NCBI GenBank assembly: GCA_002633085.1
Contig: NSIV01000009.1
Coordinates: 1 to 64,000, forward strand
Length of the DNA stretch: 64,000 nucleotides
DNA from: Curvibacter sp. PD_MW3
GTDB lineage: Bacteria; Pseudomonadota; Gammaproteobacteria; Burkholderiales; Burkholderiaceae_C
Reading direction: 5' to 3'
Part shown: in pieces, positions 1 to 64,000 of the stretch
Position numbering within the stretch: the first letter of the stretch is position 1
Layout of the letters: every line of letters begins with the position of its first letter
The notes under the pieces: model-generated
What the model was told of the DNA's origin: nothing
The model's input: the letters and a program-made list of their open reading frames with translations, nothing else
Databases searched by the model: none
Made by a program: the position numbers and the translations under genes

Positions 1-54
1 CGCGAAGGCGGTCGTACCGTGGGCGCCGGCGTGGTTGCCAAGATCATTGCGTAA
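1..54 (+). CDS. tuf: Elongation factor Tu, C-terminal end only
   Basis: The first 17 codons read [17 protein letters not shown] followed by TAA. This is the strongly conserved tail of EF-Tu, the GTPase that delivers aminoacyl-tRNA to the ribosome. The rest of the gene lies upstream of the window. Its position just before rpsJ is the usual str/S10 junction in betaproteobacteria, and only 23 bases separate its stop from the rpsJ start, so rpsJ is probably co-transcribed with it. Confidence 0.95.
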
Positions 55-77
55 TTCGCAGTCAACAAGGAATTACC

Positions 78-392
78 ATGGCTACCAAGCAAAAAATCCG
101 CATTCGCCTGAAAGCGTTTGACTACAAACTCATCGACCAGTCGGCCGCCGAGATTGTGGACACCGCCAAGCGCACCGGCGCCATCGTCAAGGGCCCGGTG
201 CCCCTGCCGACGCGCATGAAGCGTTTCGACATTCTGCGTTCGCCGCACGTCAACAAGACCAGCCGCGATCAGTTGGAAATCCGCACCCACCAGCGCCTGA
301 TGGACATCGTTGACCCGACCGACAAGACGGTCGACGCGTTGATGAAACTCGATCTGCCCGCCGGCGTGGACGTGGAAATCAAGCTGCAGTAA
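78..392 (+). CDS. rpsJ: 30S ribosomal protein S10
   Basis: S10 is a component of the 30S head and also, as NusE, part of the transcription antitermination complex. The 104 residues match the usual length (about 103), and the protein has the family start ([16 protein letters not shown]) and the [18 protein letters not shown] region. A Shine-Dalgarno AAGGAAT lies upstream of the ATG. It is first of the S10 block but is separated from rplC by 199 bases that hold a hairpin and a promoter, so it may travel more with tuf than with the downstream ribosomal genes. Confidence 0.98.
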
Positions 393-399
393 GTCAAAA

Positions 400-427
400 C
401 GGGATTCCGGCTATTGCTGGAGCCCCG
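400..427 (+). other. Stem-loop after rpsJ
   Basis: CGGG and TCCGGC pair with GCTGGA and CCCG around a TATT loop, with one internal mismatch step. There is no T-run after it, so it is not a standard intrinsic terminator. It could stabilise the 3' end of the tuf-rpsJ transcript or attenuate readthrough into the promoter region that follows. Confidence 0.4.
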
Positions 428-450
428 AAAAGCATGGGTATGACGCGGAC

Positions 451-479
451 TTGCCTGAAAAGGCGGTTCGCGTTATACT
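451..479 (+). promoter_or_regulatory. Sigma-70 promoter between rpsJ and rplC
   Basis: TTGCCT and TATACT are separated by exactly 17 bases, 113 bases upstream of the rplC start. The -10 matches consensus at 5 of 6 positions and the -35 at 4 of 6. This would let rplC-rpsQ be transcribed independently of tuf-rpsJ. It is a prediction from sequence only. Confidence 0.6.
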
Positions 480-591
480 ACTCGGCTCTGTCGGATTCTG
501 TATTGGATCTGGCGGAGTTTTATTAACCCTCTTTCACGCCAAAACGCTGTAGCCAATTGAAGTTGCAGCGGTGAAAGCCAAGGAGAAAAAC

Positions 592-1272
592 ATGAGTCTG
601 AGCAACTCCCTCGGGTTGCTGGGCCGCAAGGTGGGCATGATGCGTCTGTTCACCGATGACGGGGACGCAGTGCCCGTCACGGTGGTGGATGTGTCCAACA
701 ACCGTGTGACCCAGGTGAAAACCCAAGAGAACGACGGCTACGTTGCCCTGCAGGTGACGTTCGGTTCGCGCAAAGCTTCGCGCGTGACCAAGCCGGAAGC
801 TGGCCACCTTGCCAAGGCAGGTGTTGAAGCCGGTGAAATCATTCAAGAATTCCGTGTCACGCCCGATGCTGCTGCGCAGTACAAGACGGGTGCGGTTGTG
901 CCCGTGTCGGCCGTGTTTGCGGTTGGCCAGAAGGTGGACGTGCAGGGCACTTCCATCGGTAAGGGCTTTGCTGGCACGATCAAGCGCCACAACTTCAGTT
1001 CGCAGCGTGCTTCTCACGGTAACAGCCGTTCGCACAATGTCCCGGGCTCCATCTCGATGGCGCAGGATCCGGGCCGCGTGTTCCCGGGCAAGAAAATGAC
1101 CGGCCACATGGGCGACCAGACCAAGACGACCCAGAACCTGGATGTGATCCGTATTGACGAAGCACGCCAGCTGCTGCTGATCAAGGGTGCAATCCCCGGT
1201 TCCGCTGGTGGCTTCGTGACTGTGCGTCCGGCCATCAAGGTTAAAGCCAAGAGCGCGAAAGGAGCGAACTGA
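592..1272 (+). CDS. rplC: 50S ribosomal protein L3
   Basis: L3 is an early-assembling 50S protein near the peptidyl transferase centre. The ORF track opens at 571, but the ATG at 592 ([20 protein letters not shown]) has the AAGGAG ribosome site six bases before it and matches the family start, so 226 residues are assigned. The extended loop [17 protein letters not shown] and the motif GKKMTGHMG are L3 signatures. Its stop overlaps the rplD start by one base (TGATG), indicating coupled translation. Confidence 0.97.
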
Positions 1273-1892
1273 TGCAGCTCGAACTCCTGAATGACCAAGG
1301 CCAGGCTGCTTCCAAGCTGGAAGCCCCTGATACCGTGTTTGGTCGTGAATACAACGAAGATCTGGTTCACCAGATTGTGGTGGCTTTCCAGGCCAACGCG
1401 CGTCAAGGCACCCGTGCCCAAAAAGACCGCGAACAGGTCAAGCACTCCACCAAGAAGCCTTTCAAGCAAAAGGGAACTGGCCGTGCTCGTGCCGGTATGA
1501 CGTCCTCGCCGCTGTGGCGCGGAGGCGGTCGTATTTTCCCGAACAGCCCGGAAGAAAACTTCACCCAGAAAATCAACAAGAAGATGTACCGCGCCGGCAT
1601 GGCGTCGATCTTCTCGCAACTGGCTCGCGAAGGCCGCCTGGCCGTGGTTGACTCGCTCAAGGTCGAGTCCCCCAAGACCAAGGTGCTGGCTGCCAAGTTC
1701 AAGGCGATGAATCTGGACTCCGTGATGGTGATTGCCGACGAAGTCGACGAGAACCTGTACCTGGCTTCCCGCAATCTGGTGAATGTGCTGGTGGTTGAGC
1801 CGCGTTACGCCGATCCGGTGTCGCTGGTCCACTACCGCAAGGTGCTGGTCACCAAGGCTGCTGTGGACAAACTCAAGGAGATGTTCGCATGA
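1272..1892 (+). CDS. rplD: 50S ribosomal protein L4
   Basis: L4 binds 23S rRNA, lines the peptide exit tunnel and in enterics also represses its own S10 operon. The 206-residue product has the tunnel-loop region [26 protein letters not shown] and ends at KLKEMFA. It is translationally coupled on both sides: one-base overlap with rplC and a four-base ATGA overlap with rplW. No enteric-type L4-responsive S10 leader can be recognised here because rpsJ sits directly behind tuf. Confidence 0.97.
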
Positions 1893-2203
1893 GCGCCGTC
1901 AAGTTTGAAGAAGGTCGTCTGATGCAAGTGCTCGTCGCCCCGATCGTGTCTGAAAAGGCAACGATGGTGGCTGAGAAGAGCAATGCTGTGACGTTCAAGG
2001 TGCTGCAGGATGCTACCAAGCCCGAAATCAAGGCCGCTGTGGAATTGATGTTCAAGGTTGAGGTCAAGGCTGTTTCTGTGGTCAACACCAAAGGCAAGAC
2101 CAAGCGTTTTGGCAAGTCCGTCGGCCGTCGCGACAATGTTCGCAAAGCCTATGTGATGCTGAAGCCGGGTCAAGAGCTGAACCTCTCTGGGGAGGCCGCG
2201 TAA
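1889..2203 (+). CDS. rplW: 50S ribosomal protein L23
   Basis: L23 sits at the exit of the peptide tunnel and docks trigger factor and SRP. The 104-residue protein shows the family pattern: [15 protein letters not shown] near the N terminus, then [20 protein letters not shown] and [12 protein letters not shown]. It starts inside the rplD stop (ATGA) and is followed two bases later by rplB, so it belongs to a tightly coupled operon. Confidence 0.97.
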
Positions 2204-2205
2204 TC

Positions 2206-3030
2206 ATGGCTGTTATCAAGATGAAACCGACTTCGCCGGGCCGTCGTGGCGTGGTGAAGATTTCGCGTGATCACCTGCACAAGGGTGAGGCTTACGCTCC
2301 CCTGCTCGAGCCGCAGTTCCAGCAGGCCGGCCGTAACAACAACGGTCACATCACCACCCGTCACAAGGGCGGTGGTCACAAGCACCACTACCGTGTGGTC
2401 GACTTCAAGCGCAACAAGGATGCGATTCCGGCCAAGGTCGAGCGTATTGAGTACGACCCGAACCGTTCGGCCCACATCGCTCTGGTGTGCTATGCCGACG
2501 GCGAGCGTCGCTACATCATTGCGCCGCGTGGCCTGGAAGTGGGCGCGACCATCATGAGCGGTGCCGAAGCACCGATCCGTGTTGGCAACACCCTGCCGAT
2601 CCGCAACATTCCCGTGGGTTCGATCATCCATTGCATCGAACTGCAAGTCGGTAAAGGTGCTCAGGTGGTTCGTTCCGCCGGTGCATCCGCTACCTTGCTG
2701 GCACGCGAAGGTACTTACGCTCAGGTTCGTATGCGCTCTGGTGAAGTGCGCAAGATCCACATTGAATGCCGCGCCACCATTGGCCAGGTTGCCAATGAAG
2801 AGCACAGCCTGCGTCAGCTCGGCAAGGCCGGTGTGAAGCGCTGGATGGGTATTCGCCCGACCGTTCGCGGTGTGGTGATGAACCCGGTGGATCACCCCCA
2901 CGGTGGTGGTGAAGGTAAGACCGGCGAGGGCCGTCATCCTGTCGATCCTTGGGGTAATCTGACCAAGGGTTACCGTACCCGCAACAACAAGCGCACACAA
3001 GTGATGATTGTGTCGCGTCGTAAGAAGTAA
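2206..3030 (+). CDS. rplB: 50S ribosomal protein L2
   Basis: L2 is essential for subunit association and peptidyl transferase activity. The 274 residues are full length, with [14 protein letters not shown] at the start, the RNA-binding core [11 protein letters not shown] and the conserved C-terminal [16 protein letters not shown] containing the functionally important histidine. It lies two bases after rplW and eleven before rpsS. Confidence 0.98.
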
Positions 3031-3041
3031 GGGGAACGCAA

Positions 3042-3320
3042 ATGACTCGCTCTCTCAAAAAGGGTCCATTTGTGGACCATCACCTGGTGGCCAAGGCTGA
3101 CAAGGCTGTGACCACCAAGGATAAAAAGCCGATCAAGACCTGGTCGCGTCGCTCCATGATCCTGCCCGAGTTCATCGGCTTGACCATTGCCGTGCACAAC
3201 GGCAAGCAGCACGTGCCGGTCTATATCACCGACCAAATGGTGGGCCACAAGTTGGGCGAGTTCGCACTCACCCGGACTTTCAAGGGTCACCCTGCGGACA
3301 AAAAAGTCCAGAAGAAATAA
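3042..3320 (+). CDS. rpsS: 30S ribosomal protein S19
   Basis: S19 is part of the 30S head and contacts S13 and the A-site tRNA. The 92-residue product has the canonical [15 protein letters not shown] start, the [22 protein letters not shown] core and a lysine-rich tail ending VQKK. A ribosome site AGGGGAACG precedes the ATG. rplV follows after ten bases. Confidence 0.98.
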
Positions 3321-3330
3321 GGAGGTGACC

Positions 3331-3660
3331 ATGGAAACACGTGCAACCCTTCGTGGCGTTCGCCTCTCGGTCGACAAAGGCCGTCTGGTCGCCGACCTGA
3401 TCCGCGGCAAGAAAGTGGACCAAGCCCTGAACATCCTGCAATTCACGCAGAAAAAAGCTGCTGTGATCATCAAGAAGGTTCTGGAGTCCGCGATTGCCAA
3501 TGCTGAGCACAACGACGGTGCCGATATCGACGAACTGAAGGTCAAGACCATCTATGTCGAGCAGGGCACTACGCTCAAGCGCTTTACCGCGCGCGCCAAA
3601 GGCCGCGGCAACCGTATCAGCAAGCCCACGTGCCATGTGTACGTGACGGTGGGCAACTGA
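3331..3660 (+). CDS. rplV: 50S ribosomal protein L22
   Basis: L22 forms part of the peptide exit tunnel with L4. The track ORF begins at 3187 inside rpsS, but the ATG at 3331 follows a very strong AAGGAGGTG site and gives the expected 109-residue protein starting [13 protein letters not shown]. The family features [14 protein letters not shown], the [22 protein letters not shown] loop and the tail CHVYVTVGN are present. Confidence 0.97.
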
Positions 3661-3676
3661 AAGAGGTCTGGAAGAT

Positions 3677-4564
3677 ATGGGACAAAAAATCAACCCCACC
3701 GGCTTTCGCCTCGCGGTCAGCCGCAACTGGGCTTCTCGCTGGTACGCCAACAACCGTGACTTCGCCGGCATGCTGGCTGAAGACATCAAGGTGCGTGAGT
3801 ACCTGAAGACCAAGCTGAAGAACGCTTCGGTGTCGCGCGTTCTGATCGAGCGTCCGGCCAAGAACGCCCGCATCACGATTTTCTCGGCTCGTCCGGGCGT
3901 CGTGATCGGCAAGAAAGGCGAGGACATCGAAAACCTCAAGCGCGAACTCGGCAAGCAGCTGGGTGTGCCGGTGGCAGTCAACATCGAAGAAGTGCGCAAG
4001 CCTGAAATCGATGCCAAGCTGATCGCCGACAGCATCACGCAGCAGCTCGAGAAGCGCATCATGTTCCGTCGTGCCATGAAGCGTGCCATGCAAAACGCCA
4101 TGCGTCTGGGTGCCCTGGGCATCAAGATCATGTCGTCTGGCCGTCTGAACGGTATCGAAATCGCCCGTACCGAGTGGTACCGCGAAGGCCGTGTGCCGCT
4201 GCACACCCTGCGCGCCGACATCGACTACGGCACCTCCGAAGCCAAGACCACCTATGGTGTGATCGGCGTCAAGGTGTGGGTCTACAAGGGCGATACGCTG
4301 GGTCGCAATGACCTGCCGGCCGTCGAGACCCCGCGTCCTGATGAAGAGCGTCGCCCCCGCGGTCCGCGTCGTGATGCCCGTCCTGGTTCGGATCGTCCCG
4401 CTCCGCGCGGTGCACGTCGTCCGGCCGGTGGCAATACCGCACCTGCCGATGGCAGCGACAAACCCGCAGAGGCCACTGGTGCCGATGCCCCGAAAACCGC
4501 CGTTAAGCGCGTCCGCAAAGTCGCCGCGCCAGCTGCAGCAGCTGACGGCGCCAAAGGAGAATAA
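3677..4564 (+). CDS. rpsC: 30S ribosomal protein S3 with long C-terminal tail
   Basis: S3 binds mRNA at the entry channel and has helicase activity with S4. The first 215 or so residues are a normal S3: N-terminal domain from [16 protein letters not shown] domain with [14 protein letters not shown], then the C-terminal domain to [10 protein letters not shown]. The total of 295 residues exceeds the 233 of the E. coli protein because of a low-complexity Arg/Pro/Ala tail ([16 protein letters not shown] and onward). Longer tails are usual in this bacterial order, as far as I know. rplP follows after two bases. Confidence 0.97.
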
Positions 4565-4566
4565 AC

Positions 4567-4983
4567 ATGCTGCAACCTGCACGTAGAAAATACCGCAAGG
4601 AGCAAAAAGGCCGCAACACGGGTATTGCTACCCGTGGTAGCACCGTGGCCTTTGGCGACTTCGGTCTGAAATGTACCGATCGCGGCCGTTTGACGGCGCG
4701 CCAGATCGAATCGGCTCGTCGTGCCATTTCGCGTCACGTCAAGCGCGGTGGCCGTATCTGGATCCGTGTGTTCCCCGACAAGCCGATTTCCCAGAAGCCT
4801 GCTGAAGTGCGTATGGGTAACGGTAAGGGCAATCCGGAGTATTACGTGGCTGAGATTCAGCCCGGCAAGATCGTGTTCGAGATCGTCGGTGTGCCCGAAG
4901 AACTCGCTCGCGAAGCTTTCCGTCTGGCCGCTGCCAAGCTGCCGCTGCGTACCACCTTTGTCAGCCGCATGATCGGCCAGTAA
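4567..4983 (+). CDS. rplP: 50S ribosomal protein L16
   Basis: L16 is near the A site of the 50S subunit and is needed for late assembly. The 138-residue protein has the standard [17 protein letters not shown] start, [20 protein letters not shown] and the arginine-rich segment containing the normally hydroxylated arginine region [14 protein letters not shown]. It overlaps nothing and is two bases after rpsC, so it is in the same transcript. Confidence 0.97.
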
Positions 4984-4999
4984 TCAGGAGAATGAAGAA

Positions 5000-5194
5000 A
5001 TGAAAGCTGCTGAACTGCGCCAGAAAGACGTTGCCGGCCTGCAAACCGAAGTCAAAGAGCTGCAAAAAGCCCACTTTGGCCTGCGTATGCAAAAAGCCAC
5101 GCAACAGCTGAACAACACGTCCACGCTGCGTACGACCCGTCGTGCCATCGCTCGTGCCAAGACCATTCTTGCTGAAAAGCAAGCCGCCAAATAA
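5000..5194 (+). CDS. rpmC: 50S ribosomal protein L29
   Basis: L29 is a small helical protein next to L23 at the tunnel exit. The 64-residue product [20 protein letters not shown] is a normal L29 with the expected helical hairpin and the [15 protein letters not shown]-terminal helix. The ribosome site AGGAGAATG lies just upstream. rpsQ follows after ten bases. Confidence 0.96.
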
Positions 5195-5204
5195 GGAGCA
5201 CTGA

Positions 5205-5474
5205 ATGACGGAAGCTAAAAAATCCCTCAAGCGCACCTTGGTTGGCAAGGTGGTCAGCGACAAGCGCGCGAAGACTGTGACCGTGCTGGTTGAGCGTCGT
5301 GTTAAGCACGAGCTCTACGGCAAGATCGTGGCCAAATCCAGCAAGTACCATGCCCATGATGAAAAGGGTGAGTACAAACTGGGTGACGTCATCGAGATCA
5401 CCGAAAGCAAGCCGATTTCCAAGACCAAGAACTGGGTTGCCACCCGTCTGGTCGAAAAGGCTGCTGCGGTCTAA
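5205..5474 (+). CDS. rpsQ: 30S ribosomal protein S17
   Basis: S17 is a primary 16S rRNA-binding protein with an OB fold. The 89 residues contain [20 protein letters not shown] and the [20 protein letters not shown] segment typical of the family. It is the last gene of this ribosomal block. A strong terminator starts 28 bases after its stop, and the next gene is not rplN, so the S10 and spc blocks are separated in this genome. Confidence 0.97.
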
Positions 5475-5502
5475 GCCCTTTGCAGCACCCGCTGCAGGAC
5501 TG

Positions 5503-5540
5503 AAAAAAACGGCTCACAATGTGAGCCGTTTTTGTTTTTT
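5503..5540 (+). terminator. Intrinsic terminator of the S10 operon
   Basis: AAAAACGGCTCAC pairs with GTGAGCCGTTTTT around an AAT loop and is followed by GTTTTTT. It is a strong, classic rho-independent terminator, and the flanking A- and T-runs could make it work in both directions. Confidence 0.93.
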
Positions 5541-5569
5541 CTGACAACTTTCAACACGAGGAGCGCAAG

Positions 5570-6076
5570 ATGATCAAAGTCGGTGACACCCTTCCCGCCG
5601 CCACCCTGATGGAATACTCGGAGGTCGAGGGCAATGGCTGCAGCATCGGGCCCAACCCTGTGGATGTGACCAAGGCGACCGCTGGCAAGACCATTGCCAT
5701 CTTTGGCCTGCCAGGTGCCTACACGCCGACGTGCTCTGCCAAGCATGTGCCGGGTTATGTTGAGAAATTCAATGAACTCAAGGCCGCAGGTGTGGACGAG
5801 ATCTGGTGCGTCAGCGTCAATGACGCCTTCGTCATGGGCGCTTGGGCGCGTGACCAGAAAACTGAAGGCAAGGTGCGCATGCTGGCTGATGGCAGCGCTG
5901 ATTTTGCCAAGGCAACGGGCTTGACCCTGGATCTGACAGCGCGCGGCATGGGGTTGCGGAGCAACCGCTATTCCATGCTGGTGAAGAATGGCAAAGTTGC
6001 GACCCTCAATATCGAGGGGCCTGGCAAGTTTGAAGTGAGTGGTGCCGACACGCTGTTGGCGCAAGCCAAGGCTTGA
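5570..6076 (+). CDS. Peroxiredoxin of the Prx5 type
   Basis: This cytoplasmic thiol peroxidase should reduce hydrogen peroxide and alkyl hydroperoxides using glutathione, glutaredoxin or thioredoxin. The 168-residue protein has the Prx5 signature PGAYTPTCS with the peroxidatic cysteine at residue 55, followed by CVSVNDAFVMGAWA. That layout matches Prx5/AhpE-like enzymes and not the AhpC type. The start ATG has GAGGAGCG upstream. It sits between two terminators and is therefore probably a single-gene transcript. Confidence 0.92.
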   Translation: MIKVGDTLPAATLMEYSEVEGNGCSIGPNPVDVTKATAGKTIAIFGLPGAYTPTCSAKHVPGYVEKFNELKAAGVDEIWCVSVNDAFVMGAWARDQKTEGKVRMLADGSADFAKATGLTLDLTARGMGLRSNRYSMLVKNGKVATLNIEGPGKFEVSGADTLLAQAKA

Positions 6077-6092
6077 ACGACCTTGCGTAATG

Positions 6093-6124
6093 AAAAACCG
6101 CTGCGGGCTGTCAGCGGTTTTTTT
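6093..6124 (+). terminator. Terminator after the peroxiredoxin gene
   Basis: AAAAACCGCTG pairs with CAGCGGTTTTT around an eight-base loop and ends in a run of T. It lies between two convergent genes and may serve both strands. Confidence 0.9.
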
Positions 6125-6140
6125 ATTTATGGCATCGCCA

Positions 6141-6629
6141 CTACAGAGTCGCTTTGAGGTAGTGAGCGCCAGCTATGGGGTTGTGGTAGTAGGGCGGGAT
6201 CTCCTCGAACCCAAGATCTTCATACAGGGTGCGGGCGGCTTCCATGTCGTCGAGGGTATCAAGCAACACGTCGTCGTAGCCGGCGATGCGTGCGGCATCC
6301 ATGATGGCGTCCGCCAACTGGCGACCGAGGCCAAGTCCGCGAAAGGCAGGACGAACATACAGCCGTTTCATTTCGCAGGCATTGGGATAGTCCACGGTGT
6401 CCATGGGACGTAAGGCGCAACAACCCGCAACAACCCCGTCAACGGTGGCCATGAGCAGCGCACCGCGCGGTTCGGCATACTCACCTGGTAGTGTGGCAAG
6501 CTCCTGATCAAAACCTTGAAAGCACAGGTCGACTTTGAGACTCGCAGCATACTCGCGGAAAATGTCGCGCAAGGCGTCGAGTTCATTCGCAGTACGCGGG
6601 GTGACGATATCGATGGATTTGGTATTCAC
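6141..6629 (-). CDS. GNAT-family N-acetyltransferase
   Basis: The protein has the GNAT acetyl-CoA fold: MKRLYVRPAFRGLGLGRQLAD is motif A with the pyrophosphate-binding R-x-x-G-x-G, and LYEDLGF is motif B. The substrate cannot be read from sequence. No ATG is available at the N terminus: the track start at 6641 is a TTG, and the GTG at 6629 begins just before the conserved fold (IDIVTP), so the GTG is preferred. Neither has a good ribosome site. It is divergent from the M48 gene, with starts only about 15 bases apart. Confidence 0.8.
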   Translation of the reverse strand: MNTKSIDIVTPRTANELDALRDIFREYAASLKVDLCFQGFDQELATLPGEYAEPRGALLMATVDGVVAGCCALRPMDTVDYPNACEMKRLYVRPAFRGLGLGRQLADAIMDAARIAGYDDVLLDTLDDMEAARTLYEDLGFEEIPPYYHNPIAGAHYLKATL

Positions 6630-6644
6630 GGCAAGGCACAAGAC

Positions 6645-7520
6645 ATGAGTTCAAAGTTTAGCGTCAATTCTTGGCTGCAGCCAAAGCAAGGGCGGCATCG
6701 TCGGTACCGTCTGGCAGCGGCGCTGGCGTTTGGCATGCTGGTCAGCGCCTGTCAGACGGTGCAAACCACGCAGCCAGGTACCGTCGGCATCACGCGTCAG
6801 CAAAGCATGGCGGTCAGTGCGCAGGAAATCGATGCCGCTTCAGCCCAGGCCTACACCAAGCTGGTGCAGGAGGCTTCGCGCAAGCAGCAGCTCAATCGCG
6901 ATGCCGCAATGGCGACGCGAGTCCAGGGCATTGCACGCAAGCTGATTGCGCAGACACCGGTGTTTCGCCCGGATGCCCGAAGCTGGCGCTGGGAAGTCAA
7001 TGTGTTTCAAAGCGAAGAGATCAACGCTTTTTGCATGGCCGGCGGCAAGATCGGCGTCTACGCCGGGATCATCAATCAACTGCAGTTGACGGACAACGAG
7101 TTGGCGGCGGTGATGGGGCATGAAATTGCCCATGCGTTGCGCGAACACGTGCGCGAGCAAGTGTCGCTGCAGTATGCGGCCCAGTTGCCGGGAATTCTGT
7201 TGGCAGTCACGACAGGTAGCCGCGCCTTGGGGCAACTGGGCGATATCGTCAGCGATGTGACGTTGAGCTTGCCGCACAGCCGGGAGGCTGAGGTGGAAGC
7301 TGACCAGATGGGGGTGGAGCTGGCCGCGCGTGCAGGTTATGACCCGCGTGCCGCTACGACGCTGTGGCAAAAGATGATGCGCACAGGCGGGGGCCGGCCG
7401 CCTGAATTCCTCAGCACGCACCCCAATCCGGAGGCCAGGGTGCAGGATCTGGCACGTACTGCGGAACTGCTCATGCCGCTTTACCGGCAGAGTTTGTTGC
7501 GCCAGCCGTCGGCTCAGTAG
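6645..7520 (+). CDS. M48-family metalloprotease, predicted lipoprotein
   Basis: This is a zinc endopeptidase probably held at the outer membrane and facing the periplasm, related to E. coli LoiP/YcaL/BepA-like enzymes. The start chosen is the ATG at 6645, with AAGG eight bases before it. It gives a lipoprotein signal ending in the lipobox LVSAC (Cys36). HEIAH (residues 159-163) supplies the two zinc histidines and the catalytic glutamate, and SREAEVEAD supplies the third ligand. It ends in a seven-base convergent overlap with the cytochrome b gene. Likely role: envelope protein quality control. Confidence 0.88.
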   Translation: MSSKFSVNSWLQPKQGRHRRYRLAAALAFGMLVSACQTVQTTQPGTVGITRQQSMAVSAQEIDAASAQAYTKLVQEASRKQQLNRDAAMATRVQGIARKLIAQTPVFRPDARSWRWEVNVFQSEEINAFCMAGGKIGVYAGIINQLQLTDNELAAVMGHEIAHALREHVREQVSLQYAAQLPGILLAVTTGSRALGQLGDIVSDVTLSLPHSREAEVEADQMGVELAARAGYDPRAATTLWQKMMRTGGGRPPEFLSTHPNPEARVQDLARTAELLMPLYRQSLLRQPSAQ

Positions 7521-8188
7521 CCGACCGGCGCCAGTTTCAGGAGCAAGGTAACGAGGCCGGCGCAGACGGCGAGAAGCACGATGGCGAGCAAGCGCGTGCG
7601 CGCATCGTCGCGCGACGAAGGCAACGCTTGCTCAACTTCCTTGTCACCCAGCAGCATGGGGCGGACCAGATTCTGGTGCTTGCGCAGGAAGTAGAAAAGA
7701 ATCGCCGCCACATGCAGCGAGACCAGCACAATGAGCACCAGTTTGCCGACGCTATGGTGATACCACGTGGCTTGGCTCACCCAAGCGCTTGGGACCAGGC
7801 TGGTCAACGGACCGCTGGAGGCGATTTCATCGTCGCTGATGAGGCCGGTCGCAACTTGAGCTAACAAGAACAATAGCAGGGCAAACACCGAGCCAGCTCC
7901 CAGCGGGTTATGCCCGGTATTGAGTTCAGGCCCGCCCTGGCCGCGCAGATAGCGCAGCAGCGTAGACGGTGCATAGAGGAAGGACGAGAAACGCGACCAG
8001 TGGCCACCGACCAGGCCCCAAGCTAGGCGGAACAGTAGCAAGGTCAGTACGACGTAGCCGAGACGGAAGTGCCAGTCCATGGCAGAGCCGCCAACCTGGC
8101 CGGTGACAACCAGCGCGATGACGCAGGCGGCGAGCGTCCAGTGAAAAACGCGGGTGGGGAGATCCCATACTCTGACTTGATGTGTCAT
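7514..8188 (-). CDS. Cytochrome b561-family diheme membrane protein
   Basis: The 224-residue protein resembles the Ni/Fe-hydrogenase or cytochrome-b561 type b subunits: VRVWDLPTRVFHWTLA at the start with the first heme histidine, then helices with further histidines (DWHFRLGY, WYHHSVGKLVLI, SLHVAAILFY). It is an inner-membrane quinone-linked electron carrier. It is divergent from a cytochrome c' gene, and this pairing suggests the b protein exchanges electrons with a periplasmic c-type partner. A cytosolic C-terminal arm precedes one last helix. Confidence 0.87.
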   Translation of the reverse strand: MTHQVRVWDLPTRVFHWTLAACVIALVVTGQVGGSAMDWHFRLGYVVLTLLLFRLAWGLVGGHWSRFSSFLYAPSTLLRYLRGQGGPELNTGHNPLGAGSVFALLLFLLAQVATGLISDDEIASSGPLTSLVPSAWVSQATWYHHSVGKLVLIVLVSLHVAAILFYFLRKHQNLVRPMLLGDKEVEQALPSSRDDARTRLLAIVLLAVCAGLVTLLLKLAPVGY

Positions 8189-8325
8189 GTGAAGGCCTTG
8201 GAATTGAAAAGAGGGCAGGGGGCGGATTGGTATTTTCCCTGAGATGACGAAAAAAACAGAACTTTTGATGTGAGGCTAGACTCCCTAGCAGGTCAGTGTC
8301 CACCCTTAACCCCACAAGGAACAAC

Positions 8326-8778
8326 ATGAAAACACTCAGCCTTCTCGTTTTCGCCAGCGCCGCATTCGGATTTGCCGGTTCGGCCTCAGCCCAATTCGCC
8401 AAGCCAGACGATGCGATCAAGTACCGCAAGAGTGCCTTGTTCGTGATGCAGCAGCATTTCGCCCGCATTGGTGCCATGGCTGGTGGCAAAGTTCCGTTCG
8501 ATGCCAAGGCGGCAGCTGACAATGCCGCGATTGCAGAGAGCATGTCCAAATTGCCGTGGGCGGCCTTTGGCGAAGGCACGGACATGGGCGATACCAAGGC
8601 CAAGCCGGAGATCTGGAAAGAGCAGGCCAAGTTCAAGCAGGCAGCCGACAAGCTGCAGGTGGAGATGGGCAAGCTGGCTGCCGCTGCCAAGACGGGCAAC
8701 CTCGACAGCATCAAGACCGCCTTCAACGCCACATCGGGCAGCTGCAAGGCGTGTCACGACGACTTCCGCGCCAAGTAA
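8326..8778 (+). CDS. Cytochrome c', periplasmic
   Basis: Class II c-type cytochromes are four-helix bundles with heme bound near the C terminus. They bind NO and may protect against nitrosative stress. The start at 8326 has AAGGA upstream and gives a Sec signal cut after about residue 22 (GSASA|QF). The heme motif CKACH is at residues 140-144 of 150, as expected for this class. The track start at 8296 would put ten extra residues before the signal peptide and is rejected. It is divergent from a cytochrome b561-type gene. Confidence 0.93.
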   Translation: MKTLSLLVFASAAFGFAGSASAQFAKPDDAIKYRKSALFVMQQHFARIGAMAGGKVPFDAKAAADNAAIAESMSKLPWAAFGEGTDMGDTKAKPEIWKEQAKFKQAADKLQVEMGKLAAAAKTGNLDSIKTAFNATSGSCKACHDDFRAK

Positions 8779-8791
8779 GCGGTCACGTAAA

Positions 8792-8825
8792 CAAAAAGGG
8801 CGGCTCACGGAGCCGCCTTTTTTGT
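8792..8825 (+). terminator. Bidirectional terminator between cytochrome c' and TlpA-like genes
   Basis: GGCGGCTC pairs with GAGCCGCC around ACG, with A-rich DNA before and TTTTTT after. It separates two convergent genes and should act on both strands. Confidence 0.9.
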
Positions 8826-8837
8826 TGGGAAGAACAC

Positions 8838-9335
8838 TCAAGCCTGTGCCAGCAATTCCTCAATCAGGCGATGCAACTCGGCGAAGTCGGGTTCGCCAAT
8901 GTAGCGCTTCACAATCTCGCCGCGCTTGTTGACGATGTAGGTGGTTGGCGTCAGCCGCACGTCGCCCCAGGCCTTGGCCACGGCGCCCGTGTTGTCGATG
9001 GCCACCTTGAATGGCAACTTGCGTGTCTCGGCAAAGTTCACCACGTAGCTAGGCGGGTCGTAGCTCATGGCCACGGCCAGGGTGTCGAAGCCGCGCGCAT
9101 GGTACTTGTCATGCGTGGCGATGATCTTGGGCATCTCGGCCACGCAGGTGGTGCAGCTGGTGGCCCAGAAGTTCACCAGCGTGACCCGGCCCTTGAGGTC
9201 AGCTGTGCTTTTTGTGGAGCCGTCGAGCAGCACGAAGGTCGATTCGGGGGCCGTGCTGATACTCGTGCTCTGGAACATCATCCAGCCCGAGGCCACAATC
9301 ACCAGGAATGCGGCAAGATAGAGCGCTCGTTTCAT
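8838..9335 (-). CDS. TlpA/ResA-like membrane-anchored thioredoxin
   Basis: The 165-residue protein has an N-terminal hydrophobic anchor (residues 4-20) and a periplasmic thioredoxin fold with the active site WATSCTTC (Cys61, Cys64) and the cis-proline motif LTPTTYIV. Such proteins reduce periplasmic disulfides, often apocytochrome c thiols or copper-site cysteines. Being next to cytochrome genes, a role in cytochrome maturation or periplasmic redox repair is plausible but not proven. It is divergent from the DUF4197 gene, with only 15 bases between the starts. Confidence 0.87.
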   Translation of the reverse strand: MKRALYLAAFLVIVASGWMMFQSTSISTAPESTFVLLDGSTKSTADLKGRVTLVNFWATSCTTCVAEMPKIIATHDKYHARGFDTLAVAMSYDPPSYVVNFAETRKLPFKVAIDNTGAVAKAWGDVRLTPTTYIVNKRGEIVKRYIGEPDFAELHRLIEELLAQA

Positions 9336-9350
9336 AGCAGGGGAACTTTC

Positions 9351-10055
9351 ATGGATCGTCGCAAGTTTAATTCCGTTTGGATGCCGGTGCTGGGCATGTG
9401 CTTTGGTTTGTCAGGCGGAATGGCACAGGCCATGTCTTTGGCAGATCTCAGTCAGGGCGAGGCTTCACAGGGGTTGAAAACAGCGCTGGAACAAGGCGCC
9501 AAAGCAGCCGTTCTGCAACTTGGCCAAACCAATGGATTCCTCGGCAACGAAAAAGTTCGAATTCCTTTGCCAGGTTACCTCAATGATGCGGCCGCACTGC
9601 TGCGTACGCTGGGGCAGGGCCAGCAGCTCGATGAGCTGGTGACGGCCATGAACCATGCGGCGGAAGCCGCCGTGCCCCAGGCGCGGGATTTGCTGCTGGG
9701 CGCGGTGCGGAGCATGAGTGTCGGGGACGCCAAGAAAATCCTCAGCGGGGGCGATACGTCTGTCACCGCGTTCTTTGCCGAAAAAACGCGTACCCCGCTG
9801 AGCCAGAAATTCCTGCCGGTGGTGACGCGCAGCACCGAGAAGCTGGGGTTGGCGAACAAATACAACCAGATCGCGGGCAAGGCTGCGGAACTGGGGCTGG
9901 TAGGGCGGGAGGATGCCAGCATCCAGCAGTACGTCACAGGCAAGGCGCTGGATGGGCTGTATTTCATGATTGGCGAAGAAGAACGCAAGATCAGGCGCGA
10001 CCCGGTGGGTAGCGGCAGTGCTGTGCTGAGCAAGGTATTTGGCGCGCTGAAATAA
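9351..10055 (+). CDS. DUF4197 domain protein, exported
   Basis: The track reports a 499-residue ORF from 8556, but that runs through cytochrome c' and across the opposite-strand thioredoxin. The ATG at 9351, with AGGGGAA upstream, gives 234 residues beginning with a signal sequence (MDRRKFNSVWMPVLGM to AQAM). The mature part is the uncharacterised DUF4197 family: repeated helical segments such as LNDAAALLRTLGQG and AFFAEKTRTPL. Probably periplasmic. Function unknown. Confidence 0.85.
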   Translation: MDRRKFNSVWMPVLGMCFGLSGGMAQAMSLADLSQGEASQGLKTALEQGAKAAVLQLGQTNGFLGNEKVRIPLPGYLNDAAALLRTLGQGQQLDELVTAMNHAAEAAVPQARDLLLGAVRSMSVGDAKKILSGGDTSVTAFFAEKTRTPLSQKFLPVVTRSTEKLGLANKYNQIAGKAAELGLVGREDASIQQYVTGKALDGLYFMIGEEERKIRRDPVGSGSAVLSKVFGALK

Positions 10056-10125
10056 ACAGGCGCCAATAGCGGGCTATCAGCGCCGGGCATGCAACTGCCA
10101 CGCGTGGTGCCGCGATAATTGGTGG

Positions 10126-10641
10126 ATGCTACGTACCCTTAGCTTTGTCGTGATCAGCAGTGTCTGGCTGGCTGCTTGCAGCCCGGCGCTGAATTGGCGC
10201 GAAGTCAGCCTTGACGGTGGACTCAAGGCCTTGCTGCCCTGCAAGCCTGACCATGGCAGCCGTCAGATGCCGCTGGCTGGCCGGGCGGTTGAGATGCAGA
10301 TGGTGGGCTGTGAGGCAGGTGGCGCCATGTTTGCCGTGGCCCATGTCAAGCTCGGGGGCGTGAGCGAGGTGGCCCCGGCACAGGCCAGCTGGCAGGCGGC
10401 CATGCTGGCGAACATGCAGGCATCTACCCCCCAGTTGGAAGCCTACAGCCTCAAAGGTGCTGGGGTGGCGCCGACGCCCGTGCGGCTGAGCGCCCAAGGT
10501 CGACGTTCCGACGGCCATGCCGTGGTGGTGCAGGGCGTGTGGTTCGCGAAGGGGGAAGACCTTTATCACGCGGTCATTTATGCCGATAAGGTAGGGTCTG
10601 ACATGGCTGAGCCATTCTTTTCAGGATTCGAATTCCAATGA
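10126..10641 (+). CDS. Uncharacterised lipoprotein
   Basis: The 171-residue product starts with a lipoprotein signal ending LAACSP. The mature domain has two cysteines (LPCKPD, MVGCEAGG) that could form a disulfide. I do not recognise the family. Its stop overlaps the MFS transporter start by four bases (ATGA), so the two are translationally coupled and probably related in function, though the sequence does not show how. Confidence 0.75.
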   Translation: MLRTLSFVVISSVWLAACSPALNWREVSLDGGLKALLPCKPDHGSRQMPLAGRAVEMQMVGCEAGGAMFAVAHVKLGGVSEVAPAQASWQAAMLANMQASTPQLEAYSLKGAGVAPTPVRLSAQGRRSDGHAVVVQGVWFAKGEDLYHAVIYADKVGSDMAEPFFSGFEFQ

Positions 10642-11879
10642 CGATGTTGTCGCGGCGTGACGCCGTGGTGGTCTTTCTGGCCTTTGCCTTTGCCTATTTC
10701 TTTTCGGCCCTGATCCGTGCCATCACGGCGACCCTGTCGCCGACGCTGACACAGGAGTTTGCGCTCAACGCACAGGAACTGGGCCTGCTCGCCGGCGGCT
10801 ATTTCCTGGGGTTTGCCGCCATGCAACTGCCGCTGGGGAGTTGGCTGGACCGCCATGGCCCGAAGAAGGTGATCCTGAGTTTTCTGGCGGTGGCGGTGGC
10901 GGGCTGCCTGGCGTTTTCATGGGCCACCAGTTTCGGCGGGCTCTTGCTGGCGCGCATCTTGTGCGGCGCCGGCTTGGGGGCTTGCTTGATGGCGCCGCTG
11001 ACCGGTTATCGCCGCTGGTTTGGCGCAGCCACCCAACTGCGTGCCAATTCCTGGATGCTGATGACCGGCTCCATGGGCATGGTGGCCGCCACACTGCCTG
11101 TGCAATGGCTCATGCCGCTGCTGGGTTGGCGCCCACTCTTCTGGGGGCTGGCAGCCTTGACACTGTTGGCAATGACCGTGATCGCCTGGAAGGTGCCGGC
11201 TTGGCAGGTGCAGGCACCGACGGCGGGCCAGGTGGCGCCCAAGCGCAGCTACGCAGAAGTCTGGCGTCACCCCTACTTTCGCAAGATGACGCCCATCGGG
11301 TTCTTCAATTACGGCGGTATGGTGGCCATCCAGACGCTGTGGGCGGTGCCCTGGATGATCCGGGTGGCGGGCTACACGCCGGTGCAAGCTTCCACCGGCC
11401 TGTTCTGGCTCAATGTGGCGATGTTGTTGACGTTCTGGGTCTGGGGCGTCGTCAATCCGAGGCTGGCCAAGCGCGGCGTGCATGTTGACCGCCTGATCAC
11501 GTGGGGAGCCCCTGTCAGCCTGTTGCTGCTGGCGATCATTTGCATGGCCGGTGATGCGCTGTCGTCCTCGACCGGCCTGTTGCTGGCGCTGTTTTGTGTC
11601 AGCAGCACTTTCATTTCACTGGCGCAGCCGGCGGTGGGTATGGCGTTTCCGCCCGACCTGGCGGGTCGGGCGCTGTCAGCCTATAACCTGGTGATTTTTG
11701 CCGGTATTTTTGTGATGCAGTGGGGCATCGGCTTGCTGGTTGACGGCTTGCAGGCGCTGGGCTGGCCGCCGGTACAGGCGTATCAAGGGGCGCTGGCTGT
11801 TTTTCTGACACTGTGTATCGCCTCTTACATGTATTTCCTGGCGGCAAAAAGTCATAATGGTGCATCCACTGTCTCATGA
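10638..11879 (+). CDS. MFS transporter
   Basis: The 413-residue protein has twelve predicted membrane segments and the MFS loop 2-3 signature GSWLDRHGPKKV. It is a secondary carrier in the inner membrane. Substrate is not evident. It lies in a run of ATGA overlaps: lipoprotein-MFS-EIIA-Man, implying one operon continuing into the phosphotransferase genes. Whether PTS phosphorylation controls this carrier is speculation. Confidence 0.88.
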   Translation: MTMLSRRDAVVVFLAFAFAYFFSALIRAITATLSPTLTQEFALNAQELGLLAGGYFLGFAAMQLPLGSWLDRHGPKKVILSFLAVAVAGCLAFSWATSFGGLLLARILCGAGLGACLMAPLTGYRRWFGAATQLRANSWMLMTGSMGMVAATLPVQWLMPLLGWRPLFWGLAALTLLAMTVIAWKVPAWQVQAPTAGQVAPKRSYAEVWRHPYFRKMTPIGFFNYGGMVAIQTLWAVPWMIRVAGYTPVQASTGLFWLNVAMLLTFWVWGVVNPRLAKRGVHVDRLITWGAPVSLLLLAIICMAGDALSSSTGLLLALFCVSSTFISLAQPAVGMAFPPDLAGRALSAYNLVIFAGIFVMQWGIGLLVDGLQALGWPPVQAYQGALAVFLTLCIASYMYFLAAKSHNGASTVS

Positions 11880-12271
11880 ACAACGGCATCTTCATCATCG
11901 CCCATGCCCCGCTGGCCAGTGCACTGCGTCAGTGCGTGGCCCATGTCTTTCCGGAGCGGGTTGATGGTGTCTTGGCGTTTGATGTGCCCGCTGATGCGTC
12001 CGCACAGGAGAGCCTGACTGCGGCACGGCAAGCGGTCACGGCGAAGTTCGCTGGTGCCCCTGTGCTGCTGCTGACGGATGTCATGGGGGCGACGCCTTGC
12101 AATGTCGCCCGGCAACTGTTGGGCAGCGTGCAGGCCAGGCTGGTGGCGGGCGTGAATTTGCCCATGTTGCTGCGCGCGGTGACATACCAGCACGAGCCGA
12201 TTGATGAATTGACGGCGCGTGCCGTCAGCGGCGGCAGCCAGGGCGTGATGCAGGTGGCTGCCAGCGCGTGA
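11876..12271 (+). CDS. PTS system EIIA component, mannose type
   Basis: This 131-residue protein is the phosphoryl-accepting EIIA domain of the mannose class. The phosphorylated histidine is His10 (IFIIAHAPLAS), as in E. coli EIIAB-Man, and LLLTDVMGATPCNVA is the conserved second loop. There are no EIIB, IIC or IID genes nearby, so in this lineage it probably acts as a regulatory phosphocarrier and not in sugar uptake. It starts inside the MFS stop codon and is followed by HPr and EI. Confidence 0.9.
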   Translation: MNNGIFIIAHAPLASALRQCVAHVFPERVDGVLAFDVPADASAQESLTAARQAVTAKFAGAPVLLLTDVMGATPCNVARQLLGSVQARLVAGVNLPMLLRAVTYQHEPIDELTARAVSGGSQGVMQVAASA

Positions 12272-12311
12272 GAGTGCGGACGAGAAGAAAAGAACAACGA
12301 GGACAGAACGA

Positions 12312-12581
12312 ATGATCAAGGCCAGTGCGACCATCAGCAACAAGCTCGGGCTGCATGCTCGCGCTTCAGCCAAACTCACCAAGCTGGCGGGTAGCTTTCC
12401 CTGCGAGATCTGGATTGCGCGTGGTGAACGCCGCGTCAATGCCAAAAGCATCATGGGTGTGATGATGCTGGCCGCCGGTATCGGCACCACGGTGGAACTC
12501 GATGCCGAGGGCGACCGTGCACAGGAGGCCATCGACGCCATGCTGGGCCTGATCAACGACAAGTTCGGGGAAGGTGAGTGA
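12312..12581 (+). CDS. ptsH: HPr phosphocarrier protein
   Basis: HPr receives phosphate from EI and passes it to EIIA. The 89-residue protein has the active-site histidine at the canonical position 15 (KLGLHARAS) and a serine at position 46 (NAKSIMGVMML), the site used by HPr kinase. It lies between EIIA-Man and EI. The ribosome site is weak (GAGGACAG upstream). Its stop is one base before a small ORF, itself coupled to ptsI. Confidence 0.95.
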   Translation: MIKASATISNKLGLHARASAKLTKLAGSFPCEIWIARGERRVNAKSIMGVMMLAAGIGTTVELDAEGDRAQEAIDAMLGLINDKFGEGE

Positions 12582-12582
12582 C

Positions 12583-12708
12583 ATGTTGGCCTCTGCGCTT
12601 GTCCACAGCGTGCGGCGCCTGGCCTTGCGCGTTTTGCCCTCCCGCGCGAAACGCAGGCTTGGCCGCGCAGACGGCCCGCCTCGATCAGCAACGGCGTTGA
12701 AACCATGA
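12583..12708 (+). CDS. Possible 41-residue basic small protein between ptsH and ptsI
   Basis: An ATG one base after the ptsH stop is preceded by AAGG at eight bases and opens a 41-codon frame. It ends by overlapping the ptsI start as ATGA, the usual sign of coupled translation. The product, MLASALVHSVRRLALRVLPS and onward, is strongly basic (RR, KRR) with a hydrophobic amphipathic N-terminal half. ptsI itself has no convincing ribosome site, so this frame may at least serve to deliver ribosomes. No homology is claimed. It is too short for the supplied ORF track. Confidence 0.4.
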   Translation: MLASALVHSVRRLALRVLPSRAKRRLGRADGPPRSATALKP

Positions 12709-14474
12709 CTTTCTCCATCCACGGTCTGGCGGTTGCGCGCGGCATTGCCATTGGCCGCGCCGTGCTGGTGGCCTCCAGTCGCGTGGATGTGGCGCATTAC
12801 TTCATCGACCCCGCTCAGATCGACAGCGAAATCGCCCGTGTGCGTTCGGGTCGCAATGCCGTGGTGGAGGAAATCCATCGCTTGCAGCAGACCATCTCGC
12901 AGCTGGGCCCGAAGGATGCGCCCAACGAGTTGCGGGCGCTGCTCGACGTGCACCTGATGATGCTGCAGGACGAAGAGTTGATCGGTGGCGTCAAGCACTG
13001 GATTCAAGACCGCCTCTACAACGCCGAATGGGCGCTGACCACCCAGCTGGAAATGGTGGCGCGCCAGTTCGACGAGATGGAAGACGAGTACCTGCGTGAG
13101 CGCAAGACCGACCTGGAACAGATCACCGAGAAAGTGTTGCGCGCCATGCAAGGGGTCGCCTCGCCGACCATTCCCACGGTGGTGCGCAGTGGACGCAAGT
13201 CTTCACAGCCAGATCTGCAGCTCGATGACACCGACGTGCCGCTGGTGCTGATCGCGCATGAGTTGTCACCTTCCGACATGCTGCAGTTCAAGCAGGGCGT
13301 GTTCGCCGGCTTTGTGACCGACGTGGGAGGCAAGACCTCGCACACCGCTATCGTGGCGCGCAGCATGGACATTCCGGCCGTGGTGGGTGCGCGTACCGCC
13401 AGCCAACTGGTGCGGCAGGACGACTGGGTCATCATCGATGGCGATGCAGGCGTGGTCATCGTCGATCCTTCGCCCATCATCCTCGCTGAGTACGGTTACA
13501 AGCAACGCCAGGTGGAGCTCGAACGCAGCCGTCTGGGGCGCCTGCTCAACACGCCGGCCATCACGCTGGATGGCGAGCGGGTGGAGTTGCTGGCCAACAT
13601 CGAGATGCCGGAAGACGCGCCGGCCGCCATGCGGGCGGGGGCGGTGGGCGTCGGCCTGTTCCGCAGCGAATTCCTCTTCATGGGGCGCCAGAGCCAGTTG
13701 CCTGATGAGGAAGAACAGTACCAAGCTTACCGGCGTGCGGTTGAAGGCATGAACGGCCTGCCGGTGACCATTCGCACGGTAGACGTGGGGGCCGACAAGC
13801 CGATGGACGGTAACCTCCCGGAGACGGCTTACCTCAATCCGGCGCTCGGCCTGCGCGCCATCCGCTGGAGCCTGGCCGACCCGGCCATGTTTGTGACCCA
13901 GTTGCGCGCCATCCTGCGTGCGGCGGCGCATGGCCCGGTCAAGATGTTGATTCCGATGCTGGCGCACCTGAGCGAGATTCGCCAGACCCTGGCATTGATC
14001 GAGCAGGCGCGTACCGAGTTGGCGCGCGACGGGCACACGTTTGGCGCCGTGCAGTTGGGCGCCATGATCGAGATTCCCGCCGCGGCGTTGATGCTCAAGA
14101 CCTTTCTGCGCCATTTTGATTACCTGTCCATCGGCACCAACGACCTGATCCAGTACACCCTGGCCATCGACCGTGCCGACGAATCGGTCGCGCATCTCTA
14201 TGACCCGCTGCATCCGGCGGTGTTGCGCCTGGTGGCGGACACCATTGCCGAATGCCGTGCCCAGGGCAAAGAGGTCAGCGTCTGCGGCGAGATGGCGGGC
14301 GACATCGCCATGACGCGCCTGCTGCTGGGCCTGGGCCTGCGCAGCTTTTCCATGCACCCAGCGCAAATCCTGGCGGTCAAGCAGGAGGTGCTGCGCGCCG
14401 ACACGGCCAAGCTCACGCCTTGGGCGCAGACCGTGCTGGCGCATGACGAGCCGGCGTCACTGTTGCAGGGCTGA
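12705..14474 (+). CDS. ptsI: PTS enzyme I (phosphoenolpyruvate-protein phosphotransferase)
   Basis: EI transfers phosphate from PEP to HPr in the cytoplasm. The 589 residues cover the N-terminal HPr-binding and phosphohistidine domain, with His213 in GGKTSHTAIVARS, and the C-terminal PEP-binding TIM barrel with GLFRSEFLFMGR, LGAMIEIPAAAL and SIGTNDLIQYTLAIDR. The CGEMAGD motif near the end carries the conserved Cys. There is no clear ribosome site before the ATG, and the small ORF upstream overlaps it as ATGA. With HPr and EIIA-Man it forms a complete regulatory phosphorelay. Confidence 0.96.
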   Translation: MTFSIHGLAVARGIAIGRAVLVASSRVDVAHYFIDPAQIDSEIARVRSGRNAVVEEIHRLQQTISQLGPKDAPNELRALLDVHLMMLQDEELIGGVKHWIQDRLYNAEWALTTQLEMVARQFDEMEDEYLRERKTDLEQITEKVLRAMQGVASPTIPTVVRSGRKSSQPDLQLDDTDVPLVLIAHELSPSDMLQFKQGVFAGFVTDVGGKTSHTAIVARSMDIPAVVGARTASQLVRQDDWVIIDGDAGVVIVDPSPIILAEYGYKQRQVELERSRLGRLLNTPAITLDGERVELLANIEMPEDAPAAMRAGAVGVGLFRSEFLFMGRQSQLPDEEEQYQAYRRAVEGMNGLPVTIRTVDVGADKPMDGNLPETAYLNPALGLRAIRWSLADPAMFVTQLRAILRAAAHGPVKMLIPMLAHLSEIRQTLALIEQARTELARDGHTFGAVQLGAMIEIPAAALMLKTFLRHFDYLSIGTNDLIQYTLAIDRADESVAHLYDPLHPAVLRLVADTIAECRAQGKEVSVCGEMAGDIAMTRLLLGLGLRSFSMHPAQILAVKQEVLRADTAKLTPWAQTVLAHDEPASLLQG

Positions 14475-14533
14475 CGCGGGCCCTTGCACTGCATCAGGGT
14501 CTGGACACCCTGGCTCTGAGCTGATTCAGAATT

Positions 14534-14590
14534 AAATTGGCATCCAGTCCTTGCTGGATATGCGCAAGTAGCTATGTATTTTGTAGCAAC
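14534..14590 (-). repeat. Dispersed AT-rich repeat, copy A (intergenic)
   Basis: On the minus strand it reads GTTGCTACAAAATACATAGC and onward through TTGCGCATATCCAGC to ATGCC. It shares its core (GCTA-n-ATAGCT-n-GCGcATATcCA) with copies at 18103, 29998 and 37459. It lies between the ends of ptsI and the methyltransferase gene. Inner GCTA/TAGC inverted repeats could form a small hairpin. Confidence 0.65.
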
Positions 14591-14605
14591 TTGGGCTGGG
14601 CCAAC

Positions 14606-15298
14606 TTATCGCCTGCGCAACAGGTTGATGCGCATCGGGCGCACGAAGTGGGCGCCATCGGCTGTCATGTGCGGCTCGAAGCGCTCCCGTACCGCCGCCA
14701 AGGTGGCGGCGTCGAGCTGGTGGGTGACGAAGGTGACGCCAATCATGCGTTGCTCAAATTCGGCAAAGTCGCGGTAGTGCACCGGGGTCTCGAAGAAGAT
14801 CTCATCGACCTGTTCCCAGGCACCTGAGGCCACTGCCGCCTGCACCGCACGCAGGGCGGCGGCACGAACGATCTCTTCGTCGTGGAACAAGCGCATGACT
14901 TCGTTGAGTGCGCCGGCAAACATCGGCTCCGACACGTACAGCAGGCCTTGTGGCCGCAGCACGCGGTGCACCTCATTCAGCGCCTGGTCCAGCAGGTCCA
15001 GCGGCACGTGGTGTAGCGACTTCAGCATCAGCGCCAAGTCGAATGTGCCGTCGCCAAACGAAATCGCCTGCGCACCGGCCTGCACGAAATGCAGTCGCTC
15101 CTGCGGTTGGAGCCGGTTCTTCTCCATCTGGCGTTCATCCACCTCCAGCCCAGTGACCTCGCAGCTGGGGAAGCGCTGCAGCAGCTTGCGCGACAGGTGC
15201 GCCGCACCGCAGCCCAGTTCGATGATGCGCGGATGCTGTGGCAGGTCGACCAGCGACTGCAGCAGCTCCAGTTCGTCGGTGACCAGGCGGGTGCTCAT
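14606..15298 (-). CDS. Class I SAM-dependent methyltransferase
   Basis: The 230-residue protein has motif [13 protein letters not shown] (SAM glycine loop), an acidic motif after GLEVD, and the post-motif [14 protein letters not shown]. The substrate is not evident. It starts inside the lipA stop (four-base overlap) at the downstream end of the dat-ybeD-lipB-lipA operon, so it is expressed with lipoate synthesis, but a functional link is not shown by the sequence. Confidence 0.85.
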
Positions 15299-16299
15299 CG
15301 TGCCAGGCTGGCGGCATGGGCCTGCTGGTCGGCGTGGTAGCTCGAGCGCACCATGGCGCCGACGGCCGCATGGGTGAAGCCCATCTTGTAGGCTTCTTCC
15401 TCGAACATCTTGAAGGTGTCCGGGTGCACATAGCGCTTGACTGGCAGGTGTGAGTTCGACGGCGCGAGGTACTGGCCGATGGTCAGCATCTCGATGTTGT
15501 GCGCACGCATGTCGCGCATCGTTGCCAGAATTTCTTCGTCGGTCTCGCCCAGGCCGACCATCAGGCCGCTCTTGGTTGGCACGTTGGGGAACAGGGCCTT
15601 GAACTTCTTCAGCAGGTTGAGCGAGAACTGGTAGTCGCTGCCCGGGCGGGCTTGTTTGTACAGGCGCGGCACCGTTTCCAGGTTGTGGTTCATCACATCC
15701 GGCGGCGCGGCCTTCAGGATCTCCAGCGCACGGTCGTCGCGGCCGCGGAAGTCAGGCACCAGCACCTCGATCTGCGTTTGCGGCGACAGCTCGCGCGTCT
15801 TGCGGATGCACTCCACAAAGTGGCCGGCGCCGCCGTCGCGCAGGTCGTCGCGGTCGACGCTGGTGATCACCACGTACTTGAGCTTGAGCGCGGCAATGGT
15901 CTTGGCCAGGTTGTCGGGCTCGTTGACATCGAGCGGGTCGGGGCGGCCGTGGCCGACGTCGCAGAACGGGCAACGGCGCGTGCACTTGTCGCCCATGATC
16001 ATGAAGGTGGCCGTGCCCTTGCCGAAGCATTCGCCGATGTTGGGGCAGCTGGCTTCCTCGCACACCGTCACCAGCTTGTTGGTGCGCAGGATGTCCTTGA
16101 TCTCGTAGAAGCGCGTGGTCGGTGAGCCGGCCTTGACGCGGATCCAGTCGGGTTTTTTCAGCACTTCACCGGCTTCCACCTTGACCGGGATGCGCGAGAG
16201 CTTGGCAGCGGCCTTCTGCTTGGCCGACGGGTCGTAGTTGTCGACGGTTTGTTCTTCACGGACAGTGGGGCGGACCGTGCTGGATTCAGGGGTGCTCAT
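15295..16299 (-). CDS. lipA: Lipoyl synthase
   Basis: LipA is a radical SAM enzyme that inserts two sulfurs into protein-bound octanoyl chains. The 334 residues have both iron-sulfur clusters: the auxiliary C80-x4-C85-x5-C91 ([14 protein letters not shown]) and the radical SAM C106-x3-C110-x2-C113 (CTRRCPFC), plus the C-terminal RSSYHAD where the serine ligates the auxiliary cluster. It follows lipB by 14 bases, giving the two consecutive steps of lipoylation. Confidence 0.97.
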
Positions 16300-16313
16300 G
16301 ATGTGGGCGACGC

Positions 16314-17000
16314 TCAGGGCGCCAAATAGGTAACGAGCTTCTGGCTCAAAACGTGGGCAGCATCCGCCCAGTCGACGGATACCCCGATTGTAGAAAGGTC
16401 CACGGTTTTCAGCCCGGCATAACCGCAGGGGTTGATGCGCGAGTAGGGTTCCAGGTTCATGGCCACGTTGAGCGCCACGCCGTGGTAGGTGCAGTTGCGG
16501 CTGACCTTGATGCCCAAGGCGGCGATCTTGCCCAGCCCCGTGAAATCGGGCGTGGCGGTGCCGGCGGTCGATTTCTGCGGCCGCTGCGGCAGCAGGGCAT
16601 GCGAGGTCGGGTCGTCCAGCCGCACATAGATGCCGGGCGCGCCGGCGACACGGTGGCCGGTCACGCCGAAGTGCGCCAGCGTCTTGATGACGGCCTCTTC
16701 CACGCGGTAGACGTATTCCTTGACGAAGTAGCCGGCACGCTTGAGGTCAATCAGCGGGTAGGCCACCACCTGGCCCGGGCCGTGGTAAGTGACCTGGCCG
16801 CCGCGGTTGGTGGCCACCACGGGAATGTCGCCTGGCACCAGCACATGGTCGGCCTGGCCGGCCAGCCCTTGCGTGAACACTGGCGGGTGCTCGCAGATCC
16901 AGAGCTCGTCCGGCGTGTCGACCGTGCGTGCGGTGGTGAAGGCCTGCATGGCGGCATAGGTGGGTGCGTAATCCACCCGGCCAAGGATGCGTGTGTCCAT
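16314..17000 (-). CDS. lipB: Lipoyl(octanoyl) transferase
   Basis: LipB moves octanoate from acyl carrier protein to lipoyl domains of dehydrogenase complexes. The 228-residue protein has [18 protein letters not shown], the catalytic lysine region [13 protein letters not shown] and the catalytic cysteine in INPCGYAGL. About 25 residues between these ([17 protein letters not shown]) are a lineage-specific loop compared with the enteric protein. It is upstream of lipA on the same strand and downstream of the ybeD gene. Confidence 0.96.
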
Positions 17001-17078
17001 TCAGAATCCTGGAGGCATCTGGTGCTGCCTATGCGTGGGCACTCGCGGAACTGGCTGTGCCAGGCCGCTGAGTGCGCC

Positions 17079-17139
17079 CCCTCTGCGTAGCAGGAGGGGG
17101 GTGGCGCAGCGAACGAAGGGAGCGTAGCCTGGGGGAGAC
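17079..17139 (-). repeat. Partial copy of the intergenic hairpin repeat (R3)
   Basis: CCCCCTC and GAGGGGG form a hairpin with the loop TGCGTAGCAG, and the flank GCGCAGCGAACGAAGGGAGC runs into GCCTGGGGGAG. That end matches the CAGCGAGCAAGCCTGGGGGTG end of R1 (35685-35859) and R2 (41912-42088). It lies between ybeD and lipB and may act as a processing or pausing site in the operon. Confidence 0.5.
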
Positions 17140-17143
17140 ATCT

Positions 17144-17446
17144 TCACAGAACGACCTTGACCATCGGGTGGGTCGACAGCGTGCGGTACAGCTCGTCGAG
17201 CTGGTCGCGGCTGGTGGCCGTGATGGTGATGGTGATGCCGAGGTAGTTGCCACCCTTGCTCTCGCGCAACTCGATGGTGCTGGCGTCGAACACCGGATCG
17301 AAGGCGTGCGCGATCGTGGTCACGGCATGGACGAAGCCGTCCACCTTGTCGCCCATGACCTTGATCGGGAAGCGGCAGGGATATTCAATCAGCGTGTCGG
17401 CACGCGGGTTGCCACCTGGGGTGTCGGGCGAGGGGGGCTGGCTCAT
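17144..17446 (-). CDS. YbeD-family protein (DUF493)
   Basis: The 100-residue protein belongs to the small ACT-like YbeD family: TLIEYPCRFPIKVMG, GNYLGITITITATSRDQLD and a C-terminal HPMVKVVL. In many proteobacteria it sits next to lipB, as here, and has been suggested to influence lipoate transfer. Its precise role is not established. Its start overlaps the aminotransferase stop by four bases. Confidence 0.88.
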   Translation of the reverse strand: MSQPPSPDTPGGNPRADTLIEYPCRFPIKVMGDKVDGFVHAVTTIAHAFDPVFDASTIELRESKGGNYLGITITITATSRDQLDELYRTLSTHPMVKVVL

Positions 17447-18363
17447 GACGATGGATTCTCCGTGTGGTCTTGACGGCGCTGTTCGTTGCGCGATCGGGTT
17501 TTGATGGCCTGGTAGCCGGCATACAGCCGGGCATAGAGGGGGCCGGGCTGGCCGCTGCCGACGGGCTGGCCATCGATGCGGCTGACCGGCAGCACTTCCT
17601 TGGTGGCCGAGCTCAGCAGCACCTCGTCAGCCGTCAGCACTTCCGCGCGGCTGATGCGGCGAAGCTCCAGCGGAATGCCTTGGCTGCGGCAGATATCTTC
17701 CAGCAGGGCGTAGCGGATGCCTTCGAGCACCAGGTTGTCCTTGGGCGGGCCCATGAGGACGCCGTTCTTCACCACCCAGACGTTGCTGGCAGAGGCTTCG
17801 CTCAGGAAGCCGTCGCGGAACATGATGGTCTCGGCCGCGCCGGCATCGACACTGATCTGGCGTGCTAGCACGGCGCCCAGCAGGCTCACGCTCTTGATGT
17901 GGGCCTTCTGCCAGCGGAAGTCGTTGGCGGTGACACAGGCCACGCCGTCGCGCCGCTGTTCTGCCGTCGGCGCCTTCAGGGCGTTGCTGAGCACGAACAC
18001 CGTGGGTGTCAGACCCTCTGGCATGGCGTGGTCGCGCAGTGCCACGCCACGCGTGACCTGGATGTACACCATTTGATCGGTATTTTCGACCTTGGCGCCC
18101 GTGGATGTTGCGTAATCAGCTATCAGTTTCGTAGCAATCTGGTGCCACTGTGCCCGCGTGTTCGGGTTCGGAATGCGCAGCTCAGCCAGGTTACGCTCCA
18201 GGCGCGCCATGTGCTGCTCGAAGCAGAACGGGCAGCCGCCGTAGACCGGCAGTACTTCGTAGACGCCGTCACCAAAGATGAAGCCGCGGTCCATGACGCT
18301 GATCTTGGCGTCCGGCAGCAGCGTGTAGTCGCCGTTGAGGTAGCAGGGCAGGGGCGGCAGCAT
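17443..18363 (-). CDS. D-amino acid aminotransferase (class IV)
   Basis: This fold-type IV PLP enzyme has 306 residues. MDRGFIFGDGVYEVLPVYGG is the family start, and KSVSLLGAVLARQ holds the PLP lysine. GFLSEASASNVWVVKNG is the cofactor phosphate region. D-alanine/D-glutamate exchange is likelier than branched-chain use because of the D-AAT-like GVYEV start, but the difference is not certain. Codons around residues 76-87 come from a dispersed repeat (copy B), replacing a surface helix in frame. It is coupled to ybeD by an ATGA overlap. Confidence 0.88.
   Translation of the reverse strand: MLPPLPCYLNGDYTLLPDAKISVMDRGFIFGDGVYEVLPVYGGCPFCFEQHMARLERNLAELRIPNPNTRAQWHQIATKLIADYATSTGAKVENTDQMVYIQVTRGVALRDHAMPEGLTPTVFVLSNALKAPTAEQRRDGVACVTANDFRWQKAHIKSVSLLGAVLARQISVDAGAAETIMFRDGFLSEASASNVWVVKNGVLMGPPKDNLVLEGIRYALLEDICRSQGIPLELRRISRAEVLTADEVLLSSATKEVLPVSRIDGQPVGSGQPGPLYARLYAGYQAIKTRSRNEQRRQDHTENPSS
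18103..18137 (-). repeat. Dispersed AT-rich repeat, copy B (inside dat)
   Basis: Read on the minus strand it gives TTGCTACGAAACTGATAGCT and onward through GATTACGCA to ATCC. It aligns with copy A over GCTAC-AAA-ATAGCT-TnCGCA-ATCC. It lies in frame within the aminotransferase and encodes IATKLIADYATS with codons (ACG, AAA, ATA, GCA, ACA) unusual for the surrounding GC-rich gene. Confidence 0.55.
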
Positions 18364-18387
18364 GGTGGGGTGCAGTGTGGAAAGCGC

Positions 18388-18834
18388 TCAGGCCAGGAAG
18401 GTGATGGCGGCCAGCACCAGCCAGCCAAGCCAGAAATTCACCGTGACCAGCAGGGCAATCTGGTTGGCGCGTCGGCCGCCTTCGGGCCAGTCGGCCGCGG
18501 CCAGTGCCGCCTGCAGGCGGCGATAGGGGCCGAAGTAGAGGTGGCCGAAGATCAGGCACATCAGCACGCCGATGCCGGCCATCAAATGCCAGCCGATCGG
18601 CATCGCCAGCGCACCGGCTTGGCTCATCATGAAACCGCCGCTGAGCAGAAGCAGCAGAACGGCACCCCACACCAAGGTGAAGAAGCGGCGCAACACGCCT
18701 GCGAGCAGCGGCAGGCGCTGCGGTGGCGGCAACAACTCGCCCAGGGCCGGGCGCAGGGCCAGCAGCATGAAGGTCATGCCACCGAGCCAGACAACGGCAG
18801 AAACCAGATGCAGAAACTTGATAGCGGTATACAT
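18388..18834 (-). CDS. CopD-like small integral membrane protein
   Basis: The 148 residues form four predicted membrane helices. The first carries a conserved histidine (MYTAIKFLHLVSAVVWLGG), and another His occurs in IGWHLMAGIG and GHLYFGPY. This pattern is that of the CopD/HemJ-like superfamily of four-helix proteins, some of which bind heme or copper. The exact role is unknown. It precedes dat by 24 bases on the same strand, and its start faces the atp promoter region. Confidence 0.75.
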   Translation of the reverse strand: MYTAIKFLHLVSAVVWLGGMTFMLLALRPALGELLPPPQRLPLLAGVLRRFFTLVWGAVLLLLLSGGFMMSQAGALAMPIGWHLMAGIGVLMCLIFGHLYFGPYRRLQAALAAADWPEGGRRANQIALLVTVNFWLGWLVLAAITFLA

Positions 18835-18945
18835 AGATAGGGTGGCGTGTGGGTTGATCTGTGTCGGCTCTAGGGCCGGCGCTGTGCCCGCCGGCGGGCA
18901 AAAGTCTTTTGACTGTTTTTTCCTGTCTCTTCAGTCGGGAATGAT

Positions 18946-18973
18946 CTGAGATAGGGATATTACTTAGTATAAT
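18946..18973 (+). promoter_or_regulatory. Promoter of the atp operon
   Basis: A perfect TATAAT lies 48 bases before the atpI start, with CTGAGA as a 4-of-6 match to the -35 element 16 bases upstream. No other gene start follows on this strand before atpI, so it is the best candidate for driving atpIBEFHAGDC. Confidence 0.65.
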
Positions 18974-19021
18974 CAGTGGCTTTGCAAAGGTTTACGGTTG
19001 TAACTTGGGGTGCCGTTGAGG

Positions 19022-19522
19022 ATGTCTGAAACCACGCCGCAGCCCGCCAAACAGGCCTTTGCAGATGAGACAGATGAGGCGCTCGAGCCTGATTTCAAGC
19101 CACTGACGGCCGAGCAGGCGCGTCAATGGCGAGAAAGTAACCCTTTGCTTTCGCTGTGGCGAATCGTGGGGTGGCAGGTGGTGGCAGGAGCCTTGGTGGC
19201 GGCGCTGGCCTGGATGCTGAGCGGTCGCTCCGAAGTGGCGTGGTCTGCGGGCTACGGCGCATTGGCGGTGGTGGTTCCGGCGGCCCTGATGGCGCGCGGA
19301 CTGTCGCGGCAGGCGGGTGTGGCGGGTGCCGCACTGGCAGGTTTTTTTGTGTGGGAGCTGGTGAAGGTGGTGCTGACGGTGGCGATGCTGCTGGCGGCGC
19401 CGAAGCTGGTTCCTGGTCTGAGCTGGTTGGCCTTGCTGGCTGGCTTTGTGGTGGCGATGAAGGTGTACTGGGTGGCCATGTGGTTGCATCCGGCGCGCCG
19501 CAAGTCGATCGTAAAGATTTGA
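19022..19522 (+). CDS. atpI: ATP synthase accessory protein AtpI
   Basis: AtpI is a non-stoichiometric membrane protein that helps assemble the c-ring. The 166 residues have a charged N-terminal arm then four predicted membrane helices (LWRIVGWQVVAGALVAAL to AGFVVAMKVYWVAMWL). The ATG at 19022 is preferred over the GTG at 19010 because GAGG precedes it, though the spacing is tight and the choice is not secure. It is the first gene of the ATP synthase operon. Confidence 0.86.
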   Translation: MSETTPQPAKQAFADETDEALEPDFKPLTAEQARQWRESNPLLSLWRIVGWQVVAGALVAALAWMLSGRSEVAWSAGYGALAVVVPAALMARGLSRQAGVAGAALAGFFVWELVKVVLTVAMLLAAPKLVPGLSWLALLAGFVVAMKVYWVAMWLHPARRKSIVKI

Positions 19523-19541
19523 ATTGACGAACTGGTGATTT

Positions 19542-20420
19542 ATGTCTGCTGAAAACGCTGGTGCACACGCCCCGTCGGCTGGAGAATACATCCAGCACCA
19601 TTTGCATCATCTGCAAAAGAATTTCAATTTTGAGAACGTCGAGCAGCACAGCATCGTCGATTTCAGCCTGTTCAATTTCGACTCGCTGGTCTTCTCGCTG
19701 CTGTTGGGCGTGATTGGCTGCTTTGTGCTCTGGAATGCAGCGCGCAAAGCCACCTCGGGCGTGCCAGGTCGCTTCCAGGCGGCGGTGGAACTGCTGTCCG
19801 AGATGGTGGAAAACCAGGCCAAGGGCGTGATTCACAACGCCAAGAGCCGCAAACTCATTTCCCCTCTGGCCTTGACCGTGTTTGTCTGGATTTTCCTGAT
19901 GAATGCGATGGACATGCTGCCGGTCGATCTGATTCCCTACATCTGGCACAGTGCCGGTCCGACACTGGGCTTCAAGGACTACATGCGTGTGGTGCCGACG
20001 GCCGACCTGTCGACCACGCTGGGTCTGTCCTGTTCTGTGCTGCTGGTTTGCCTGGTCTACAACATCAAGATCAAGGGTCTGGGTGGTTGGGCGCATGAGT
20101 TGATTGCTGCGCCTTTTGGCGACCACTGGGCTCTGTATCCGGTGAACTTCCTGATGCAGATGATCGAGTACCTTGCCAAGACCGTGTCGCACGGCATGCG
20201 GTTGTTTGGCAACATGTTTGCAGGTGAGTTGGTGTTCATGTTGATTGCCCTGATGGGTGGCGGCTGGGCGCTGTCGGCAACCGGTGTTGGCTTGGCCATT
20301 GGTCACGTCATCGCCGGAACCGTGTGGACCTTGTTCCACATCCTGGTGATCACTTTGCAAGCCTTCATCTTTATGATGTTGACGCTGATCTACACCGGTC
20401 AAGCGCACGACGCACATTGA
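19542..20420 (+). CDS. atpB: ATP synthase subunit a
   Basis: Subunit a forms the two proton half-channels of Fo. The 292-residue protein has the essential arginine region in the penultimate helix (VSHGMRLFGNMFAGELVFMLI) and the family pattern VWIFLMNAMDMLPVDLIP. The length fits betaproteobacteria, which have a longer N-terminal part than E. coli. It lies 19 bases after atpI and is followed by atpE. Confidence 0.97.
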   Translation: MSAENAGAHAPSAGEYIQHHLHHLQKNFNFENVEQHSIVDFSLFNFDSLVFSLLLGVIGCFVLWNAARKATSGVPGRFQAAVELLSEMVENQAKGVIHNAKSRKLISPLALTVFVWIFLMNAMDMLPVDLIPYIWHSAGPTLGFKDYMRVVPTADLSTTLGLSCSVLLVCLVYNIKIKGLGGWAHELIAAPFGDHWALYPVNFLMQMIEYLAKTVSHGMRLFGNMFAGELVFMLIALMGGGWALSATGVGLAIGHVIAGTVWTLFHILVITLQAFIFMMLTLIYTGQAHDAH

Positions 20421-20474
20421 TGTAACTCTCTTTCGTTCTCTTTCTTTTCACTTTTCTTTTCCGCAAACTTTTAG

Positions 20475-20732
<258 letters not shown>

Positions 20733-20769
20733 TCGACGGACCCCTTCACGCAGAAGAAGGAATCAAGCC

Positions 20770-21240
20770 GTGAACATTAATGCAACCCTGTTCCTGCAGG
20801 CGGTTGTCTTTGCGATCCTGGTGTGGTTCACGATGAAATTCGTGTGGCCCCCGATCACCAAGGCACTCGACGAGCGGGCCCAGAAAATCGCCGACGGTCT
20901 TGCCGCCGCCGACAAAGCCAAGGCTGAACTCGCCAACGCCAACAAGCGTGTCGAGGCCGAACTGGCCACGTCGCGCAACGAGACGGCCGTGCGTCTGGCT
21001 GACGCGGAGCGCCGCGCCCAAGGCATCGTTGAAGAAGCCAAGGCCCGCGCCACCGAAGAAGGCAACAAGATCATCGCCGCTGCCAAGGCTGAAGCCGAGC
21101 AGCAGACTGCCAAAGCGCGTGAAGCCCTGCGTGAGCAGGTCGCCGTGCTGGCCGTCAAAGGCGCCGAGCAGATCCTGCGCAAGGAAGTCAATGCCGGTGT
21201 CCACGCTGATCTGCTCAATCGCCTGAAGACCGAGCTGTAA
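20770..21240 (+). CDS. atpF: ATP synthase subunit b
   Basis: Subunit b is the peripheral stalk. The 156-residue product begins with a GTG start supported by AAGGA eight bases upstream. It has one N-terminal membrane helix ([21 protein letters not shown]) and a long charged coiled coil ending in a delta-binding segment. Length and pattern match the E. coli protein (156). Confidence 0.96.
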
Positions 21241-21248
21241 GGTGAACC

Positions 21249-21779
21249 ATGGCTGAACTTGCCACCATTGCCCGCCCCTACGCTGAAGCGTTGTTCAAGT
21301 CCGCTCGTGCAGACTTGAACGGCGCTGCCGCCTGGGTGGAAGAACTTGCTGTGATCGCCGGCGATGCCGGCCTGCAGCAATTTGCCGGCAATCCGAAGGT
21401 CACGACGAACCAGGTGTTCGACTTGATCAGCGGTATTGTCAAGACCGCGCTGCCAGAGCAGGCCAAAAACTTCCTGCGCACCGTGATCGAAAACGGCCGC
21501 CTGAACGCCTTGCCTGAAATTGCTGCGCAGTTCCGTGCCCTCAAGAACGCACAAGGTGGTTCGTCAGACGCGGTGGTCTACAGCGCGTTCCCGGTCGATG
21601 GCGCGGCCCTGGCCGACGTGTCCGCTGCGCTGGAAAAGCGCTTCGGTCGCAAGCTCAACGTCAAGGTCGAGCTCGATGCCGACCTGATTGGCGGCATTCG
21701 CGTGGTGGTGGGTGACGAGGTGCTCGACACTTCGGTCAAAGCCCGTCTGGAACAAATGAAAGTGGCTCTCACGGCCTAA
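21249..21779 (+). CDS. atpH: ATP synthase subunit delta
   Basis: Delta links the b dimer to the top of the alpha/beta hexamer. The 176 residues start [19 protein letters not shown] and contain the conserved C-terminal [23 protein letters not shown]. It lies eight bases after atpF with an AAGGTG ribosome site. Confidence 0.96.
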
Positions 21780-21826
21780 GGCGCAAGCCCGGCTGTCAGC
21801 CCAACTAACGAAAGAAGGAAAGAGTC

Positions 21827-23380
<1,554 letters not shown>

Positions 23381-23409
23381 TCCCGACCTGAACGCTTAAG
23401 GAGCCAAGC

Positions 23410-24288
23410 ATGGCAGCAGGTAAGGAAATACGCGGCAAGATCAAATCGGTGGAAAACACCAAGAAGATCACCAAGGCCATGGAAATGGTGGCCGCGTCCA
23501 AGATGCGCAAGGCGCAGCAGCGGATGCATGCCGCTCGTCCGTACAGCGAGAAGGTGCGCAATATTGCCGCCAACCTCGGCAAGGCCAATCCGGAGTATGT
23601 GCATCCGTTCATGCAAAAGAACGATGCCAAGAGCGCCGGCATGATTGTCGTGACAACCGACAAGGGCCTGTGCGGCGGTCTGAACACCAACGTTCTGCGT
23701 GGTGTGACGACCAAGCTGCGCGAGCTGCAGAGTGCGGGCGTTTCCACGCAGGCCGTGGCCATTGGCAACAAGGGCTTGGGCTTTCTGGGCCGCATTGGCG
23801 CCAAGGTCGTGTCGCATGTGACACAACTCGGTGACACGCCGCATCTGGACAAGCTCATCGGCCCCGTCAAGGTGCTGCTGGATGCCTACACCCGTGGCGA
23901 AGTCAGCGCTGTGTACCTGAGCTACACCAAGTTCATCAACACCATGAAGCAGGAGCCCGTGGTGGAGCAGCTCTTGCCGCTGTCTGCAGCCAAGATGCAG
24001 GCCGAGGCGCAAGCCAGCGGTCCGCAGCACGACTGGGACTACATCTACGAACCGGACGCGCAGTCTGTCATTGACGACCTGCTCGTGCGTTACGTGGAAG
24101 CACTGGTGTACCAGGCTGTGGCCGAGAACATGGCATCGGAACAGTCAGCACGGATGGTGGCCATGAAGGCCGCGACCGACAACGCTGGCAGCGTGATTGG
24201 CGAACTCAAGCTGGTTTACAACAAGACGCGTCAGGCCGCGATCACGAAAGAGCTGTCGGAAATTGTGGCGGGTGCGGCTGCTGTGTAA
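23410..24288 (+). CDS. atpG: ATP synthase subunit gamma
   Basis: Gamma is the central rotor shaft of F1. The 292-residue protein has the N-terminal helix [33 protein letters not shown], the [15 protein letters not shown] Rossmann part and the C-terminal helix [21 protein letters not shown]. It is in the standard position between atpA and atpD. Confidence 0.98.
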
Positions 24289-24321
24289 GCGGCATCTCCA
24301 GTCTGACCTTTGTCAAGTTAA

Positions 24322-25764
<1,443 letters not shown>

Positions 25765-25829
25765 AGCTGAGCGGCCGGTTGCGCAAGTGACCGGCAGCCA
25801 GTTTTGAGCAACATCTTTCAGGAGAAATT

Positions 25830-26246
25830 ATGAACACCATCCACGTTGATGTTGTCAGTGCCGAAGAGTCCATCTTCTCGGGTGAAGCGCGTTTTGTCGC
25901 CTTGCCGGGCGAAGCGGGCGAACTCGGTATCTATCCGCGCCACACCCCGCTGATCACGCGCATCAAGCCGGGCTCGGTGCGCATCGAGGCGGCCGACGGC
26001 AGCGAAGAGTTCGTCTTCGTGGCGGGTGGCATTCTCGAAGTGCAACCCGACTGCGTGACCGTGCTGTCGGATACGGCGGTGCGCGGCAAGGACTTGGACG
26101 AAGAGAAGGCCAACGAGGCCAAGGCGGCTGCCGAGGAAGCCCTCAAGAACGCCAAGAGCGATATCGATCTGGCCAAGGCCCAGTCCGAACTGGCCATCAT
26201 GGCGGCCCAAATCGCAGCACTGCGCAAATACCGTCAGAAGAAGTAA
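25830..26246 (+). CDS. atpC: ATP synthase subunit epsilon
   Basis: Epsilon binds gamma and inhibits ATP hydrolysis. The 138 residues have the beta-sandwich [19 protein letters not shown] and the [19 protein letters not shown] region, followed by the C-terminal helical hairpin ending KYRQKK. It is the last gene of the operon, followed by a terminator. Confidence 0.97.
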
Positions 26247-26285
26247 GCATCTACTGCGATGCAGATCTTCTGGTCTGCAGCATGA

Positions 26286-26323
26286 CAAAAGCCCCAGCGG
26301 TCACGTGCGGGGCTTTTGTTTTT
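26286..26323 (+). terminator. Terminator of the atp operon
   Basis: CAAAAGCCCC pairs with GGGGCTTTTG, followed by TTTTT. The long A/T flanks suggest that it also terminates the convergent TPM-domain operon. Confidence 0.92.
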
Positions 26324-26345
26324 GGGGCCACCTGCAGCAGGATGC

Positions 26346-26870
26346 TCAGCCGATCAAAGGTGCATCAGGCAACTCGTTGGGGTTGGCGGCGCCGGCTTCC
26401 AGCGGGAAGTGCTGCACCAGCACGGCGGAGATTTCTTCCAGCGCCAGTGTCAGCCCTTCTTCAAACTGGCCTTCGCGGAAGGCGCTACGCATCCGCGAGA
26501 TCATGCCTTGCCATTGTTGTGGACTGAGATGGCGGTTGATGCCGCGGTCGGCCACGATCTCGATGGCGCGCTCGGCCAGCAGCAGGTAGATCAGCACGCC
26601 GTTGTTGTGCTCGGTGTCCCAGACCCGGAGTTTGCCAAACAGGGTGAGTGCTCGCTGCCGGATGATGGCCCGTGTCTCGGCTTTGAGCCAGAGATAACCC
26701 ATGGGAAGACCGGCTTCGATGAAGATGCGGATCTCGCCGCTGTGGTGTTGTTCGCTGGCACGAACGCGTTGAAGCAGGCGCTCACGCACATCAGACGGGA
26801 TGGTGCGTCGTACGGTTCGCTCATCAAACCAGCGGTGGCGCAACAAACGGAGCAATCGCTTCATCATCAC
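26346..26870 (-). CDS. TPM-domain protein, cytoplasmic-facing form
   Basis: The 174-residue protein carries a TPM (TLP18.3/Psb32/MOLO-1) domain: SGEIRIFIEAGL, a segment RVWDTEHNNGVLIYLLLAERAIEIVADRG, and LALEEISAVLVQHFP. It lacks a signal peptide and has a basic N terminus. It is the third gene of the lemA operon and overlaps the upstream TPM gene by four bases. Role unknown, probably membrane-linked quality control with LemA. Confidence 0.82.
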   Translation of the reverse strand: MMMKRLLRLLRHRWFDERTVRRTIPSDVRERLLQRVRASEQHHSGEIRIFIEAGLPMGYLWLKAETRAIIRQRALTLFGKLRVWDTEHNNGVLIYLLLAERAIEIVADRGINRHLSPQQWQGMISRMRSAFREGQFEEGLTLALEEISAVLVQHFPLEAGAANPNELPDAPLIG

Positions 26871-27790
26871 CAGTCTCCCGAGGCACCGCCACCGGCGCCG
26901 TCACCACCGCCGCCGGAACTGAAACCACCGCCCGAGCCGAATCCCCCACCAAAGCCACCGCCGAAATCACCGCCGCCCCAGCGGCCACCGTGGCGCTGAC
27001 CCTGCTGGCTGGCGGCCAGCAAGGCGCTGCCCAGCGGGGTGCCGGCGATGAACGTCAGCAGAACGGCCAAGAGTGCAGCAAGGCCGGCCATCAGCAAGCT
27101 GGCGGTGAAGACAAAAGTGAGGGCGGCAACAGCGCCGCCGGTGACCAGTGTGCCAAGCTTGTGACCCAGAATGCGGCGTAACAGGGAGCCCACGACAGGG
27201 ACCGCAATGAGAAGCAGAACACCCAGGTCCATCCAATCAATACCATCATTGGCTAGGCGTGGGCTGCCAGGAGTGGGGGGCGGCAGGCCCTCGCCACGGA
27301 TCAGCGCCATCAGCTGATCGAGGGCCAAATCCAGCCCGCCGGCAAAATCGCCTTGGCGAAAATGCGGTGTCAGCACGTTGTCGATCACCTGTTTGGCAGC
27401 CAGATCGGGGATAGCCCCCTCCAGTGCGCGCGCCACTTCAATGCGGATTTTGCGGTCCTGCTTGGCAACCACCAGCAGCAAACCGTCCCCGAGGCCGGCG
27501 CGGCCCGGCTTCCAGGTGTTGAAGACCCGGTTGGCGTAGGCCGTGATGTCTTCAGGCTGCGTGGTCGGCACCAGCAGGATGACGATTTGGGAGCCCTGCG
27601 TCTGCTCAAAACCAGCCAGCTTGGCTTCAAGCTCACTCAGCTGTGCGGCATTGAGCGTGCCGGTCTGGTCTATCACCCGGGCGGTCAAGGCGGGGACCGG
27701 CAGCACGGTCTGGGCCAGGGCGGCGCTTGTCAAAGCGGCCAAGAACCAGGCGGTGAAGCCGCAGCGACGGGCCCAGCGCAGCATGAGCAT
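26867..27790 (-). CDS. TPM-domain membrane protein, YgcG-like
   Basis: The 307-residue protein has a signal peptide (to TSAALAQ), a TPM domain with ARVIDQTGTLNAAQLSELE and GLGDGLLLVVAKQDRKIRIEV, then two membrane helices (around 195-250) and a glycine-rich tail (GGGDFGGGFGGGFGSGGG). This is the common partner of LemA. The TPM domain should lie in the periplasm. Function is unresolved. Confidence 0.87.
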   Translation of the reverse strand: MLMLRWARRCGFTAWFLAALTSAALAQTVLPVPALTARVIDQTGTLNAAQLSELEAKLAGFEQTQGSQIVILLVPTTQPEDITAYANRVFNTWKPGRAGLGDGLLLVVAKQDRKIRIEVARALEGAIPDLAAKQVIDNVLTPHFRQGDFAGGLDLALDQLMALIRGEGLPPPTPGSPRLANDGIDWMDLGVLLLIAVPVVGSLLRRILGHKLGTLVTGGAVAALTFVFTASLLMAGLAALLAVLLTFIAGTPLGSALLAASQQGQRHGGRWGGGDFGGGFGGGFGSGGGFSSGGGGDGAGGGASGDW

Positions 27791-27815
27791 AGGGCGTCAG
27801 AGAGGACGGGACGAC

Positions 27816-28403
27816 TTACTTTTTGCCAAAGTCAACCGCGGGTGGCGAGGAGATCGCCGCCTCGTTCTGTGGTGCGAAATTCGGCTTGGTCTGGTAGCCG
27901 AACAGCACGGCGGTGAGGTTGCTGGGGAAACTGCGTGCCAGCACGTTGTATTCCTGTACTGCCTGGATGTAGCGGTTGCGGGCGATGGTGATGCGGTTTT
28001 CCGTGCCTTCGAGCTGGACGCGCAGGTCACGGAAGCCTTGGTTGGCTTGCAAGGTGGGGTAGCGCTCAGAGACGACCATCAGCCGGCTCAAGGCACTGCC
28101 GAGTTCGCCTTGGGCAGCCTGGAATTTCTGCAGTGACTGCGGGTTGTTCAGGGTGTCGGGCGTGACCTGGATGGCGGTAGCCTTGGCGCGTGCTTCGATC
28201 ACGCGCGTAAGGGTCTCCTGCTCGAAGGCCGCTTCGCCCTTGACCGTGGCTACGATGTTGGGCACCAGGTCGGCACGGCGCTGGTACTGGTTGAGCACTT
28301 CGCTCCAGGCCGACTGGGTCTGTTCGTCAAGCCGTTGAAAATCGTTGTAGCCGCAACCGCTCAGGGTCAGAGCAGCGATCAAGGTGAAAAACCAGCGCAT
28401 CAT
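27816..28403 (-). CDS. lemA: LemA-family lipoprotein
   Basis: LemA proteins are helical envelope proteins of unclear function. The track start at 28496 is too far upstream; the ATG at 28403 has AGGAG six bases before it and gives a lipoprotein signal ending LTLSGCG. The 195-residue protein contains NYNDFQ-like GYNDFQRLDEQTQSAWSEV and the helical bundle YQRRADLVPNIVATVKG. It starts the lemA-TPM-TPM operon and faces the yheT gene across a short shared intergenic region. Confidence 0.9.
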   Translation of the reverse strand: MMRWFFTLIAALTLSGCGYNDFQRLDEQTQSAWSEVLNQYQRRADLVPNIVATVKGEAAFEQETLTRVIEARAKATAIQVTPDTLNNPQSLQKFQAAQGELGSALSRLMVVSERYPTLQANQGFRDLRVQLEGTENRITIARNRYIQAVQEYNVLARSFPSNLTAVLFGYQTKPNFAPQNEAAISSPPAVDFGKK

Positions 28404-28494
28404 GGAAAACTCCTGCAACAAGAAGCGGGGCTTAGCATACACCTGCGTCCCCGGCTTATGGCGGAAAATTGCGACTGCGACTTCGAATATCCAC

Positions 28495-29484
28495 ATGAAC
28501 TACTCTGCCCCCCCGTGGTTGCCTGGCGGCAACCTGCAAACCATCTGGCCGGCGCTCTACGCCCGGCAGGTGCTGGGGCCGCGGCCGCAATTCCGACGCG
28601 AACGTTGGACCACGCCAGACGGCGACTTCATCGACGTTGATTGGTTGCAGCAAGAGGCGCCGGGCGAAACGCTGCTGGTCCTGTTCCACGGTCTGGAGGG
28701 CTCATCGCAGAGCCACTATGCGCAGGCCTTTGCCGATTTCGCGCGTGAGCAGGGCATGGCATTTGTCGTGCCGCACTTTCGCGGCTGTGGCGGCGACATC
28801 AACCTGGGGCCGCGGGCCTACCACTCAGGCGATTTTGAAGAGGTGCACTGGATACTGGCGCGTTGTCGTGATGTGCACCCAGGCCCGATCGTGGCGGTTG
28901 GCGTGTCGCTGGGGGGCAATGCCTTGATGCGCTGGGCTGGCGGGATGGGGGAGTCGGCCGCGCGGATGGTGTCCGCGGTGGCCTCCGTCAGCGCGCCATT
29001 GGACTTGACGGCCGGAGGCCAGGCGATCGGCCGCGGCTTCAACCGCGTGGTCTACACGCGCATGTTTCTGAACACCATGAAGCCGAAAGCCATGCAGAAG
29101 CTGGCGCAGCACCCGGGCCTGTTTGACGCCCAGGCCCTGCGGGCCGCGCGCGACCTGTATGAGTTCGACAATGTTTTCACCGCCCCCTTGCATGGTTTCA
29201 AGGACGTCGATGACTACTGGCGCCGCGCCTCGGCAAAGCCGCATCTGGCCAGCATCCGTATCCCGGCGCTGGCGGTCAATGCGCAGAACGATCCCTTCGT
29301 GCCCGCATCCAGCCTGCCGCACGAGGGAGATGTGGGGGCGGACGTCACGTTGTGGCAGCCGCGTCATGGTGGCCATGTCGGCTTTGCGGGTGGGCCTTGG
29401 CCGGGGCACGTGCGACCCATGCCGGATGCGGTGGGGCAGTGGTTGTTACGGGCTGCAGGGCAGGCGGGAGGCCAGCATGGATGA
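28495..29484 (+). CDS. YheT-family alpha/beta hydrolase
   Basis: The 329-residue protein starts at the ATG at 28495 (MNYSAPPWLPGGNLQTIWPAL), the conserved YheT start; the track's upstream 37 codons overlap lemA's start region. FHGLEGSSQSHYAQA forms the oxyanion loop, GVSLGGNAL is the nucleophile elbow, and HGGHVGF holds the catalytic histidine. Natural substrate unknown, possibly an ester or amide of lipid type. It overlaps the following gene by eight bases. Confidence 0.88.
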   Translation: MNYSAPPWLPGGNLQTIWPALYARQVLGPRPQFRRERWTTPDGDFIDVDWLQQEAPGETLLVLFHGLEGSSQSHYAQAFADFAREQGMAFVVPHFRGCGGDINLGPRAYHSGDFEEVHWILARCRDVHPGPIVAVGVSLGGNALMRWAGGMGESAARMVSAVASVSAPLDLTAGGQAIGRGFNRVVYTRMFLNTMKPKAMQKLAQHPGLFDAQALRAARDLYEFDNVFTAPLHGFKDVDDYWRRASAKPHLASIRIPALAVNAQNDPFVPASSLPHEGDVGADVTLWQPRHGGHVGFAGGPWPGHVRPMPDAVGQWLLRAAGQAGGQHG

Positions 29485-30016
29485 CATCGTCAAGCAAGCC
29501 ATGGCCAAATGGCCGAATGTGCCGGACTGTTATGGCTGGCTCGGGCTGGACGCCCGCGGCAACTGGTACATGCGCGATGACCAGGCGCAAGCCGCAGGTC
29601 CGTTCGCCGGCGGGGGCACGGTCGCCAAAGGCTCACTGTTGCGGCACGACAAGTTGATCGACTTCATTCAGCGCAACTACGGTGCCGATGCGCAAGGGCG
29701 CTGGTTCTTCCAGAACGGGCCGCAGCGGGTTTTTGTGGAGCTGGAGGCCACGCCCTGGATCTGGCGTATTCAGCCGGACTTCACTGTGCTGACCCATGCC
29801 GGGCAAGTGGCGCAGGTGCGGCAGTGCCTGATGGACGAAGCGGGGCGTGTCTATTTGCTCACGGATCTTGGGTTTGGCCTGGTGCACACGCAGGACGTCG
29901 CGTTGGCGGCAGATGCCGTGCAGGCCGGCGTGTGGACGCTGACGGAAATGACTGCGCAGCACATGCCTGAGCGATTCGGCTATGTGACAAGCCCGGATTT
30001 GCTATCGAAAAGATAG
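29477..30016 (+). CDS. Uncharacterised protein after YheT
   Basis: I do not recognise the family. The 179-residue protein starts at the ATG at 29477, inside yheT, and reads MDDIVKQAMAKWPNVPDCYG, then GWLGLDARGNWYMRD. It is acidic, soluble and has no signal or membrane segment, with several tryptophan-rich short motifs (RWFFQNG, ATPWIWRI). It probably belongs to a conserved DUF found beside YheT in this bacterial family. Its last codons, SPDLLSKR and stop, come from dispersed repeat copy D. Confidence 0.75.
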   Translation: MDDIVKQAMAKWPNVPDCYGWLGLDARGNWYMRDDQAQAAGPFAGGGTVAKGSLLRHDKLIDFIQRNYGADAQGRWFFQNGPQRVFVELEATPWIWRIQPDFTVLTHAGQVAQVRQCLMDEAGRVYLLTDLGFGLVHTQDVALAADAVQAGVWTLTEMTAQHMPERFGYVTSPDLLSKR

Positions 30017-30048
30017 CTTGATACGCATATTCAAAAAGGCCTGGGGCA
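29998..30048 (+). repeat. Dispersed AT-rich repeat, copy D (provides a stop codon)
   Basis: It reads TTTGCTATCGAAAAGATAGC and onward through CGCATATTCA to GGCCTGG. GCTATC and GATAGC form a perfect six-base inverted repeat. It aligns with the minus strand of copy A over GCTA-AAA-ATAGCT-CGCATATnCA-AAGG-CTGG. The TAG of the preceding 179-residue ORF lies inside it. Confidence 0.6.
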
Positions 30049-30060
30049 TGAGCAGGCATA

Positions 30061-30087
30061 AAAAAACCGGTCGATGACCGGTTTTTT
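30061..30087 (+). terminator. Bidirectional terminator
   Basis: AAAAAACCGGTC and GACCGGTTTTTT form a perfect 12-base stem around GAT. It separates the convergent unknown-protein and cytochrome c genes and is symmetric, so it can act on either strand. Confidence 0.94.
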
Positions 30088-30104
30088 CAGGTGCACCGAA
30101 ACGC

Positions 30105-30620
30105 TTATTTGGCTTCGGCGGCTGCGGGCGCCTTGGGTTCTTCGAACTTGGCACCGGCGGCGTTGGTCATGTAGACCACAGCACGGGCGATTTCAACATC
30201 GGAGTGATCGCCGCCACCTTGCGGTGCCATGGCATTCTTACCCTTGAGGGCGGAGTTCAGCAGGGCCTCCAGGCCGGTCTTGATACGCGGAGCCCACGCT
30301 GCAACATCCTGGAATTTGGGAGCGCCGGCAGCACCGGTGGCATGGCAGGCCGCGCACTGGGCCTTGAAGACTTCTTCGCCGCTCTTCAGGGGACGGTTGG
30401 CATCGCGAATCTCGACAGAGCCGACTTTCTGCAGGCGTTCGGCAACGGCTTTTTCAGTGTTCACGGCCCCGGCAGCAGGCTTGTTGGCCGAGGTGACATA
30501 ACTCACCAAACCGATGATGATGAACACCGGAACCACGAAGGCAAAGATGGATGCCCACACCAATTGCTTGGGGGTCTTGATCGGGCCGGTGTGGGCTTCT
30601 TCGTGGCTGTTGTCGCTCAT
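30105..30620 (-). CDS. Membrane-anchored cytochrome c (c5-like)
   Basis: The 171-residue protein has an N-terminal membrane anchor (VWASIFAFVVPVFIIIGLVSYV), a linker and a class I cytochrome c domain with heme site CAACH and a methionine ligand likely in GKNAMAPQGGG. It is similar to the cytochrome c5/CytC-type electron carriers of betaproteobacteria, which feed terminal oxidases. The C terminus is alanine/lysine-rich. It is preceded by its own leader region next to a tRNA gene. Confidence 0.9.
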   Translation of the reverse strand: MSDNSHEEAHTGPIKTPKQLVWASIFAFVVPVFIIIGLVSYVTSANKPAAGAVNTEKAVAERLQKVGSVEIRDANRPLKSGEEVFKAQCAACHATGAAGAPKFQDVAAWAPRIKTGLEALLNSALKGKNAMAPQGGGDHSDVEIARAVVYMTNAAGAKFEEPKAPAAAEAK

Positions 30621-30717
30621 GGTGTCCTCGATAATTCTGGGGGCTTGATATAAATCAGCAAGCGATTATAGCGGCCGCCCCGGCCGAAACCCCCTACAAT
30701 GCGGGGTGCTCGGTATA

Positions 30718-30793
30718 GCGGCTGTAGCTCAGTGGATAGAGTATTGGCCTCCGAAGCCAAGGGTCGTGGGTTCGATCCCCGCCAGCCGCACCA
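30718..30793 (+). tRNA. tRNA-Arg, anticodon CCG
   Basis: The 76 bases fold into a full cloverleaf: acceptor GCGGCTG with CAGCCGC, anticodon stem TTGGC/GCCAA with loop CTCCGAA giving anticodon CCG, a T-arm GTGGGTTCGATCCCCGC and an encoded CCA end. It reads arginine CGG. A -10 like TACAAT lies at 30695-30700, 17 bases before the 5' end. No integrase is next to it. Confidence 0.95.
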
Positions 30794-30958
30794 GATCAAG
30801 CCTTCATGGCTGAAAGCACCTTCATCCCGGCATCTGCCAGTTCACTTTGCCCACGTCCCTGTCATCCGATCTCTCGATGGATACCTTGGCCTACCCGGCT
30901 TACCGCCTGGCAAGTTACCTCACCTTGAATCTGGGCGAGGATGCGGCCGTGCTGGCCC

Positions 30959-31879
30959 TCATGTTTTGCTGAGCTGTTTCATCGCCAGCGCGGCGTCGTA
31001 GAGCGCGTTGCGTGAGCTGCCGCTGATGTCGGCGGCCAGCTTGACGGCCGTCTTGAGCGGCAACTCGGCCAGCAGCAACTCGAGAATGCGCAGCCCTTGC
31101 GCTTCACCCGCCTGGGTCGCCACAGGGGCTGGGTGCAGCACCAGCACGAATTCACCGCGGGTGCGATTGGCCTGTGCAGCCAGCCAGGTGCTGAATTCGG
31201 CTGCTGGCACAGTGGCGATTTCTTCGAACTGCTTGGTCAACTCGCGTCCGATCGTGAGTTTGCGTTCGCCAAGCACGGCCAGGGCTGCCGCCAGTGGTTC
31301 GATACGGTGCGGCGCTTCCAGCAGCACCACGGCGCGATATTCGCTGGCTAGCGCCTGCACGGCGGTGACGCGCTCATTCGTTTTCGCCGGCAGGAAGCCG
31401 ACAAATACAAAGCCGGTCGCGTCATCGTCGGCAATACCGGCCACACTCAACGCGGTGGTGACACTGCTGGCGCCCGGTAGCGGCACGACTGGCAGCCCTT
31501 CAGCCTGCACTGCCGCCACCAAACGCGCCCCGGGGTCGCTGATGGCTGGCGTGCCGGCATCGCTGACGTAAGCGATGCGTTGACCGGCGCGCAGCCGCGC
31601 AATGGCGCCTTGTGCTGCTTCGGCTTCGTTGTGCTGGTGCAGCGCCAGGAGCTGCTGCGAACTGCGCTCGATGCCGTAAGCGCGCAGCAGGCTCTGGGTG
31701 TGGCGGGTGTCCTCGCAGGCAATGACGTCGACCAGTTGCAGCACATGCAGTGCGCGCAAGGTGATGTCGGCCAGATTGCCGATGGGGGTGGCCACCACAT
31801 ACAGCGCCCCTTGGGGATAATGCTGTGAAGCAGCTGCCTCATGGGAGGCGGTCAGGGCGGAGGCGAAAGAAGCGTTCAA
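30959..31879 (-). CDS. rsmI: 16S rRNA 2'-O-ribose C1402 methyltransferase RsmI
   Basis: RsmI methylates C1402 in the ribosomal decoding centre using SAM. The domain begins ALYVVATPIGNLADITLRAL and contains CEDTRHTQSLL, YVSDAGTPAISDPGARLV and PGASSVTTAL, all family signatures. The track start at 31918 is a TTG with poor support; the TTG at 31879 has GGGGA six bases upstream and gives 306 residues beginning (L)NASFASAL. With this start the gene shares its first base with divergent yraN. Confidence 0.9.
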   Translation of the reverse strand: MNASFASALTASHEAAASQHYPQGALYVVATPIGNLADITLRALHVLQLVDVIACEDTRHTQSLLRAYGIERSSQQLLALHQHNEAEAAQGAIARLRAGQRIAYVSDAGTPAISDPGARLVAAVQAEGLPVVPLPGASSVTTALSVAGIADDDATGFVFVGFLPAKTNERVTAVQALASEYRAVVLLEAPHRIEPLAAALAVLGERKLTIGRELTKQFEEIATVPAAEFSTWLAAQANRTRGEFVLVLHPAPVATQAGEAQGLRILELLLAELPLKTAVKLAADISGSSRNALYDAALAMKQLSKT

Positions 31880-32268
31880 TGGTGTTCCCCAAATGGCGAG
31901 CGGCAGGCGACAGCCCAACCACCAAACAAGCCGGCGACGCAGCCGAAGAACAGGCGCTGCGCCATCTGCAGCGCGCTGGACTGCGCCTGCTGGAGCGCAA
32001 TTATCGGACGCCCGGACGCGGCGGCGGCGAAATCGACCTCATCATGGGGGCGCCGGACGGCACCTTGGTGTTTGTCGAGGTGCGACAACGTGCTAGTTCG
32101 CACCATGGCGGCGCGGCCGCCAGCGTCAGTTTCCAGAAGCAGCGACGTATCATTTTCGCCGCACGTCATTACCTGTTGCGTTGGCGCGAACCGCCACCTT
32201 GCCGTTTTGACGTGGTGGCGCTGGAGGCGCAAGGTGTGCAATGGCTGCAGGCAGCCTTTACAGACTGA
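31879..32268 (+). CDS. yraN: YraN/UPF0102 nuclease-like protein
   Basis: YraN proteins have a restriction-endonuclease-like fold. The 129-residue protein shows [45 protein letters not shown] (acidic and VEVR motifs resembling an Asp-ExK site) and FDVVALE. The start at 31879 ([12 protein letters not shown]) is preferred over 31825, which would overlap rsmI heavily. Cellular role is not established. It is followed by diaA and dolP as in enterics. Confidence 0.85.
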
Positions 32269-32318
32269 AACAAGCACCTGCCCCGGCGCGGACAAGGCTT
32301 CACAGTTATCATTGCCCC

Positions 32319-32918
32319 ATGCTTGAGCAACGCATTCAACAACACTTTATCGACAGCGCCGATTTGAAATACCAGTCGGCGCAGTCCTTGAGCAAGCCGA
32401 TTGCCGACGCCGTGCAGGCCGTGCTGGCCTGCGTGACGAGTGGCGGCAAGGTGCTGGCCTGCGGCAATGGCGGTTCGGCCGCCGATGCACAGCACTTCGC
32501 GGCCGAGTTTGTTGGCCGCTTCGAGCGCGAGCGTCCCGAACTGGGGGCGATTGCGCTGACGACCGACACCTCGATCTTGACGGCGATCGCCAACGACTAC
32601 AGCTTCAATGCCGTCTTCTCGCGCCAGGTGCGTGCGCTGGGCCAGCCGGGCGACGTGCTACTGGCCATCACCACCAGCGGTAATTCGGCCAATGTGCTGG
32701 CGGCCATCGAGGCGGCGCACGAGCGCGAGATGGTGGTGATCGGTCTGACCGGCCGGGGGGGCGGCAAGATGAATCAGGCTCTGCGCGACACGGACGTGCA
32801 CATCTGTGTGCCGCACGAGCGCACAGCACGCATCCAGGAAGTGCATATCTTGGCACTGCATTGCATTTGCGATGCGGTGGATGCTCAATTGCTTGGAGAA
32901 CAGGAAACACCGACATGA
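32319..32918 (+). CDS. diaA: SIS-domain protein DiaA / phosphoheptose isomerase-like
   Basis: The 199-residue protein is a SIS-domain sugar-phosphate-binding protein: [23 protein letters not shown] and [15 protein letters not shown] are the phosphate loops. In E. coli the gene between yraN and dolP is DiaA, which promotes DnaA assembly at oriC. The same context here favours DiaA, but the sequence is also close to GmhA and annotation programs may use that name. The ATG at 32319 ([10 protein letters not shown]) is chosen because the track start lies inside yraN. It overlaps dolP by four bases. Confidence 0.87.
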
Positions 32919-33553
32919 AACTGATAGCCCGAAAATTTTGTCTGACGGCTGCATTGGCCGCTGGTTTGGTTGCAACCCTGAGCGCCTGTGCACCAGTGAT
33001 CGTTGGCGGTGCGGTGGCAGGCAGCCTGGTCGCTGTTGATCGTCGTACTTCGGGGGCGCAACTGGAGGATGAGGGCATTGAGTTGCGTGCCGCCAGCCGC
33101 ATTCAGGAAAACCTGGGTGATCGCGTCCACATCAACATCACCAGCTACAACCGCCAAGTGCTGCTGACCGGTGAAGTGCCCAGCGCACAGGACAAGCAAC
33201 TGGCGGAACAGGTGGTGTCGCGCGTCGAGAATGTGCGCACCATCGTCAATGAGCTGGGCGTCATGGGCAACACCTCTTTCACGCAGCGTTCCAGCGACTC
33301 GCTGACCACGGGCAAGGTCAAGGCCGGGTTGGTGGATGCACGCGATCTGTATGCGAGTGCCTACAAGGTCGTTACCGAGCGTGGCGTCACTTACCTGATG
33401 GGGCGCGTGACCCAACGTGAAGCCGACCGCGGAACCGATGTCGCCCGCAGCACCAGCGGCGTCCAGAAGGTGGTGCGCATATTTGAGATCATCAGCGAAG
33501 AAGAGCTACAGGCCTTGCTGCCCAAGCCAGCCGCGAACGAAAAGAAGAAGTGA
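32915..33553 (+). CDS. dolP: BON-domain outer-membrane lipoprotein DolP (YraP)
   Basis: DolP binds anionic lipid and supports BAM activity and outer-membrane integrity. The 212-residue protein starts at the ATG at 32915, coupled to diaA, with a lipoprotein signal ending TLSACAP. It carries two BON domains: one around [29 protein letters not shown], the second around [26 protein letters not shown]. The C terminus is lysine-rich. Confidence 0.92.
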
Positions 33554-33571
33554 GTCTTCAGTGACCCAGAA

Positions 33572-33603
33572 TAAACAAGGCGCCCATGGGCGCCTTGTTT
33601 ATT
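33572..33603 (+). terminator. Bidirectional terminator between dolP and the dehydrogenase
   Basis: ATAAACAAGGCGCC and GGCGCCTTGTTTAT form a 14-base perfect inverted repeat around CATG. It lies between convergent genes and overlaps the stop of the minus-strand gene. The T-run is short (TTGTTTAT). Confidence 0.8.
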
Positions 33604-34501
33604 TCAGCCGTTTGATCAGGCTGGAGGTGTCCCAGCGCCGACCACCCATCTGCTGAATGTCGGCGTAGAACTGGTCCACCAACGCCGTGACTGGCAGGCG
33701 CGAGCCGTTGCGTCTGGCTTCTTCCATGACAAGGCCAAGGTCCTTGCGCATCCAGTCGACGGCAAAACCGAAGTCGAACTGGTCGGCCACCATGGTCTTG
33801 CCGCGGTTGTCGAGTTGCCAGCTTTGTGCGGCGCCTTTGCCAATGACGTCGAGCACCTGCAGCATGTCCAGGCCGGCGTTCTGGCCGAAGGCAATCGCTT
33901 CACTCAGGCCCTGTACCAACCCGGCAATGCAGATCTGGTTCACCATCTTGGTCAGCTGACCAGAACCGCTGGCGCCCATCAGAGTGAAGGCGCGCGAGAA
34001 GGCCATGGCCACCGGCCGGGCGGCGTCAAAGGCTTTCTGGTCACCGCCACACATGACGGTGAGTGCGCCGTTCTGGGCGCCGGCCTGGCCGCCCGATACC
34101 GGTGCATCAATGAACTGCAGCCCGATCTGGCGTGCCGCCGTCGCCAATTCGCGGGCGACCTCGGCCGATGCGGTGGTGTGGTCGACAAAGATGGCGCCGG
34201 GAGCCATGCCGGCAAAGGCGCCATCGGCACCCAGCGTGATGCTGCGCAGGTCGTCGTCATTGCCGACGCAGGCGAAGATGAAGTCGGCACCGGTGGCCGC
34301 TTCGCGCGGGGTAGCGGCAAGCTTGCCGCCAAATTCGGCGACCCAGGCCTGTGCTTTGGCCGGTGTGCGGTTGTAGACCGTGACGGTGTGGCCAGCCCGA
34401 GCCAAGTGCCCGGCCATCGGGTAGCCCATGACGCCCAGGCCGAGAAAGGCGACCTTGCGCGACGGGGTGGATTCGTAGGTTTTCGCGTTGATGTTTGCCA
34501 T
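33599..34501 (-). CDS. 3-hydroxyisobutyrate dehydrogenase-family NAD(P) oxidoreductase
   Basis: The 300-residue protein has a Rossmann motif GLGVMGYPMAGHLARAG and the conserved catalytic lysine context GSGQLTKMVNQ, with the substrate-binding DAPVSGGQAGAQNG. Candidates are 3-hydroxyisobutyrate dehydrogenase, tartronate semialdehyde reductase or a glyoxylate/succinic-semialdehyde reductase. The sequence alone does not decide. The nearby glyoxylate genes (about 16 kb away) give only weak support. Confidence 0.88.
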   Translation of the reverse strand: MANINAKTYESTPSRKVAFLGLGVMGYPMAGHLARAGHTVTVYNRTPAKAQAWVAEFGGKLAATPREAATGADFIFACVGNDDDLRSITLGADGAFAGMAPGAIFVDHTTASAEVARELATAARQIGLQFIDAPVSGGQAGAQNGALTVMCGGDQKAFDAARPVAMAFSRAFTLMGASGSGQLTKMVNQICIAGLVQGLSEAIAFGQNAGLDMLQVLDVIGKGAAQSWQLDNRGKTMVADQFDFGFAVDWMRKDLGLVMEEARRNGSRLPVTALVDQFYADIQQMGGRRWDTSSLIKRLK

Positions 34502-34510
34502 AAGAGAGAG

Positions 34511-35647
34511 TCAGACGATAGCCAGGTTTTCGGTGCCGGCGCTCAGATCCTGCGATTTGCCGCGCTGGCTGTTGAGTTTGATCTGCAGACGCAGGTCGTT
34601 GAGCGAGTCGGCGTTGCGCAAGGCGTCTTCGTAGCTGATGACGTTGGTCTCGTACAGGTCGAACAGCGCCTGGTCGAAGGTCTGCATGCCGAGCTGCCGG
34701 CTTTTCTTCATGATCTCCTTGATCTCGGCGACTTCGCCCTTGAAGATCAGGTCGGAGATCAGCGGCGTGTTGAGCAGCACTTCCACCGCGGCGGCCCGGC
34801 CCTTGCCGTCTTGCTTCGGCACCAGGCGTTGCGAGATCAGCGCGCGCAGGTTGAGTGAGAGGTCCATCAGCAGTTGCGGACGACGCTCTTCGGGGAAGAA
34901 GTTGATGATGCGGTCCAGCGCCTGGTTGGCGCTGTTGGCGTGCAGCGTGGCCAGGCACAGGTGGCCGGTTTCGGCAAAAGCCACGGCATGTTCCATGGTC
35001 TCGCGGTCGCGGATTTCGCCCATCAGGATCACATCAGGCGCTTGGCGCAGCGTGTTCTTGAGCGCGATGTCCCAGCTGTCGGTGTCCAGCCCCACTTCGC
35101 GCTGCGTCACCACGCAGTTCTTGTGCGGATGCACGAACTCCACCGGGTCCTCGATGGTGATGATGTGGCCAAAGGAGTTCTCATTGCGCCAGTCCACCAT
35201 GGCGGCCAGCGTGGTGGATTTGCCCGAGCCGGTGGCGCCGACCAGGATACACAGGCCGCGTTTGGCCAGTGCCACTTCCTTCAGCGCTTGCGGCACGCCC
35301 AGGGTATCAATGGTGGGCAACAGCGAGGGAATGACACGCAGCACCATGCCGACCTTGCCCTGTTGTATGAAGGCATTGGCGCGAAAGCGGCCAACGCCTG
35401 GCGGCGAGATGGCGAAGTTGCACTCCTTGGTGCGCTCGAACTCGGCCACCTGCTTGTCGCTCATGATCGAACGTGCCAGCGCCAGGGTATGCGCGCCGCT
35501 CAGCGGCTGCGGCGACACCTTGGTCACCTTGCCATCGACCTTGATCGCCGGCGGAAAGTCCGCTGTGATGAAGAGGTCGCTGCCATTGCGACTGACCATC
35601 AGCTTGAGCAGATCGTTGATGAATTTCGTGGCTTGATCGCGCTCCAT
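34511..35647 (-). CDS. pilU: Type IV pilus retraction ATPase PilU
   Basis: PilU is a PilT-dependent ATPase that powers pilus retraction. The track ORF starts at 35737, but the ATG at 35647 has AAGGAGGTG upstream and gives MERDQATKFINDLLKLMV, 378 residues. Walker A is GATGSGKSTTLAAMVDW; the Walker B/ASP box is around PDVILMGEIRDRETME, and the HLCLATLHANSAN block is present. It lacks the AIRNLIRE segment seen in the PilT next door. It is downstream of pilT, separated by a repeat. Confidence 0.94.
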   Translation of the reverse strand: MERDQATKFINDLLKLMVSRNGSDLFITADFPPAIKVDGKVTKVSPQPLSGAHTLALARSIMSDKQVAEFERTKECNFAISPPGVGRFRANAFIQQGKVGMVLRVIPSLLPTIDTLGVPQALKEVALAKRGLCILVGATGSGKSTTLAAMVDWRNENSFGHIITIEDPVEFVHPHKNCVVTQREVGLDTDSWDIALKNTLRQAPDVILMGEIRDRETMEHAVAFAETGHLCLATLHANSANQALDRIINFFPEERRPQLLMDLSLNLRALISQRLVPKQDGKGRAAAVEVLLNTPLISDLIFKGEVAEIKEIMKKSRQLGMQTFDQALFDLYETNVISYEDALRNADSLNDLRLQIKLNSQRGKSQDLSAGTENLAIV

Positions 35648-35684
35648 GAGAGCACCTCCTTCTTCAGCGTAGAGTTTCGCAAGA

Positions 35685-35859
35685 CGGGAAACACCGCAGG
35701 ACCGGCTTTGCCGGACTGCTGGTGTTGCCCCCTGCAAGGGGGGCTGAGACCTGCGGCTCCTGGCCTGCCTGCGCAGGCCAGGACAGGTCGAAGAGCCTCG
35801 GACTCTGGCCGAGGCCCCACGGCGAAGCGACGCGCAGCGAGCAAGCCTGGGGGTGTGCC
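35685..35859 (-). repeat. Intergenic hairpin repeat R1 between pilT and pilU
   Basis: This 175-base stretch matches R2 (41912-42088) along its length: CGGGAAAC at one end, TTGCCCC-n-GGGGGGCTGAGACCTGC in the middle and GCCTGGGGGTG at the other. It holds inverted repeats such as CCGGCTTTGCCGG, GGCCTGCCTGCGCAGGCC and CCTCGG/CCGAGG. It carries no ORF with a ribosome site. It may regulate pilU expression relative to pilT. Confidence 0.7.
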
Positions 35860-35863
35860 ATAC

Positions 35864-36907
<1,044 letters not shown>

Positions 36908-36953
36908 GAGTCCCTCTATCTTTGAAGACGTCTTTTGATACGCTTGGACAATT

Positions 36954-37652
36954 ATGACCACGATTGCCGCCAACCTCGAAACCGTTCGTAAGCGCATCGC
37001 CGCCGCGTGTCTTGCGGCCGGGCGTGCGCCGGGTGACGTGCGCCTGCTGGCCGTGTCCAAGACCTTCGGCCCAGACGCCGTAGCCGAGGCGCATGCCGCG
37101 GGGCAAACTGCATTTGGCGAGAACTACATCCAGGAAGCGGTCGAGAAGATGGCGACCCTGAGCCATCTGCCGCTGGAGTGGCACTGCATCGGTCCGATCC
37201 AGAGCAACAAGACGCGGCTGGTGGCGCAGCACTTCGCCTGGGCCCACACGGTGGACCGGCTGAAGATCGCGCAGCGTTTGAGCGAGCAGCGCCCGCCTGA
37301 ACTGCCGCCGCTGCAGGTCTGCATCCAGGTCAACGTCGATGGTGGCCCCACCAAGTCCGGCGTGGTGCCGGCCGAGGCCCTGGCGCTGGCGCGTGATGTT
37401 GCTGCGTTGCCGCGGCTGCGCTTGCGCGGCCTGATGTGCATCCCAGAGCCTGCTCCTAATTTTGTAGCTGCTTGCGACGTATTCATGAGGGCCAAGGCCA
37501 TATTTGACCAAATAAATTCGAGTGGTCTGGCGCTGGATACCCTGTCCATGGGCATGACGGCCGATTTGGAGGCCGCCATTGATGCCGGCAGCACGCTGGT
37601 GCGCGTGGGCACGGCCATCTTTGGTGGCCGCAGTTACGCTGCGGCGACCTGA
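36954..37652 (+). CDS. YggS-family PLP homeostasis protein
   Basis: This single-domain fold-type III protein binds PLP without known enzymatic activity and keeps vitamin B6 and amino acid pools balanced. PLP lysine is Lys36 (LLAVSKTFG), followed by FGENYIQEAVEK, HCIGPIQSNKTRL and LSMGMTADLEAAIDAGSTLVRVGTAIFG. Residues about 169-186 (FVAACDVFMRAKAIFDQ) are written with AT-rich codons and come from dispersed repeat copy C. It is divergent from pilT by 46 bases. Confidence 0.93.
   Translation: MTTIAANLETVRKRIAAACLAAGRAPGDVRLLAVSKTFGPDAVAEAHAAGQTAFGENYIQEAVEKMATLSHLPLEWHCIGPIQSNKTRLVAQHFAWAHTVDRLKIAQRLSEQRPPELPPLQVCIQVNVDGGPTKSGVVPAEALALARDVAALPRLRLRGLMCIPEPAPNFVAACDVFMRAKAIFDQINSSGLALDTLSMGMTADLEAAIDAGSTLVRVGTAIFGGRSYAAAT
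37459..37509 (+). repeat. Dispersed AT-rich repeat, copy C (inside yggS)
   Basis: It reads ATTTTGTAGCTGCTTGCG and onward through TATTCATGAGGGCC to CCATATTTGACC. Eleven of twelve bases of TAGCTGCTTGCG match copy A's minus strand TAGCTACTTGCG, and the downstream part also aligns. It is in frame in yggS, encoding FVAACDVFMRAKAIFD with codons rare in this gene (TTT, GTA, ATA). Confidence 0.6.
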
Positions 37653-37668
37653 CGGAAAAACGACCGCC

Positions 37669-38571
37669 ATGGTTTTGTTGACTGTGCTGCGTGATACCGC
37701 GCGCCTGCCGTTTCTGCTGCTGACCCTGGCTTGCCTGTTGCTGGGCCTGGCCACGGTCTGGCGCATCGGCATGCCGCTGGACGGTGCATTGCTGGTCAAG
37801 GTGGCGGTGGGTGCACTGTGTGCCCACATCAGCGTCAACATGCTCAACGAGTACGCCGATTTCCGCAGCGGCCTGGACGCCACCACGCGGCGCACGCCGT
37901 TTTCCGGCGGCAGCGGCGCCTTGCCGGCGCATCCGCAGTGGGCCAGTGCCGTGCTGGTGGCAGGCCTGCTGGCGCTGGGTGTCACACTGGCTGTCGGGTG
38001 GGAAGTGCTGCGCCTGCGCGGCTGGGCCATCCTGCCCATCGGTCTGGCCGGCGTGCTGCTGGTGCTGTTGTACACCCCTTGGCTCACGCGCCACCCCTTG
38101 CTGTGCCTGCTGGCGCCGGGGCTGGGCGTGGGGCCGCTGATGGTGGCGGGCACGCACGTGGCCTTGGGTGGTCACAATCTGGGCGCTGCGCTGGCAGCTT
38201 CCTGGGTGCCGGGCTGTCTGGCCAGTGCGCTGCTGCTGCTCAACCAGTTTCCCGACCGCGAGGCGGACCGGGCGGTGGGCCGACGCAATCTGGTCATCGT
38301 GCATGGCCGGCCGTGGGCGGCACGGCTGGTGCTGGTCCTGCATGCTCTAGCGGCGGCCGGGCTGCTGGCCGCCGTGGTGTTGCGCTGGCTGCCGGCGGCC
38401 AGTTTGTGGGGGCTGGCGCCGATGACCCTGGCCTGGCCCATGGGGCGCTGGCTGCTGCGTTATGACGACGAGCCGGACCGTTTGTTGCCGGCCATGATCC
38501 TCAATGTGGTGGTGGTTCTGGCCGCGCCGCTGTTCATGGCCGTTGCCGCCATGTCCTGGCGTCTGGGCTGA
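37669..38571 (+). CDS. UbiA-family prenyltransferase-like membrane protein
   Basis: The 300-residue protein has about eight membrane helices and both Asp-rich motifs of UbiA enzymes: NMLNEYADFRSGLD and LNQFPDREADRAVG. MenA-type (dihydroxynaphthoate) or another aromatic or isoprenoid acceptor is possible, but there are no neighbouring quinone genes to decide. The track start at 37579 lies within yggS; the ATG at 37669 is preferred although its ribosome site is weak. Confidence 0.85.
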   Translation: MVLLTVLRDTARLPFLLLTLACLLLGLATVWRIGMPLDGALLVKVAVGALCAHISVNMLNEYADFRSGLDATTRRTPFSGGSGALPAHPQWASAVLVAGLLALGVTLAVGWEVLRLRGWAILPIGLAGVLLVLLYTPWLTRHPLLCLLAPGLGVGPLMVAGTHVALGGHNLGAALAASWVPGCLASALLLLNQFPDREADRAVGRRNLVIVHGRPWAARLVLVLHALAAAGLLAAVVLRWLPAASLWGLAPMTLAWPMGRWLLRYDDEPDRLLPAMILNVVVVLAAPLFMAVAAMSWRLG

Positions 38572-38610
38572 CGCGTTTGCGGCAGCCGTCGGGTGACGGC
38601 CGTGGCGCTG

Positions 38611-39522
38611 TCATTGCGGTGCAAGCAGTGTGGTGATTAGCGTGACCGCCAGGTCGGCCGTGCGCTGGTGCTCATCCAGTATCGGGTTGAGCTCCACCAC
38701 GTCGAGCGAGCCGAGCCGGCCGCTGTCGGCGATCATGCGCATGCACAGTTGCGCTTCCAGCAGATTGGGGCCATCGCGCACCGTGGTGGCGACGCCGGGC
38801 GCGATGCCGGGGTCGAGAAAGTCGACGTCGAAGCTCACATGCAGATGGGTCAATTCGTCCATGCCGGCCAAGGCGCGGGTCATCACTTCGCGCATGCCGA
38901 GCGTGTGCAGGGCCTGCATATCGAATACCGTCAGGCCGAGTTGGTGGACCAGATCAACTTCGCCGGCATCCACGCTGCGCACGCCGATCTGCCGGACGGC
39001 ATCGGCTTCCAGGGCCGGCACCTGGCCGCTCAGTTGCGTGAGCGCCGGCGGGCCCAGGCCGCGCAGGCAGGCCAGCGGCATGCCATGCAGGTTGGCACTG
39101 GGGCTGGTGCGCCGGCTGTTGCAGTCGGCATGGGCGTCGAGCCAGAGCACGCGCAAGCGTTTGCCGACCGCACGGCAATGGCGTGCCACCGCGCTGATGG
39201 AGCCGATGGCCAGGCTGTGATCGCCACCCAGCAAGATCGGCAGCTGGTCCTGAGCGAGCGATCGGGCGACGGCATCGTGCACAACCCGGTTCCAGGCGAT
39301 CACTTCATCCAGATGGCGGTAGCCGTCTTGTGGCAGGTGCTGCGGGTTGGGTGGGCCGCTGAGGTCGCCGCCGTCATGCACCTGCAGCCCAAGCGCCTCC
39401 AAGGCAGCGGGCAGACCCGCCGTACGCAGCGCCTGTGGCCCTTGATCGGCACCGGGCTGGCCGCCGCCCACATCGGTCGGGGCGCCGATGAGGGTGATAT
39501 CGTGCGAGAAGGCGGGCGGCAT
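38611..39522 (-). CDS. Arginase / ureohydrolase
   Basis: The 303-residue enzyme probably hydrolyses arginine to ornithine and urea, using a binuclear Mn centre. Metal ligands are visible: GGDHSLAIG (His102), LDAHADCN (Asp129, His131, Asp133) and SFDVDFLDP. The arginase segment HADCNSRRTSPSANLHGMPLA has the S-x-S-x-N-x-H-G pattern, favouring arginase over agmatinase. It is convergent with the UbiA-like gene and divergent from a phosphoribosyltransferase. Confidence 0.9.
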   Translation of the reverse strand: MPPAFSHDITLIGAPTDVGGGQPGADQGPQALRTAGLPAALEALGLQVHDGGDLSGPPNPQHLPQDGYRHLDEVIAWNRVVHDAVARSLAQDQLPILLGGDHSLAIGSISAVARHCRAVGKRLRVLWLDAHADCNSRRTSPSANLHGMPLACLRGLGPPALTQLSGQVPALEADAVRQIGVRSVDAGEVDLVHQLGLTVFDMQALHTLGMREVMTRALAGMDELTHLHVSFDVDFLDPGIAPGVATTVRDGPNLLEAQLCMRMIADSGRLGSLDVVELNPILDEHQRTADLAVTLITTLLAPQ

Positions 39523-39548
39523 GTTCGCTATTTTGCGGGAGAGTCACC

Positions 39549-40172
39549 ATGTTCCGTGATCGACTGGAGGCGGCCGAGCAACTGGCCGTCAAATTGACCG
39601 CCTACAAGGGCCACAAGCCGCTGGTGCTGGCCATCCCGCGCGGCGCGGTACCGATGGCCAAGTTGATTGCCGAGCGGCTGGGCGGCGACTTCGACGTGGT
39701 GCTGGTGCGCAAGCTACGCGCGCCTTGGCAGCCCGAGCTGGCCGTCGGTTCGGTCGACGAAAGCGGCTGGACCTACATCGCGCCCTTTGCTGAGTCCATG
39801 GGCGCCGATGACAAGCACCTTGCCGAGGAAAAGCGCAAACAACTGGAGACCATCCGCCAGCGGCGCGCCCAGTACACGCCGCTGCGGCCACACATCGACC
39901 CGGCCGGGCGCACGGTGATCATCATCGACGACGGCCTGGCCACCGGTGCCACTATGATCGCGGCGCTGCACGGCCTGCGCCAGCAAAACCCGGCCAAGCT
40001 GGTGTGCGCCGTGCCGGTGGCACCGCCCGACACGCTGGTGAAAGTGCGCGAACTGGCCGACGAGGTGGTGTGCCTGCAAGCACCGGAATTCTTCCAGGCC
40101 GTCGGCCAGTTCTACCGCCACTTCCCTCAAGTGGAGGACGAGGAAGTCATTGCCCTGCTCAAGGCGAAATAG
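39549..40172 (+). CDS. Phosphoribosyltransferase-domain protein
   Basis: The 207-residue protein has the PRPP motif VIIIDDGLATGATMIAAL and an upstream hood region GGDFDVVLVRKLRAPWQPELAVG. Proteins of this type are common, but most have no assigned substrate. It starts 27 bases from the divergent arginase gene. A salvage role is likely but unproven. Confidence 0.83.
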   Translation: MFRDRLEAAEQLAVKLTAYKGHKPLVLAIPRGAVPMAKLIAERLGGDFDVVLVRKLRAPWQPELAVGSVDESGWTYIAPFAESMGADDKHLAEEKRKQLETIRQRRAQYTPLRPHIDPAGRTVIIIDDGLATGATMIAALHGLRQQNPAKLVCAVPVAPPDTLVKVRELADEVVCLQAPEFFQAVGQFYRHFPQVEDEEVIALLKAK

Positions 40173-40225
40173 CGTTCAGCGAACCGGATTGCATGAGGTA
40201 ACCCAATCCAGAAACGCCGTGCGAC

Positions 40226-40780
40226 CTAGGAGCTGGGAATCGACAGTTCCCGGACTACCGCGTTGAACAGGAGCTCGCTGGTTGCCTCGATCTCCTTGCG
40301 CGAAGCGCCGCTTTGCAGCAGCGACAAGGCGCCGTTCGACGCAGCCCACATGGCCCGCGCGGCCTCATCGACCGGACCGCGGAACCGCCCCATGTCGACC
40401 AGCCGCTGAACCCGCGCTTGCATCAGCGCGTAGGCATCCGCAACCAGATCGCGCTCGACCCGCGCATGGCGGGCGAACAATTCGTACAACGCGGGGCGCT
40501 TGAGCGCGAACTCCAGCGCCACGTCCCAGCCCGCGCGCAACTGCTCCAGAGGATCCGCGGAAGCCGGGGGCAACCGCTTGCGCTGCATGAACTCGGCCAG
40601 CCCGCGCCGAACGAGTGCCCGTTCAAGTCCATCCTTGTCGCCGAAGTAGTGGTACAGCGTTGGCGCTTTCACCCCCGCGGCATCACACACCGCGCGCGTC
40701 GTCAGGCTCGCCGCACCTTGGGCTTCGAGCAGCGCTGCCGCGGCGTCAAGGATTGCAGTCTCGGACTCCATCTTGGTCAT
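40226..40780 (-). CDS. TetR/AcrR-family transcriptional regulator
   Basis: The 184-residue repressor has an N-terminal TetR helix-turn-helix: ILDAAAALLEAQGAASLTTRAVCDAAGVKAPTLYHYFGDKDGLE. The variable ligand domain follows. It is divergent from an SDR gene, with a perfect palindrome over the SDR promoter between them, so it probably represses the SDR and perhaps itself. Ligand unknown. The ATG at 40771 is an alternative start. Confidence 0.9.
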   Translation of the reverse strand: MTKMESETAILDAAAALLEAQGAASLTTRAVCDAAGVKAPTLYHYFGDKDGLERALVRRGLAEFMQRKRLPPASADPLEQLRAGWDVALEFALKRPALYELFARHARVERDLVADAYALMQARVQRLVDMGRFRGPVDEAARAMWAASNGALSLLQSGASRKEIEATSELLFNAVVRELSIPSS

Positions 40781-40796
40781 TGAAATTCCTGGTCAC

Positions 40797-40833
40797 TTGA
40801 CATTTATATAACAACGATATACATTTAATGTAT
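40797..40833 (+). promoter_or_regulatory. Promoter with TetR-type operator before the SDR gene
   Basis: TTGACA (perfect -35) and TACATT (4 of 6 for -10) lie 17 bases apart. The -10 is overlapped by a perfect palindrome, ATACATT-T-AATGTAT (40819-40833), 22 bases before the SDR start. This places a repressor site directly on the promoter, a fit for the adjacent TetR regulator. Confidence 0.7.
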
Positions 40834-40854
40834 CGGAACTACATTAGACAAACC

Positions 40855-41832
40855 ATGGCATCCACATGTTTAGTCACTGGCGGTTCGGGCTTCGTCGGCG
40901 GCCGCCTCATCGAACGTCTCGTTGCACATGGCTGGCAGGTCAGGGCGCTGGCGCGCAGCGAGGAGGCCATGAGAATTGTAGGCAGGCGCGGAGCGCAGGC
41001 GGTCAATGGCTCTCTAAACGATTTGCCCTCGTTGACGACGGCTGTGGCAGGCTGTGACGCGGTGATCCATGCAGCCGCCTTGTTCAAGCTGTGGGGCGAG
41101 GCCGCCGAGTTCGAGCGGTCCAACGTACAAGGCACGGCCAACCTGCTTAAGGCCGCCGCTGCTGCGTCTGTCCAGCGCTTCGTTCAGGTCGGTGCCGCCG
41201 CCGTGGTGATGGGCGACATGGCGCCGATGCTGCGGGTCGACGAGTCGCTGCCGCGCCAGGAACGTGCCTGGGCGCCCTACAGCGCATCGAAGGCTCGCAG
41301 TGAAGCGCTGGTGCTTGGCGCCAACCGACCGGGGGGTTTTGAGACGGTTGTCGTGCGTCCCCCGATGATCTGGGGCGCCGGCATGCCGACCCTGGACCAC
41401 ATGATCGACACTGTGCGTGCCGGCCAGTTCCGCTGGGTGGGCGACGGGTCGCAGGCGATGTCCACCGTCCACATAGACAACGTCTGCCACGCGGTGGAGC
41501 TTGCGCTTGCCAAGGGTCGCGGCGGCGAAACCTACTTCGTCAGCGACGGGGTCGATACCACACTCAAGTCGTTCCTCTCCAGCCTGATGCAGACCCGTGC
41601 CATCGAACCGCCGCGCGCGTCAGCGCCGCTGCGTGCGGCCTGGGTCATGGCGACGGCCATGGAATGGGCCTGGCGCACGTTCTCCCGGCCGGGCGAGCCT
41701 CCGATCACGCGCCAGATGCTGCGCCTGATCGGCCAGCCCTTCACGGTCGACATCGGCAAGGCGCAACGCGAGCTCGGCTACCGCCCTGAGGTGACGCGGG
41801 AGCAAGGGCTGCAAGCCATGCAGCGCGGCTGA
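40855..41832 (+). CDS. NAD-dependent epimerase/dehydratase-type SDR
   Basis: The 325-residue extended SDR begins at the ATG at 40855 (MASTCLVTGGSGFVGGRLIE). TGGSGFVG is the NAD(P) site, and YSASKA is the catalytic YxxxK. It is closest in style to the 3-beta-hydroxysteroid dehydrogenase/dihydroflavonol reductase branch. Substrate is not evident. It is controlled by the divergent TetR gene and appears to be a single-gene unit, possibly a recently acquired detoxification or xenobiotic-responsive function. Confidence 0.86.
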   Translation: MASTCLVTGGSGFVGGRLIERLVAHGWQVRALARSEEAMRIVGRRGAQAVNGSLNDLPSLTTAVAGCDAVIHAAALFKLWGEAAEFERSNVQGTANLLKAAAAASVQRFVQVGAAAVVMGDMAPMLRVDESLPRQERAWAPYSASKARSEALVLGANRPGGFETVVVRPPMIWGAGMPTLDHMIDTVRAGQFRWVGDGSQAMSTVHIDNVCHAVELALAKGRGGETYFVSDGVDTTLKSFLSSLMQTRAIEPPRASAPLRAAWVMATAMEWAWRTFSRPGEPPITRQMLRLIGQPFTVDIGKAQRELGYRPEVTREQGLQAMQRG

Positions 41833-41911
41833 AGCAGCCCTTCCTTCGAATCTATCAATCATCAGGAACATTCATGCGCAAGACTCTCTCCTGCGCACAA
41901 AGCACCCCAAC

Positions 41912-42088
41912 CGGGAAACGCCGTGGAGCCGGCTTCACCGGGCCACTGGCGTTGCCCCTTACAAGGAGGGCTGAGACCTGCAGCGCCAAGCCTGCCTGCG
42001 CAGAGTTGAACAGGCTCGAAGAGCCTAGGATTCCGGCCGAGGCCACACAGCGATGAGTGACACGCCCTTTGCGCAGCCTGGGGGTGTT
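41912..42088 (-). repeat. Intergenic hairpin repeat R2
   Basis: This 177-base stretch is the second full copy of R1: CGGGAAACGCCG-n-TTGCCCCTTACAAGGAGGGCTGAGACCTGC and the end GCAGCCTGGGGGTG. It includes GAGCCTAGGATTCCGGCCGAGG, paralleling R1's GAGCCTCGGACTCTGGCCGAGG. It lies between the ends of the SDR and hydrolase genes and covers most of the 258-base gap there. Confidence 0.7.
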
Positions 42089-42090
42089 CG

Positions 42091-42744
42091 TCAGAGTCCG
42101 CGCAGGTGGTGGCTGAACCAGGCCGCCGCCTGGCGCGCCACTTCCTCCAGCGTGCCAGCTTCCTCGAACAGGTGGGTAGCGCCGGGGATGACGGACAGTT
42201 CTTTCTCGCAGTGCAGCCGGGCATGGGCCTCGCGGTTGAGGTCCAGCACCTCCGGGTCGTGCCCGCCGACCAGCAGCAGGGTGGGTGCGGCCACGCGGGC
42301 CAGGTCGTGGTGGCCGGCCAGGTCGGGCCGGCCGCCGCGTGAGACCACCGCCTTAATGGTGTCGCTGACGGCTGCTGCTGCCTGCAGCGCGGCGGCAGCG
42401 CCGGTGCTGGCACCGAAGTAGCCGATCGGCAGACGCTGCGTCGCCGGGTGTTGCAGCACCCAACGCGTTGCCACCAGCAGTCGGTGCGTCAGCAACGGAA
42501 TGTCAAAGCGGGTCTGGTAGTCCAGGTCTTCGCCGACGGTCAGCAGGTCCAGCAGCAAGGTGCCCAGGTGCTGCGCATGCAACTCCTTGGCGACGAAGTT
42601 GTTGCGCGGGCTGTGGCGGCTGCTGCCGCTGCCGTGCGCGAACAGCACGATGCCCTGCGCATTGGCTGGCAATTCCAGCATGCCTTCGATCTGCACGCCG
42701 TCCACCGGAATGTGGACGAGCTGTTCAAGTGCCGGCTTCATCAT
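42091..42744 (-). CDS. Dienelactone hydrolase-family alpha/beta hydrolase
   Basis: The 217-residue protein has VLFAHGSGSSRHSPRNN as oxyanion region, GYFGASTGAAAALQ as nucleophile elbow (Ser in GASTG), and GATHLFEE carrying the catalytic histidine. It is a soluble cytoplasmic hydrolase with unknown substrate. It lies upstream of nothing else on its strand and is the last gene after the AMMECR1-MEMO-radical SAM set (gap of 29 bases), so it may be part of that operon. Confidence 0.83.
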   Translation of the reverse strand: MMKPALEQLVHIPVDGVQIEGMLELPANAQGIVLFAHGSGSSRHSPRNNFVAKELHAQHLGTLLLDLLTVGEDLDYQTRFDIPLLTHRLLVATRWVLQHPATQRLPIGYFGASTGAAAALQAAAAVSDTIKAVVSRGGRPDLAGHHDLARVAAPTLLLVGGHDPEVLDLNREAHARLHCEKELSVIPGATHLFEEAGTLEEVARQAAAWFSHHLRGL

Positions 42745-42773
42745 GGTCAGGCCTCCTGCGTGTCAGGCACCTA

Positions 42774-43867
<1,094 letters not shown>

Positions 43868-43871
<4 letters not shown>

Positions 43872-44452
43872 GCCGTGTTCGCGAGCCGCAGCTCGCTTTC
43901 CTTCCACTTGGCGACCGTGTAGCGCTGCAGGCGTACCTCGCCGTGCCAGAAGCTCGTCGGTAGGCCGGCCTTGCGTTTGAGCTGGGCCATGAAGTCCTGA
44001 ACCTCGGGCAGTTGTTCCCACACCTGCGGCAAAAAGGTGCTGCGGCGGGCGCCGAACTCGAACACCAGGCCGTCGATGCCGGGGCGCAATTGCGCCAGCG
44101 CCTCGGCTTCGCTGCCGAAGCTCAGGGCTTGCATGGGCGACAGCAGCGAGATTTCGATCTCGGTGCGGTCAAGTTCGTGCGCCGCCAGCGGCGCAAAACG
44201 CGGATCGCGAAAGGCTGCAGCCAACGCATTGGCCCTGACGTCGGCCAGCAGGGCGCGGTGCGCCTCCAGCGAGCCGATGCAGCCGCGCAGTTCACCCTGC
44301 TGCGTCAGCGTGACGAAGCAGGCGCCGGGGGCTTGCAGCCAGGGTGCCGACTCGTCTGCGTTCTGCGGGCGACCCAACTCGCGCGCAATGGTGGCGCGCG
44401 CCAGCGGCAGCAAGGTGGCGCCGGCTTTAGGGTGCAACTCAGTGGGAGCCAT
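43868..44452 (-). CDS. amrA: AMMECR1-domain protein
   Basis: The 194-residue protein has the diagnostic LRGCIGSLE motif and the fold's other conserved blocks (LLPLARATIARELG, AAAFRDPRFAPL, EIEISLLSP). Start at 44452 (MAPTELHPKAG) is preferred; it overlaps the MEMO gene end by 14 bases. Human AMMECR1 is of unknown molecular function, and the bacterial set is usually with MEMO and a radical SAM protein, exactly as here. Confidence 0.91.
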
Positions 44453-45260
44453 GCGACGCCTCCGTGAAAGCGATGGCGGCATAGCCCACCACGCGCTGCT
44501 GGTCGCCGGCGGTGTCGCCGGAATTGCACAAGCCCAGCAACTGGGGTTGCAGGTGGTGATGCCGTGCCGCCACCAGCAGGCCGTTGATGGGGGTGCCGCC
44601 GCAGGCCTGCTCGTGCGTGAGCGGACCGCGCAGCGCCAGGATGTGCTCGACCGTATCCTGATCGATGTTCTGGGCAGCGCGGTAGGGCAGGTAGTGCGAG
44701 AGGTCGGAGCTGATCACGATCAGCGTCTCCGGCCCGCCCCACAGGGCTTCGAGCACCTGCGCCACTTCGGCCGGCGTGGCATCACCCACGGCCAGCGGCA
44801 ACAGCTTGAAGTCGTCCAGTACGGTTTGCAGAAAGGGCAGTTGCACTTCCAGCGAATGCTCCAGGGCATGCGCAGCCGGGCTGAGCGCGACCTGGCGCAG
44901 TCCGGACAAGGTGGCGACGGCGTCCTGATCGATGTCGATTTCGCCCAGTGGCGTGGCAAAGGCGGTTGCACCCGGCAGCGCCAGGCCACGCACCGGCACG
45001 CGGTGCACTGGCCCGAGCAGCACGACGCGCCGGACGGTCGCACGTACGCCGGCGAGCCGGGCATAGGCGCGCGCTGCCATGGGGCCGGAGTAGATGTAAC
45101 CCGCGTGCGGCACGATCAGCACCTTCGGCGGCGCGCTGGCAGCATCGGGCGGCGTTTCGGCGCGGGCTGCAGCCAGCAGGCTGGCGACGGAACTGGCCAA
45201 GGCCTGTCCCTCCCCGGGGTAAAAGGCCCCGGCAACGGCGGGTTGGCGAACAGCAGACAT
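44439..45260 (-). CDS. amrB: MEMO1-family protein
   Basis: The 273-residue protein is structurally related to dioxygenase-type folds. It has the family histidines in VPHAGYIYSG, EHSLEVQLPFLQ and SSDLSHYLPY, and the ACGG motif, which together form the putative metal and active site. It is first in the operon. Neighbouring genes AMMECR1 and radical SAM follow with overlapping ends. Reported activity of homologues is uncertain, so function is left open. Confidence 0.91.
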   Translation of the reverse strand: MSAVRQPAVAGAFYPGEGQALASSVASLLAAARAETPPDAASAPPKVLIVPHAGYIYSGPMAARAYARLAGVRATVRRVVLLGPVHRVPVRGLALPGATAFATPLGEIDIDQDAVATLSGLRQVALSPAAHALEHSLEVQLPFLQTVLDDFKLLPLAVGDATPAEVAQVLEALWGGPETLIVISSDLSHYLPYRAAQNIDQDTVEHILALRGPLTHEQACGGTPINGLLVAARHHHLQPQLLGLCNSGDTAGDQQRVVGYAAIAFTEASHGSH

Positions 45261-45411
45261 GCAGGACTCCCTCGAAAAACTTCCTGGGTTGGAAGTGCGG
45301 CTGGCCGGTCCGTAATCAAGCGCCTGGCGCCCGGCGCGCGATGAACGGTCGGGGCGCCTTGTCGGGTTTGATCTTTGATGCAGGTCAGGTTAGTGCGTGG
45401 CGGCAGGCAAC

Positions 45412-45420
45412 TGCTACGAT
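45412..45420 (+). promoter_or_regulatory. Extended -10 promoter before the PyrR-like gene
   Basis: TGCTACGAT contains a TG extension and a TACGAT hexamer, 65 bases before the ATG at 45485. No clear -35 is visible, as is common for extended -10 promoters. Confidence 0.4.
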
Positions 45421-45484
45421 CCGATGGCGCAGGGACGGCACACCGATTCTGGACGCGATGACCCGTGTAGGCAAGGAGTGACCG

Positions 45485-46048
45485 ATGACATCACCCGCAG
45501 GACTGCAGACGACGATCTACGACACCGCCGCGCTGGAGCGCGTGCTCGATGCCATGGCCGTGGCGCTGGTGCCCCAGCTGCACGGTGCAGCCGGCGTCAC
45601 ACTGGTGGGGGTGCGCCGCCGTGGGGCACCGCTGTCAGACGGCCTGCTGGCGCGGCTGCAGGCATTGCTGCCCGGCGCCGACATCGCGCGACTTGATTTG
45701 CTGATCAAGCGCTACGCCGACGATCTGACGCTGCTGCATCCCGAGACCCGGCTCACCGAGCAGCCCGAGCATGCCGACATCGACCTCACCGGTCGCACCG
45801 TCGTGGTGGTGGACGATGTGCTGTACCAGGGCTTTTCCCTGAACAAGGCGGTGCAGTACCTGCTGGCCAAGGGTGGTCGCCAGATCCTGACCGCTGTGCT
45901 GGTGGACCGCGTTTGTGCCACCCTGCCCATCCATGCCGATGTGACTGGGCTCAAGCTGCAGGTGGCACCGAGCCACATCGTGGAGTGCCATGTGCCGCCG
46001 TTCGAGCCGGTGTTTCAGATCGTTCTGGTGCAGCCCGAGGCTGCTTGA
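45485..46048 (+). CDS. pyrR: PyrR-like phosphoribosyltransferase
   Basis: PyrR proteins are uracil phosphoribosyltransferases and, in some bacteria, attenuation regulators. The 187-residue protein aligns with PyrR through TIYDTAALERVLDAMAVAL, GVRRRGAPLSDGLLARL, and VVVVDDVLYQGFSLNKAV. In the PRPP loop the usual T-G-R-T is here Q-G-F-S, so catalytic activity may be reduced or altered. AAGGAGTG precedes the ATG. No pyrimidine gene lies next to it. Confidence 0.84.
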   Translation: MTSPAGLQTTIYDTAALERVLDAMAVALVPQLHGAAGVTLVGVRRRGAPLSDGLLARLQALLPGADIARLDLLIKRYADDLTLLHPETRLTEQPEHADIDLTGRTVVVVDDVLYQGFSLNKAVQYLLAKGGRQILTAVLVDRVCATLPIHADVTGLKLQVAPSHIVECHVPPFEPVFQIVLVQPEAA

Positions 46049-46091
46049 GTAGACATGCCCGAGCTTGACCGAAATCGGCAAAATACTTAAA

Positions 46092-46167
46092 ATTTGATCA
46101 AATCGATACTTTTGAATCGAGCGAAGGCAATTTGCTTGATAAGCAAGCAAAAGCCAGCTCACTGGCT
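46092..46167 (+). other. Palindrome-rich AT-rich leader before the chemoreceptor
   Basis: Three inverted repeats occur in a row: a perfect palindrome ATTTGATCAAAT (46092-46103), an eight-base hairpin TTTGCTTG/CAAGCAAA (46131-46151), then AGCCAG/CTGGCT (46152-46167). The region is AT-rich against a GC-rich background and lies within the 226-base gap before the receptor gene. No sigma-28 promoter consensus was found in it. Confidence 0.45.
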
Positions 46168-46274
46168 CGATACAAGTCTTTGCATCAAGCGGTTGTTAAG
46201 TGTCGAAGACCGCGCCGACATAGGGTTCTTGGCCGGGACCGTTGGCAACTGATGATTAACACAAGGTAGGAAAC

Positions 46275-48020
46275 ATGTTCAACACAAAGAAGATCAAGGT
46301 TGGTCAGCGCTTGGCGTTGGGATTTGGTGTCGTCATCGCGCTGGGGGTGATCATCGCGCTGGCAGCCACTTTCAAGATGAACAGCCTGGCTACCGATCTG
46401 AAGATCATGTCCAGCGAGCAAATGACGCAGATGCGCCAGTTCATGCAACTCAAGGACAGCCTGAACGTGGCGGCGCTGAATTTGCGCAACATCATGATCA
46501 GCACCAATCCGGAGCTCAAAACCCGGTTCCGCGGCATGGTCGAGAAGAACAAGGCCGACAACGAGAAATTGATCGCCGAGATCGATGCGGTGACCAACAC
46601 GGCAGAAGGCAAGGCATTGCTCAAGGCCATCAAGGAGCACAGCACTGCTTACGAACAAATTGCGTCGCAAGTCATGGAATTTGCCATGCAAGGTGACCTG
46701 CCCGGAGCCGACAAGGCCTTGTTCACAGCGCGCGACAAGCGTATTGCACTGTTCAAGGCAGTGGAGGACTCGATCCAGCTGCGCTTTGACACCGCGCAGA
46801 AGCTGGCTGCTGATGGTGCTTCGACGGCTGACGCCAGCGCTTGGCTGGCGCTGGGTCTGGCACTGACGATGGCCTTGGTGGGTGCTCTGATTGCCTGGCA
46901 AATCACACGCCAGATCGGACGCGAACTAGGCGCAGAACCGCACGATGTCTCGCATGTTGTGAATCGAATCGCTGATGGTGATCTCAGTGAGGCCATTGCT
47001 GTGCGATCGGGTGATCGGGATAGCGTGATGGCCGCGGTCAAGCGCATGCAAGAAGCGTTGGAACGTACCGTGGCAGCTGTGCGCCAAGGCAGCGAATCGG
47101 TAGCCACCGCCTCCAGCGAGATTGCCCAAGGCAATTCCGACCTCTCCGCCCGCACCGAAAGCCAGGCCAGCGCCCTGGAAGAAACCGCCGCCTCCATGGA
47201 AGAACTCGGCTCCACCGTCAAACAGAACGCCGACAACGCCCGTCAGGCCAACCAGCTGGCGCAAAGCGCTTCTACCGTGGCGGTGCAAGGCGGTGAAGTC
47301 GTGGCCCAAGTGGTCGACACCATGAAAGGCATCAATGATTCGAGCAAACGCATTGCCGACATCATCAGCGTCATTGACGGCATCGCCTTCCAGACCAATA
47401 TCCTGGCCCTGAATGCGGCGGTCGAAGCCGCCCGCGCCGGCGAACAAGGCCGCGGTTTTGCCGTGGTCGCCAGCGAAGTGCGCAGCCTGGCCGGCCGTAG
47501 TGCCGAAGCGGCGAAAGAAATCAAGACCCTGATCGACGACAGCGTACAACGGGTGGAGCAGGGCAGTGCCCTGGTCGACCGAGCCGGCACCACCATGACC
47601 GAAGTGGTGAGCAGCATCCGAAGAGTGACCGACATCATGGGTGAGATCAGCGCCGCCAGCTCGGAGCAGAGCGCCGGTGTGGCCCAGGTGGGTGAAGCCG
47701 TGACGCAGATGGACCAGGCCACACAACAGAACGCCGCGCTGGTGGAAGAGATGGCAGCGGCCGCTTCCAGCCTGCGCAGTCAGGCACAGGATCTGGTGCA
47801 GACGGTGGCGGTGTTCAAGCTCAGCGCGCAAGACAGCCAGACGGCCTACCGCAGTGCACCGCTTGCCCCGGCCCCGTCTGCCGTTGCACCGAAACAGGTG
47901 GCTGTTGCACGGACGCCGACGGTCGCCGCCAAACCCAGTGCGCCAGCACCGAAACCGGCACCCAAGGCAGCCCCCAAGGCCAGTGATGCGGATGATGCGG
48001 GCGACTGGGAGACCTTCTGA
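46275..48020 (+). CDS. Methyl-accepting chemotaxis protein
   Basis: The 581-residue receptor has a transmembrane helix at about residues 12-32, a periplasmic helical bundle, a second membrane helix (about 190-212), a HAMP domain and the cytoplasmic signalling hairpin with the tip [24 protein letters not shown]. After an Ala/Pro-rich linker it ends in DWETF. That matches the E. coli CheR/CheB-tethering pentapeptide NWETF with one change, so it is probably a major high-abundance receptor. The ligand is unknown. Confidence 0.95.
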
Positions 48021-48025
48021 TCGGT

Positions 48026-48063
48026 TTCAACGGACTGCTGGCAAGGCCAGACAGTCCGTTGAA
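48026..48063 (+). terminator. Long hairpin after the chemoreceptor
   Basis: TTCAACGGACT pairs with AGTCCGTTGAA and inside it CTGGC pairs with GCCAG. It begins five bases after the stop. It lacks a T-run, so it may terminate only weakly or protect the mRNA end. A further CCCAG/CTGGG hairpin follows at about 48073-48090. Confidence 0.5.
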
Positions 48064-48123
48064 GGAGGACCACCCAGTCCAACGCTGGGTTGCGTTGGCG
48101 GAGCAGAGTCTTGAAGGCTGGCC

Positions 48124-49095
48124 TTACTGGGCCTGGAAACCACTGTCCTTGATGATCTTGGCCCAGGTCTTGGTGTAGGCGCGTTCGCGGGTGGCGAGTT
48201 GCTGGGATGTCATGTGCCCGACGGTCAGGCCCATGGTGGTCAGGCGTTCGCGCACCTCCGGCATGGCGATGACCTTGGCCAGCGCGTCTGAGTAGCGGTC
48301 CAGCGTCGCTTTCGGCGTGCCGTGCGGCGCGAAGATGCCGTAGTAGGGCAGGTCGTCGAAACCCTTCAGGCCAAGCTCGTCAAAAGTTGGCACATCGGGC
48401 AGCAGGGCTTGGCGCTTGGCGCCGATCACGGCCACTATGCGGATCTTGCCCGCCTTGTGGTTCTCGATGAAGTCGGGCACCGAGCCGACGCCGGCAGCAA
48501 TCTGGTTGCCCAGCATGTCGCCCATCATCGGTGCGCTGCCGCGGTAAGGCACGGCCTGCAGATCGAGTTTGTATTTCTCGCCGATCACCTTGACGAAGAA
48601 TTCCGGTGTCGAAGCTGGTGCCGGCACACCCACGGTGCCCTTGCCTTTGCTGTGCTCACGCACCCAGGCCACGTACTCGTTCACTGTCTTGGCGGGCGTG
48701 CCGCCCGACAGCGCCAGGCCGTTGGCGAAGCTGGCGAAACCGGCCACCGGCACGAAGTCGTTTGCTGGATCGAAGCCGGGGTTCTTGACCACTTGCGGCA
48801 GGATGGAGATGGTGTGGTCATGCGACAGGAACAGCACCGAGCCGTCCGCCGGTGCCACCTTGAGTGCTTGCGCCGCGATCTGGCCGCCGGCGCCGGCCTT
48901 GTTTTCCACGATGACGTTGGTGCCAAGCTGGTCCTTGAGTTTCTCAGCCAGCACGCGGGCGATGGCATCGGTACCGCCGCCGGGCGGGAAGCCGACCAGC
49001 AGCTTGATGGTGGTGGGTTGCGCGGTCGCCAGGGACCCGAACAACAGACCGGCTGCAGCCAGGCCCAGGGTGCGGCGCTTGAGAGCAAGAATCAT
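48124..49095 (-). CDS. Tripartite tricarboxylate transporter substrate-binding protein (Bug family)
   Basis: The 323-residue periplasmic protein starts at the ATG at 49095 with GGAG seven bases upstream, giving a signal peptide ending GSLATAQ. The mature part has IKLLVGFPPGGGTDAIARVLAEKL and VENKAGAGGQIAAQALKVAPADG, typical of Bug proteins. It would bind a small carboxylate. No TctA/TctB membrane partners are adjacent, as is usual for the many orphan Bug proteins of this order. Ligand unknown. Confidence 0.92.
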   Translation of the reverse strand: MILALKRRTLGLAAAGLLFGSLATAQPTTIKLLVGFPPGGGTDAIARVLAEKLKDQLGTNVIVENKAGAGGQIAAQALKVAPADGSVLFLSHDHTISILPQVVKNPGFDPANDFVPVAGFASFANGLALSGGTPAKTVNEYVAWVREHSKGKGTVGVPAPASTPEFFVKVIGEKYKLDLQAVPYRGSAPMMGDMLGNQIAAGVGSVPDFIENHKAGKIRIVAVIGAKRQALLPDVPTFDELGLKGFDDLPYYGIFAPHGTPKATLDRYSDALAKVIAMPEVRERLTTMGLTVGHMTSQQLATRERAYTKTWAKIIKDSGFQAQ

Positions 49096-49166
49096 GGTGT
49101 CACTCCAGTTGGAAAAAACGGAAATATTGCGCCGCAATGTACCACCGGCGCCTGACGCGGCCGTGC

Positions 49167-49892
<726 letters not shown>

Positions 49893-49895
49893 GGC

Positions 49896-50255
49896 TCAGT
49901 TCCCGTGGGGCGGCGGGTCGTGCCGTGTCAGCGCCCGCAACACCAGGGCGGTGACCGCCAGCCCCAACCAGGTGGACAAGGTAATAGTCAGCAACATGCG
50001 CAGGCCGAAGGCGCTGATCAGGCCCAGGTGCGTCATGACACCCACACCTACGGGAACGAACAGCAGCGACAGATGAGACAGCAGGTAATCGGCGCAGGTC
50101 GCGACCGGTTCACGTACGGCCCGGAAGCTCAGTGCAAACAGCAGCAACAGCATGCCCACCACCGGGCCGGGAAACGGCAGGCGCAGGCCATGCGCCAGCA
50201 ACTCGCCAGCCGATTGAAACAGCAGCAACCAGGCAAAGCCGCGCAAGCCGAGCAT
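49896..50255 (-). CDS. lrgA: LrgA/CidA-family membrane protein
   Basis: The track ORF extends to 50573 through glcD in another frame. The ATG at 50255 (MLGLRGFAWLLLFQSAGELL) gives a 119-residue protein with four helices and the LrgA pattern PFPGPVVGMLLLLFALSF. Ribosome site is weak. It lies ten bases after glcD and directly before lrgB, so the three genes form one operon. Confidence 0.87.
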   Translation of the reverse strand: MLGLRGFAWLLLFQSAGELLAHGLRLPFPGPVVGMLLLLFALSFRAVREPVATCADYLLSHLSLLFVPVGVGVMTHLGLISAFGLRMLLTITLSTWLGLAVTALVLRALTRHDPPPHGN

Positions 50256-50265
50256 CGGTGCGGCT

Positions 50266-51768
50266 TCAGAAACGTGGCAGATCAGGGTGCGAGATCTGGC
50301 CGCCCCGTACCAGCATCTTGCCGTATTCGGCGCAGCGGTTGTGCGTCGGGACGACCTTGCCTGGGTTGAGCAGGCTCTGCGGATCAAACGCGCGTTTGAG
50401 GCCGAGCATCTGCGCGTTCTCTTCCTGGCTGAACTGCACGCACATCGAGTTAAGTTTTTCCACGCCCACGCCATGCTCGCCGGTGACGGTGCCGCCCATG
50501 GCGACGCTGGTCTCCAGGATGTCGGCACCAAACAGCTCGCAGCGGTGCAGCTGGTCGGGGTCGTTGGCATCAAACAAAATCAGCGGGTGCAGGTTGCCGT
50601 CGCCAGCGTGGAACACATTGGCGCAGCGTAGACCGTATTTCTTTTCCATCTGCTGGATCGCCAGCAGGATGTCGGCCAGCCTACGGCGCGGGATGGTCGA
50701 GTCCATGCACATGTAGTCGGGCGCCAGGCGGCCGCTGGCCGGGAAGGCATTCTTGCGGCCGCTCCAGAAGCGCAGCCGCTCGGCCTCGTCACGGCTGACC
50801 GCCAATGCGGTGGCGCCGGCGGCGCGCAGCACGTCGCTCATGCGACCGATTTCCTCTTCCACTTCCTCGGGCGTGCCGTCGCTTTCGCACAGCAGAATGG
50901 CTTCGGCGCTGAGGTCATAGCCAGCGTGCACGAAATCTTCCACCGCCGCCGTCATGGGCTTGTCCATCATCTCCAGCCCGGCCGGAATGATGCCGGCGGC
51001 AATCACGGCCGCCACGGCATCACCGGCTTTGCGCATGTCGTCGAAGCTGGCCATGATGCAGCGTGCCAGTTGCGGCTTCGGAACCAGGCGCACGGTGACT
51101 TCCATCGTTACCGCCAGCATGCCTTCGGAGCCGATGAGGACACTCAGCAGGTCGTAGCCAGCGGCATCCAGCGCATCGCTGCCGAATTCGACCGGTTCGC
51201 CCTCGACGGTGTAGCCGCGCACCTTGAGCACGTTGTGCACGGTGAGGCCGTATTTGAGACAGTGCACGCCACCGGAGTTCTCGGCCACGTTGCCGCCGAT
51301 GGTGCAGGCGATCTGGCTCGATGGGTCGGGGGCGTAGTACATGCCGTAAGGGGCGGCCGCCTCACTGATGGCGAGGTTGCGCACACCGGCTTGCACCACC
51401 GCTGTACGGCTCTGCGGATCAATTTTCAGAATCTGGTTGAACTTGGCCAGGCTCAATGTGACACCCAGGGTCAACGGCATGGCGCCGCCCGACAGGCCGG
51501 TGCCCGCGCCGCGGGCCACCACCGGCACACCCAGCGCATGACAGGTCTTGAGCACGGCCTGCACCTGGCTCTCGGTTTCTGGCAGGGCCACCACCAGCGG
51601 GCGCTGGCGGTAAGCGGTCAGGCCGTCGCATTCATAGGGCGTGACGTCCTCGTTGTGCCACAGCAGGGCATGGGCGGGCAGCACGGCCTGCAGTGCCTGA
51701 ACAACTTGTGTTTGCCGTTCAGCCCGCTGCTGGGCACTGACCTGGGGGCTGGAGAGGGTGGCGTTCAT
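50266..51768 (-). CDS. glcD: FAD-linked glycolate/D-lactate oxidase, GlcD-like
   Basis: The 500-residue flavoprotein has the PCMH FAD domain (VARGAGTGLSGGAMPL, GGNVAENSGGVHCLKYGL) and the C-terminal substrate domain with CANVFHAGDGNLHPLILFD and GEHGVGVEKL. It oxidises glycolate or a related 2-hydroxy acid. The usual glcE and glcF partners are not next to it, so a stand-alone D-lactate or D-2-hydroxyacid dehydrogenase activity is also possible. lrgA and lrgB follow. Confidence 0.88.
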   Translation of the reverse strand: MNATLSSPQVSAQQRAERQTQVVQALQAVLPAHALLWHNEDVTPYECDGLTAYRQRPLVVALPETESQVQAVLKTCHALGVPVVARGAGTGLSGGAMPLTLGVTLSLAKFNQILKIDPQSRTAVVQAGVRNLAISEAAAPYGMYYAPDPSSQIACTIGGNVAENSGGVHCLKYGLTVHNVLKVRGYTVEGEPVEFGSDALDAAGYDLLSVLIGSEGMLAVTMEVTVRLVPKPQLARCIMASFDDMRKAGDAVAAVIAAGIIPAGLEMMDKPMTAAVEDFVHAGYDLSAEAILLCESDGTPEEVEEEIGRMSDVLRAAGATALAVSRDEAERLRFWSGRKNAFPASGRLAPDYMCMDSTIPRRRLADILLAIQQMEKKYGLRCANVFHAGDGNLHPLILFDANDPDQLHRCELFGADILETSVAMGGTVTGEHGVGVEKLNSMCVQFSQEENAQMLGLKRAFDPQSLLNPGKVVPTHNRCAEYGKMLVRGGQISHPDLPRF

Positions 51769-51794
51769 GGGGAAGGATTCTAGGCCTTGCTCAC

Positions 51795-51800
51795 TATAAT
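51795..51800 (+). promoter_or_regulatory. -10 element of the psd promoter
   Basis: A perfect TATAAT lies 37 bases before the GTG at 51838, but downstream of the track's ATG at 51787. It therefore supports the GTG start. No clear -35 hexamer is visible 16-18 bases upstream. Confidence 0.5.
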
Positions 51801-51837
51801 TTGCGGTTCATTCACTTTCACCCTGGCGGTAGCTACC

Positions 51838-52689
51838 GTGTCCGATCGTCTTGCTGTGCTACCCCAATATCTGTTGCCGAAAAAGGCCCTGACGGCGCTG
51901 GCCGGCCAGGTTGCCCAAGCGCCCATGGGGGCGCTGACCACCGGCATCATTCGCCGCTTCATTCGCCGCTACGGCGTGGACATGAGCGAAGCCGCGAATC
52001 CCGATCCGGCCACCTACGCCACCTTCAACGAGTTCTTCACCCGAGCCCTGAAAGACGGCGCCCGCCCGCTGGCGGCAGCCGATTTCATCTGCCCGGTGGA
52101 TGGTGCCATCAGCCAGTTCGGGGCGATCGAGCGCGACCAGATCTTCCAGGCCAAGGGCCATCACTATTCCACCACGGCGCTGGTGGGTGGTGATGCTGAA
52201 TTGGCGGCGCAGTTCGAGGGCGGCAGCTTTGCCACCCTTTACCTGAGCCCGCGTGACTACCACCGCATTCACATGCCCTGCGACGGTGTGCTGCGGCGCA
52301 TGATCTACGTGCCGGGCGAGCTGTTCTCGGTCAACCCGACCACGGCGCGTGGTGTGCCAGGCCTGTTTGCGCGCAATGAACGCGTGGTCTGTGTGTTTGA
52401 CACCGTCCATGGCCCGCTGGTGCTGACCCTGGTCGGCGCCACCATCGTCGGCAGCATGGCCACCGTCTGGCATGGCGTGGTCAATCCACCACGCCGTCCC
52501 GCCGTGCACGAATGGCGCTACGAAGGTCAGGATGCGCGCCTGAAACAGGGCGAAGAAATGGGCCGTTTTCTGCTCGGCTCCACGGTGGTGATGCTGTGGC
52601 CGCGCGGACGGATCGGCTTCCATCCGGCCTGGGCGCCGGGTCAGTCCATCCGGCTGGGTGAGGCCATGGGGATGCGTCCGGCCGAGTAA
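51838..52689 (+). CDS. psd: Phosphatidylserine decarboxylase
   Basis: Psd makes phosphatidylethanolamine at the inner membrane. The 283-residue proenzyme has the conserved cleavage motif LGST (Gly247-Ser248), where Ser becomes the pyruvoyl group, along with FNEFFTRALKDGARP and SPRDYHRIHMPCDG. Start GTG at 51838 is chosen because a TATAAT lies between it and the track's ATG. It is divergent from glcD. Confidence 0.93.
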   Translation: MSDRLAVLPQYLLPKKALTALAGQVAQAPMGALTTGIIRRFIRRYGVDMSEAANPDPATYATFNEFFTRALKDGARPLAAADFICPVDGAISQFGAIERDQIFQAKGHHYSTTALVGGDAELAAQFEGGSFATLYLSPRDYHRIHMPCDGVLRRMIYVPGELFSVNPTTARGVPGLFARNERVVCVFDTVHGPLVLTLVGATIVGSMATVWHGVVNPPRRPAVHEWRYEGQDARLKQGEEMGRFLLGSTVVMLWPRGRIGFHPAWAPGQSIRLGEAMGMRPAE

Positions 52690-52771
52690 TACCCCGGATG
52701 CCAAGGTAATACGTGGCGTGCTAAGCTTTTCGCGAGCCTTCCAGAAGAACCACATTTACCCGGAGATCGCT

Positions 52772-53926
52772 ATGCCTGGCCTGTTGCCCAATGTAGACCC
52801 AGACGGTCTGCTCGAGTTTTCCGTCGTCTACACCGACCGCGCCCTCAACCACATGTCCAAACGCTTCCAAGGCGTGATGAAGGACATCTCCGGCATCCTC
52901 AAGGAAGTCTACAAAGCCAAGTCTGCCGTGTTGGTGCCTGGCAGCGGTACCTTCGGCATGGAAGCGGTGGCGCGCCAGTTCGCCACCGGCAAGAAGACCC
53001 TGGTAATCCGCAACGGCTGGTTCAGCTATCGCTGGACCCAGATCTTCGACATGGGCGGCATCCCCGCAGAAAGCACCGTGCTGAAGGCGCGCCGTGTCGG
53101 CAGCGGATCGCAAGCATCCTGGATCCCCTGCCCGGTGGAAGAAGTCGTGGCCACCATCAAGGCCAAGAAACCCGACGTGGTGTTCGCTCCACACGTGGAA
53201 ACTGCCGCCGGCATGATCCTGCCGGACGACTACATCCGCAAAGTGACCGACGCCGTGCATGAAGTCGGCGGCCTGTTCGTGCTCGACTGCATCGCCTCCG
53301 GCTGCATGTGGGTCGATATGCAGGCCACCGGCGTGGATGTGCTGGTGAGTGCGCCGCAAAAAGGCTGGAGCGGCTCACCTGCTTGTGCCATGGTCATGCT
53401 CAGCGAGCGCGCCCGCACGGCCATTGAGAGCACCACCAGCACCAGTTTCGCGGCTGATCTCAAGAAGTGGCTGCAGGTCATGGAGGCTTATGAAAACGGC
53501 GGCCATACCTACCACACCACCATGCCGACCGACGCGCTGGCGCGACTCGACGAGGTGATGCGCGAGACTAAGCTCTACGGCTTCGAGAAGGTGCGCCAGG
53601 AGCAGATCGCACTCGGCGCCAAGGTGCGTGCCCTGCTGGAGAGCCGCGGCTTTGTCAGCGTGGCGGCCGAGGGTTTCAAGGCCCCGGGTGTGGTGGTCAG
53701 CTACACCACCGATCCGGAGGTACAGAACAGCAAGAAGTTCCTGGGCCTGGGCCTGCAGACCGCTGCCGGCGTGCCGCTGCAGTGCGACGAACCGGCCGAT
53801 TTCAGCAGCTTCCGCATTGGCCTGTTCGGTCTGGACAAATTGCACCAGCCCGACCGCAGCGTGAAGCAGCTGTCGGACGCGCTGGACAAGCTGGGCTTCA
53901 AGGAAAAGGTGCCGGCTGTCGCCTGA
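52772..53926 (+). CDS. Class V aminotransferase, alanine/serine-glyoxylate type
   Basis: The PLP lysine lies in VSAPQKGWSGSPACAMVML, and the N terminus VLVPGSGTFGMEAVARQ is the family cofactor loop. The 384-residue start at 52772 has CGGAG upstream. Candidates are alanine-glyoxylate, serine-glyoxylate or related transaminase. With glcD and lrgAB across psd, glyoxylate-linked metabolism is plausible, but the genes do not share an operon. Confidence 0.88.
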   Translation: MPGLLPNVDPDGLLEFSVVYTDRALNHMSKRFQGVMKDISGILKEVYKAKSAVLVPGSGTFGMEAVARQFATGKKTLVIRNGWFSYRWTQIFDMGGIPAESTVLKARRVGSGSQASWIPCPVEEVVATIKAKKPDVVFAPHVETAAGMILPDDYIRKVTDAVHEVGGLFVLDCIASGCMWVDMQATGVDVLVSAPQKGWSGSPACAMVMLSERARTAIESTTSTSFAADLKKWLQVMEAYENGGHTYHTTMPTDALARLDEVMRETKLYGFEKVRQEQIALGAKVRALLESRGFVSVAAEGFKAPGVVVSYTTDPEVQNSKKFLGLGLQTAAGVPLQCDEPADFSSFRIGLFGLDKLHQPDRSVKQLSDALDKLGFKEKVPAVA

Positions 53927-53941
53927 TTCGCTCTGCTCAGA

Positions 53942-53976
53942 AAAACGCCCCGGGCCTTGCGGCTGCGGGGCGTTTT
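53942..53976 (+). terminator. Terminator between the aminotransferase and purU
   Basis: AAAACGCCCCG pairs with CGGGGCGTTTT around a 13-base loop. It lies between convergent genes and probably serves both. Confidence 0.88.
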
Positions 53977-53995
53977 GCTTGAGCTGTGAGCTTGC

Positions 53996-54853
53996 TTACT
54001 TGAAGATCACGGTCTTGTGGCCGTTGAGGATGACGCGGTGTTCGCTGTGCCATTTGACAGCGCGCGCCAGCACCTGGCTCTCGGTGTCGCGGCCAATCGC
54101 CGTCAGGTCTTCCACCGTCTTGCTGTGGTCGACACGGGCCACGTCCTGCTCGATGATCGGACCTTCGTCGAGATCAGCCGTCACATAGTGGGCGGTGGCG
54201 CCAATCAGCTTCACGCCGCGGTCATGGGCCTGGTAATAGGGTTTGGCGCCCTTGAAGCTGGGCAGGAAGCTGTGGTGGATGTTGATGGCCTTGCCGGAGA
54301 GCTTGCGGCACATGTCGTCACTCAGCACCTGCATGTAGCGCGCCAGCACCACCAGCTCGGCGCCTTCGGCCTGCACGACTTCAAATTGCTTGGCCTCGGC
54401 CTGCGGCTTGGTGGCCGCCGTCACCGGGATGTGGTGGAAGGGCACGTTGTAGCTGGCCGCCAGCTGATAGAAGTCGCGATGATTGGAGACGATGGCACGG
54501 ATGTCGATCGGCAGCAGACCGATCTTCCAGCGGAACAGCAGGTCGTTCAGGCAGTGGCCTTCTTTGCTGACAAAAAGAACGGTGCGCATCGACTGTGCGG
54601 CCGCCTTCAGGTTCCACTGCATCTGGAACGGATCGGCAAACAGTTTGAGCTGGGTCTGCAGGTCCTCGTAGCTGACCTGGCCGCAGGCGAACTGCACACG
54701 CATGAAGAACAGGCCGGTGGCCGGGTCGTTGTACTGTGCCGCCTCTTCGATGTTGCCGCCACGTTCCAGCAGGAAACCAGAGACAGCATGTACCAAGCCC
54801 AGGCGGTCCGGGCAGGAAAGGGTCAGGATATAAACTTGGCTCATAGGATTCAT
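53996..54853 (-). CDS. purU: Formyltetrahydrofolate deformylase
   Basis: PurU hydrolyses 10-formyl-THF to formate and THF, balancing one-carbon pools. The 285-residue enzyme has an N-terminal ACT domain (SQVYILTLSCPDRLGLVHAVSGFLLERGGNI) and a C-terminal formyltransferase fold with NIHHSFLPSFKGAKPYYQA and ATAHYVTADLDEGPII. Its start faces galE across 169 bases. Confidence 0.95.
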   Translation of the reverse strand: MNPMSQVYILTLSCPDRLGLVHAVSGFLLERGGNIEEAAQYNDPATGLFFMRVQFACGQVSYEDLQTQLKLFADPFQMQWNLKAAAQSMRTVLFVSKEGHCLNDLLFRWKIGLLPIDIRAIVSNHRDFYQLAASYNVPFHHIPVTAATKPQAEAKQFEVVQAEGAELVVLARYMQVLSDDMCRKLSGKAINIHHSFLPSFKGAKPYYQAHDRGVKLIGATAHYVTADLDEGPIIEQDVARVDHSKTVEDLTAIGRDTESQVLARAVKWHSEHRVILNGHKTVIFK

Positions 54854-55022
54854 TGTCGCAGGATGGGTGGATCAACGCATGCGGCCAGCTTTTTGGCGTT
54901 CGTAGGGTCGCATTGTCTCAATTTCCAGGAAGACCGCGTCACGATGGGCCAGAACGGCCTCCGTTCATTTGAAGCCGCAAGACACGACCGCCCTCGCTAA
55001 GTATGACCAAGGAAGCAACGCC

Positions 55023-56036
55023 ATGAAGATTCTGCTCACCGGAGGAGCCGGTTATATCGGCAGTCATACTGCGGTGGTATTGGCGCAAGCCGGGCATGAG
55101 GTGGTGCTGTACGACAACCTGTGCAACAGCGACATCGGGGTGGTCAATCATCTGGCGAAAATTACCAGGCGGTCCATGGCATTTGTCGAGGGCGATATTC
55201 GTGACACCGAATTGTTGACCCAGACGCTGCGCACTTCTGGCATTGAAGCCGTCATCCACTTCGCCGGCCTCAAGGCGGTGGGCGAGTCGGTCGACCAACC
55301 GATTGAGTATTACGCCAACAATGTGCAGGGCACCATCAGCCTGTTGCAGGCCATGCGGGCCGTGTCGATCACCACCCTGGTTTTCAGCAGCAGTGCGACG
55401 GTGTATGGCGAGCCGCAGTACTTGCCGCTGGATGAGATGCACCCGACCAGTGCCACCAATCCCTATGGGCGCAGCAAGTTGCATATCGAAGAAATGCTGC
55501 TGGACGTGGCCAAGTCCGACGAGCGTTGGCGCATCGCCTGTTTGCGGTATTTCAATCCGGTTGGCGCACACGACAGCGCGCTGATCGGCGAAAACCCCCG
55601 CGGAATTCCGAATAACCTGATGCCCTACATTGCGCAGGTGGCAGCGGGGCAACGGCCGGCACTTCAAGTGTTTGGCGATGATTACCCGACGCCGGACGGC
55701 ACCGGCGTCCGGGATTACATCCATGTGATGGATCTGGCGCGAGGGCATCTGGCGGCCCTGGGTTTCCTGGCTCGCCGTGCTGGCTGGCATGCCGTCAATT
55801 TGGGGACAGGGCACGGCAGCAGCGTTCTTGAAATGGTTCGTGCTTTTGAGTGCGTGAGTGGCAAGCCTGTTCCTTACAACATCACACCGCGTCGGCCAGG
55901 CGACGTGGCGGCCTGTTATGCAAAGGCCGACAAGGCCGCTCAGGAAGTGGGCTGGTCAGCCCAGCTGGGTCTGGAAGACATGTGCCGCAGCACGTGGGAA
56001 TTCCAGCGTCAGAGCGAATCCGGGTCTTCTCATTGA
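55023..56036 (+). CDS. galE: UDP-glucose/UDP-N-acetylglucosamine 4-epimerase
   Basis: The 337-residue SDR epimerase has NAD site LLTGGAGYIGSH and the catalytic Tyr148/Lys152 (NPYGRSK). The track start at 54969 is replaced by the ATG at 55023, which has AAGGA upstream. Position 298 is Cys in GDVAACYAKADK, where E. coli GalE has the blocking Tyr299; human GALE, which accepts N-acetyl sugars, has GDVAACYA with Cys. UDP-GalNAc supply for the following pel genes is therefore likely. Confidence 0.92.
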   Translation: MKILLTGGAGYIGSHTAVVLAQAGHEVVLYDNLCNSDIGVVNHLAKITRRSMAFVEGDIRDTELLTQTLRTSGIEAVIHFAGLKAVGESVDQPIEYYANNVQGTISLLQAMRAVSITTLVFSSSATVYGEPQYLPLDEMHPTSATNPYGRSKLHIEEMLLDVAKSDERWRIACLRYFNPVGAHDSALIGENPRGIPNNLMPYIAQVAAGQRPALQVFGDDYPTPDGTGVRDYIHVMDLARGHLAALGFLARRAGWHAVNLGTGHGSSVLEMVRAFECVSGKPVPYNITPRRPGDVAACYAKADKAAQEVGWSAQLGLEDMCRSTWEFQRQSESGSSH

Positions 56037-56075
56037 CCTGACCGCAGCTGGGCAGGCGAACTCTGCACCAGAAAT

Positions 56076-56101
56076 TTGATACAATTGATAAAGGGATTGA
56101 T
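56076..56101 (+). promoter_or_regulatory. Candidate pel promoter region with TTGAT repeats
   Basis: TACAAT at 56080-56085 is a 5-of-6 match to the -10 hexamer, without a good -35. Three TTGAT units (starting 56076, 56085 and 56097) occur at roughly helical-turn spacing over it. This could be an activator-dependent or repressor-covered start for galE-independent pel transcription. Confidence 0.4.
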
Positions 56102-56204
56102 GCCAAGCGGGAAGAGTCATTTGACGCTTGGCCAAAGGTGCGCTCGTTGGGACAATAAAAAGGTTTGCAGACCGGTAACGGTCCGTGATGAACCGGAAGC
56201 GCAC
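56101..56204 (+). ncRNA. Candidate structured 5' leader of the pel operon
   Basis: Helices visible by eye: GCCAAGCG/CGCTTGGC (56102-56109 with 56125-56132); a closing helix GTGCGCT/AGCGCAC (56138-56144 with 56198-56204); inside it GGTT/AACC (56162-56165 with 56191-56194) and GACCG-GTAA-CGGTC (56170-56183), whose loop is a GNRA tetraloop. The set lies between a -10-like hexamer and pelA, which lacks a Shine-Dalgarno. It does not match the c-di-GMP-I consensus. Function is inferred, not shown. Confidence 0.4.
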
Positions 56205-56228
56205 GGATTGACTTGAAAAAAATAATCA

Positions 56229-59018
56229 ATGCACCCAATCCGATGGATTGCCGGAGTCGTGCCATCGTTTGCGCTGAAAACGTGCGGACTGCTGCTGGGC
56301 GTCCTGCTGATGACAGGATCGGCCTGGGCGGCGCCGGCGGTTGCCTTTTATTACGGTAGCAACCCTCCCTGGGAGAGTCTGCAGGCATTTGACCTGGTCG
56401 TGGTCGATCCGGGACATGTCCCAGATATACAAATCGCCAAGCTGCCGCAGACCGAGTTGGCCGCCTATGTGTCGGTCGGCGAGGTGCACCCGTCTCGTGC
56501 CTATGCCAAGCGCATCCCTGCCGCCTGGTTGCGTGGTGAGAACAGGGACTGGGGTAGCCGCTTGATTGACCAGGCAGCCCCTGGGTGGCCGCAGTTTTTT
56601 GCTGAATCCGTGATCGCACCTTTGTGGGAAAAGGGGTATCGCAGCTTTTTCCTCGATACCCTGGATTCCTATCACTTGTTTGCCAAGACCGCTGAGGAGA
56701 AATCCCGTCAGGAAGCGGGGCTGGTGGCACTCGTGAAGGAGGTCAAACGTCGTTACCCGCAGGCCAAGCTGATCTTCAACCGTGGCTTCGAGATCCTGGA
56801 GCCGACGCGGGGCGACGTGGCGATGATCGCGGCGGAATCCCTGTTTCAGGGTTACGACGCCGGTCGAGCTGTTTACCGCAAAGTGCCTCAAGACGATCAG
56901 GCATGGCTGCGTGCACAACTCAAGCGTGCCCGTGACGAATACGGTCTGCCCGGCATCGTCATCGACTATGTACCGCCGGCACAAAGAGAGCTGGCAAGAG
57001 AGACGGCACGGCGCATCGAAGCGCAGGGCTTCATTCCCTGGGTTGCCACGCCAAACCTGGCCAGCCTGGGCGTGGGCCTGGTCGAAGTGATGCCCCGGCG
57101 CATCCTGGTCGTCCATAGTCCCTTGGCCAGCGAATATGCGTTGCGTGCGACGGATGCCGTGCGTTACGCCACGATGCCGCTCAATTACCTCGGTTATGTG
57201 GTGGAGTACGTCGATACCCAGTCTCTGCCAGAGGGCGGGCTGGCTGGGCGCTATGCCGGTGTGGTGCTCTGGCTAGAGGCTCCGGGCACAGCCCGTGAGC
57301 GGACGAAACTCGCCACATGGTTAGCACAGCGTGTCGATGAAGGCTTACCGGTGGCACTGGTCAACGAAATCGGCCCCATGCTGGAGTCGCCATTGAAGGA
57401 CAAGCTGGGGGTGGATGCGCCAACCACGTCGGATCAGGCAGGCCCCGTCAGCATTGCCGTGCAATCGCCGATGGTTGGTTTGGAGCGTCAGCCACGACCC
57501 CATCCAAGCGAGTTTCAGGCGCTGACGATCCAACAAGGCCAGCCTTTGCTGACATTGACCAAGGGCGCGGCAAAACAGGTGGCCGCAGCGATCACGCCCT
57601 GGGGGGGCTATGTCATGGCCCCTTATGCGACGGTGACGCTGTCCAGTGGGGAGCAGAACCGTTGGGTGATTGATCCCTTCGCTTTTTTTCGTGAGTCTTT
57701 GCGTCTGCCGCTCATGCCGGTGCCGGATGTGACGACTGAAAGCGGGCGGCGGATGCTGATGGTGCACATGGATGGCGATGGCTTTGTCAGTCGTTCGGAA
57801 TTGCCGGGCAAACCCTTTGCCGGTGAAGTGGTCCGTGACCGGATCGTCAGGAAGTACCGGCTGCCGATGACCCTGTCGGTGATCGAAGCCGAGTTGTCGC
57901 CGCAAGGCCTGTACCCCCAGCTGTCAGCGCAGATGGAGGCGGTGGCCAAGGAGATCTTCAGCGAGCCGCATGTGGAGATCGCCTCGCACAGCTACTCGCA
58001 TCCATTCAATTGGCGCATGGCCAACCGCAAGGACGCTGCTGAAGGCTACCACCTGAACATACCGGGCTACCAGTACGACCTGCAGCGTGAGATCGAGGGC
58101 TCTGTCCACTATGTCCAGAGACGTTTGGCACCTGCGGACAAGAACGTGGCGATGTTCTTCTGGACGGGGGATTGCATACCGGGGCGCGATGCGCTGGCCT
58201 GGACGCAAAAAGTGGGTGTGCTGAACATGAATGGCGGCGATACGCTGGCCACGCGCTCCAACCCCACCCTGACCTCGGTCGAAGGGCTTGGCATCGAGCG
58301 CAATGGGCTGTTCCAGGTTTTTGCGCCCAACCAGAACGAGAACGTCTACACCAACAACTGGACCGGGCCGTTTTACGGCTTTGAACGTGTCCTGGAAACG
58401 TTTGAATTCACAGAAAAACCGAGGCGGCTCAAACCGGTCGATGTTTATTTCCATAGCTATCTGGTAACCAAGCCGGCGGGACTCAAATCACTGGACAAGG
58501 TGTTCGACTGGGTTCTGGCGCAGGAATTGACACCGGTCTTCGCGTCGGACTATGCGCGCAAGGTCGAGTCTTTTCGCCGCATGGCGGTTGCCAAGACGGC
58601 GAATGGATGGCGTATCCGAGGTGACGGTAATTTGCGCACCGTGCGCCTGCCGTCGGCGCTGGGCCAGCCCAACTTGCAGACGAGCCAGTCCGTGGCCGGT
58701 TTCAACCAGCATGAAGGCGAGACCTATGTGCATTTGTTAGGTCCTTCGGCCGAGCTGCTTGTCTCGCCGCAGCCTGTGAACAGTGTGAGATTGGTCTCGG
58801 CCAATGCAGCTGTGGAGTCAGCGGAGCGCACGGAGGGGGGCTTTCGCTGGAACCTGGCCGGACACGTTCCTTTGCGCGTGACCTTGGCCAATGCGGAGCG
58901 CTGTCGCGTCCGGGCCGGCGGACGCGACCTCGTGCCGGTGCGCGGCCGAGATGGCCAATTCCATTACCAACTGAATACCCATGCTGCCAGACCGCTCGAA
59001 GCGATATGCCGGAATTGA
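56229..59018 (+). CDS. pelA: PelA, bifunctional Pel polysaccharide deacetylase/hydrolase
   Basis: PelA partly deacetylates and hydrolyses the Pel polymer in the periplasm. The 929-residue protein has a signal peptide (to GSAWA), an N-terminal GH114-type TIM barrel with acidic residues at FLDTLDSY and AAESLFQGYD (Glu203), then a Rossmann-like domain and a CE4-like deacetylase with HMDGDGF (Asp515, Asp517) and ASHSYSHPF (His587, His591). A C-terminal beta domain follows. No Shine-Dalgarno precedes the ATG. It overlaps the next gene by 38 bases. Confidence 0.94.
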   Translation: MHPIRWIAGVVPSFALKTCGLLLGVLLMTGSAWAAPAVAFYYGSNPPWESLQAFDLVVVDPGHVPDIQIAKLPQTELAAYVSVGEVHPSRAYAKRIPAAWLRGENRDWGSRLIDQAAPGWPQFFAESVIAPLWEKGYRSFFLDTLDSYHLFAKTAEEKSRQEAGLVALVKEVKRRYPQAKLIFNRGFEILEPTRGDVAMIAAESLFQGYDAGRAVYRKVPQDDQAWLRAQLKRARDEYGLPGIVIDYVPPAQRELARETARRIEAQGFIPWVATPNLASLGVGLVEVMPRRILVVHSPLASEYALRATDAVRYATMPLNYLGYVVEYVDTQSLPEGGLAGRYAGVVLWLEAPGTARERTKLATWLAQRVDEGLPVALVNEIGPMLESPLKDKLGVDAPTTSDQAGPVSIAVQSPMVGLERQPRPHPSEFQALTIQQGQPLLTLTKGAAKQVAAAITPWGGYVMAPYATVTLSSGEQNRWVIDPFAFFRESLRLPLMPVPDVTTESGRRMLMVHMDGDGFVSRSELPGKPFAGEVVRDRIVRKYRLPMTLSVIEAELSPQGLYPQLSAQMEAVAKEIFSEPHVEIASHSYSHPFNWRMANRKDAAEGYHLNIPGYQYDLQREIEGSVHYVQRRLAPADKNVAMFFWTGDCIPGRDALAWTQKVGVLNMNGGDTLATRSNPTLTSVEGLGIERNGLFQVFAPNQNENVYTNNWTGPFYGFERVLETFEFTEKPRRLKPVDVYFHSYLVTKPAGLKSLDKVFDWVLAQELTPVFASDYARKVESFRRMAVAKTANGWRIRGDGNLRTVRLPSALGQPNLQTSQSVAGFNQHEGETYVHLLGPSAELLVSPQPVNSVRLVSANAAVESAERTEGGFRWNLAGHVPLRVTLANAERCRVRAGGRDLVPVRGRDGQFHYQLNTHAARPLEAICRN

Positions 59019-59880
59019 CGAGGAGCCGCCGCGGCTCAAGCTCGTCAATCACTGGCAACTGCTCTTGGCGGCCATCTTGATGGTCGGGCTGCTGCGTGCC
59101 ATCTTCCCGCAAAAGGCCTTGGTCGAGGAACTGTATGGCCGCGAAAAGCTGGATGAACTGACGCTGTCCTATATCGAAAACCTGCACCGAACGCAGCCTA
59201 ACAATGCCGACCTGACGATCCTGCTTGCGAGAGCCCAGCAAGAACAGCTGGATCTGACGGCGCTGGAACGCTTGCTCAATCCGATACTCCAGTCGGGTCG
59301 CGATGACGCGCGTCAGCGCTCCGAGGCCCGGTTGCTGCTGCTTCGAAGTTATGAGCGCACCCTGGCCAGCAGCTTGCCCGGTCCCGATCGGGCAACATGG
59401 GAGCGTCGTTTGACGGGATTCCTGCGCGAGTCCAGCGAAGACGAGATCCTGCCGCAACTGGCCGGCGAATTTGCGGCCGAGGCCTTCAACCTGGGCTTGA
59501 CGAACCTGGGGCTCAGGTTTCTTCGGCGCATTTCGCAGCAGGATCCCAGCACGGCACTGGCAGATCACGCGCACGCTGAATTGGCCCAAGGGCACCACGC
59601 GCTCGCAGCTGAATACTTCATGCTGGCCAGGCATCAGACCGAGGACAGGGATCTTGCACGCGCATATTTCCGCCGTGGGGTTTCTGCGCTCATGGCGGCG
59701 AGCCGTTTTCAGCAGGCCATGGAACTGGTGGACCGAAACCTGGGTGACTTGGCCGACGACAGGGATACCTTGAATTTCCTGACACGGACCGCGTTGGCTG
59801 CCGGTGAGCCTGGGCGTGCGGCCCGTTACGCACAGCAGCTGGTTTTTTCGGAGAAGCCCGCGACAGGAGCGGCACAGTGA
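58981..59880 (+). CDS. pelB: PelB N-terminal part: inner-membrane-anchored TPR protein
   Basis: The 299-residue protein has a single membrane helix (about residues 25-42, WQLLLAAILMVGLLRAIF) and a helical-repeat periplasmic domain (LSYIENLHRTQPNNADLTIL and onward). This corresponds to the N-terminal region of the roughly 1190-residue PelB of Pseudomonas aeruginosa. The stop overlaps the next start as GTGA. It starts 38 bases before the pelA stop. It is one of two pieces of PelB in this genome. Confidence 0.85.
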   Translation: MLPDRSKRYAGIDEEPPRLKLVNHWQLLLAAILMVGLLRAIFPQKALVEELYGREKLDELTLSYIENLHRTQPNNADLTILLARAQQEQLDLTALERLLNPILQSGRDDARQRSEARLLLLRSYERTLASSLPGPDRATWERRLTGFLRESSEDEILPQLAGEFAAEAFNLGLTNLGLRFLRRISQQDPSTALADHAHAELAQGHHALAAEYFMLARHQTEDRDLARAYFRRGVSALMAASRFQQAMELVDRNLGDLADDRDTLNFLTRTALAAGEPGRAARYAQQLVFSEKPATGAAQ

Positions 59881-62852
59881 CTCGCGGGCTAGCGTTGGCA
59901 TGGTTGATGGCTGTGGCCGAGCTTGGGATGGCCAACGATGCGGCGTGGCCCCCTGCCAGTTCGCCGGCCGAGGCCACGCCGGGGAAAACGACCTCCGGGC
60001 CACGGGTCACACCGGCACTGGACCAGGCCTCGGTGAAGCTGCGGCCTTTCAACCAGGATGACTACGACCTGGCGTTCACGGCTTTCATGGGCGGTGGCGA
60101 TCTCAACCGAGCCTATCTTTTGGCGAGCAAGGCTGTGCAGAGTGTGCCCGCGGATCTTGAGTGGCGCCGGCGACTTGCGCGCGTATCCGAGTGGGTCGGC
60201 AAACCATTGGTGGCCTGGGAGAGCTGGGTGTATCTGTTCCAGCAGGGTGAGCGATCCGATGAGGTGATCAATGGTGTCGTGAGATTGGCCCCTTACGTGG
60301 GGCAGCCGGATGTCGCGATCGCGGCGTGGGAATATCGCGCCGCGAGTACCTCGCTCAGTGAAGCCCAATGGGCAGACATTCGTTTCCTGTACGAAGCCGT
60401 CGGCAAACCCCAGCAGGGGCGCCGGTTCTTTGAGGCGCAATATCAGAAACGGCACGACGGGCGGCTGCTTGAGCATGCCGCCGCGCTGGCAGAGAACGCG
60501 GGCGAAGATGACAAGGCGTTGCAGCTGTACCTTGACCGTGTGCGACTCAAGCCGTTCTCGACCGAATCAACGCTGCGTGCCGCTTTGTTGTTGTTGCGCC
60601 GTGACCGGGAGCGAGAAGCCTTTGCCTTGTTGTTGGCGCACAGCCAGGAGGTGCCGGAAGATGCCAAGGAGGCCGAGGAGGTGGAAGAGTTCTGGCGTCT
60701 GCTTGGCAACACGGCGTGGGAGTTGATGGAGAACGATGCGGCCGAAATGGCCTATCGGCGTTACGTGCCCAGTCCGTCCGCAACGGCTGGGGATTGGGGG
60801 CGCCTGATTTATCTGGTTCGCCAACGGCATCCCAGCGTTGCGGCGGAGCTGTCCTTTGAGGCCTATCGCCGCTACGGGAGTGTTGAGCACCTGTTGCAGG
60901 CCTTGGGTATCTTTGCAGAAGCTTCGGATGCCAAGGGTGAGGCGCGGCTCTACCAGCAACTCAAGGCGCAGGAGTTGGAAGGGCTTGAGCAGGATGCACG
61001 TTTTCTGGTTCTGCGTGCCCAGTATTTCCAGCGCGTGGCCGAGCCCGAGAAATCCTGGGGGGACTATCGACGGGCTTTGGCCATCAACCCGTTCGACCCT
61101 CAAGTCGCAACACCCGCCCTGTGGTTCCTGATTGACGCCGGACGCAGGAAGGAGCTGGAGATCCTCTTGGGTGTTCTGCGGGCGACAGCCCACAAGGAAG
61201 CCGCGTACTGGCTGCCTTTTGCGGCGGCCAATCTGGTACTTGATCAGCCGCAGAAAGCACTGGTCTGGTACCGCAAGGAAGTGCGGCGCAATCCGGACGA
61301 CGTCTTGCTGCTGCTCAATTACGCCGAGGTGTTGCAGCGTGTGCAGCAAGCCGGCATGGCTGCACGTGTGCGCCAGCATGCGTGGTTGCGTCTGCGGGAG
61401 AGGCAGGCGGCCCTCGATGCATCTGACAAACAGCCGGAGCTCCTGGCCTTGACACAGCTGGCGCTGCTGAACCGGCCGGGCGATCCGTCGTTGGCCCTGG
61501 TGCGCCAGGTTGCGGGTCGCTTGCGTGGGGTGCCGGTGGCGCAAGAGGACGTTGCGCAGACGCGTGACCTGATCCTGGGCTGGGCGGTCGCGACGGAGCA
61601 GCAGGCCAACGCCCGCCAATGGTTATGGCTGAACTACGCCCGCCAAGCGGGGCAGCCCGGACGTACACCGCCGCTGTCGCTGCAAAGCCAGATGGCTTTG
61701 CAAGCCGGTGATGTCCAGGCCATGAAAAGTTTGCTGGCGGACCACGCAGATCGCCTGTCGCTCAGCAGCCGTTATGACATGGCAGCGGCGCTGGGCGACC
61801 ACGCCCAGGCCGAAAGCGCTGCGTTTGCCGCAATGCAGGGGAATGACGATGATGCGGACATGCATGAGCGTTACCGTCAGCAGGTTCCTCTGCGTGCCAA
61901 TTACCTGCAGTTCAGGTACGCCAAGAACCAGTACGGTGACCTGGATGTGCGCAGTCGCCAGATGGAGGCGCGCATTGCCCTGGGTGTCGGGCGGCAGTTG
62001 CTGCTGGGGTGGGCGGAAAATTCACAGGGCAGTGCCGAGCCGGTACTTGCGTCCTACGTACCAAGATCAGAGCGGCTGACGAGCCTGGGCATGCGCTGGC
62101 AGCGGGAGCTGGGAGAGACGCAAGTCAATGTCTTCCAGCGGGATGAGCGTGACAAGAATACCGGTCTGCGCTTCGCACAGACCGGTGCCTGGGGCCGTCG
62201 GCTGACACTGGATGGCACGTTGGGCTGGCGCATCGATTCGAGCGACAGCCTGCCGCTGCGGGTTGCCGGGTCGGAAGATCAGGTGCAGCTGGGCTTCAAT
62301 TACGCCTTGAGCCGGCGCGAGTATGTGCGCATGACGACACGCATGGCGCGGTACTACACGCAGTCGGGCGACAGCCTGGGGGCGGGGCGTGTCCACGAAT
62401 TTGAAGCCGGGCACCGGATCAGGACGGAATACCCCGACTTCCGTGTGCGCCTCTTTGCCACGCAGCAAAGCTATACCTACGATGACGACGTGGGCGACCG
62501 CACGCGGAAACTGTCCCCGGACGTGCGTGCTGCCGCAGCGGCGGGGACGATCGATCCAATGAAGTATTTCCTGCCGCAGGGCAGCACGACGTGGGGGGCT
62601 TGTCTGGGGGTGGGCGAGAACCGCGCCGGACAGAGCGTCCAGGAGGTCTATTCCCGGGCTTTCAAGCCGTTTTTCGAGACCTGCTCAACCAGCAACAGCC
62701 TCAATGGGGGCGGCTATACGGGCGTGCTCGGCATCGCCGGCACGGTCACGGGCGAAGATCACTTGTCTTTGCGGATCGAACAAAGCAGTGGTGGATCAGG
62801 AACGGGTGCCTTGACGCGGGTTCTTGCTCTTCGGTACCGACATTATTTTTGA
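59877..62852 (+). CDS. pelB: PelB C-terminal part: TPR repeats and outer-membrane beta-barrel
   Basis: This 991-residue protein begins with a GTG that overlaps the upstream stop by four bases. It has its own short signal sequence (TRGLALAWLMAVAELGMA), many TPR-like helical pairs (about 50-680) and a C-terminal beta-barrel rich in alternating aromatic strands, ending LRYRHYF with the C-terminal Phe expected for BAM substrates. It is the export channel for Pel. The separate signal and coupled overlap argue for a true split gene and not a frameshift. Confidence 0.87.
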   Translation: MTRGLALAWLMAVAELGMANDAAWPPASSPAEATPGKTTSGPRVTPALDQASVKLRPFNQDDYDLAFTAFMGGGDLNRAYLLASKAVQSVPADLEWRRRLARVSEWVGKPLVAWESWVYLFQQGERSDEVINGVVRLAPYVGQPDVAIAAWEYRAASTSLSEAQWADIRFLYEAVGKPQQGRRFFEAQYQKRHDGRLLEHAAALAENAGEDDKALQLYLDRVRLKPFSTESTLRAALLLLRRDREREAFALLLAHSQEVPEDAKEAEEVEEFWRLLGNTAWELMENDAAEMAYRRYVPSPSATAGDWGRLIYLVRQRHPSVAAELSFEAYRRYGSVEHLLQALGIFAEASDAKGEARLYQQLKAQELEGLEQDARFLVLRAQYFQRVAEPEKSWGDYRRALAINPFDPQVATPALWFLIDAGRRKELEILLGVLRATAHKEAAYWLPFAAANLVLDQPQKALVWYRKEVRRNPDDVLLLLNYAEVLQRVQQAGMAARVRQHAWLRLRERQAALDASDKQPELLALTQLALLNRPGDPSLALVRQVAGRLRGVPVAQEDVAQTRDLILGWAVATEQQANARQWLWLNYARQAGQPGRTPPLSLQSQMALQAGDVQAMKSLLADHADRLSLSSRYDMAAALGDHAQAESAAFAAMQGNDDDADMHERYRQQVPLRANYLQFRYAKNQYGDLDVRSRQMEARIALGVGRQLLLGWAENSQGSAEPVLASYVPRSERLTSLGMRWQRELGETQVNVFQRDERDKNTGLRFAQTGAWGRRLTLDGTLGWRIDSSDSLPLRVAGSEDQVQLGFNYALSRREYVRMTTRMARYYTQSGDSLGAGRVHEFEAGHRIRTEYPDFRVRLFATQQSYTYDDDVGDRTRKLSPDVRAAAAAGTIDPMKYFLPQGSTTWGACLGVGENRAGQSVQEVYSRAFKPFFETCSTSNSLNGGGYTGVLGIAGTVTGEDHLSLRIEQSSGGSGTGALTRVLALRYRHYF

Positions 62853-62865
62853 TAGAAGGATGGAT

Positions 62866-63411
62866 ATGAACATCAACAGGCGTTCTTTGCTCGTACTCGC
62901 AGCGCTGGCCATGGCGGGGTGTTCCACGCTCAGTTCGGTGTCATCCGGGACTGTGCTGGCGCGCGACCAGAAATGGGTCTTGCTGCCGATGGTGAATCAC
63001 ACCGACACGCCGCAAGCAGGGCTGGCGGCAGAGTCCATCGCAGAGCATGTGCTGCGTTTGCGTGGCATTGACAACCTGGTTCGTTATCCCGCGACCTTGT
63101 CGCGCGACAGCCTGTTCGAGCCGGCGGAGCGCCGCGTCGTGGAAGAGGCCCAGAAATGGGCGCGTGAACAGGGCGCGCGCTATGGGCTGACGGGCGTGGT
63201 GGAGGAGTGGCGTTACAAGGTCGGCATCGATGGCGAGCCGGCCGTGGGCCTGACCTTGCAGGTGATCGATCTCGCAGATGGCCGGGTGGTCTGGAGTGCT
63301 TCAGGCGCCAGGAGCGGCTGGAGCCGGGAGCCCTTGTCGGGGGTGGCCAATCAGTTGCTGAATGAAATGATGGCCAAGCTCCCGTTGCAGGCAGCAGCGG
63401 CTGCACCTTAA
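62866..63411 (+). CDS. pelC: PelC, outer-membrane lipoprotein
   Basis: PelC forms a ring at the outer membrane that funnels Pel to PelB. The 181-residue protein has a lipoprotein signal ending LAMAGCSTL and the family core KWVLLPMVNHTDTPQAGLAAESIAE and LTGVVEEWRYKVG. ATG at 62866 is preferred because AAGGA precedes it by five bases; the ATG at 62860 is nearly on top of the ribosome site. Confidence 0.91.
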   Translation: MNINRRSLLVLAALAMAGCSTLSSVSSGTVLARDQKWVLLPMVNHTDTPQAGLAAESIAEHVLRLRGIDNLVRYPATLSRDSLFEPAERRVVEEAQKWAREQGARYGLTGVVEEWRYKVGIDGEPAVGLTLQVIDLADGRVVWSASGARSGWSREPLSGVANQLLNEMMAKLPLQAAAAAP

Positions 63412-63420
63412 CGGGTAAAC

Positions 63421-64000
63421 ATGACGGCTCATTTTCTGAAATCGGTCTGGCAGCGTTTGCGCCCGGGACAGTCGCGCGTGTCCGGGGAGAGTGAGTCGCA
63501 CGGCCAATGGCTGGAGGCGATTGTGATCCCGTTGGTGTTCATGGGACTGGCGTGGTCGCTGAAGCCGCAAGACCCATTCCTGCTGGGCTCGGTGTTTCCC
63601 TGGTTATGGTTCGCTCCCGTGCTGGCTGCGCTGCGTTACGGGGTTGCGCCAGGCTTGGTGAGCGGGTGTGTTCTTCTCGGGGCGTGGCTGATCGCAAATG
63701 TTGCCGGCCTGGCGGCCGTGGCGCGGACTGACTTTCCCAAAGACTATTTTTTTGGCGGGGGCTTGCTCGTTCTGCTGTGTGGAAAATTCAGTGATGTCTG
63801 GCGCGATCGTTATCAGCGCATGGACGAGGCCAATCTGTATGTGACCGAGCGGCTGTCGCGTCTGACCAAGCGTCATCTGTTGCTCAATCTGTCGCATGAC
63901 CGGTTAGAGCAGGAAATGCTGGCGCGTCCCGGCTCGCTTCGTGATGCGCTGACGAGTTTGCGCGACCTTGTTCTGAAAAGCGAGCGCGGCGAGGGCGCAT
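63421..64000 (+). CDS. pelD: PelD, inner-membrane c-di-GMP receptor (5' part)
   Basis: The 193 visible codons start MTAHFLKSVWQRLRPG and encode four membrane segments (VIPLVFMGLAW; VFPWLWFAPVLAAL; VSGCVLLGAWLIANVAG; FFGGGLLVLLCGKFSDVW) followed by the start of the GAF linker (LTKRHLLLNLSHDRLEQEM). In P. aeruginosa PelD binds c-di-GMP through a degenerate GGDEF domain. That part lies past the window end, as do pelE, pelF and pelG. Confidence 0.9.
   Translation, partial: MTAHFLKSVWQRLRPGQSRVSGESESHGQWLEAIVIPLVFMGLAWSLKPQDPFLLGSVFPWLWFAPVLAALRYGVAPGLVSGCVLLGAWLIANVAGLAAVARTDFPKDYFFGGGLLVLLCGKFSDVWRDRYQRMDEANLYVTERLSRLTKRHLLLNLSHDRLEQEMLARPGSLRDALTSLRDLVLKSERGEGA

Follow-up and report, generated by a model that had tools for sequence, protein, structure and literature searches.

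Pel polysaccharide leaves the cell of Pseudomonas aeruginosa through PelB (PA3063; PDB 9h80), a single chain of 1193 residues. In Curvibacter sp. PD_MW3, a freshwater bacterium and relative of Curvibacter, two open reading frames lie where pelB is expected, between pelA and pelC of a pel operon. This raises the question of whether the exporter is made there as two proteins, whether a single gene has been broken, or whether the first frame is something other than a part of PelB. The window that we analysed comprises 64,000 nt (assembly GCA_002633085.1, contig NSIV01000009.1, positions 1-64,000, forward strand). Its end falls inside the operon, which is a complete pelA-G set around the split pelB, pelE, pelF and pelG being found downstream on the contig beyond the window (PelD_GGDEF, DUF3492/GT and PelG matches on L003). 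Features within the window are collected in Table 1. Just upstream of pelA, at 54969-56036, is a gene that by its sequence is UDP-glucose 4-epimerase-like and could be the source of the GalNAc sugar nucleotide for Pel.

Table 1. Positions of the pel genes and of features within the divided pelB in the window
Feature	Position	Strand	Basis or remark
pelA, GH114-type hydrolase / deacetylase	56229..59018	+	PF03537, E 1.9e-18
ORF1 (PelB-N), inner-membrane anchor and early periplasmic TPR-like repeats, 299 aa, ATG start	58981..59880	+	
Transmembrane helix predicted for ORF1 at residues 24-41; no apparent cleavage site	59050..59103	+	structure model
AGGAG within ORF1, likely to serve ORF2 as ribosome-binding site	59865..59869	+	sequence; 7 nt ahead of GTG
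GTGA, start of ORF2 overlapping stop of ORF1	59877..59880	+	NTGA in 17/19 named relatives
ORF2 (PelB-C), signal-peptide-like start, TPRs and outer-membrane barrel, 991 aa, GTG start	59877..62852	+	
N-terminal signal-peptide-like segment of ORF2 (residues 1-19), probably cut between GMA and ND	59877..59933	+	sequence; relatives
Ala/Pro-rich linker of ORF2, residues 20-55 (36 residues)	59934..60041	+	alignment; SPOR domain here in sister genera
ORF2 residues ~105-211, equivalent of PAO1 PelB 332-436, part of PelA-binding TPR region	60189..60509	+	alignment correspondence
TPR block	60564..61397	+	PF13429, E 4.5e-57
PelB C-terminal beta-barrel	61896..62846	+	PF24604, E 3.9e-64
pelC lipoprotein	62860..63411	+	lipobox AMAGC, weak LpoB match
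pelD, runs past window edge	63421..64000	+	

Anatomy of the two proteins

ORF1 has a single strong hydrophobic stretch followed by alpha-helical repeats. In each of the 19 relatives the strongest 17-residue hydrophobic window begins at residue 27, and an AF2 model (pLDDT 80.7) consists of a helix at this place and thereafter entirely of helical repeats, for which Foldseek returns TPR proteins. The predicted inner-membrane helix, for which we see no cleavage site, is found on ORF1 only; the N-terminus of PAO1 PelB is likewise an uncleaved inner-membrane helix (PMC12141448, PMC12022489). When a profile of 18 ORF1 proteins is compared with the PDB, the best match is to residues 8-264 of PAO1 PelB (9h80_M, E 7.9e-4), with the anchor helix aligned to the PAO1 N-terminus. 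As a direct match this is weak, and the assignment of ORF1 to PelB is based on profile, position and topology.

Against all PDB chain sequences (phmmer) the sole match of ORF2 is PAO1 PelB (9h80, residues 282-1064, E 1.4e-28), and it scores 217.6 bits against the PelB barrel family PF24604, for which the cut-off is 31. A long periplasmic TPR scaffold precedes the barrel, seen as the PF13429 block in ORF2 and as helical repeats in the model of ORF1. The N-terminus, MTRGLALAWLMAVAELGMA followed at the probable cut by NDA, is signal-peptide-like on inspection; read by eye the segment is a modest one in the window, with a Glu near its end. The ORF2 starts of relatives have a hydrophobic core and a small-x-small site. 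Residues 1-55 evolve faster than the remainder of ORF2 (dN/dS 0.40 vs 0.11); purifying selection is evident on both frames taken whole (dN/dS 0.09 for ORF1 and 0.12 for ORF2, window vs C. delicatus).

The two frames are thus collinear with PAO1 PelB, and the break therefore corresponds to PAO1 residues about 264-282. TPR1-19 of PAO1 PelB span residues 69-726 (PMC12022489), and by arithmetic from that span the break comes after about the sixth TPR. PelA binds PAO1 PelB at residues 332-436, or TPR 9-14 (PMC12141448, PMC12022489), a region that by alignment corresponds to a part of ORF2. Inner-membrane helix, TPRs, stalk and 16-strand barrel follow in the same order as in P. aeruginosa, in the same operon and with PelC adjoining; the difference is that anchor, TPRs and barrel are here spread over two frames, each with its own start and stop, instead of lying on one chain. 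Since the single chain is a trait of the reference protein, not of its function, we refer to the Curvibacter exporter as a split variant of PelB. The initial annotation had described frames of 299 and 991 residues overlapping at GTGA, which is borne out, and had read them as an anchor and early-TPR protein followed by a separately exported TPR-barrel protein with its own signal peptide. Collinearity with PAO1 and conservation among relatives support that reading, and a signal-peptide-like start is seen in the window as in the relatives.

Could ORF1 instead be a separate Pel accessory, a second PelE-like inner-membrane TPR protein, with ORF2 exporting the polymer alone and untethered? Its generic TPR character and weak direct match to PAO1 PelB would allow this, as would the predicted export signal of ORF2 and the existence elsewhere of short barrel proteins that have no anchor (L045, L046). 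However, the ORF1 profile still finds PelB as its best PDB match, at the expected position and in the expected order, with the anchor helix in alignment; in the same family, single-chain PelBs can be aligned over both frames; and ORF1 is unlike PelE. The operon's PelE is a separate gene with which ORF1 gives no significant BLASTP alignment, which rules out ORF1 as a PelE copy, and no second copy of ORF1 was found in the genome. We consider the accessory role improbable.

A junction kept among relatives

The frames overlap, and a T6 tract at 59843-59848 lies in the overlap zone, where a -1 shift would join them. An error of sequencing or assembly, or a recent frameshift in a single pelB gene, could leave such a pattern, and broken PelBs do occur (for example L142, with two overlapping halves and no signal peptide). 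Yet 20 other genomes share the split while differing in the sequence of the T-tract, the overlap persists although start codons vary between ATG, GTG and TTG, the ORF2 start is signal-peptide-like throughout the relatives, and no constraint is seen in the ORF2 frame 5' of the GTG (window vs C. delicatus). Independent assemblies share the split, among them that of C. delicatus NBRC 14919 and the complete OS-4 genome, which refutes sequencing error; we regard breakage of a single gene as having almost no claim to the data.

The same tract, with the overlapping frames, might allow programmed -1 frameshifting, by which a full-length PelB would be made beside the two parts. C. delicatus, however, has GTCTTTGCC at the position of the T6 tract, and a search for a common slippery motif at this site among the relatives found none. 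The fusion product would moreover contain an internal signal peptide, and the pre-start part of the ORF2 frame is not conserved. As the slippery site is not conserved, we reject programmed frameshifting at the T6 tract; the probability that we would leave to joined frames is very small.

At locus L142 (2932-6532) PelB occupies two long overlapping frames without a signal peptide, in contrast to the real splits, and is probably a frameshifted gene or an assembly error.

What is retained at the junction is the overlap of stop and start. Among the 19 named relatives 17 have NTGA (N = A, G or T), one has TAATG and one a gap of 9 nt, and the AGGAG ahead of the ORF2 start is retained in C. delicatus and several relatives. 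Overlap and putative ribosome-binding site together suggest coupled translation of ORF1 and ORF2. The proposal made for this locus, that GTGA keeps the stoichiometry of the two proteins, goes too far, since an overlap points to coupling and not to equal amounts. A scan for promoters and terminators around the junction yielded nothing of use. The 3' end of pelA overlaps ORF1 in turn, by 38 nt (58981-59018); this overlap is as strictly kept as that between ORF1 and ORF2: 17 of the 19 named relatives have 38 nt, the other two 35 nt.

Distribution of split and single-chain PelB

In a survey of 26 genomes of the genus, five carry a PelB barrel and all five PelBs are split. When 85,000 species genomes were scanned for the ORF1 family, 19 loci came up, each with the ORF1/ORF2 pair, among them Curvibacter delicatus NBRC 14919 (the type strain, whose ORF1 shows 91% identity), Rhodoferax species, a Hylemonella MAG and OS-4 (complete genome); wherever the record names a family it is Comamonadaceae. 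The family survey added one more split genome (L089), so that the division recurs in 20 genomes beyond the window. Surveys with PF24604 covered 401 genomes of the family, 369 of the class, 399 of the order and 399 of the phylum. Outside the clade of the window PelB frames are mostly single, of ~1080-1500 residues. A single PelB in close relatives, with no second signal peptide, had been named in the initial annotation as evidence that would count against a natural split; other genera of the same family do have single-chain PelB, but the genus and the nearest clade are split without exception.

A -4 overlap and a new start resembling a signal peptide also mark splits in families f139, f172, f175 (twice), f191, f214 and f16. 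On an unrooted tree of 77 PelB C-termini the split/single label changes four times, or at least three times if well-supported branches are counted; SH-aLRT support is full for the clade of the window, which comprises 20 split rows. That all splits except L141 share one origin is not rejected (p-AU 0.164). L141, of family f16, is cut ~130 residues further along than the other splits, and L146 of the same family is single. Because L141 breaks at a different place, at least two independent fissions are secure; more than two are likely. The L141 locus (659-4428) codes for proteins of 413 and 843 aa with an ATGA overlap and a signal-peptide-like start, and its break lies near the stretch that corresponds to the PelA-binding TPRs. 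At L074 (G705:C6:633000-646000) the second ORF of a split pelB is itself broken by a frameshift.

Two reduced Pel loci from the same family as the window are of a different kind (L045:2577-6932 and L046:318-3085, both on the - strand). A hydrolase-only PelA of ~300 aa (GH114 in L045) directly precedes a short PelB of 620-634 aa with few TPRs, a barrel and its own signal-peptide-like start; in L045 PelD is next. No anchor part was seen near these short PelBs, so that some Pel systems may do without it.

At the site where the Curvibacter protein divides, the repeats of Pseudomonas-like PelBs and of several others are only five residues apart, and a further group has 10-14 residues there. Many single-chain PelBs of Burkholderiales, by contrast, carry at this site a variable Ala/Pro-rich linker of ~30-115 residues, which is probably flexible. 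The closest comparison is with other genera of the same family, which have the same barrel and TPRs; there a linker of ~13-107 residues, placed exactly at the split position, joins both parts and a second signal peptide is unneeded. Since long variable linkers occur at the site in single chains, the split sits where insertion is tolerated.

Fission within a linker and re-fusion that leaves a linker behind both fit this pattern. Under the second alternative the split is the older state in the clade, the single-chain Burkholderiales PelBs are re-fusions and their long linkers are fusion scars. That a single origin of window-type splits is not rejected by the AU test is in keeping with this, as are the location of the linkers precisely at the split site and the signal-peptide-like motif in the linkers of one clade (L154, L156, L164 and L165). 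The motif is, however, nominally significant in one member only (shuffle fraction 0.01, 23 linkers tested), and parsimony on the unrooted tree favours neither direction; we judge re-fusion unlikely, though deserving of consideration. The stretch itself is hydrophobic and ends in A-x-A inside a single chain, for example RRALLAALLDFLVPAAQA followed by DEH, and is possibly a fusion relic.

A division of pelB is not in itself new. The legend of Fig 5 in Bundalovic-Torma et al. 2020 (PMC7112194) refers to 'pelB fission' in aquatic thermophilic species, with pelB divided into separate loci within the pel operon, so this kind of split was already known. According to that legend, on which the comparison is based and which leaves breakpoints, overlaps, signal peptides and SPOR domains aside, the thermophile fissions occur in other organisms and as part of an operon rearrangement. 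The lineage, breakpoint, overlap and SPOR addition reported here appear to be undescribed in the literature that we searched, in which few subscription papers were covered. Alginate export offers another parallel, in that the repeat scaffold AlgK and the barrel AlgE are separate proteins (PMC9384988). There, however, it is the junction of scaffold and barrel that is cut, and the scaffold is a lipoprotein of the outer membrane; the Curvibacter PelB is cut within its scaffold, and the part set free is an inner-membrane protein.

A probable two-part exporter and its possible attachment

We think it very probable that the inner-membrane PelB-N and the exported PelB-C jointly replace the one PelB chain. 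PelB-N would be held in the inner membrane by its one uncleaved helix, with about the first six TPRs in the periplasm beside the PelDEFG synthase. PelB-C, exported through its own signal peptide, would become the outer-membrane part, made up of the later TPRs with the PelA-binding region among them, a stalk within the PelC ring, and the barrel. Like the single PelB of Pseudomonas, the pair would pick up Pel at the inner membrane, transfer it to PelA and release it outside, with the polymer moving from one TPR stack to the next, and the start/stop overlap would couple translation of the two genes. Because the break is at an insertion-tolerant spot between repeats, it would set loose no more than the inner-membrane tether and leave the PelA-PelB-PelC export core undivided on a single chain. 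The predicted anatomy, the collinearity with PelB, the conservation and the coupling signals can all be read from the genomes themselves; from these we infer that both parts are needed, that their amounts are matched, and that the two TPR stacks come together in the periplasm, whether by direct contact or by way of the Pel chain, PelA or PelE.

In sister genera a domain of 80 residues follows the ORF2 signal peptide (L092-L096, L100-L104 and L106; shortened in L099), lying between signal peptide and TPRs (for example L093:8110-8409); it is absent from the genus of the window, whose ORF2 has a short Ala/Pro-rich linker there. The SPOR family PF05036, whose domains bind peptidoglycan strands devoid of stem peptides, matches in all 10 members tested (best E 9.1e-7), although the first member scores 19.9 bits, just under the curated cut-off of 21. 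A model of the domain (mean pLDDT 68) has the beta-alpha-beta-beta-alpha-beta order of the SPOR fold. Foldseek gave no match to this model at E <0.001; the SPOR entries, CwlC SPOR 1x60 (TM 0.65) and RlpA SPOR 6i09 (TM 0.53, both by target length), have the best TM scores among the matches listed, but not the best E-values. These similarities suggest that the outer-membrane half in the sister clade is, or was, attached to peptidoglycan via a SPOR-like domain. The proposal that the two parts must interact non-covalently goes too far: direct contact need not be required, given that many single-chain relatives have a long, probably flexible linker, and sister genomes a SPOR domain, at this place.

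A broader reading may be offered tentatively, and we hold it to be somewhat less probable than its converse: that a covalent bridge from inner to outer membrane is dispensable for Pel export, that fission has been repeated, mostly at a pre-existing linker, and that the SPOR domain of the sister genera ties the outer-membrane half to peptidoglycan instead of to the inner membrane, as a third way of positioning the exporter. In exopolysaccharide secretion it is an open question whether PelB and related exporters span the two membranes as one continuous bridge. Here a relative that can be cultured and is not a known pathogen carries a natural split at a defined place, in a family that also has single-chain members; this makes that question experimentally tractable, and delimits which TPRs must remain with PelA and PelC. 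The SPOR addition, if true, points to cell-wall anchoring as something that can accompany the membrane tether or take its place.
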